Shown one piece after another: positions 1-23,765 of a DNA stretch of 23,765 bases. This stretch comes from a virus, in the IMG/VR virus record IMGVR_UViG_3300008266_000467, positions 1 to 23,765 of that record. The stretch is one strand, 5' to 3'. The notes beneath the pieces are model-generated. The model had not been told where the DNA came from, made no database searches, and was given only the letters and a program-made list of their open reading frames with translations. The translations under genes were made by a program, and so were the position numbers. Numbering within the stretch: the stretch's first letter is position 1; every line of letters begins with the position of its first letter.

Positions 1-777
1 AACAGTAGGTAATTGTTTACTATCTATAGGATTTAATTTAGATTGAATATCTCCGTAAGTATTAGCTATTTTATCAATATTTTGATAAAGTTGTTGTTTT
101 GTTTTTTCTCTTGATTTTTCTCGTTTAGCTTTTTCTTCAGGTGATAATTCAGTGTCATCTTTTCTAAATGATGAAGTAAATTGACCTGTAGATAACAAAT
201 TATCAAAGTACTCTTTTAAAGCATCATTTTTATATGCTTTTTCAAAATTAACAATTTCTGCTTCTTCCTCTGGGCCTGATGGTGTGTTTACTAATATAAA
301 GTTATCTCCAAATATATTCTTATACTCATCTAATAAATTGTAAACATTAGCCCAAGTTCCTAAAACACCAGCGGCTGGTACTTTGCGTTCACGTTTATAG
401 TTTCTTAAAAATGATACTATAGGATGAGCGTAAACCATTAACATCATTATATCATATCCACCTTCTTTTAACATATCTAATGTTGGTTGAAGTGTAGATA
501 AGTTAGATGCTGTGGTATCGTAAATTAAATTACGTTTAGCCGCTATAGCGTTAGGTAGATCTTGTTTTCTTATTTGAGATGAAGCAGCTGATAAATTACC
601 AAACATTGGTGAATCTTTATCTTCTACATATTTATCCGCGTTTAAGTTTTCAAATCCTTTTAATTGGGAATCAATTGTTTTTAGGATTGTTGATTTACCT
701 ACTGATGCTCCTCCGGCCATTATTATAGCTTTTGGTTTGTTTTGTACTTCTTTTAATAGATCAGTGAGTTTTATCAT
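1..777 (-). CDS. Zeta-toxin-like P-loop kinase, 3' end outside the window
   Basis: An open frame of 259 codons runs from an ATG at 777 off the left edge with no stop, so the C-terminus is missing. Near residues 20-29 it has a Walker A motif, AGGASVGKS, after a hydrophobic strand (KAIIMA). Around residue 90 there is LIYDTTAS, and later a basic YKRERK stretch that could supply a phosphate-binding arginine. This layout (P-loop, D-T motif, arginine lid) is that of the zeta-toxin/AAA small-kinase group, whose members phosphorylate sugars, nucleotides or RNA ends. The substrate here is unknown. No antitoxin-like small gene lies next to it. After residue 200 the protein becomes a highly charged helical tail (EEKAKREKSREK). 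A promoter-like site ends 7 bases before the ATG, suggesting its own, nearly leaderless transcript. Fold assignment is fairly sure; function is open. Confidence 0.75.
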   Translation of the reverse strand, partial: MIKLTDLLKEVQNKPKAIIMAGGASVGKSTILKTIDSQLKGFENLNADKYVEDKDSPMFGNLSAASSQIRKQDLPNAIAAKRNLIYDTTASNLSTLQPTLDMLKEGGYDIMMLMVYAHPIVSFLRNYKRERKVPAAGVLGTWANVYNLLDEYKNIFGDNFILVNTPSGPEEEAEIVNFEKAYKNDALKEYFDNLLSTGQFTSSFRKDDTELSPEEKAKREKSREKTKQQLYQNIDKIANTYGDIQSKLNPIDSKQLPTV

Positions 778-784
778 CTTGCTA

Positions 785-814
785 AATATAATAAAGAGAT
801 TTGGCATAGCCAAA
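785..814 (-). promoter_or_regulatory. Promoter-like site for the kinase gene (TTTGGCT-N17-TATATT)
   Basis: On the minus strand TTTGGCT (814-808) is followed by 17 bases and TATATT (790-785). The ATG of the kinase gene begins 7 bases further on (777). The same arrangement with identical spacing occurs at 2537-2566, 21703-21732 and 22551-22580. Read in Bacteroidota terms it is TTTG-N20-TATATTTA, close to the known -33 TTTG / -7 TAnnTTTG pattern. The expected start falls at or next to the ATG, so the mRNA would be leaderless or nearly so. Confidence 0.65.
800..814. promoter_or_regulatory. Dyad overlapping the -35-like element, possible operator
   Basis: TTTGGC-ATA-GCCAAA is a perfect 6-bp inverted repeat with a 3-base centre. 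Its right arm is the upstream element of the promoter-like site, so a bound protein or an RNA hairpin here would interfere with it. The other three copies of the promoter lack this dyad. It could also act as a weak terminator hairpin for the gene ending at 831, but no good T-tract follows on the minus strand. Confidence 0.35.
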
Positions 815-830
815 CCTTTTATCATAAATA

Positions 831-1601
831 TTACAAGTCTTGTCGTTTTGCAGTAGTTCTAAACGACTCAAATATAGGTGCCGATTTAGGATTTTCAAGA
901 TCAAATAATTGACGTACAGTTTTGAATATTTCTAAATTTTCCTCAAATGTACGCTCCGACTCATATATTTCCCATCCTTTACCTGTCATTTTTTCTTTGT
1001 TTAACTTACGTTTAGATGATTTTAACCATAACACAGCAGCGTGTTCAGCTTCTTTACCATAACACTCTTTATAACATTGTTTGTAAACAGCTGTTTGTAA
1101 TTCATATATTGTTTGTAAGTGATTAGATGTTTTAAAGTCAATAATCCATAACTCACCATCTATTTCACAAACTAAATCACAAGTACCAGCTACTTTTAAT
1201 TCATCAGAAAATAAATGTACTTCTGTTTCAATTAATTTAGGGTTGTATGTTTCCCAAAATTCAACAAAACGTAAAAACATCATCCATACGTCTGGGTTGT
1301 ATTGTGGATATCCATGTTCGTTTAAAAATGCTAATTCTCCACCATTTAAGTATTCTTCAATCATTTCATGAACTTGAGTACCTTCTTCAGCGGCTTTTTT
1401 AACAATATATTCTGATGCGTAACCTACTTTTTTTAGCCAATCTTCAAAAAATTTACCTTTAGGATATGTTCCTAATACATAAGTTACTGATGGGTAATAT
1501 TCTCCATTTCTTCTATAATACCTGGAGTCGGGTAATGTGATTTGTTTATGGTCGTCTGATATTTCTAAAATTCGACTATATGAATGTTTAATTTTACTCA
1601 T
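831..1601 (-). CDS. PD-(D/E)XK nuclease, RecB/Cas4-like
   Basis: This 256-residue protein carries the conserved series of the RecB/Cas4-type PD-(D/E)XK fold: H78 in GTQVHEMIEEYL, E127 in IETEV, D142 in GTCDLV, the core D155-F-K157 after WII, and Q169 in YELQTAVYK. The D142 and DFK pair should bind the metal ion, so an active DNA exonuclease or endonuclease is likely. No cysteine cluster for an Fe-S site like that of Cas4 is evident. The gene starts by a 4-base ATGA overlap with the primase gene, so the two are probably translationally coupled and act together in DNA replication or recombination. In phages such single-domain nucleases are often paired with replication genes. Polarity and substrate cannot be read from the sequence. 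Confidence 0.8.
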   Translation of the reverse strand: MSKIKHSYSRILEISDDHKQITLPDSRYYRRNGEYYPSVTYVLGTYPKGKFFEDWLKKVGYASEYIVKKAAEEGTQVHEMIEEYLNGGELAFLNEHGYPQYNPDVWMMFLRFVEFWETYNPKLIETEVHLFSDELKVAGTCDLVCEIDGELWIIDFKTSNHLQTIYELQTAVYKQCYKECYGKEAEHAAVLWLKSSKRKLNKEKMTGKGWEIYESERTFEENLEIFKTVRQLFDLENPKSAPIFESFRTTAKRQDL

Positions 1602-2530
1602 ATTAATTGTAGTTTTTTCTCAAATAAATCTGAGAATGTTAATGGTAAAGTATTTTGGATTAAGGAGGTAAATTTTTCAAATCCCATTTCACTAGGATCT
1701 TTATCATCCATATCCACTAGGTATACTTCTTTACCTTCGTTTAATAATTCTTCACAGAATGAAAGTGCTTGTTTAATAGCATCTTTATCTAACGCTATGT
1801 ATATTTTTTCTACTTTAGATGTTACTAATTTTTTCTTTAGAGCTGTTTGGATATTTTTACCTAATAATGGGATAACATTGCGTTTAATAGCTAACGCATC
1901 AAATGGTCCCTCACATAATGTAATTGGTATATTCCAATTAATAAACAGCTCAAATGGAATTATATTTCTAGATACATCTGGGTTTTTGTATTTTATAGAT
2001 GAATTTTTGTCAAAGCTTCTAGCAGTAAAATAATTTAATACCCCATGTTCGTCATATGAAGGTATTATAATGCAGTTGGAGTACTTGCCATTATCACAAT
2101 AGCCTAAATTATATTTAATAATGTCGTCAGATGTAATATTTCTGCGTTTTAAATAACTAATAGCATGCTTATATTCAATGCTATTATTAGGTTCTATTAA
2201 TGATTTAAACTCTGATGGTAATTCTACTTTAGTATTAGTTATGTTTACTTCTAAATGTTCAGAAACATATTTTACTAATGATTTTACTTCAGCTATTTTA
2301 TCAGCGGGTGCTGCTATTAGTTTAAATAGTTTAGTTAAACTTTTACCTCGTTTATCACAAACCCAACAGTGCCATGGGTGTTCACCTTTTTCATTTTCAG
2401 ATAAATTAACTTCTAGTTTTGGTTTATGATGATTACAAAAAGGACAATGGTAAGCGTAGTTACCTTTAGAGGTTTTTTTACCTATACCTAAAACAGAGTT
2501 TAATGTTGAAACTAAAGCTTGATTTACCAT
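1598..2530 (-). CDS. DNA primase, CHC2 zinc finger plus Toprim (T4 gp61 type)
   Basis: The product makes RNA primers for lagging-strand synthesis, working with the replicative helicase at the fork. The N-terminus has a zinc-ribbon: C29-P-F-C32 with nearby H34/H35, then C55-W-V-C58. A Toprim domain follows in the C-terminal half: ITLCEGPFDALA near residues 200-212 (the catalytic Glu motif), IALDKDA near 245 and VDMDDKDPSEMG near 272 (the metal-binding Asp motifs). The length of 310 residues fits stand-alone T4-like primases with the helicase on another chain. The ATG at 2530 lies only 6 bases after a TATCAT box with TTTGGCT 17 bases upstream, so this gene appears to begin a two-gene transcript with the nuclease. 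There is no Shine-Dalgarno sequence. Confidence 0.9.
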   Translation of the reverse strand: MVNQALVSTLNSVLGIGKKTSKGNYAYHCPFCNHHKPKLEVNLSENEKGEHPWHCWVCDKRGKSLTKLFKLIAAPADKIAEVKSLVKYVSEHLEVNITNTKVELPSEFKSLIEPNNSIEYKHAISYLKRRNITSDDIIKYNLGYCDNGKYSNCIIIPSYDEHGVLNYFTARSFDKNSSIKYKNPDVSRNIIPFELFINWNIPITLCEGPFDALAIKRNVIPLLGKNIQTALKKKLVTSKVEKIYIALDKDAIKQALSFCEELLNEGKEVYLVDMDDKDPSEMGFEKFTSLIQNTLPLTFSDLFEKKLQLI

Positions 2531-2536
2531 AATTGT

Positions 2537-2566
2537 ATGATAATAACAAACTATTAGAAAGCCAAA
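2537..2566 (-). promoter_or_regulatory. Promoter-like site for the primase-nuclease pair (TTTGGCT-N17-TATCAT)
   Basis: TTTGGCT (2566-2560) lies inside the last codons of the GIY-YIG gene. It is followed by exactly 17 bases and TATCAT (2542-2537). Six bases later comes the primase ATG, so the expected start is at the ATG itself. The stretch upstream is A-rich. It shares element and spacing with three other sites in the window. Confidence 0.65.
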
Positions 2567-3000
2567 TCTTTTTTAAAATATCTAGCCTGTATATTATCAT
2601 TGTAGCTATCTTTTTCTAAAACTTCAGTTACAAATTGATATTTAGCTTCAAGATATGATAAATGTTTTGATGACCATGCTAATTCTAATATTTCTCTATA
2701 GAATTTATCTTCACCTAATGATGCTACATCTTCAAGTAGTGGTTTACAACTACCCCAATATGTTTTCCAATCTGATTCAGCATAAGTAACTTCTTTAGTT
2801 TTCTTACGACCAGGACCAGTTTGTTCAGCTATAGCTTTTTTACCTAGTTTTTTAGTTTTTTTATGTTGTAGGAATTTTTTACCAATATATATTTTACCGT
2901 TGATAGTGTTAGAGATAAGATAAACAAAACCAAATGGTGTTTTATCACCAAAATCTTCTATGTTTTCTATCTTTTCACCTTTATATAACCAATTTACCAT
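2554..3000 (-). CDS. GIY-YIG family protein, putative endonuclease
   Basis: This 148-residue protein begins with a GIY-YIG module: FVYLIS at residues 25-30 stands for the GIY strand and KIYIGKK at 36-42 for the YIG strand. Downstream are R102 (YREIL), E118 in SYLEAKYQ, which suits the metal-binding glutamate, and asparagines in YNDN (133-136). The central part is lysine-rich (GPGRKKTKE) and could contact DNA. GIY-YIG enzymes cut DNA, as homing, repair or restriction nucleases. This compact form resembles stand-alone proteins common in T4-like phages of aquatic bacteria, where the role is unproven. It follows the structural genes by 4 bases. The primase promoter overlaps its 3' end, so the boundary between two transcription programmes falls here. 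Confidence 0.75.
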   Translation of the reverse strand: MVNWLYKGEKIENIEDFGDKTPFGFVYLISNTINGKIYIGKKFLQHKKTKKLGKKAIAEQTGPGRKKTKEVTYAESDWKTYWGSCKPLLEDVASLGEDKFYREILELAWSSKHLSYLEAKYQFVTEVLEKDSYNDNIQARYFKKDLAF

Positions 3001-3004
3001 AATC

Positions 3005-3997
3005 TTATTTATCTATATTAACTAATATTGTTGTATCAGTTGTTGCGCTTGTTGGAAGTGGTTGACCTAATTTAGCTACCATTAATAATTCTTGGTTCTC
3101 ATTATAGAATCCTACTGTTGTAACATATGGACTAAAATATGAACTTGTTACAAAATTATAAACAGTACCTTCTGATGACCCTGATATTAATGATGGGTTT
3201 AAACTAAAATTGAATTCTTCAGGTCTAATAGTGCATTTATATTGGGTTTCAAATATTGTTCTTGAACTTTGGAAACTACATGTTATATTGTTAGTCTCAC
3301 CTATCCATAACATACCATCAACTGTTAATGGGGATATACTACTATTAGTCCATATTATTGTTCCATGACTGTAATTTATTATACCAGCTGTTTTACCAGG
3401 AGATGTATAACTACTTGATATTACAGTCAATATTCCTTCTCCATTATCTTCATATTCTTCAAATCCAAAATAATCGCCTGCTGGGTCAGCTATTTTAAAA
3501 TAAAAAGTATTTGGATTTATGTAATCCCCAAACATATTTTTAGGTATAGAAAGAACTGTAGCTGTACCTATAGGAGAGAAATATCTTTCGTATCCATAAT
3601 TAGATGAATAATTGTATGAATTAGTTTGAAATAAACTAGTTTGCTCATAATTATAGAATCTACTATAAACATCAGTTAATGAACTATCTTCAATTACTTG
3701 GCCTAAATAATTAGTAATATAAGGAGACCCACTAATTGGATTTGATATGTAATTAGTATAATATAATTGCTTAATTGAATTATATAATGGACCCCAAGTT
3801 ATAGAACTACTATTAAATCCGGGGATTGAGGCTGATGTGAAAAATATGGGGGATAAAATATTGTAACCATTAGTAGCGGCTAGAATTAAACATCCAACAT
3901 TATTTAAAGACGCGCTCCCTTCAAAAGAAAAACTTTTGTTAACAACTAACGGAGATACAATAACATCCGTACTCAAAAATTGTTTGAATGCGCTCAT
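3005..3997 (-). CDS. Virion structural protein, paralogue of the next gene upstream
   Basis: This 330-residue protein is rich in Ser, Thr, Tyr and Asn with predicted beta structure and no membrane segment or signal. I recognise no catalytic motif. The last ~75 residues (from EEFNFSLNPSLISGS through TTVGFYNENQELLMVAKLGQPL) match the end of the upstream neighbour (AEFNYTENPSFISGS, TTVGLYNDSNELLAVAKLSKPL), so the two share a homologous C-terminal module. The N-termini differ. It is the last gene of the long structural run, 3 bases after its paralogue. By position and composition it probably belongs to the outer baseplate or tail-fibre region, but receptor binding or another role is not shown. 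Confidence 0.6.
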   Translation of the reverse strand: MSAFKQFLSTDVIVSPLVVNKSFSFEGSASLNNVGCLILAATNGYNILSPIFFTSASIPGFNSSSITWGPLYNSIKQLYYTNYISNPISGSPYITNYLGQVIEDSSLTDVYSRFYNYEQTSLFQTNSYNYSSNYGYERYFSPIGTATVLSIPKNMFGDYINPNTFYFKIADPAGDYFGFEEYEDNGEGILTVISSSYTSPGKTAGIINYSHGTIIWTNSSISPLTVDGMLWIGETNNITCSFQSSRTIFETQYKCTIRPEEFNFSLNPSLISGSSEGTVYNFVTSSYFSPYVTTVGFYNENQELLMVAKLGQPLPTSATTDTTILVNIDK

Positions 3998-4000
3998 TCA

Positions 4001-5068
4001 TTAAAAGTCTAATTTAACACGTACTAATGCTTCTTTTGTAAAGTCTTTCTTAAGTGGTTTAGATAACTTAGCTACTGCTAATAATTCATTTGAATCATTA
4101 TATAAACCTACTGTTGTAATATAAGTAGTTGGGCTGTTGATAAACAAATCATATAATACAGCTCCTGTGCTACCTGATATAAAGCTTGGGTTTTCAGTGT
4201 AGTTAAATTCAGCGTTTCTTGCTCTACAAAATACAAAATCTGAGGTGATTGTTTCTTGTGAGTTTAATGAGAAACTACTTGTAAATGATCCTGTGGTCAT
4301 ACCTATTCTACCTGAGGCAGTTGAGTATAAACGTAATGGGTTATTAACATTAGTATTAGAGGTTCTTAATGTGTTTAAAGCAATACCTCCACTAGCAAAT
4401 GGTAAATCTAAAGCAGCAGCGTTTAATATGATAGTTCCAACATCAGGTAAGAATAAACCATATGATCCTGATACTGTCATACCATTGCTTATACTTCCAA
4501 GTATAGTTGAGGTTGTGGCTGTCCCATTACTTCCTGATACAATTTGGAATACACGACCAGCATCACTATATGTAATTGTAGTTGTGTCTAAACTATTATC
4601 TGTTAAAGTAATAGAATTAGAAGCAGAGTATAATGTTAAATTTAATGAACCAGGGAATAATGATTCTTTATATCTTGCTCTATCAATTGTGATAGCATAG
4701 AAATCTTGTTGAGATGGAGTTATAGTTGAGAATGAAAAATTAGTATTCTCATCTCCATAAATCATATTTCTCCATTGACCATAAATTGTTCTAGTTGGTG
4801 ATAACCCATTAATCCCAGCATCATATAATAAAGATCCAGAACCAAATTTATTACCATAAGTAATATTAAATTGCAGTTCAGTTGTTGATGGATTAGTTGA
4901 TGGGTCTAAATTATATATATTTAAATAATAATTTCCGGATGTGCCAGCTATTTGTACAGATGAAGTGTACATAGTAGTTAATGGTGAGAGGTAATTAGTC
5001 CAACATGGAGCAGTTACTGTATCAGCACTAACTAAAAAATCTTGAGGGTCTAAAGCTTTATATGACAT
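4001..5068 (-). CDS. Virion structural protein with shared C-terminal module
   Basis: A 355-residue, beta-rich protein with repeated short Ser/Thr/Gly stretches (SGSNGTATTSTILGS and similar), typical of phage tail-associated proteins. Its C-terminal ~75 residues, from AEFNYTENPSF to LVRVKLDF, form a module repeated in the downstream gene. From memory, similar ends (EFNY..NP.F, TTVGLYND..ELLAVAKLSKPL) recur in structural proteins of uncultured T4-like phages, so this may be a docking domain common to several virion parts. It starts 17 bases after the preceding gene, with an A/T-rich stretch and no Shine-Dalgarno. Location in the virion is unknown; baseplate periphery or neck are possible. Confidence 0.6.
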   Translation of the reverse strand: MSYKALDPQDFLVSADTVTAPCWTNYLSPLTTMYTSSVQIAGTSGNYYLNIYNLDPSTNPSTTELQFNITYGNKFGSGSLLYDAGINGLSPTRTIYGQWRNMIYGDENTNFSFSTITPSQQDFYAITIDRARYKESLFPGSLNLTLYSASNSITLTDNSLDTTTITYSDAGRVFQIVSGSNGTATTSTILGSISNGMTVSGSYGLFLPDVGTIILNAAALDLPFASGGIALNTLRTSNTNVNNPLRLYSTASGRIGMTTGSFTSSFSLNSQETITSDFVFCRARNAEFNYTENPSFISGSTGAVLYDLFINSPTTYITTVGLYNDSNELLAVAKLSKPLKKDFTKEALVRVKLDF

Positions 5069-5085
5069 TTTTTATAATATTTTTA

Positions 5086-5742
5086 TTAGCTAACTTTTGT
5101 TATAGTGATTGGAATAGTTACTCTTGCTCCACTATCTCTACCTTGAACAATCAATATAGTTTGTAATTGAGTTTGAGAACCAAATAATGTATTAATAGTG
5201 GTTCCAGTCATATTCAATGTAGTACCAATTACTGTCTTAGACACATTAGTTCCAAGAGTAGTTGTAGCATTAAGAGAAGTAGCTTGTGTTGTATTAACAC
5301 CTACACCATTAAATACACTCATTGTTCTAACATCACCAATAGTAAAATTATATCCTGATGTTTCAAATGTTTGTGTTCCACCTAAATAATTTAAGGTTTG
5401 TGGAGTAATAGATAATGAAGCTCCTTGCTTTAATACAATATTTGTATAACCAATATTAATAATAGGCATTCTAGCAGTACCACGTGGTAAAGTAGTAAGC
5501 AAATACTTCATTATTTGAGTTTCATCAGAAAAAGCTTCTAATAAAGGCATTCCTTCAATCGCTTGACCATAATAAACAGAACCTGATGGGTTATTAGGGT
5601 TGTAAAGAGTATAATCTATCTCATCATCAGATAAAGCAAATTGTGTAATTCTGAATGAGCCATCGTTTTTGGCTAATAATTCTCTACCTTTTTTAGTTAA
5701 GATAGCGTCTACTGTTATGATTTGGTTATTTAAATATCCCAT
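5086..5742 (-). CDS. Putative virion structural protein, GYLNNQIITVDAILTKKG type
   Basis: A 218-residue protein that starts with a well-formed N-terminal domain, including ITVDAILTKKGRELLAKNDG and then RITQFALSDDEIDYTLY. The remainder is a Thr/Gly-rich beta region, with hydrophobic-Thr alternation around residues 140-200. The N-terminal sequence resembles, from memory, a conserved structural protein seen in T4-like phages of aquatic bacteria. I cannot assign a T4 gene number. No membrane segment or enzyme motif is visible. It lies 27 bases downstream of the 537-residue structural gene, which is one of the longer gaps in this run. Confidence 0.55.
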   Translation of the reverse strand: MGYLNNQIITVDAILTKKGRELLAKNDGSFRITQFALSDDEIDYTLYNPNNPSGSVYYGQAIEGMPLLEAFSDETQIMKYLLTTLPRGTARMPIINIGYTNIVLKQGASLSITPQTLNYLGGTQTFETSGYNFTIGDVRTMSVFNGVGVNTTQATSLNATTTLGTNVSKTVIGTTLNMTGTTINTLFGSQTQLQTILIVQGRDSGARVTIPITITKVS

Positions 5743-5769
5743 TTCTTTTTTATGATTTTATTATAAATA

Positions 5770-7383
5770 TTATGATAATGTACCTTCTGCGTTAAGTTTG
5801 TTAATTATAGTTTCAAAATTATCTTCTAATTCTTGAGAGGCAAATTGTGGTTTAATAAACCCAGTTAAAGGTTGACCAGTTGTGCCAGGTGGTTTTTTAA
5901 CATTTAGTATAACATAGTTACCATTTGGTATCACTCTAAATACACAAAAGTGGTCTAATATTGATCCTGTAGGAATTGGAGGGTTTATTTCTAAAGTTAT
6001 TCTTCCATCAGCTAATGTACCAACATTATATATTTTAGATTGTTTAGAAGGATCATACTCAAATCTAATGTAATCTCCAGGTTGTAAATTGGCAGGAAAA
6101 TTTATCAAATTAAATCCAAATGCTGTTGAAGCTGTTGGTGTTAATTGGACCATATTATTATTTAAAAAACCTGATAAACCTAGGGAAGCGGTTAACCATT
6201 GGGTTTGATTTGAACCAATTGTTGGATATGTAGCTCCATCCCAATATGATGATGTTATTTGAAGATTATTACTATAATTAGAATTTAAAGAGAAAAATGT
6301 TCCACCAACTGTGGAAGGGGTTCCAAATAAAGTAACATTAGGTGATACATCATTAAAATAGTATTGAACTCTTACTTTGTCTCCACTATTAAATACATAA
6401 GATAATGTCTCAAATGTTATATATCTGGTACTTGTTTGGTCATTATTCCCATCAGAAGAATTTATACCAGCTTGTAGTAAATTTCCTAAGTCATTTATAG
6501 TTAAATTATTAGGTTGAGGATTAGCTATAGGAGAATTTGGTAAAATTTGTAAATTTAAAGACTGAGAGGTGACCCAGTTATCAGATGATTTGACTATTTC
6601 AATGTTTATTTTATTTGAGTACCATTGGGTACCATCATAATTACTAAAAGTTGAGAAATCTTCAAATTTAACAGCTAAACCAGCTTTAAGTTTAACTTCA
6701 ATACCATAATCAGAAGTTGTTGAACCAAACTCATACTCATATGATGTAGTATTATAATCTCCTAATGGATTTAAAGTAGTTGTTTCAAATGGTATAACAG
6801 CTGTAGTTGTTGAAGAAAGAGTAATATTACCTGATTTTAATGCTTTAAAACTATAATTTGGTGGGTTATTTATTTGTTGTATAAAACTATTATATTGAAA
6901 AAAACTCATTGTTGGTAAAAACTCTGTTCGAATTGAACTAGTTTCAGTTACTAATAAAGTTTCTATTTTACCAATATCTGTTACTATTTTATTTCCTAAT
7001 AAAGTCTGAAATGCAACTGTTCCTTCTAAGCTAGTGACATTCACTATTTTCCCAGATTCAAAATTTTGGTTTAAATTTAGTAGAGTGGTTGAATTAGCTT
7101 GAGGTGTGACAACATTACCTTGAGAGTCAATTAAGTATTTAATAAAATAAGCTGTTTGGTCAATAATTTCAGGCCCAGTACCTCCTATACCATTAAAATA
7201 AGCGAAATAAGTTTGATTTTTTTCAGCAGCGGATAAAACTCCATATCCACTATTATCTGTAGTAGTAGTATTAAAATCACCAGATATATTACTCACTAAA
7301 AATCCTTGAGGATCATTATTAATACTTGTAGGAGTAGGGTTGTTATTTTTGGTTTTAAATACTTTTGTAAATTTCTCAGACAT
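5770..7383 (-). CDS. Virion structural protein, beta-rich, function unknown
   Basis: A 537-residue protein with high Asn, Thr, Ser and Tyr content and many short beta-strand-like segments. It has no signal peptide, membrane segment or recognisable enzyme motif. The N-terminal ~150 residues contain a moderately charged region, and the rest reads like tandem beta-sandwich domains (for instance around SSTTTAVIPFETTTLNPLGDYNTTSYEYEFGS, seen only in part as a pattern). Its position between a 329-residue and a 218-residue structural gene, in the same strand and spacing pattern, places it in the tail/baseplate periphery. TATAAATA lies 5 bases before the ATG, too close for an ordinary promoter. Adhesion to host surface sugars is possible but not shown. 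Confidence 0.5.
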   Translation of the reverse strand: MSEKFTKVFKTKNNNPTPTSINNDPQGFLVSNISGDFNTTTTDNSGYGVLSAAEKNQTYFAYFNGIGGTGPEIIDQTAYFIKYLIDSQGNVVTPQANSTTLLNLNQNFESGKIVNVTSLEGTVAFQTLLGNKIVTDIGKIETLLVTETSSIRTEFLPTMSFFQYNSFIQQINNPPNYSFKALKSGNITLSSTTTAVIPFETTTLNPLGDYNTTSYEYEFGSTTSDYGIEVKLKAGLAVKFEDFSTFSNYDGTQWYSNKINIEIVKSSDNWVTSQSLNLQILPNSPIANPQPNNLTINDLGNLLQAGINSSDGNNDQTSTRYITFETLSYVFNSGDKVRVQYYFNDVSPNVTLFGTPSTVGGTFFSLNSNYSNNLQITSSYWDGATYPTIGSNQTQWLTASLGLSGFLNNNMVQLTPTASTAFGFNLINFPANLQPGDYIRFEYDPSKQSKIYNVGTLADGRITLEINPPIPTGSILDHFCVFRVIPNGNYVILNVKKPPGTTGQPLTGFIKPQFASQELEDNFETIINKLNAEGTLS

Positions 7384-7391
7384 AAACTTAT

Positions 7392-8381
7392 TTATACATT
7401 ATAATTATATGAGGTTGTTTTGCTACCATTATATCTAATACCAGACCATGCTCTTGAACTATAATTAGAATCTTGAACATATGCTCTATCAGCTGTTCCT
7501 GATATGATAAGATCAAAATTCACAGGCGTCAAGGGATTTTGAGAATAATCTATATCCATCCAAACATTTGAATATTGAGGTATTTCAGCATTGTTTAATA
7601 ATGGATTATAATCACTATTAAAGAAATTAATAGCATCTGGGTTAGGTACAGTGATTAATGATGATGAACCATTAAATGGAGCAGCATCATATAATGACAT
7701 ACTTACATGGAAGTCTTTTAATGATAAAATATTTAACCCAGCATCTCTACTTAAACCAAACCCAATTTGATCATTTTCTATTATAGAAAATGAAGATGTT
7801 AGATATAATGTGACATCAAAATTACCACCTGGGAAACTAGAACTTATTAAAGTTGTTTGTGTCCCTCCATTAAGTACTGTTCCACCATCTTTAGTTATAT
7901 AAGCAAATAATTGAACTGTGCCAGTACTTAATGTAGTACTTCCACTAATTTTAACTTGTATGAATTTATTAGGAGTTTGACCTGAGGTGTATATCCCAGA
8001 TGAGGCTGTCATAAATCCTAAAGAGTTACCTGTTATAGACCCATATGATGATATTTTATTATTATAATATTCATTATTTAATCCTAATGGTACAAAATTA
8101 TAAGTGAATAAACTAGCAGATGTAGCTAAAAAACTATAATCATTTATATCTCCAGCTGATGATGTAATAGGTTGAGGGTATGTTAATCCAAATACAAAAT
8201 AATCATTTTGAATTTGAGATGTAGCTATATTATATTGTAATACTCCCACATCAGGGTGATTGATTCTAAATGTTTGAAGTTGAGATAAATAGTCAGATTT
8301 ATCTGCCCCAGTAGAGTCAAATTTATTAATTTTTATATATTTAACACCATCATTAAAGATGGTTCCATATCCTGTTGGCAT
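7392..8381 (-). CDS. Virion structural protein, function unknown
   Basis: A 329-residue beta-rich protein. The N-terminus, GTIFNDGVKYIKINKFDSTGADKS, is followed by an LQTFRINHPDVG segment, then Ser/Thr-rich strands and a C-terminus with RAYVQDSNYSSRAWSGIRYNGSK. I recognise no family with certainty. The Tyr/Ser/Gly-rich composition resembles the large neighbour upstream. It sits 13 bases downstream of the 1175-residue gene and 8 bases before the 537-residue gene, so it is almost certainly co-transcribed with them. A role as accessory tail or baseplate decoration protein is the simplest reading of the context. Confidence 0.5.
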   Translation of the reverse strand: MPTGYGTIFNDGVKYIKINKFDSTGADKSDYLSQLQTFRINHPDVGVLQYNIATSQIQNDYFVFGLTYPQPITSSAGDINDYSFLATSASLFTYNFVPLGLNNEYYNNKISSYGSITGNSLGFMTASSGIYTSGQTPNKFIQVKISGSTTLSTGTVQLFAYITKDGGTVLNGGTQTTLISSSFPGGNFDVTLYLTSSFSIIENDQIGFGLSRDAGLNILSLKDFHVSMSLYDAAPFNGSSSLITVPNPDAINFFNSDYNPLLNNAEIPQYSNVWMDIDYSQNPLTPVNFDLIISGTADRAYVQDSNYSSRAWSGIRYNGSKTTSYNYNV

Positions 8382-8394
8382 AAATTATTTTGTA

Positions 8395-11300
8395 TTATCC
8401 TGGTTCAAAAGCTGTAGGTACTCCTGGTGGGTTTATGTTAAGGAAACTACCTGTGTCATACCATAAATATACTTCTCCTAAATTTGGTGAAGTGTTAATA
8501 TCTAAAAAATCATCTAATGAAGTTATATTACTAATATATAATGTAGGAGAATATAAATTTTCTACTAATGAAGGTGAAGAATATTCATTAGCGGAAGTTA
8601 ATTCACCATTTGTAACAATAAATTCAGTTCCTGGTAATTCCCCATTGTAAAACTCATATTGTGATGATTGAGAAATATATGATATACCTGTTGGCCCTTC
8701 ATATGTTTGTATCCAATCTTGTGCAAATGTTGTGGTGTTATATTGATTAAATGTACCTCCAGTACTACCACTCATAAAAGCAGTATCTATAGATCCACTA
8801 TAATCTAATTCTTCCCACTCAACTTGCGGTTGCGGATATTTATTTCTTTCTAAGATATGTTGTTTAATAACCACACCTGATGTTAGACTTGTTCTAGCAG
8901 GAATAAAGTCTTTAATCATTTTAAATAATGAGTTATCAAAATATTTAATTAATCTTACATAATCTTTTAAATCATAAGTATCAAAATACTTTTGAAAGAA
9001 ATTATTACTTAAATTTACTAAATCAGGATAAGTAGTAGCAGATGAAGATACTTGTCTTGGGTCACCAATATATTCTCCTATATTAAAATACCCTAATGAA
9101 TCAATAATATCATCATTAATTTCATTTTGAGGTGAAAATGCTACTTCTAATAAATTTACATCTGGTGATTCACTTCCTAATGAAGGGTATGATTGTTCTA
9201 TAGATCTATATTGTGATATAACACTTCCGGTAGGTAAACTAGAAGATACAATTTGTATTTTATCTGTTACTCTTCCTCTTAAACCTATTACAGGTGAGTT
9301 TAAAAATCTTGTTTCTATATTAGGGTTAAAAACAACATTAGTTAATATTGCATTATTAGAGGCTATAAATGAAGAAGTTTGTGCCCAAGAACCTGTCGCT
9401 CGAGGATGAACTGAACCAGAGTTAGTATATAAGTCTCCACCTAAAGGTAATCTAAAAACTAGGTAGTCATCATATAATATCTCTCCAGAATAGTCTATAG
9501 ATTGAGGGTTCATTATATAATCTTTAAATGACTCTACACTTCCTGTTTTAATCCAATATCTTACTTCTTGATATGAACCTGTAAATCTGTTATATGTTGT
9601 ACCTCCTATATCCACTGATGATGATAGAAATATAGATACCCCACTTCCTGTCCAAAAAGTATTAGCTAATGTTATTGATGAAGAAGATAAATATCCTACT
9701 TGATTACCATCATACCCATCATAATATAATTTATTACCAGCATATAAAGTGTAAGTGTCTTCAAATTTATTGATCATTACAGACCACCACCCATGATCAA
9801 AAAATGGTAAATATATACTCGCTGTGTTTGTAATATCATCTACTTTAGGATAAAATGTTAAATAAGCATGTTGGTAATAAGGATCTACTGTTGAACCACT
9901 ATATGAACTTGTAGTTAAACCTGAGCCAGTATATTTAAGAACTAATGAAGCAGAAGGACCTACTGTTGATGAGAAGGATCTATTCCAAAGTTGATAATTT
10001 GATCCTGTGTCAAAGTTACTAGTTTTAAATCTAAATTGTATTGATGAGGCTTTAAATTGGTTAATACTGGCGCTCCATGCTGTGTTTAAAATCCATGGGG
10101 TAGTAATTAATGATGAAGCACTAGCTTCAGCAGCGTAATCAAACTGTTGGTCAAAATAATCATAAGTTGAAGTATCTTTATCTCGACCCCCAAATTCACT
10201 AATCCTTAAGACAGTATCAGGTACACCAAAACAATTTATTAAAGCGCGTAAACCAGGTATAGTACCTTTAGTTTTAGTTAGATAAGGTAAGTTATGATAT
10301 ATTCTTTTATATATCTCCTTATTATAATCATCTAATGGTGTGACAGAAGCATCATAAGAAGCTGTTATATAACTTGAAATATAATCTTGAAATGATCCTG
10401 TATTTACAGGTAATGTACTTGTCATCTCAGGATTTGGGTTACCATATCCTAAAAATGATGAATATAAATCATTTGAAGAAAAATTATTTTGATAGATATA
10501 TACTCCAAAAGATTCTAAAGCTTGTTTAACTAAATCTTTAGAAATACCATAATTTAATCTATTATCTGAGTTATGTAATTCTGTAACGTCCTTATAATAA
10601 ATCCATATGTTATCAAAATGCTGCCCAATCATGTTTATGAATAATTCATAAGGAGCATTTTGTGGATCATTTTTAATATAATCAGGTACAGTGTTATATA
10701 AATGATTAATATTACTTCTATCATATAAAGAAGCACTACCTAAAACACCTATGTAACTTTCAGCGTCTCCTAACCAATTTATTACTTCAGATGATGTTGG
10801 AGAATATAAAGTATAAGGTACAGTTGATGTAGATTTAGGCCAAGACCATGAACCTGTACCATAATATAAGAAATATTCATAACCATCAAAATTCTCAATA
10901 ATACTATTAATTTGATTAGTTAAAATTATAACATTACTAGAAGTTGAATACCCAGTAAAAGAAGAATTAATAACATTAATTTCCGCTTGTGAAGATGAAA
11001 TTTGATTTACTTTATAAGCAAAGTTATTTAATCTTTGAGTAGCAGATGAGAAAAATATAAAATTTTCAAAATCAGTATAATCAACATTAATTTTTATACC
11101 TGATGATGAGATTATATTATTTAATTGACTATATGATGTTGATAATAAAGAACTAGTTATGAGAGTATTATAATCCTGGTAATCTGTAGAATTATTTACT
11201 TCATCTTTAATAGGTAAATTAGTATTAGGGCCTCTTAATGGGAAAGATGTTACTGATGGGAGGACAGGATCAGGAGTAAAAGTTATATTAAAAGCTAAAG

Positions 11301-11922
11301 AATCAGCTATTTTAGTTACTATCCATAAAGTACTATTAACACTTATACCTGAAGGAAGAGGATTATATAGATTAATTAGTACTTCACCATCTGAATTAAT
11401 ATCAATATTATTGGCTACGGCTAGAATATTATTACCAAAATTTAAATAAAAATCTTCAAAATGAGTAAGATTATCATTTAAATTAAGTTTAAATTCATTA
11501 ACACTTAATACTAACTCATCGTATAGTTCTTTTGGGTTAACTAATATTAACTCTGTTCTATCAGATGATATTTCTTTTATAAAGAAATTTTGGTTAGATG
11601 GAGAGGTATTTAATTGATTTTTATAAAAATTATAATATGAATTAAAATTACCAGATGTTACTCCTAATGAACCAATGTCTCCAAGTGGATTTATTATTAT
11701 ATCAGAAATAGAATCTGAAGTGACTGTTCCATCTAATGGAAAAGAATAATTATTGTAATCATATTGTATATTTAAATATGATGAATTTGGGGATGTGACT
11801 ATATATTCTATATAGTCTACATTAGGATCAAAACTAGCAGGAACTTGGTTAGTTGTAACTAAATTTGCATTTAATGATCCATATGGGTCAGGTGGTAATA
11901 TAGGATTAATCTCAGCTGCCAT
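8395..11922 (-). CDS. Large baseplate/tail protein with concanavalin-like domain
   Basis: This 1175-residue product is the largest in the window. Residues ~1-400 are Asn/Ser/Tyr-rich beta structure. Around 400-500 there is a more helical part (YELFINMIGQHFDNIWIYYKDVT), then a conserved core near 540-575 with YLTKTKGTIPGLRALINCFG. Residues ~590-810 look like a LamG/concanavalin-A-like sandwich (HAYLTFYP, HGWWSVMINKFEDTYTLYAGNKLYYDGYDG, EVRYWIKTG), which often binds carbohydrate. Near residue 1000 another conserved block (NSLFKMIKDFIPARTSLTSG) precedes a variable C-terminus. The position downstream of gp6 is that of T4 gp7, and the size is similar, so a wedge protein of the gp7 group with an inserted lectin-like domain is possible. 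That identity is an inference from order, not from a motif. Confidence 0.6.
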   Translation of the reverse strand: MAAEINPILPPDPYGSLNANLVTTNQVPASFDPNVDYIEYIVTSPNSSYLNIQYDYNNYSFPLDGTVTSDSISDIIINPLGDIGSLGVTSGNFNSYYNFYKNQLNTSPSNQNFFIKEISSDRTELILVNPKELYDELVLSVNEFKLNLNDNLTHFEDFYLNFGNNILAVANNIDINSDGEVLINLYNPLPSGISVNSTLWIVTKIADSLAFNITFTPDPVLPSVTSFPLRGPNTNLPIKDEVNNSTDYQDYNTLITSSLLSTSYSQLNNIISSSGIKINVDYTDFENFIFFSSATQRLNNFAYKVNQISSSQAEINVINSSFTGYSTSSNVIILTNQINSIIENFDGYEYFLYYGTGSWSWPKSTSTVPYTLYSPTSSEVINWLGDAESYIGVLGSASLYDRSNINHLYNTVPDYIKNDPQNAPYELFINMIGQHFDNIWIYYKDVTELHNSDNRLNYGISKDLVKQALESFGVYIYQNNFSSNDLYSSFLGYGNPNPEMTSTLPVNTGSFQDYISSYITASYDASVTPLDDYNKEIYKRIYHNLPYLTKTKGTIPGLRALINCFGVPDTVLRISEFGGRDKDTSTYDYFDQQFDYAAEASASSLITTPWILNTAWSASINQFKASSIQFRFKTSNFDTGSNYQLWNRSFSSTVGPSASLVLKYTGSGLTTSSYSGSTVDPYYQHAYLTFYPKVDDITNTASIYLPFFDHGWWSVMINKFEDTYTLYAGNKLYYDGYDGNQVGYLSSSSITLANTFWTGSGVSIFLSSSVDIGGTTYNRFTGSYQEVRYWIKTGSVESFKDYIMNPQSIDYSGEILYDDYLVFRLPLGGDLYTNSGSVHPRATGSWAQTSSFIASNNAILTNVVFNPNIETRFLNSPVIGLRGRVTDKIQIVSSSLPTGSVISQYRSIEQSYPSLGSESPDVNLLEVAFSPQNEINDDIIDSLGYFNIGEYIGDPRQVSSSATTYPDLVNLSNNFFQKYFDTYDLKDYVRLIKYFDNSLFKMIKDFIPARTSLTSGVVIKQHILERNKYPQPQVEWEELDYSGSIDTAFMSGSTGGTFNQYNTTTFAQDWIQTYEGPTGISYISQSSQYEFYNGELPGTEFIVTNGELTSANEYSSPSLVENLYSPTLYISNITSLDDFLDINTSPNLGEVYLWYDTGSFLNINPPGVPTAFEPG

Positions 11923-11924
11923 TA

Positions 11925-12272
11925 TTATATATTTTGAGCACTAGATGAAATTTGTAAATTCACTAATTGTTGTTGTGATTCTAATAATTGTTGTCTTAAG
12001 GAAGATATTTCATCCAATAAAAGTTGTATATCTTCACTAATATTTGAACCTTTTATATATTCTCCACTTGTTTTAATTAAATAAGCATGAGAATTTATAT
12101 CTCCTTGAGGAGGAATATCATAAAAAATTTTAGTATAATAATCAAAAAATTGTTCAACAGTTAAAGTATCTTCCTCAGGAGGTTGAACTTTAAATTGGGT
12201 AAAAGAAGTATCAACAACTTGTTGATATTCTCCTCTGTTATAAACAGTTTTATTTAAAGTGTAATTAGGCAT
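11925..12272 (-). CDS. Small structural-module protein with C-terminal coiled coil
   Basis: A 115-residue protein of unknown function. The N-terminal part (LNKTVYNRGEYQQVVDTSFTQF) is followed by an acidic region and an EQFFDYYTKIFYDIPPQGDINSHAYLIKTSGEYI segment seen at residues 40-75. Residues ~80-110 form a heptad-like helix (LLDEISSLRQQLLESQQQLV) suited to oligomerisation. The gene overlaps the DNRLRE-like gene by 8 bases and is 2 bases before the 1175-residue gene, so its translation is probably coupled to both. A linker or trimer-forming accessory of the large protein would fit, but is a guess. Confidence 0.55.
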   Translation of the reverse strand: MPNYTLNKTVYNRGEYQQVVDTSFTQFKVQPPEEDTLTVEQFFDYYTKIFYDIPPQGDINSHAYLIKTSGEYIKGSNISEDIQLLLDEISSLRQQLLESQQQLVNLQISSSAQNI

Positions 12273-13356
12273 TTATTACTTTAAAATTATAATTATTATC
12301 AAATACTATAGTACTACCATTAATAGTAGTTTTGATCAATATAGTATAATATCTTTCAGGTTCCAAGCCATTCATATAAAGATCAAAGTAATTACCACTA
12401 GGATCACAACTTAATTTTGTAAATTGAGTATCAAAATCAATTACATACTCATTAGTATCTAAATCTTTAACAGCATAATAAGAAGCTGTTGGTAAATAAT
12501 ATGTTTGAACAAAGTATGAAGCTGTTTGAAATACTCTAGATGGGTATTCAGGTCTAGCATTTACTCTAAATCTATTTATACTTTCAGGATAGAATACTCC
12601 TGGGTTTTCATCTATAGCAATTGTAGCTTCAGTTGTAGTTAATGGTGAAAGAGATCCAGTATTATATGAGAAGTCTATCCATTTGAATTCTAATTGTGGT
12701 GGGTATATAGTGTGAGTATCTCTAGAGAAATACTCCATAGTATTATTATATTGTAAACTATCTACAAATTCTACAGTTTGTTTAATAATAAATCCATCAT
12801 TAGATATAGTTTTATTAAACCAATCATCTACAATAGATGTAACATCTACATTAATATCTTTATTATCATAATATGAAAAAGATTCTGATATAAAATAATT
12901 ATAGTACCAATTTCCTCCACCTGAGGTAGACCCATATGATCCTGTAACTCCTGTTGGGTATCCAGATGTCATCCAATCGCCACTACCTGATGATGATCTA
13001 GAATACCAACTTACTCCATTAGTATATTCAGGAGAATAAGCGTATTTTCCTGTACCCATATTCCATGAACCAGATATTGGGTATATTTCTAATGTAATAT
13101 CTGAGTTTAATCCATTAATAACAGAAGCATATAGTTTTAAAGAAGCACTCCAAGTAGACCCATTAATTCTATTATTAATAACATCTGATATCTCAGTATC
13201 TGAGAATTGTAGTAATGCTCTATTAGCTTGTGTGTTACCACTATCTTGGGCGTCTTCAATACTTACAGATAATATCTCATCTAACCCAGTATTTTTATTT
13301 GGGTATCTAGAATAGATAGTTGCATCTTTTGAGGGGAATATTTTATATACTGCCAT
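12265..13356 (-). CDS. DNRLRE-domain-like structural protein
   Basis: The 363-residue protein opens with YKIFPSKDATIYSRYPNKN and soon has ANRALLQFSD, the order expected for a DNRLRE domain: a beta-sandwich found in surface and phage proteins of Bacteroidota and others. Residues ~70-210 continue this fold (SLKLYASVI, ITLEIYPISGSW, INVDVTSIVDDWF near residue 170, GFIIKQT). The second half, from ~225, looks like a separate Ig-like or beta-sandwich domain (FRVNARPEYPSRVFQTASYF). It lies 19 bases after gp6 and leads the outer baseplate/tail run. Binding to a surface glycan or forming part of the outer wedge are both plausible. No enzyme motif is present. Confidence 0.65.
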   Translation of the reverse strand: MAVYKIFPSKDATIYSRYPNKNTGLDEILSVSIEDAQDSGNTQANRALLQFSDTEISDVINNRINGSTWSASLKLYASVINGLNSDITLEIYPISGSWNMGTGKYAYSPEYTNGVSWYSRSSSGSGDWMTSGYPTGVTGSYGSTSGGGNWYYNYFISESFSYYDNKDINVDVTSIVDDWFNKTISNDGFIIKQTVEFVDSLQYNNTMEYFSRDTHTIYPPQLEFKWIDFSYNTGSLSPLTTTEATIAIDENPGVFYPESINRFRVNARPEYPSRVFQTASYFVQTYYLPTASYYAVKDLDTNEYVIDFDTQFTKLSCDPSGNYFDLYMNGLEPERYYTILIKTTINGSTIVFDNNYNFKVINA

Positions 13357-13375
13357 TTATTATAAATATAATTTA

Positions 13376-15217
13376 TTAGAAAGATACAACTCTACCTTTA
13401 ATATCACTATCGGGATATTTAACCTCAAACATCATAGGATCTAAACTTGGATAAACAACATTACTTTGGGTAGCACCTGTAATATCATATGAGTAATTAG
13501 AATATCCTAATAATGAACCGTATTTATTTGTTATATTAACTGTTTTAACACTTTGAACTCCATCTATATTATCTAACATGATATATAAATCTCTTAATAA
13601 GATAGGTTCATTTATTTGCCAATTATCAATATTAAAGTATTCTTTTAATTTAGATATACAATTAGCTATAACTAAATTATTATTATAATTAGGTAAAACA
13701 ACAATTTCAAAATCAACACCAATATTAATAATAAAAGCATCTTTTATTTTAATAGAGTCATTCATCATTCTATATTGAGATAAATATGTAGATAAATTTT
13801 GTTTTAAAGCAGGAGATGCTGTTCTTAATTTTTTATCAGCATCATATGATAAAACATATAAATTTAATATTGATGGAGTTTCTCCAGGTAGTAAATTTGA
13901 TAATTTTTCTGATTCAACATATACTTTAGCTATATTACCATAATTAGAAGGTAATGACATAGCTCTAACCATATAGTCATCTAAAGTTACTGTTCGTTGT
14001 TGAGTTGTAAATGTGCTTAAAGATTTTATTCTTATATCATCATCTGAATCACCTGCTCCTCCCCCGTCTGAGGAAAATGGATTTAGTACAGCTATACTAT
14101 TAAATACAGCGTTAGATAATGTAGGATCTAGTCCTGCATTTTGGAATTTAATTAAACTAGGATTGTTTATAACAGTTAAAGCACCCGCTGCTACATTTGA
14201 TTGTAACCCACCTCCAGTTAAATATCTTACAGTTAAAGTTGTATTATATGGAGCTATACCATAAGTATCTGTAAATAAGAAATTTGTTGGAGAAAATGCT
14301 GTTGTTAATTTTGACTGTTTATATGGTAGTCCTAAACCAACATTATCTGGGTTAGGGGTAACTTCTTCATCATTATTTTGAGTGTTAGTTCCTGCTCCAA
14401 ATTGTATTTGTAATAATGTAGGATTTATTACTCTAGTGACAAATCTTCTTTGAACTTTTTTAAGTTGTAATAGATATGGAGTATCACCAGCATCTGTAGA
14501 AAAATTAGGATTATTTATATTAGTATTTTTGATATTATCAAAAACCATTTCTTGAGCTAAGTAAGGTACTTCATACCATTTATTCCCATCACTATCTGTT
14601 ATATCTAATATTCCTATAATATTAGAATCATTTATATCAACAGTTTGGAATCGTTGTGGATTTGTAAAAGTAAATGTAGTTGATTTGATTTCAGCTGAGA
14701 TTGCTTTTCTAGTTTTCTTTAATAGATAATAGTTGGCATCATATAATGTTATTTCTGTAGGGTCAGCTGAGCTAGAGTAAGTAAAATCAATTGGGTCTTG
14801 AATTAAGAATTTTGAAGCTACATTAGTTGGAGATTGAATTGATAAATTTTCAGCTATATTTAAAGCATAATTAAAATCTGGTTGGTTACCAACAGATGGA
14901 ACTTTTTGATATAGATCAATATCAGTAGTTGATACAGATACAACTTTAGGTTTATAACCTAACATATAAGCTAAAGCATATATGTTATTTTGTTGTCTTA
15001 CATATTGAATAAAATTCTCTTGTATTTGGTTATCTAAATAGAAAGACATAACATCTCCTACATACGCTGCCATCTCTATAAACATAGTCCCTGGTGAGGA
15101 TGGGGAGAAATCTGTGTATGATGTTGGGAAATAAGTTTGAGCGTAATCAAAAAGTGATGTTCTAAATTGATTAAAATCTTTATTTAAATAAGTTATATTT
15201 CTATTTTCGGTGGCCAT
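13376..15217 (-). CDS. Baseplate wedge protein, T4 gp6 / baseplate J-like
   Basis: A 613-residue protein whose N-terminus (YLNKDFNQFRTSLFDYAQ, then PSSPGTMFIEMAAYVGDVMSFYLDNQ) is characteristic of T4 gp6-like wedge proteins. These dimerise around the baseplate hub and form the iris that opens on contraction. The middle has a beta-rich domain, and around residues 385-410 GGAGDSDDDIRIKSLSTFTTQ followed by RTVTLDDYMVRAMSLPS is the typical gpJ/gp6 core. The C-terminus contains EPILLRDLYIMLDNIDGVQSV, also usual for the family. T4 gp6 is about 660 residues, so this is near full length. It starts 2 bases after gp25, in the usual gp25-gp6 order. This is one of the firmest assignments here. Confidence 0.88.
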   Translation of the reverse strand: MATENRNITYLNKDFNQFRTSLFDYAQTYFPTSYTDFSPSSPGTMFIEMAAYVGDVMSFYLDNQIQENFIQYVRQQNNIYALAYMLGYKPKVVSVSTTDIDLYQKVPSVGNQPDFNYALNIAENLSIQSPTNVASKFLIQDPIDFTYSSSADPTEITLYDANYYLLKKTRKAISAEIKSTTFTFTNPQRFQTVDINDSNIIGILDITDSDGNKWYEVPYLAQEMVFDNIKNTNINNPNFSTDAGDTPYLLQLKKVQRRFVTRVINPTLLQIQFGAGTNTQNNDEEVTPNPDNVGLGLPYKQSKLTTAFSPTNFLFTDTYGIAPYNTTLTVRYLTGGGLQSNVAAGALTVINNPSLIKFQNAGLDPTLSNAVFNSIAVLNPFSSDGGGAGDSDDDIRIKSLSTFTTQQRTVTLDDYMVRAMSLPSNYGNIAKVYVESEKLSNLLPGETPSILNLYVLSYDADKKLRTASPALKQNLSTYLSQYRMMNDSIKIKDAFIINIGVDFEIVVLPNYNNNLVIANCISKLKEYFNIDNWQINEPILLRDLYIMLDNIDGVQSVKTVNITNKYGSLLGYSNYSYDITGATQSNVVYPSLDPMMFEVKYPDSDIKGRVVSF

Positions 15218-15219
15218 GT

Positions 15220-15621
15220 TTATATAGATACATTTATTCTGTCAGTGTTACCTTCAATTGTATAATATTTAATTTCTATATCAATAGCATTATTATCATA
15301 GTCTGGGGTAGCTGTTACACTTTGTAATGTTATAGTTGGAAATAAATCTGTTAAGTCATTAGTTATTAAATTTTGGATAGAACTTAATACTGTACTATTA
15401 ATATCATCAAATAAGTATTGCTCAAGACCTAATCCAAAATCGGGGTTTAATACTCTTTCACCTTTTCTAGTTAAAACATAATTAATAATATTTGATCTAA
15501 CTTGAGTGGTAGTAGAGTATGTTTGATTAAATATAGCGGCGTTATTGAAAGGTATAGATACTCCTATAGCTACTCTTCCGCCAACATCTACTGGGTTTAT
15601 ATTTGGTACTCTGTATGCCAT
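15220..15621 (-). CDS. Baseplate wedge protein gp25-like (GPW/gp25 family)
   Basis: This 133-residue product matches the GPW/gp25 family, a small wedge component at the baseplate centre that joins gp6 and the sheath start. Diagnostic features are NIINYVLTRKGERVLNPDFG near residues 45-64, GLEQYLFDD directly after, and the following helix LSSIQNLITNDLTDLFP. The C-terminal strand pair (AIDIEIKYYTIEG) is also typical. T4 gp25 is 132 residues, so the length is right. The ATG shares one base with the stop of the preceding gene (TAATG), implying coupled translation. gp6 follows 2 bases later. Confidence 0.88.
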   Translation of the reverse strand: MAYRVPNINPVDVGGRVAIGVSIPFNNAAIFNQTYSTTTQVRSNIINYVLTRKGERVLNPDFGLGLEQYLFDDINSTVLSSIQNLITNDLTDLFPTITLQSVTATPDYDNNAIDIEIKYYTIEGNTDRINVSI

Positions 15622-15995
15622 TATCCCATTAATCCCATTATTTGATCTAAACTTACTTCACCACCAGGTAAACTTGAACCTTCACCTGCTGTATTTACAG
15701 GAGGAGGAGTATATGTTGGTTGAACATGTGATGAGTTAGCGGTAATAGTAGCGTCAAATTCGCCTCCAATCATACCTCTTAAACTACGTTTAAGATCATG
15801 ATTTACAGTTGATGTTGTTCCTGCTCCATGTACCATTACTGGTTGGTTTAAAAATGGGGTAGAAGGAGTGCTGTATGATTCTTGTACTACTGTTTTAGGA
15901 GCACGTACTGCTTCAAGAAGAATATCTTTTAACTCATCTTGAATTGCTTCACGTACTGCTTCTTTTATTAATTTTTTTAAAGCATCTGTTTTCAT
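15621..15995 (-). CDS. Small protein of the baseplate module, unknown function
   Basis: A 124-residue protein with an N-terminal charged amphipathic helix (residues ~2-30: LKKLIKEAVREAIQDELKDI) that could form a coiled coil. After it comes a Pro/Ser/Thr-rich, low-complexity middle. The helix LKRSLRGMIGGEFDATI lies at ~68-85 and a short hydrophobic tail, LDQIMGLMG, at the end. It resembles an assembly adaptor or chaperone more than an enzyme. The gene joins gp25 by a TAATG overlap, so it is probably made in a fixed ratio with gp25. TATTTATAATA lies 3 bases before the ATG. I do not recognise the family. Confidence 0.5.
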   Translation of the reverse strand: MKTDALKKLIKEAVREAIQDELKDILLEAVRAPKTVVQESYSTPSTPFLNQPVMVHGAGTTSTVNHDLKRSLRGMIGGEFDATITANSSHVQPTYTPPPVNTAGEGSSLPGGEVSLDQIMGLMG

Positions 15996-16014
15996 ATCTA
16001 TTATAAATATTTAA

Positions 16015-16947
16015 TTAATCAGCTGTTATACTAGGATTTGAATCTATTATGAATTTTAATTGGTTTATTAGTACTGTTGGGTCTGAGGCGAATGATGAAT
16101 CTGTTTTTAGAATAGAAACTCCCTGTTTGTTTTCAGCTGAGGCGTATCTTCTTATATATTGACTTTTATTAGTTTCATCAATTTTTACCACTAGATTAAA
16201 TCCTTTATAAGTGTTATCATTTTGGTTTTCTATTGTAGGATTACTTAAAACATTAATCTCATCATTTATTTGTTCATAAGGAATTCCAGTATCTTCAGAA
16301 CAAACTTGTAATAAAATATCTAACATATTTAAAAGTTTTATAATTATACCAAAAAATATACCAAATGAAGCGGCTGTTATTGTAATAATATTAACACTTT
16401 TACTAATATTATTAATTTGTTTTTCACTTTCAATAAGATAAGCAGCTACACCAGCTGGGGCAGGAGCAGGGATTGCTTTAACTGCTTGGACACCTATTTT
16501 TAGTCCTTGTAAAACTAAAGATAAAATTCCAGTATATGTAGCCATAGTTGTTATAGTCTCATAATTATTATTTAATTGAACAACTAATTTATTACGTTTA
16601 TTAATTAACTCTCTTAATTTAGCTTGACTAGGACATTTTCCTTTTACAAGTTCTATAATTTGGTCTAAAGGAATATCTTTTAATACTGCTTGAACAACAC
16701 TAGTTCCATAAGCTATTAATAAACTAATAACAGCTGGAATTAATATTCTTTTAAAAGTTTCTTTATTCTCATTAAAAAATTTAATTAATTTATCTCGAGT
16801 TGGTAATTCAGATTTAAGTCTAGCTAGTTCTTCTTCTTTACTTGTAATCTGTTGATTTATATCACTATTAGCTGTAGATGTTATGTCCGGGGTTGGAGAT
16901 AATGTTAATCTAGAAACTTCATATATTTTATTTGAGTTAGTTTCCAT
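16015..16947 (-). CDS. Multi-pass membrane protein in the baseplate module, unknown
   Basis: A 310-residue protein of no family I recognise. Residues ~36-65 form a charged helix with coiled-coil character (SKEEELARLKSELPTRDKL). Three hydrophobic stretches follow: ~68-90 (ILIPAVISLLIAYGTSVVQAV), ~134-158 (MATYTGILSLVLQGLKIGVQAV) with an Ala/Pro hinge (APAPAGVAA) after it, and ~186-216 (IITITAASFGIFFGIIIKLLN). The last ~90 residues are soluble, with FNLVVKIDETNKSQYIRRYA. It lies 5 bases after the DUF5675 gene and 19 bases before the 124-residue gene, inside the hub-wedge block. A protein carried in the tail and inserted in the host membrane for DNA entry would fit. So would an unrelated membrane function; there is no direct evidence. 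Confidence 0.6.
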   Translation of the reverse strand: METNSNKIYEVSRLTLSPTPDITSTANSDINQQITSKEEELARLKSELPTRDKLIKFFNENKETFKRILIPAVISLLIAYGTSVVQAVLKDIPLDQIIELVKGKCPSQAKLRELINKRNKLVVQLNNNYETITTMATYTGILSLVLQGLKIGVQAVKAIPAPAPAGVAAYLIESEKQINNISKSVNIITITAASFGIFFGIIIKLLNMLDILLQVCSEDTGIPYEQINDEINVLSNPTIENQNDNTYKGFNLVVKIDETNKSQYIRRYASAENKQGVSILKTDSSFASDPTVLINQLKFIIDSNPSITAD

Positions 16948-16952
16948 TATCT

Positions 16953-17960
16953 TTATTTTTTATATGTTCTTTTATCAAAATCATTTATAATAACTATTTG
17001 AGTTATATCATTATCATAAATTAGTTTTGTTATTTCAAATGATTTATTTAAAGAATTATTAGTAAGATATCCTTTATCATCTCTATTATAAGAGACTATT
17101 ATACATCCTTCTGAGCTGTTTTCACTTGAACCAGCATGAATTCGAATACCATTAAAATAAAATTTTGGGAAATTTATAACTTCTACTGCTTTTGGGCCTT
17201 CATTACCTACTCTAGCGAATACACCTTTAGTAGAGGAAGGAGACCAATTAGCTGGGTATTTTCCTTTGCCTTTTAATGGGACATAATTTTTTCTAAGTCC
17301 TTCAGCCCCAGTAGTATCTAGATTAATATAATAAATACCCGCGGGTATAGCTGTTTGTTTATCTATTTTTTTATCAAATCTAACTATATCTTCTACAGTG
17401 TATGCTACTACATTACCATTATGATATAAAGTTCCAATTGTTCTTCCTCCAGAACCTGGTTTAGCAAACGGGTGACCAGCTTCTATTCTTCCATCTCTTA
17501 TTAAAACTAATGTATTATTTTGTTTATAAGTATTAAATAATAATTTAGTAGAAGGTAATAAATTATCTATAGATATTTCTTTATTTAACGCTACATTTAA
17601 TGTTAAGGGTGTCTCAGATGTTAAAGAAGGATTATCAATTTTTTTTAAATCATAATTTTCTTTTTCAAAAGTAATATTAATATTATCAATATTAACATCA
17701 GTTGTTGGGAAGGAGAATTCCCACTCACCATCATCATTAGTAGTTATATTTTCATTTATATTACTTGTAATATTAATATCTGGGGGAGTAGCTGATGTGA
17801 TATTTGCTCCAGTAACATTATTTAATGTTTCACCAATGTTATTTATAGTATCAGTTATATTACTTTTACTTTTAATAGTGACATTGACTCCTGATAGTGG
17901 GGTACCATCAGATGTTACTACTTTTCCTTTAAATATAGATTGAGGTGTTTCTTCAGCCAT
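16953..17960 (-). CDS. Ig-like domain plus DUF5675 (peptidoglycan-acting candidate)
   Basis: This 335-residue protein has two parts. Residues ~9-127 are a CarboxypepD_reg-like Ig domain: FKGKVVTSDGTPLSGVNVTIKS at the start and TTNDDGEWEFSFP in the middle, with an Asn/Thr-rich insertion (~35-70) between. This domain is very common in Bacteroidota surface proteins. Residues ~150-330 match DUF5675: LVLIRDGRIEAG, GTLYHNGNVVAYTVED, AIPAGIYYINLD, and a putative active site with H275 (RIHAGS) and G285-C286 (SSEGCIIV). The His/Ser-x-Gly-Cys pattern recalls L,D-transpeptidase-type cysteine enzymes, so cell-wall cleavage is plausible but unproven. The gene is 2 bases after the hub gene, which suggests delivery at the tail tip. 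Confidence 0.7.
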   Translation of the reverse strand: MAEETPQSIFKGKVVTSDGTPLSGVNVTIKSKSNITDTINNIGETLNNVTGANITSATPPDINITSNINENITTNDDGEWEFSFPTTDVNIDNINITFEKENYDLKKIDNPSLTSETPLTLNVALNKEISIDNLLPSTKLLFNTYKQNNTLVLIRDGRIEAGHPFAKPGSGGRTIGTLYHNGNVVAYTVEDIVRFDKKIDKQTAIPAGIYYINLDTTGAEGLRKNYVPLKGKGKYPANWSPSSTKGVFARVGNEGPKAVEVINFPKFYFNGIRIHAGSSENSSEGCIIVSYNRDDKGYLTNNSLNKSFEITKLIYDNDITQIVIINDFDKRTYKK

Positions 17961-17962
17961 AA

Positions 17963-19300
17963 TTATTGTCTAATTTTAATTTTATTAGATAATAAACTAC
18001 CATTATCTTTTGGGGATTTATCAAGAACTTTTAAAATATCATCACAAGTAGCTTTTAAACTAGTTCCAACTACTATAAAGTCTGATATTGGGGCTCCAGT
18101 AGAGTCTACTGCGTTTGTCACTGATGTAGCTAAACTTTTTAAACTAGTCACTAATGATGATAGTTGCTGTATTAAATTTTCTCCTAGTACAGCTGATTGT
18201 AAACTAGTTCCTTCTGTTCCTTCTGATGATCCTAAATATATTTTATCTGCTGTTAGAGCTATTTTGGACGCGTCTACTCCTACTGTTTCCCTACAAGATA
18301 ATTGTATTGATTTATTAGCTAAAGCTATTATTGAGTCAGTTTTAGCGTTGAATACTAATCTACCAGAATTTAAAACAATTTGGTTGGAAGAATATTGGTT
18401 TACATTAGTTGGAGGAGTTGAGGTATTTGATGAAAATGAAAAATTATTTGGGCTTGAAGCAAATAATGGGATAATTTGATTAGAAGTTAAATATATAGAA
18501 GATAAATCATTATTGATATCTTCAACTACAGGTATCCATACATCAGTTAAATATTCTGCTTGTCCATTTCTTATTATAGTTAATGGGTCTCCATTTGACC
18601 CAGTAGAAGACCAATTATTAGGTATAAAAGCATTATTAACAGTGGAGCCTAATCTTATTGAATTACCCCATCTGCCCTCATAAATTATATCTCCTTCATA
18701 TGGTAATAAAGGATGTGTTTCTATTCTTTCACTGAATGTTTTACCTAAATAGATTTCGGAACTATCATCTGTTATTTGTCTAACAGCTCCTTGGAAAGCC
18801 TCTTGGTAATCTACTTGTTGGTTTATATTATTTGTTGGGTTATTATCATATCCAGGTATAGCATTATGAATTTGACTATTCCACATATTAAGTGGTGGGA
18901 AGTAATAATATGAATTAGAACTTAAATTTAATTGTATATTTGAATTAGGTAATTGTACTAGATATATAATTTCATTAACTAATGGATAATTTTTAATATT
19001 TGGGAAAATAGGTGTAGCGTATTGTTTTTGACTAAATGCACTCCCAGTAATAGGATTATCTATATATTCCCAAAATATAGTTCCTATACTACTCCAATCG
19101 CCAAATTGATTAAATAAATGTTTATTATTAATCCCATTTACTTCTTCAGAATTATCAAGTATAATATATTTTACCCTAGCAGGAATAATAGTACCTAACC
19201 CAGAATTAAATTGAGGGGCTCCATTAAGTTGTTGGGTATTAGATGTTGTATAAACAACATTATTCATCCCAACTGTACCAAATGATATATCTATACCCAT
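17963..19300 (-). CDS. Baseplate hub/spike protein, T4 gp5-like, no lysozyme domain
   Basis: A 445-residue protein at the position of T4 gene 5, the trimeric spike at the tail tip. An OB-fold region is visible around residues 90-125 (NYPLVNEIIYLVQLPN) and 205-225 (GDIIYEGRWGNSIRLGSTV), the latter a pattern I associate with gp5/VgrG-like spikes of T4-like phages. Residues ~300-365 (NQIVLNSGRLVFNAKTDSIIALAN, then KIALTADKIYLGSS) look like short strands of a beta-helix. The last ~75 residues are helical (LVTSLKSLATSVTNAVDS). T4 gp5 has an inserted lysozyme; no such domain is evident here, and the next gene may supply the wall activity instead. The start shares one base with the preceding stop (TAATG). 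Confidence 0.72.
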   Translation of the reverse strand: MGIDISFGTVGMNNVVYTTSNTQQLNGAPQFNSGLGTIIPARVKYIILDNSEEVNGINNKHLFNQFGDWSSIGTIFWEYIDNPITGSAFSQKQYATPIFPNIKNYPLVNEIIYLVQLPNSNIQLNLSSNSYYYFPPLNMWNSQIHNAIPGYDNNPTNNINQQVDYQEAFQGAVRQITDDSSEIYLGKTFSERIETHPLLPYEGDIIYEGRWGNSIRLGSTVNNAFIPNNWSSTGSNGDPLTIIRNGQAEYLTDVWIPVVEDINNDLSSIYLTSNQIIPLFASSPNNFSFSSNTSTPPTNVNQYSSNQIVLNSGRLVFNAKTDSIIALANKSIQLSCRETVGVDASKIALTADKIYLGSSEGTEGTSLQSAVLGENLIQQLSSLVTSLKSLATSVTNAVDSTGAPISDFIVVGTSLKATCDDILKVLDKSPKDNGSLLSNKIKIRQ

Positions 19301-19641
19301 TATTCTTCGGTTTTAAATTTATCTATCTCAGCTAATAACTGTTGTTTTTCTTCCTCAGAAATACCAAAACCACCATCAGTATTAGAAGCATTATTACTCA
19401 TAATACGTTGAATAATTGTAGCCATTTTAATTAATTGCTCATCATTTTTAACACTTATTTCTAAGTATTCTTTAATTAATGGAACAATTAAAGTAGCGTC
19501 ACCTATACTTTGTACAAGTGGTTTTAATTCAGAAATTAAGATAGATATTTGTTTCTCTTTTTTCTTTTGGTTATCATATATTTCCTCTAATATATCAGAG
19601 AATTTCTTTTTACCAAAAACAACATTATCTAAATTACTCAT
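19300..19641 (-). CDS. Small helical protein between late sigma factor and hub genes
   Basis: I place the start at the ATG of 19641 (MSNLDNVVFGKKKFSDIL, 113 residues), not at a TTG 27 bases upstream that would give a poor N-terminus. The protein is almost entirely helical and charged (EEIYDNQKKKEKQISILISELKPLVQ), with an acidic C-terminus (SEEEKQQLLAEIDKFKTEE). It has no membrane segment or enzyme motif. TATAAATA lies 12 bases before the ATG. Its place between gp55 and gp5 might suggest a late-transcription partner such as gp33, a small protein in T4, or a baseplate assembly factor. Neither is supported by a motif I can recognise. Confidence 0.55.
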   Translation of the reverse strand: MSNLDNVVFGKKKFSDILEEIYDNQKKKEKQISILISELKPLVQSIGDATLIVPLIKEYLEISVKNDEQLIKMATIIQRIMSNNASNTDGGFGISEEEKQQLLAEIDKFKTEE

Positions 19642-19664
19642 AATATTTATTTTATTTATAAATA

Positions 19665-20375
19665 TCAATGATGGAAATCTGTATATCCGTTCTCTAAATA
19701 GAAATAATAATGTTGTTTAAATATAACATATAATTTATCGGCTATTTTAGTGATTTTAGGGGTTTTAGCGTCAATAATCTCACGAATGTATATATACAGT
19801 GCTTTCTTATTAAAGATGTCTATACTCTCTCTTTTACGGAATAGTTCTAAAATAGCATCTGCAATTTGAGCGTCACCTTCTTTAGGAAATAAACTGAATA
19901 TATTTTTAGTACAATACTTAACATACTCATCTATGAAGTTAGATAATTTATCTTGAGCTGATCCTTCTTCAATTGAGTATGAAAAATTTTCATTTGATTC
20001 TATTTCTTCAATAGGTGCTTTATCAATACGTTTTTTATAATTTTTAGTATTAGTGATTATAAGATAACGTTTTGCGATAGTCCCAAAATATGAAAATGCT
20101 TTAGCTCCTTTTTCTGGGTTGAATAAATGGATTTTAGATAATAAAAATGTTATTACCTCATGTTGTAAATCTTCAATATTATCTACTTCTGTGTAATAAA
20201 ATTTAAAGGTATGAATAATGTTTTCTGTTAATTTAAAAAAAGCATAGTGAATACGTTCACGATATATTTTATCTTTTAATTCAAAATCACTAGTATTATT
20301 GTATAACACAATTGCATTCTCAGTATCTTGAGTAAAATACTGAGTTGGTTTCTTTTTAACTTTCACCTCGGTCAT
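19665..20375 (-). CDS. Late-transcription sigma factor, T4 gp55-like
   Basis: The 236-residue product resembles gp55, the phage sigma subunit that directs host RNA polymerase to late promoters with a clamp-bound co-activator. Near the N-terminus PTQYFTQDTENAIVLYN is a familiar gp55-like start. Residues ~60-115 (AFFKLTENIIHTFKFYY, VDNIEDLQHEVITFLLSKIHLFN, FSYFGTIAKRYLI) match sigma region 2, with a -10-binding helix rich in aromatic residues. The C-terminal half is helical (YVKYCTKNIFSLFPKEGDAQIADAIL and onward) and longer than in T4, whose gp55 has 185 residues. It begins by an ATGA overlap with the 91-residue gene. That couples its synthesis to a group led by the promoter at 21703-21732, so it should be made before the late genes it switches on. 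Confidence 0.82.
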   Translation of the reverse strand: MTEVKVKKKPTQYFTQDTENAIVLYNNTSDFELKDKIYRERIHYAFFKLTENIIHTFKFYYTEVDNIEDLQHEVITFLLSKIHLFNPEKGAKAFSYFGTIAKRYLIITNTKNYKKRIDKAPIEEIESNENFSYSIEEGSAQDKLSNFIDEYVKYCTKNIFSLFPKEGDAQIADAILELFRKRESIDIFNKKALYIYIREIIDAKTPKITKIADKLYVIFKQHYYFYLENGYTDFHH

Positions 20376-20647
20376 AATTTTTTAATATTAAATTGATTTA
20401 ATATATCTTGTAATTGTTTAATCTCTTTAAAAAAGAAACCTACTTCATCATCTGATTCAAATGAGCCTCTAGCATCTACTTCTTTAAGTTTTTTATCTGA
20501 GAATTCAATGATACCTGATATTTTATTTAGGTAAGACATATATCCTGCTAGAATATCTTCTTGACGTTCATTCTTTTTAAGAAGATTAAAGGTCGTGTAT
20601 CCTAAGATCACGACCATTATTCCTAATATGATTGTTAATATTATCAT
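20372..20647 (-). CDS. Small membrane-anchored coiled-coil protein
   Basis: A 91-residue protein with one N-terminal membrane helix (residues ~2-22, IILTIILGIMVVILGYTTFNL) followed by KK and a charged helical domain (NERQEDILAGYMSYL, then KQLQDILNQF). The topology suggests anchoring in the inner membrane with the coiled coil in the cytoplasm or periplasm. It has no cysteine for a lipobox, so an o-spanin-type lipoprotein is unlikely. It overlaps the HD-domain gene and the sigma factor gene by ATGA at both ends, so all three are coupled. A strong hairpin lies within its membrane-helix codons (20591-20615). Function unknown. Confidence 0.6.
   Translation of the reverse strand: MIILTIILGIMVVILGYTTFNLLKKNERQEDILAGYMSYLNKISGIIEFSDKKLKEVDARGSFESDDEVGFFFKEIKQLQDILNQFNIKKL
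20591..20615 (-). other. Strong hairpin inside the 91-residue gene
   Basis: On the minus strand GGTCGTG and CACGACC form a perfect 7-bp stem, and ATC/GAT inside adds three more pairs around TTAG. It is markedly more GC-rich than its surroundings and sits at codons ~11-19. It could slow ribosomes while the membrane helix is made, protect or process the mRNA, or be a codon coincidence. Confidence 0.45.
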
Positions 20648-21423
20648 AAGTCATTTAACATATTCATTAATCCTGTACTTTCAATAGAACCTAATGTTTT
20701 AGTTTTAATTGTTTGTTTAGGTGTTTTATTAGTGGTAAGATTAAAGTTATTTGATTTAACCTGTTTTTCACCTTTTAATTTAGGATTCCATTCGCGTTCA
20801 AACTCAATACGAGCAGCCATTAAATCAGCTTGGTGAACAATATAAATTAATGAAGTGCGAGGTTTTGTTTCTGGTGACCAAGACATTAAGTATGGCTTGT
20901 TAGCATCATCATATAAACCATCATGTAACTTAATTGCTAACCACTCGTTTTTAGACATCTGGATACCATGAGAAAATAGTAAATGTAAACTACGATCTGG
21001 TACTGACATAAACTCTAGGCGATCGTTGAATTTATAATCTTCACCTAGTTTATCTTTACGCCATTGGTCATCCTGAGGGATATAAGCATCATTATGTTCA
21101 TCACCCATTTTACCTAGGTCATGATTTAAAGCTGCGAATACTAATTCTTCTTTAGTGTAAGTAGACTCATCTACCCCCATTTCAACCCAAACATCATTTA
21201 ATTTAAGAGCACAATCTACTACTCGTAATACGTGATCTACGTATCCACCTGGGAATGCATTATGGTACTCTTTCTTATGAGCTGCTGGCATAAGCATAAT
21301 ACGTTCAGAGTACTTAGAGTAAAAATCTAATAGTTGTGAACAACGTGGTTCACTGATATATGATTTGATAGTTTCCTCTAAATCTATCCAGTTTTGTTGA
21401 ATTTGTTCTGCTGTTAACTTCAT
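20644..21423 (-). CDS. HD-domain phosphohydrolase
   Basis: I choose the ATG at 21423 (MKLTAEQIQQNW, 259 residues), since an earlier start at 21456 would overlap the preceding gene. HD-family metal ligands are visible: H64 in GGYVDHVLR, the H101-D102 pair in AALNHDLGK, H152 in LFSHG, H167 in AIKLHDG, and D200 in VHQADLMA. HD enzymes hydrolyse phosphate esters of nucleotides, often dNTPs or signalling nucleotides, with Mn or similar metals. The extra H-D-G motif may help bind substrate. Related HD proteins are common in marine T4-like phages. The C-terminal ~50 residues are Lys/Asn/Thr-rich and probably flexible. The stop overlaps the next ATG by 4 bases. Nucleotide-pool control or removal of an alarm nucleotide are both possible; the substrate is not readable. 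Confidence 0.8.
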   Translation of the reverse strand: MKLTAEQIQQNWIDLEETIKSYISEPRCSQLLDFYSKYSERIMLMPAAHKKEYHNAFPGGYVDHVLRVVDCALKLNDVWVEMGVDESTYTKEELVFAALNHDLGKMGDEHNDAYIPQDDQWRKDKLGEDYKFNDRLEFMSVPDRSLHLLFSHGIQMSKNEWLAIKLHDGLYDDANKPYLMSWSPETKPRTSLIYIVHQADLMAARIEFEREWNPKLKGEKQVKSNNFNLTTNKTPKQTIKTKTLGSIESTGLMNMLNDL

Positions 21424-21424
21424 A

Positions 21425-21607
21425 TTAATTATACATTGTCTGTTCAGACTCAACAAATAAACGAATTTGTTCTGTTGTTTCTTTTAATTTTTCAATACCT
21501 TCCAAATATACTTCTATTGGTTGTTGTTGTTTAACAATAAAAGTTAATTGGTTAGCAATATTATCAATTTTATCTAATTGATGTAATACATTGTCTTTAT
21601 TTTTCAT
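21425..21607 (-). CDS. Small helical protein of unknown function
   Basis: A 60-residue protein with heptad-like pattern through most of its length (LDKIDNIANQLTFIV, then LEGIEKLKETTEQIRLFV), so a two-helix coiled coil is likely. It has no cysteine, membrane helix or enzyme motif. It ends one base before the HD-domain gene begins, so the two should be co-translated. It is the first full gene downstream of the promoter-like site at 21703-21732, with a leader of about 90 bases that holds a hairpin and a 13-codon ORF. Small host-interaction or regulatory proteins often take this position in phage operons, but nothing shows that here. Confidence 0.55.
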   Translation of the reverse strand: MKNKDNVLHQLDKIDNIANQLTFIVKQQQPIEVYLEGIEKLKETTEQIRLFVESEQTMYN

Positions 21608-21626
21608 AAATTTAATTTTAGTAATA

Positions 21627-21668
21627 TTATCCGTAACCCGTGGCTACCTTATCACATTTTGTTTTCAT
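21627..21668 (-). CDS. Possible 13-residue leader peptide
   Basis: A short ORF, MKTKCDKVATGYG, begins directly after the 5' hairpin of the presumed transcript and ends 19 bases before the 60-residue gene. It contains no run of one amino acid that would suggest attenuation. It may be chance, since short ORFs are frequent, but its position between hairpin and first gene is suggestive. Confidence 0.25.
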   Translation of the reverse strand: MKTKCDKVATGYG

Positions 21669-21697
21669 TACGTTTTTGAATTGCTTCAAAACCCGTA
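21669..21697 (-). promoter_or_regulatory. 5'-terminal hairpin with GCAA loop
   Basis: On the minus strand TTTTGAA and TTCAAAA form a 7-bp stem closed by a GCAA tetraloop, and TACG/CGTA adds 4 pairs outside a small internal loop. The expected start of transcription from the 21703-21732 site falls at 21696-21697, so the hairpin would be the first part of the RNA. Such 5' hairpins are known to protect mRNAs from RNase E-type decay. That role here is an inference. Confidence 0.5.
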
Positions 21698-21702
21698 GTT
21701 AT

Positions 21703-21732
21703 AATGTAAATAATAGAAAATTGGAAGCCAAA
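21703..21732 (-). promoter_or_regulatory. Promoter-like site (TTTGGCT-N17-TACATT)
   Basis: TTTGGCT (21732-21726) follows the stop of the 137-residue gene by 6 bases. It is separated by exactly 17 bases from TACATT (21708-21703). Upstream is AT-rich. It would drive the genes from the 60-residue protein through HD-domain protein to gp55. It is the only one of the four sites with a long leader. Confidence 0.6.
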
Positions 21733-21738
21733 TTATTT

Positions 21739-22152
21739 TTAAGAGAGGTTTATAGTATTAGATATTTTTAATAAAAAAGCACATTTCTCATATTCTTCTT
21801 GTGATTCAAAATAATCAATAGACAATACAAGAGCCTTCCTAAAATCTTTATCAGCGTAAAATTTAAGGCATTCAACATGAAAAGAATTATCTACTTCTAT
21901 TTTAGATAAATTTTCTAATGCTCTATTAAACACCATATAACACCCAGCTTTACGAATATCTTCTATATCTAATTGTGGGTCTGATAATTCAAAAAATTTA
22001 AGTAATTGTTGACTAAATGTTTGATAATTTATGATTAATTTTTTAAACATTCCCATCCATACAGCGGGGTATTCATTGAGGTTAATTTGAACATTTTCAT
22101 CTTTTTCCTCTTCAGGGGTCTTAAATAAATTAAATATTTCTTCAATATCCAT
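21739..22152 (-). CDS. Conserved-looking small protein of unknown function
   Basis: A 137-residue protein, mostly helical. After an acidic N-terminus (EEIFNLFKTPEEEKDENVQ) come NEYPAVWMGMFKKLII (residues ~27-42) and alternating hydrophobic helices (YQTFSQQLLKFFELS, CYMVFNRALENLSKI, FYADKDFRKALVLSIDYFE). The second half has the look of TPR-like helix pairs (DFRKALVLSIDYFESQEEYEKCAFLL). It has two cysteines but no metal motif. No membrane helix is seen. It is followed after 6 bases by the promoter-like site at 21703-21732, and preceded by a hairpin at 22182-22198. I do not recognise it; a protein-binding role would suit the fold. Confidence 0.55.
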   Translation of the reverse strand: MDIEEIFNLFKTPEEEKDENVQINLNEYPAVWMGMFKKLIINYQTFSQQLLKFFELSDPQLDIEDIRKAGCYMVFNRALENLSKIEVDNSFHVECLKFYADKDFRKALVLSIDYFESQEEYEKCAFLLKISNTINLS

Positions 22153-22181
22153 ATATATAAATATATGATAAGTAGGGAAAT

Positions 22182-22198
22182 AGCGGCTTTAAGCCGCT
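22182..22198. terminator. GC-rich hairpin, possible terminator
   Basis: AGCGGC-TTTAA-GCCGCT is a perfect 6-bp stem. On the plus strand it is followed by TTTTATTATC, and on the minus strand by ATTTCCC, a poor T-tract. As all genes are on the minus strand, it may be a weak terminator after the 47-residue ORF, a block to antisense transcription, or an RNA processing site. Confidence 0.45.
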
Positions 22199-22210
22199 TT
22201 TATTATCATT

Positions 22211-22354
22211 TTAACCCTTTAATAATTGTTTTGTACCTTGTACTTTTAATTTACTTATTTCGTTTTCTAAATACTCTACTCGTTTAGTTAAAGTATAAAG
22301 AAAAGTAATTGATAAAATTGTTTCAATAAGTAAAATTGCAGTTAATATTAACAT
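22211..22354 (-). CDS. 47-residue membrane microprotein
   Basis: The ORF runs from ATG 22354 to TAA 22211 and encodes MLILTAILLIETILSIT as the start of a membrane helix (residues ~2-22), then KRVEYLENEISKLKVQG, a short coiled coil, and KQLLKG. The plan copies, in shorter form, that of the 91-residue protein at 20372-20647, with a similar MIILTIIL start. That supports its being real despite its size. It lies 14 bases after tRNA-Met, so it may be expressed from the same transcript. Function unknown; a membrane anchor or inhibitor of a host membrane protein would be guesses. Confidence 0.5.
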   Translation of the reverse strand: MLILTAILLIETILSITFLYTLTKRVEYLENEISKLKVQGTKQLLKG

Positions 22355-22368
22355 AATAAAAAAATTAG

Positions 22369-22442
22369 TGCGCCTGACAGGAATCGAACCTGTGACCTGC
22401 GGTTTATGAGACCGCTGCTCTAACCAATTGAGCTACAGGCGC
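22369..22442 (-). tRNA. tRNA-Met (CAT)
   Basis: A full cloverleaf is visible on the minus strand: acceptor GCGCCTG/CAGGCGC, D-arm GCTC-AATTGGTTA-GAGC, anticodon arm GCGGT-CTCATAA-ACCGC, variable AGGTC, T-arm ACAGG-TTCGATT-CCTGT, discriminator A. CAT could be Met or, with lysidine at C34, Ile. The GTCACAGGTTCGA segment favours elongator Met. The 3' CCA is not encoded. Confidence 0.9.
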
Positions 22443-22446
22443 TTAG

Positions 22447-22544
22447 CACTCAAGGTTGGACTTGCACCAACACGTTCTATTGAACTCGAAACCTTAGCGT
22501 CTTCTATCGAGTTACCATGGTAACTTCACTTTCGCCACTTGAGC
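22447..22544 (-). ncRNA. tRNA-like RNA with non-canonical core (98 nt)
   Basis: The ends are those of a tRNA: acceptor GCTCAAG pairs with CTTGAGT (7 bp, first pair G-U), discriminator G, and a T-arm GTTGG-TGCAAGT-CCAAC in which the usual T55 is G. The core is not canonical. In order there are a 13-base linker (TGGCGAAAGTGAA), the palindrome GTTACCATGGTAAC, a helix AACTCGA/TCGAGTT closing 17 bases, and a variable-like hairpin GTTC-AATA-GAAC. Several segments (CAAGTGGCGAAA, AGACGC, ACGTGTTGG) recall tRNA-Leu with a long insertion in the D-loop and no 5-bp anticodon stem. It lies 4 bases from tRNA-Met and starts 6 bases after a promoter-like -10 box. T4 also has stable RNAs (C and D) of unknown role in its tRNA cluster. 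A decayed tRNA is the main alternative. Confidence 0.6.
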
Positions 22545-22550
22545 AATATT

Positions 22551-22580
22551 AATATAATAAATAAGAATTATAAAGCCAAA
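22551..22580 (-). promoter_or_regulatory. Promoter-like site for the tRNA-like RNA (TTTGGCT-N17-TATATT)
   Basis: TTTGGCT (22580-22574) begins 2 bases after the stop of the RNase H-like gene. It is followed by exactly 17 bases and TATATT (22556-22551), then AATATT and the first base of the tRNA-like RNA (22544). If active, transcription would start at the mature 5' end or within a base of it, so RNase P trimming would not be needed. Confidence 0.65.
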
Positions 22581-22581
22581 C

Positions 22582-23034
22582 TTATTTACAAATAGCATCA
22601 GCTACATATGAAGCAACCATAGCTTCAGGTTTACATCTAGGAGTGTAACCCATTGATTCTATGTATCCTAATGCTGCTCTTAATACTTGATTAGATTTAT
22701 ATTTAGGATCTGGGTTAAGATCTAAATCAATATAATTAGGTTCAATTCCATTCTCACTTAAAATCATTGCTGTTTGTAAAGAGTATTCTACTTCATTCCA
22801 TAATCTAGTGAAACGATCTGGAATTCTATTAACTATATCTTTAGCATATAGAACATGTCCACCTTTTCCTGAATTATGTAATACAATAACAACTGCATAA
22901 GTAGTATAACGCTCATTTTGAGAGTCACAACCAACATAGATAGTAGTATCTGAGTTATTAGCTAAGAAATCTTTTACATATGGGATTAAGTCTACTTCTT
23001 TCCTAGTAGATAGGCTTTTGAATTTTAGTTCCAT
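22582..23034 (-). CDS. RNase H-like protein, YkuK/DUF458 family
   Basis: This 150-residue product fits the YkuK (DUF458) group of RNase H-fold proteins. It begins with a beta-strand and D37 in TIYVGCDSQNERYTTYAVVI, the first-strand pattern of an RNase H fold. E81 and E83 (LWNEVEYSL) are candidate second acidic residues. YIDLDLNPDP (101-110) supplies D103/D105 near KYKSNQ, and D146 in SYVADAIC suits the final one. Such a set could bind two metal ions for nucleic-acid cleavage, but biochemical function of this family is little known. It separates the tRNA-Cys gene (14 bases upstream) from the tRNA-like RNA, so an RNA-processing role is attractive but unproven. Confidence 0.78.
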   Translation of the reverse strand: MELKFKSLSTRKEVDLIPYVKDFLANNSDTTIYVGCDSQNERYTTYAVVIVLHNSGKGGHVLYAKDIVNRIPDRFTRLWNEVEYSLQTAMILSENGIEPNYIDLDLNPDPKYKSNQVLRAALGYIESMGYTPRCKPEAMVASYVADAICK

Positions 23035-23048
23035 AGCTTTAATTTTTG

Positions 23049-23121
23049 AGTCAAGTGCTGGAGTCGAACCAACCTAACAGTTTTTGCAGAACTGCGCCTA
23101 TAACCGCTCGGCCAACCTGAC
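23049..23121 (-). tRNA. tRNA-Cys (GCA)
   Basis: Acceptor GTCAGGT/ACTTGAC, anticodon arm CAGTT-CTGCAAA-AACTG with anticodon GCA, T-arm GTTGG-TTCGACT-CCAGC, and discriminator T, as is usual for Cys. CCA is not encoded. The sequence upstream is TATTTATAATAAAT, which also occurs before several protein genes. Confidence 0.9.
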
Positions 23122-23136
23122 ATTTATTATAAATAG

Positions 23137-23208
23137 TACCCCGAAAGAGATTCGAACTCCTATCTCTTGATCCGTAGTCAAGTGTTCTATCCATTGAACT
23201 ATCAGGGC
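23137..23208 (-). tRNA. tRNA-Arg (ACG)
   Basis: Acceptor GCCCTGA/TCGGGGT with a G-U first pair, D-arm GTTC-AATGGATA-GAAC, anticodon arm CTTGA-CTACGGA-TCAAG, T-arm AGGAG-TTCGAAT-CTCTT, discriminator A. The ACG anticodon would be edited to ICG by TadA, reading CGU/CGC/CGA. CCA is not encoded. Confidence 0.88.
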
Positions 23209-23215
23209 AAAATAG

Positions 23216-23287
23216 TACCTCTATAGGGACTCGAACCCCAATAACAACCTTAGAAGGGTCGTGTCCTATCCATTGAACGATAGAGGC
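23216..23287 (-). tRNA. tRNA-Arg (TCT)
   Basis: Acceptor GCCTCTA/TAGAGGT, D-arm GTTC-AATGGATA-GGAC, anticodon arm CGACC-CTTCTAA-GGTTG, T-arm TGGGG-TTCGAGT-CCCTA, discriminator A. It reads AGA/AGG, codons frequent in AT-rich genes such as these. It shares its D-arm sequence with the Arg-ACG tRNA. Confidence 0.9.
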
Positions 23288-23298
23288 AAATAAGCGGA
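23283..23298. repeat. 16-bp spacer repeat, copy 1 (copy 2 at 23544-23559)
   Basis: The plus-strand string GAGGCAAATAAGCGGA occurs here and again at 23544-23559. Each time it joins the 5' end of a GCCTC-acceptor tRNA (Arg-TCT; Leu-TAG) to the 3' end of a Ser tRNA. It shows that two tRNA junctions share ancestry. Confidence 0.75.
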
Positions 23299-23378
23299 GA
23301 GCATTGGAGTCGAACCAAATCCCCGAAGGGACACATTGCTTAGCAGGCAAGCCTAATCACCGTCATAGCTTACTCTCC
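23295..23378 (-). tRNA. tRNA-Ser (GCT)
   Basis: Class II tRNA: acceptor GGAGAGT/GCTCTCC, anticodon arm CTTGC-CTGCTAA-GCAAT, long variable arm with CCC-TTCG-GGG, T-arm TTTGG-TTCGACT-CCAAT, and discriminator G as in Ser. CCA is not encoded; GCTTATTTGCCTC follows the acceptor. Confidence 0.9.
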
Positions 23379-23384
23379 TTTTTG

Positions 23385-23459
23385 TGTGTCTAACCAGATT
23401 CGAACTGGTGCTAACGGAACCACAACCCGTCGTGCTAGACCGCTAACACTATAGACACC
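23385..23459 (-). tRNA. tRNA-His (GTG)
   Basis: Acceptor GTGTCTA/TAGACAC, anticodon arm ACGGG-TTGTGGT-TCCGT, T-arm ACCAG-TTCGAAT-CTGGT. A G precedes the first pair (23459), which could be the G-1 needed by HisRS, though base 73 reads A and not the C usual in bacteria. CCA is not encoded. Confidence 0.87.
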
Positions 23460-23465
23460 ATGTAG

Positions 23466-23548
23466 TACCTCCTGAGAGACTCGAACTCTCACTGCATTTA
23501 AGCACTGGTTTCTAAGACCAGCATGTCTACCAATTCCATCAAGGAGGC
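23466..23548 (-). tRNA. tRNA-Leu (TAG)
   Basis: Class II tRNA: acceptor GCCTCCT/AGGAGGT, GGAATTGGTAGACA D-loop typical of Leu, anticodon arm CTGGT-CTTAGAA-ACCAG, variable arm around TGCTTAAATGCA, T-arm GAGAG-TTCGAGT-CTCTC, discriminator A. CCA is not encoded; GGTACTA spans the 3' end, as in both Arg tRNAs. Confidence 0.9.
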
Positions 23549-23559
23549 AAATAAGCGGA
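23544..23559. repeat. 16-bp spacer repeat, copy 2
   Basis: Identical to 23283-23298, at the Leu-TAG/Ser-TGA junction. The shared part includes the tRNA ends and the 7-base spacer between them. Confidence 0.75.
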
Positions 23560-23642
23560 AGAGATAGGACTCGAACCTACACATCAGTTTCCCGATACCG
23601 GTTTTCAAGACCGGGGCGATACCAATTACGCTTTACTCTTCC
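23556..23642 (-). tRNA. tRNA-Ser (TGA)
   Basis: Class II tRNA: acceptor GGAAGAG/CTCTTCC, anticodon arm CCGGT-CTTGAAA-ACCGG, long variable arm (ATCGGGAAACTGAT), T-arm TAGG-TTCGAGT-CCTA, discriminator G. CCA is not encoded; GCTTATTTGCCTC follows, as in Ser-GCT. Confidence 0.9.
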
Positions 23643-23649
23643 AAAGTTC

Positions 23650-23670
23650 CTCACCTGAGATCTCAGTGAG
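23650..23670. other. Near-perfect 21-base palindrome before the tRNA cluster
   Basis: CTGAGATCTCAG is a perfect 12-bp palindrome, flanked by CTCA and TGAG, which extend the stem to 8-10 pairs with one bulged C. It lies between a 23-codon ORF and tRNA-Ser-TGA. No T-tract follows on the minus strand, so an RNase processing signal or protein-binding site is more likely than a terminator. Confidence 0.5.
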
Positions 23671-23676
23671 TAGATT

Positions 23677-23748
23677 TTAACGGGTTTCTCTAACTATTTC
23701 GAGAACCTTCATCTGCGTGGATACGAACCAAACGCGAAACTTTTTCAT
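23677..23748 (-). CDS. 23-codon ORF, possible remnant or microprotein
   Basis: The ORF starts at ATG 23748 overlapping the stop of the preceding CDS by one base (TAATG) and encodes a basic peptide beginning MKKFRVWFVSTQMKV and ending EIVRETR. The start resembles the first strand of small phage proteins with a beta-alpha pattern, cut short by a stop. It may be the truncated 5' part of a once larger gene, now replaced by the tRNA cluster, or a true microprotein. Confidence 0.35.
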   Translation of the reverse strand: MKKFRVWFVSTQMKVLEIVRETR

Positions 23749-23765
23749 TAGTGTCTTACCACATA
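23748..23765 (-). CDS. 3' tip of a CDS entering from the right
   Basis: Only the last codons, reading YVVRH and then TAA, lie in the window. The overlap of this stop with the ATG of the 23-codon ORF (TAATG), an arrangement seen at other junctions here, is the reason to think it is real. No function can be read. Confidence 0.35.
   Translation of the reverse strand, partial: YVVRH

Follow-up and report, generated by a model that had tools for sequence, protein, structure and literature searches.

A box pair at fixed spacing marks predicted early promoters, a minority overlapping terminator hairpins, in a T4-like relative of Flavobacterium phage immuto

Introduction

What is the element TTTGGCT-N17-TAnnnT that recurs in one stretch of phage DNA, what would read it, and which genes does it serve? 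The stretch analyzed here (the window) is the 23,765-base virus record IMGVR_UViG_3300008266_000467, judged by its sequence to be a fragment of a T4-like phage akin to Flavobacterium phage immuto (160 kb), whose baseplate wedge protein shares 45% identity with that of the window. A search of phage records for near-identity to the window gave no match, and relatives of its primase and of a 236-aa protein are encoded on hundreds of IMG/VR contigs. T4 carries many promoters of a single form over its early and replication genes, and a separate late class with a single box and the sigma factor gp55. In Bacteroidota, sigmaA promoters have the form TTTG / TAnnTTTG (PMC7366714, PMC6847099), and transcripts of F. 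johnsoniae start 4-5 bases past the 8-base −7 box (PMC6847099). We found no paper on TTTGGCT phage promoters in the open-access literature.

Results and discussion

Four box pairs in the window

The pattern matches the window at four places, all on the minus strand, which is the coding strand:

785-814, minus strand: predicted promoter site 1, with the −33 box TTTGGCT at 808-814, 17 bases, and the −7 box TATATTTA at 783-790
2537-2566, minus strand: predicted promoter site 2, with the −33 box TTTGGCT at 2560-2566, 17 bases, and a weak second box, TATCAT
21703-21732, minus strand: predicted promoter site 3, TTTGGCT, 17 bases, TACATT; leader of about 90 bases
22551-22580, minus strand: predicted promoter site 4, TTTGGCT, 17 bases, TATATT

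Thus the coordinates, the strand and the 17 bases between TTGGCT and TATATT, TATCAT, TACATT or TATATT given in a first-pass annotation of this DNA were all confirmed. Only 0.12 matches were expected, and none of 100 shuffled windows held four or more; the pattern was absent from the plus strand, and a reversed control pattern was likewise absent from the window. Because TTTGGCT by itself is not enriched (5 seen against 3.1 expected), the enrichment in the window belongs to the pair at its fixed spacing. The fifth TTTGGCT, at 5668-5674, is a plus-strand copy and has no partner box.

The genes around sites 1 to 3 are as follows:

775-777, minus strand: ATG of a zeta-toxin-like P-loop kinase gene (PF06414, 6.7e-13)
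831, minus strand: stop of the exonuclease gene that precedes the site 1 hairpin (see below)
2530, minus strand: ATG of the primase gene, downstream of site 2
2554-3000, minus strand: SegE-like GIY-YIG endonuclease gene (PF19835), upstream of site 2
21425-21607, 20644-21456, 20372-20647 and 19665-20375, minus strand: the gene run that site 3 would start

The kinase ATG stands 7 bases past the TATATT of site 1, and the primase ATG 6 bases beyond the TATCAT of site 2, a box that is off consensus and is replaced by TATATT in most close relatives. The −33 box of site 2 overlaps the final codons (GAT TTG GCT TTC TAA) of the endonuclease gene; site 2 is therefore not wholly intergenic, and the earlier statement that the sites occur only at gene boundaries needs this qualification.

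Conservation of the pair in relatives

The spacing was surveyed in 16 records, comprising 14 relatives, immuto and the window. Among them, 104 TTTGGCT-TATATT pairs are separated by 17 bases, and 0-3 pairs occur at every other distance from 8 to 29. The exact pattern is present in 19 of 25 longer relatives, nearly always on a single strand. One of these relatives, G001 (160,798 bases), has it 25 times on the coding strand and once on the opposite strand, with no match to the reversed-pattern control, and the matches lie mostly at gene starts as judged from simple ORF-based gene calls, which were used for all relatives. The strand and boundary bias that the first-pass annotation had proposed to look for in a long genome is thus present in the relatives. 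A logo built from 236 sites reads RTTTGGCTTY and then TATATTTA. When genome contigs were scanned with the exact pattern, the matches listed came from mixed taxa.

The element is also kept at orthologous positions. Of 80 relatives, 67 have it upstream of the primase gene, in most cases with the ATG 6-7 bases further on, and upstream of the kinase gene it is found in 30 of 49; the spacers diverge at both positions. Ahead of the ORF at 21425-21607 it is kept in 12 of 16 relatives together with the long leader. That the four copies are a coincidence within an AT-rich genome, a reading in keeping with the unenriched 7-mer, deserves practically no credence, since it is already refuted by the strand bias (as in G001), by the spacing and by the conservation at orthologous sites, in addition to the excess over expectation in the window.

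Form of the boxes and the predicted reader

In the phage element the distance from TTG to TA is 20 bases (TTTGG served as the search seed). The −7 box reads TATATTT, with the third T in 66%, and the last-position G of TAnnTTTG is replaced by A in 82%; site 2 of the window has TATCAT. Of the two forms offered by the first-pass annotation, sigma70-like and Bacteroidota-type, the second fits better: the element has the TTG core, the 20 bases to TA and the TAnnTTT core in common with the promoters of Bacteroidota sigmaA (sigma-ABfr), its own form being TTG-N20-TATATTTA, and its gap of 6-7 bases to the predicted +1 agrees with the starts mapped in F. johnsoniae (PMC6847099). The E. coli-type sigma70 promoter (TTGACA/TATAAT) was rejected, as the −35 reads TTGGCT and the second box reads TATATTTA. 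Scanning 1-3100, around sites 1 and 2, with the sigma70 consensus gave 24 matches against 19.6 expected, no clear excess.

The phage element differs from the host promoters as follows. First, its −33 box is extended to TTTGGCY and strong, whereas the hosts show almost no −33 signal: it is described as weak (PMC6847099), and over 320 kb of a single Flavobacteriaceae genome TTG at N20 accompanies 4 of 64 sigmaA-like sites. A host origin of the GGCY extension was rejected, as TTTGGCY at the phage spacing gave 8 matches against 6 for the control in 100 Flavobacteriaceae genomes, showing no enrichment. Second, the phage −7 box has A at −5, a position that is almost always G in the sigmaA promoters of the host (PMC6847099). 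Because A replaces G and the hosts do not use TTTGGCY as a signal, we only infer that the host RNA polymerase with sigmaA is used at these sites.

Since the hosts do not share the GGCY extension, an extra phage factor acting at TTTGGCY is possible, and a phage activator is the main rival to reading by host sigmaA. In this alternative the boxes would require a phage-encoded factor, either a MotA-like activator on TTTGGCY or an early phage sigma, rather than the host holoenzyme alone. The lack of TTTGGCY enrichment in the host genomes, the weak host −33 and the missing G at −5 all speak for it. Nevertheless, both in the TTG core and in the spacing from there to TA, the element matches the host-type TTG-N20-TAnnTTTG found in Mel-JY01 (PP395634.1 138803-179471), which has ten copies of it on the coding strand and none on the opposite strand. 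Furthermore, immuto has TTG-N20-TATATTTAG with a different −33 extension, GTTGCC or GTTGCT in place of TTTGGCT, yet with the same TTG spacing, and many sites lie before short ORFs typical of immediate-early regions. We therefore regard a required phage factor as conceivable but rather unlikely, and retain host sigmaA as the preferred reader. As for Mel-JY01, which is a "Microcystis phage" by name, it belongs among the relatives of the Bacteroidota phage group; its true host may be a Bacteroidota bacterium living with the cyanobacterium.

Genes served and distance to the start codon

The genes behind TTTGGCT promoters are early ORFans and replication genes, among them those for primase, clamp loader, DNA ligase, SSB and a polymerase-like protein, and not structural genes. 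This agrees with the early or middle promoters proposed in the first-pass annotation; their use of host RNA polymerase is the part that we infer. When 529 distinct sites were compared, the ORF-opening ATG showed sharp peaks at 6 bases (48 sites) and 7 bases (32 sites) past TATATT, at most 5 sites at each other distance below 16, and a broad second mode at 16-32. Since the F. johnsoniae start falls 6-7 bases past TATATT (PMC6847099), consistent with the phage ATG peak, the mRNAs of the sharp class should be leaderless and are predicted to begin on the A of AUG. Sites 1 (kinase) and 2 (primase) of the window are predicted to belong to this class. In G001 the same class includes the genes for primase, clamp loader, DNA ligase, GTP cyclohydrolase, a polynucleotide-kinase-like ATPase, a phosphoesterase and the zeta-like kinase, and the leadered class consists mostly of short ORFans plus polymerase-like and SSB genes.

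Alternatively, these could all be ordinary leadered promoters, with the near ATG not the true start or with +1 further upstream. Leaderless transcripts are indeed rare in the hosts, making up 5.5% of mRNAs in F. psychrophilum (PMC9723704), while those under 10 nt make up 3.7% of UTRs in B. thetaiotaomicron (PMC7366714), and a leaderless arrangement was found at 1 of 64 sigmaA-like sites in the 320 kb of the Flavobacteriaceae genome. Against this reading, the ATG peak is two bases wide across several gene families, and the primase N-termini (MVNQ..) are conserved from the near ATG in divergent phages. We consider the absence of a leaderless class unlikely and keep the leaderless assignment as a prediction. 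If correct, the class is sharp and frequent although the hosts, which are without Shine-Dalgarno signals, rarely use leaderless mRNA.

The leadered early promoters of G001 share a conserved initial transcribed stretch, TATATTtaggTATAATtAAAAAC, of which the immuto version is TATATTTAGGTATCAATAATTAAAAC; it may act as a further box or as an A-rich leader for translation.

Overlap of promoter and predicted terminator hairpin

At site 1, a predicted hairpin overlaps the −33 box and the spacer:

797-817, minus strand: predicted intrinsic terminator hairpin, AGGTTTGGC-TAT-GCCAAATCT followed by CTTTATTATA

The hairpin comes just after the exonuclease stop, with the −33 box in its 5' arm, and shares with intrinsic terminators the GC-containing hairpin and the T-rich tail at a gene end. 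RNA folding of 791-822 gave −11 kcal/mol (z −4.67, 0 of 200 shuffles), and an independent scan of 1-3100 returned this hairpin as the longest terminator-like stem. In 16 aligned sequences of the kinase site, the 12-pair stem is 89% paired, a figure that falls to 62% or less if the stem is shifted by as many as 3 columns. The opening base of the −33 box goes from U-A to C-G along with its partner; the shuffle control of this covariation is modest (26 of 500 for the covariation score, 6 of 500 for the cells paired). RNA folding gave no stable hairpin at the −33 box of sites 2 and 3, and only one of the four window sites, site 1, has one. At the position of site 2, some relatives have a hairpin that the window copy lacks.

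Pairing across the −33 box goes beyond site 1. Permuting the 3' half lowered the pairing from 11.74 to 9.73 in the leaderless set (0 of 300), from 10.55 to 9.18 in the leadered set (0 of 300) and, with its different −33 sequence, from 10.15 to 6.30 in immuto (0 of 1000), tests that treat related sites as independent. In the 16 records, a strict terminator (at least 5 T in 8 for the tail) covers the −33 core at 42 of 301 promoters, against 7.1 expected after correction for gene boundaries, where 161 terminators lie in total; the T fraction is 0.547 across the 6 bases after lax hairpins. Several early promoters of immuto likewise have the TTG inside a terminator hairpin, as at site 1. In contrast, none of the 64 host sites in the 320 kb of the Flavobacteriaceae genome shows such an overlap. 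Hence the promoter-terminator overlap is, in these sequences, a real but minority trait, and we reject the hairpin as a universal promoter feature (strict terminators at ~14% of promoters). Transcripts would terminate at the overlapping hairpins. No description of promoter-terminator overlap in Bacteroidota phages was found in the open-access literature.

Instead of an RNA terminator, the dyad at −33 could mark a DNA operator bound by a dimeric regulator of the phage. A subclass of early sites with GATGT just before TATATT has an excess of dyads (35% against 13% in shuffled spacers) without covariation, and in this subclass the dyad could be an operator. As a general reading we find an operator improbable: the stems often contain G-U pairs, certain tetraloops (TTCG and GAAA among them) recur, the T content of the spacer is higher at hairpin sites (0.424 against 0.385; 100 of 5000 permutations), and the arms covary as the sequence changes, including between immuto and the TTTGGCT phages. 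The terminator reading is thus preferred.

A separate late-type box and a gp55-like protein

A second motif, ATATTTATA, has no −33 box and occurs 244 times on the coding strand and 25 times antisense. In immuto its sites lie just upstream of the terminase, tail spike, tail sheath, tail tube and other structural genes, and it is scarce in the region dense in −33/−7 promoters. In the window, five genes, most of them structural, have it at their starts, and a candidate sigma factor is encoded as well:

22156-22164, minus strand: late-type box ATATTTATA without a −33 box; the ATG of 21739-22152 follows after 3 bases
16002-16010, minus strand: late-type box ATATTTATA before 15621-15995
13361-13369, minus strand: late-type box ATATTTATA before 12265-13356
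5762-5770, minus strand: late-type box ATATTTATA before 5086-5742
19657-19665, minus strand: late-type box ATATTTATA before an ORF with an internal ATG near 19641
19665-20375, minus strand: putative gp55-like late sigma factor, 236 aa (PHROG 234 late sigma)

Of 24 homologues of the 236-aa protein, 16 matched the late sigma family PHROG 234 (best E 0.0044), and the Pfam Sigma70_r2 match of the protein itself (E 0.006) is below the cut-off. A sequence search of the PDB returned nothing, and a structure model of modest confidence (pLDDT 70) gave no significant fold match, with sigma factors among its weak top matches. We consider that the gp55-like protein probably reads the ATATTTATA late boxes rather than the TTTGGCT promoters. 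The distances from ATATTTATA to the ATG fall into two classes, 3-5 and 10-20 bases, and some late mRNAs may be leaderless too. Right after the exonuclease stop, a TAATATTTATGA-like sequence at 822-831 (minus strand) is kept even by distant relatives without the TTTGG box, which suggests tandem late and early promoters ahead of the kinase gene.

Proposed mechanism and known systems

Given the motif, its exact spacing, the strand and boundary bias, the orthologous conservation, the start-codon classes, the hairpin excess and the covariation, all read from the DNA itself, we think the following account as a whole is quite likely, with promoter activity, timing, the +1 position, termination and the reading by host sigmaA as its predicted parts. 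In an immuto-like T4-type phage of Bacteroidota, the host RNA polymerase, carrying its primary sigma factor, would read early and middle promoters made up of TTG at −33 and, 20 bases on, TATATTTA at −7, and the phage would have strengthened the contact at −33 by extending it to TTTGGCY. At genes of the replication type, a −7 box 6-7 bases before the ATG would make the transcript begin at the A of AUG; short early ORFs would receive a leader of roughly 10-25 bases. At a minority of sites, the −33 box would double as the 5' arm of the terminator hairpin of the upstream gene and the T-rich tail would serve as promoter spacer, so that a single stretch of 30-40 bases would close one transcript and open another. 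For structural genes the single-box promoter ATATTTATA would be used, probably with the gp55-like sigma of the phage. The first-pass annotation had not noted the leaderless class, the overlap with terminators or this late motif.

The scattered layout, the late class and the gp55-like sigma recall T4 with its early and middle promoters, whereas the Bacteroidota-type boxes, the predicted leaderless starts and the terminator overlap set the phage apart from T4. The early promoters of immuto, unannotated in its record, likewise stand before short early ORFs. The result is a testable promoter map, with a clear early/late split, for common aquatic Bacteroidota phages whose transcription is apparently undescribed, and the compact promoters could serve as parts for Bacteroidota genetics.

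The fused elements may also act as punctuation, with the polymerase released by termination passing straight to the next leaderless unit; such recycling in vivo is a doubtful extension of the model. Post-termination recycling of RNA polymerase has been demonstrated in vitro and with the E. coli polymerase only, and was unobserved in vivo as of a 2020 paper (PMC6978380). A promoter adjoining a terminator is the favourable case for reinitiation, and recycling is expected to depend on the distance (PMC6978380). Unlike those cases, the phage promoter lies inside the terminator and not beside it. The fused elements thus offer a natural terminator-promoter distance of zero, and because of this distance dependence they make recycling in vivo directly testable.

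A tRNA-like RNA behind site 4

Site 4 precedes two RNA features:

22449-22544, minus strand: tRNA-like RNA with CTCAAG...CTTGAG acceptor-like ends and an extra hairpin, AGTTACC-ATGG-TAACT
22368-22442, minus strand: tRNA-Met, which follows the tRNA-like RNA

The predicted +1 of site 4 coincides with the base at which the tRNA-like RNA begins (about 22544). Neither ARAGORN nor Rfam called this RNA, which carries a D-arm-like stretch, GTGGCGAAA. Relatives have similar tRNA-like RNAs, often near tRNAs, and the promoter lies upstream of 3 of 8 of them.

Follow-up and report, generated by a model that had tools for sequence, protein, structure and literature searches.

The window analyzed here (the whole stretch of 23,765 nucleotides from IMG/VR virus record IMGVR_UViG_3300008266_000467) carries on its minus strand a 98-nt tRNA-like RNA with a covarying fold, no anticodon arm, no partners for the tRNA elbow contact, and a hairpin apex that is obligately self-complementary. 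The element described in the original prediction is present in the sequence and real; it runs from 22544 to 22447, so that element position p corresponds to window position 22545-p. Without an anticodon arm it falls outside the definition of a tRNA, and we class it among the tRNA-like non-coding RNAs, as a new variant. The idea that tRNA ends were kept around a rebuilt core is now strongly supported by a family on 41 contigs with covariation. That prediction missed the fact that the apex is obligately self-complementary, which is the most telling feature. What could such an RNA be for? On the basis of sequence comparison, we give about an even chance to its being a non-decoding, leucine-tRNA-derived phage RNA that forms a homodimer through the apex, perhaps as a decoy or scaffold.

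Parts and neighbors of the element

Both the 7-bp acceptor and the T-arm of the original prediction were found in the minus-strand sequence. The 5′ acceptor strand GCTCAAG (22538 to 22544) pairs with the 3′ strand CTTGAGT (22448 to 22454) over 7 bp, with G.U as the first pair. It is followed by TGGCG (22533 to 22537), the 5′ side of a tRNA-Leu-like D-stem, which does not vary in our alignment A1 of 30 distinct sequences. The hairpin AGTTACCATGGTAACT (22510 to 22525) takes the place of the D-loop TTGG; the palindrome GTTACCATGGTAAC, first described as 14 bp, is present within it, and its true extent is 16 bp. The tip of this hairpin, CATG (22516 to 22519), is the proposed kissing-loop dimer site. 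The hairpin flank and the 3′ side of the D-stem form CGATAGAAGACGCTA (22495 to 22509), which is near-invariant family-wide, a constancy to be read with the fact that the search patterns required part of it. The stub TAAGGTTTCGA (22486 to 22496) stands at the place of the anticodon arm. The predicted small variable-like hairpin is there as GTTC-AATA-GAAC (22474 to 22485), and the T-arm is GTTGG-TGCAAGT-CCAAC (22455 to 22471), in which G55 (22465) replaces T55 as predicted. The discriminator base (22447) is G only in the window lineage; it is A in 36 of 40 loci and C in one. CCA is not encoded at the 3′ end. Our family model R1 matched the element (22447 to 22544) end to end with 106.5 bits, a score high by construction because the window sequence was included in the R1 seed. 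One further predicted helix, of 7 bp closing 17 bases, fared less well: all seven pairs form in the window, but only two to six of them in the other 29 sequences, and being complete in 1/30 it was rejected as a family structure.

Neither ARAGORN nor Rfam RF00005 called the element in the window, the Rfam covariance models of GOLLD and ROOL did not match it, and neither ARAGORN nor Rfam found a tmRNA in the window. Five other members had no Rfam family at E ≤ 10 over the element. A known RNA family was thus rejected for lack of an Rfam match.

The spacing of 4 nt from a normal tRNA-Met(CAT) (22368 to 22442, minus strand; called by ARAGORN and Rfam) was borne out. On the other side, 37 nt before the element, is an open reading frame of PHROG 11311 (unknown function; 22582 to 23034, minus strand). 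Between them lies the promoter-like TTGGCT-17-TATATT (22551 to 22579, minus strand), which does precede the element in the window and places the start near its first base; two sites of this type were observed in the region against 0.9 expected. As a family feature the box did not hold. It is also kept in relatives that have no element (for example L011-L013, L017, and L018), and many members lie 3 to 6 nt behind a tRNA instead of behind such a box, so an own promoter was rejected as a general trait.

Other features of the tRNA array of the window were noted in passing. A tRNA-Ser(GCT)-like gene (23298 to 23379, minus strand) was missed by ARAGORN and Rfam, and a tRNA-His(GTG)-like gene (23385 to 23458, minus strand) was called by Rfam only; both anticodons were read by eye. 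The stretch from 23651 to 23765, inside the array at the window end, has no tRNA call and contains the palindrome-like CTGAGATCTCAG.

A covarying family that should not decode

Using the upstream open reading frame as the query, we retrieved 32 related phage loci. Three of them (L001-L003) have an identical element and two have a diverged one at the same place, with about 77% and 73% identity over the aligned part. A first pattern built from these elements found 40 IMG/VR stretches; a second, in which the T-arm was left free, found 41, and the extra one (L131) also has G55, recovered in this case without a T-loop constraint. G55 is found in every member. Since D-arm and T-loop motifs were used in the search patterns, part of their invariance was built in by the search. 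The 41 IMG/VR contigs come from uncultured water phages, with the element among tRNA genes, on the tRNA strand in all loci and at most 15 nt from a tRNA in 31 of 40.

Two more conserved stretches lie beside some of these elements. Between the element and tRNA-Met, L004 (5836 to 6057), L042, L044, L050, L060, and L064 share a stretch of ∼200 nt starting with ACAATGAGTAAGAGATACTCAG, probably another structured RNA; the L050 copy had no Rfam match. Before the element, L041, L049, L053, L066, L068, and L131 share ..aaaccg.tat..ctactcat.t.taatctcaag.tg.gga.., possibly part of a further RNA.

A blastn search of isolate phages with the family consensus returned only short chance pieces. With R1, six phage records (Tenacibaculum pT24 and Gundel_1, LR756501, LR756508, Flavobacterium immuto, and Microcystis Mel-JY01) gave at most 38.5 bits, within the range of ordinary Leu tRNAs. 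Ordinary Leu tRNAs, including those of the phages themselves, are also matched by R1 at lower scores, up to 41.6 bits, and weaker matches were therefore judged by eye. A strict pattern had no matches in bacterial genomes, and of the 100 stretches returned by a loose one, nearly all looked like chance matches and one was convincing (L175); no second copy of the L175-type RNA was found in 200 genomes of the L175 genus group. The original prediction had suggested a counterpart of the stable RNAs C and D of T4 (species 1 and 2 RNAs). The likeness stands only in kind, as the element, like these stable T4 RNAs, would be an additional RNA of a phage tRNA cluster, and T4 rnaC has a canonical T-arm at its end; however, R1 found nothing in the tRNA region of T4, and no D-arm motif or palindromic hairpin was seen in the T4 RNAs. 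We did not find a description of such a phage RNA in the open literature searched.

The compensatory changes anticipated in relatives were found among the 30 distinct homologues in the acceptor, D-hairpin, variable arm, and T-arm, with double changes in all four. They affect 5/7 acceptor pairs, 6/8 pairs of the extended hairpin, and 4/4 pairs of the variable arm; in the T-arm, 3/5 pairs covary and 2/5 are invariant. The D-stem GCG/CGC is uninformative for covariation because it is invariant. RNAalifold gave 29 pairs for A1, 18 of them with double compensatory changes. When the two apex pairs are added to give the named structure, 98.6% of the cells are paired and 143 cells in 20 pairs show double changes, whereas sliding the partner by one base dropped pairing to 40 to 42%. 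A tree-based null in the style of R-scape had little power with 186 substitutions and is informative only if restricted to the proposed pairs: the all-pairs test left 1/28 proposed pairs significant, although, among 4,753 column pairs, the 15 with the highest scores include 11 from the structure, and after correction for the 28 proposed pairs only, 11 passed E < 0.05, both apex pairs included. As judged from these alignments, the fold is far above chance and under selection.

Can an RNA of this shape still decode? The predicted absence of a 5-bp anticodon stem with a 7-nt loop holds in the window and in all 30 members, in which the stub between D-stem and variable arm measures 11 to 17 nt, is variable in sequence, and never forms such an arm. 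The GG of the D-loop and T55 are the partners of the canonical tRNA elbow contact. In all members, the hairpin plus CGATAG stands where tRNA-Leu has its D-loop TTGG, and position 55 is G instead of T, so both elbow partners are gone. With the anticodon arm cut to a stub and the elbow lost, the element should not decode. Much of a type II tRNA-Leu is kept, namely the 7-bp acceptor, the D-stem TGGCG(G/A)AA...AGACGC, the variable arm, the 5-bp T-arm, a discriminator that is mostly A73, and the location in tRNA arrays. Unlike tRNA-Leu, the element has an extra hairpin in its D-loop, lacks the anticodon arm, the D-loop GG, and T55, and escapes ARAGORN and the Rfam tRNA model.

The self-complementary apex and competing explanations

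The D-hairpin tip is CATG in 19, TGCA in 9, and CGCG in 2 members, and thus self-complementary in 30/30. The loop of the adjacent variable arm served as an internal control; it is GAAA in 19/30 members and self-complementary in 0/30. In a tree from which the hairpin was left out, the apex switched at least five times, a count that may overstate independent switches if hairpins move between phages as units. L044 and L055 differ by a swap of the entire hairpin, from GACTAATGCATTAGTC to GGTTACCGCGGTAATC, with nearly all else unchanged. Related RNAs with another core have the apex ACGT (L106) or CATG (L014). The convincing bacterial match, L175, scored 50 bits with R1; its loop is the purine-flanked G-GTGCAC-A, and the place of the anticodon arm is taken by another palindromic hairpin, CACAACCTAGGTTGTG. 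This RNA (4280 to 4386, minus strand; GTGCAC and CCTAGG loops) is on a Flavobacterium metagenome-assembled contig, beside AAA ATPase-like open reading frames.

Adjacent bases of one loop cannot pair together, and covariation at the apex is therefore evidence for a symmetric kissing loop. The same argument has been used for GOLLD, ROOL, and OLE, and switching between palindromes in OLE and GOLLD was taken as evidence for homo-multimers (PMC12286853). Here, too, a self-complementary loop covaries between palindromes. The predicted gain from self-duplex formation is about -17 kcal/mol, versus about -5 for random apices; these thermodynamic predictions only restate the palindrome in energy terms.

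Precedents for such contacts differ from the element in size or setting. GOLLD and ROOL are likewise phage or prophage non-coding RNAs near tRNA islands and form homo-oligomers with loop-loop contacts, one GOLLD loop covarying between palindromes (PMC12286853). They are far larger, their folds differ, and a tRNA shell has not been described for them; if the dimer is real, the element would be a small counterpart of these phage homo-oligomeric RNAs. In OLE, the symmetric kissing loop L9.3 changes from GGCC to GAUC or AGCU and was taken as an intermolecular contact (PMC12286853); OLE is a different, large RNA without a tRNA shell, and the likeness lies in the switching palindromic tetranucleotide. 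The HIV-1 dimerization initiation site also has a palindromic apical loop, and L175 shares its GUGCAC and purine flanks (PMC7357161). The HIV-1 site is a 6-nt palindrome in a loop of genomic RNA, whereas the window family has a 4-nt apex. The A3243G mutant of mitochondrial tRNA-Leu(UUR) dimerizes via a self-complementary stretch of its D-arm. It arose by a chance disease mutation in a tRNA that is normal in other respects, and the likeness is that of a dimerizing tRNA.

We propose that a phage-encoded RNA derived from a leucine-type tRNA would be transcribed with the tRNA array and then mature like a tRNA, with CCA probably added. Processing of the tRNA type is likely because an element directly behind a tRNA presumably comes from a longer transcript. 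In its fold, a short variable arm and a D-arm capped by the hairpin would accompany the acceptor/T-arm half, and the hairpin tip would pair with the same tip on a second molecule as a kissing loop, possibly followed by an extended duplex. Four apical nucleotides leave little room for a kissing complex; the contact would have to be a partial kiss or else an extended duplex. The working form, presumably also in the cell, would be a symmetric dimer with two acceptor/T-arm ends and no anticodon. A decoy or scaffold role is a guess; the most likely job would be that of a bivalent decoy or scaffold for a factor that grips the acceptor/T-arm half of tRNAs, perhaps a defense that cuts tRNA tails or a tRNA-handling enzyme.

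One potential alternative, which we consider a good deal less probable than the dimer, is a monomeric tRNA mimic whose acceptor/T-arm half engages a tRNA-binding enzyme or tRNA-cleaving defense. The missing anticodon would make it immune to anticodon nucleases, and the palindrome would serve hairpin stability or protein binding. The kept tRNA ends and lost anticodon fit this explanation, and defenses acting on the acceptor, T-arm, or CCA exist; Cas12a3 still cuts tRNAs after stepwise removal of their loops, and one of the enzymes studied is from Bacteroidetes (PMC12851939). By baseplate protein, the nearest isolates infect Flavobacterium (45.5% identity) and Microcystis (44%). The target is putative, however, and a monomer leaves unexplained why the apex changes only among self-complementary tetranucleotides.

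In the bacteria studied, recognition of the LeuRS type does not need the anticodon. The element could thus be leucylated and feed a non-ribosomal reaction as an amino-acid donor, as its Leu-like D-stem, variable arm, and predominant A73 might suggest. We regard this as unlikely, given G73 in the window lineage and the loss, in every member, of the elbow-shaping bases, GG in the D-loop and T55.

Self-complementarity would also be kept by a palindrome that acts at the DNA level, bound or cut by a dimeric protein, with the tRNA-like shell incidental, and many members do have perfect palindromes of 14 to 16 bp. Yet in at least 12/30 members a G.U pair, bulge, or mismatch breaks the DNA symmetry and spares the RNA hairpin, which disfavors this explanation, as does RNA covariation in the other three helices; we hold it to be quite improbable.

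The original prediction had also allowed for a decayed tRNA-Leu or tRNA-Ser. A tRNA-Leu(UAA) pseudogene was suggested by the Leu-like D-arm and the lack of an ARAGORN call for tRNA-Leu(UAA) in L001-L005. It was rejected, and decay in general has a negligible chance, because in four contigs (L035, L056, L067, and L069) the element follows an intact tRNA-Leu(UAA) at a distance of 4 nt (the L066 locus has such a gene in another position) and compensatory evolution in a widely conserved family maintains the helices. Nor do relatives show an intact tRNA at the place of the element; those that lack it run straight to tRNA-Met or other sequence, and L019 alone among them has two Leu tRNAs after the open reading frame. 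An unusual decoding tRNA with its anticodon in the apex or stub, as CAT in the window apex might hint, is just as hard to credit, since RNAs that are nearly the same elsewhere can have TGCA or CGCG at the apex (L044 versus L055) and the stub has neither a conserved triplet nor a 7-nt loop.

Further shell RNAs of the same phages

Searching the same phages with R1 revealed further RNAs with Leu-like shells and rebuilt cores. One shell, with the acceptor AGTCAGG/CCTGACT and the T-arm ACAGG-TTCGAAT-CCTGT, accounts for 181 distinct full-length sequences at 124 loci, and its hypervariable cores fall into 157 clusters, 139 of them singletons. These RNAs have the T-arm TACAGGTTCGAATCCTGT, often a Leu-like D-arm, and A73, and measure about 67 to 191 nt in total. 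The 3′ half was fixed by the pattern for most of them and the 5′ acceptor was required for the full-length count, so part of the constancy seen in the shell comes from the search itself, whereas the variability of the cores does not. Examples are found in L004 (4554 to 4635 and 4690 to 4809) and L047 (3 to 89, 320 to 431, 508 to 609, and 764 to 900). Such RNAs were also seen in L280 (6 copies) and in L039, a twin of the window phage. A search of 395 Bacteroidota genomes for the exact 23-mer of the 3′ half of this shell found no copy. The class looks like a natural tRNA scaffold that carries cargo.

A conserved core, ATGGTTATAGCAC..GGGTAAAAAA..CACTATAATGGCAGCCC, was seen in more than one tRNA-like shell, both with and without the palindromic D-hairpin: in L007-L010 (about 5243 to 5375), L014 (4055 to 4194), L106 (4518 to 4659, minus strand), L262 (1371 to 1512), and L389 (position 1881 of its minus strand). 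Because this core recurs in different shells, shells and cores seem to be modular, which suggests modular exchange. Two other observations concern RNAs of this kind. The isolate Tenacibaculum phage pT24 (L394) has at 3790 to 4235 a row of tRNAs annotated "Undet" whose anticodon arms look unusual and which loosely recall the RNAs with rebuilt cores. In a tRNA-rich region of IMGVR_UViG_3300028591_000104 (L393, about 1494 to 1720) there is a large RNA with a Leu-like D-arm, a hairpin in the D-loop, an enlarged core of >100 nt, and the T-loop TGCAAAT, with G55 again.

We tentatively raise the possibility that large uncultured phages may keep Leu-like shells of acceptor, D-arm, and T-arm with exchangeable cores, the element in the window being one stable version that has a homodimerization hairpin as its cargo. 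Phage tRNA arrays are usually read as an aid to translation; here the tRNA shell would be reused otherwise, for tRNA-sized, self-assembling, non-decoding RNAs made via the tRNA maturation pathway. At ∼98 nt, dimerization, processing, and partners would be easier to test than in the giant GOLLD and ROOL RNAs, and the family may help to explain the "undetermined" tRNAs in the annotation of such arrays.
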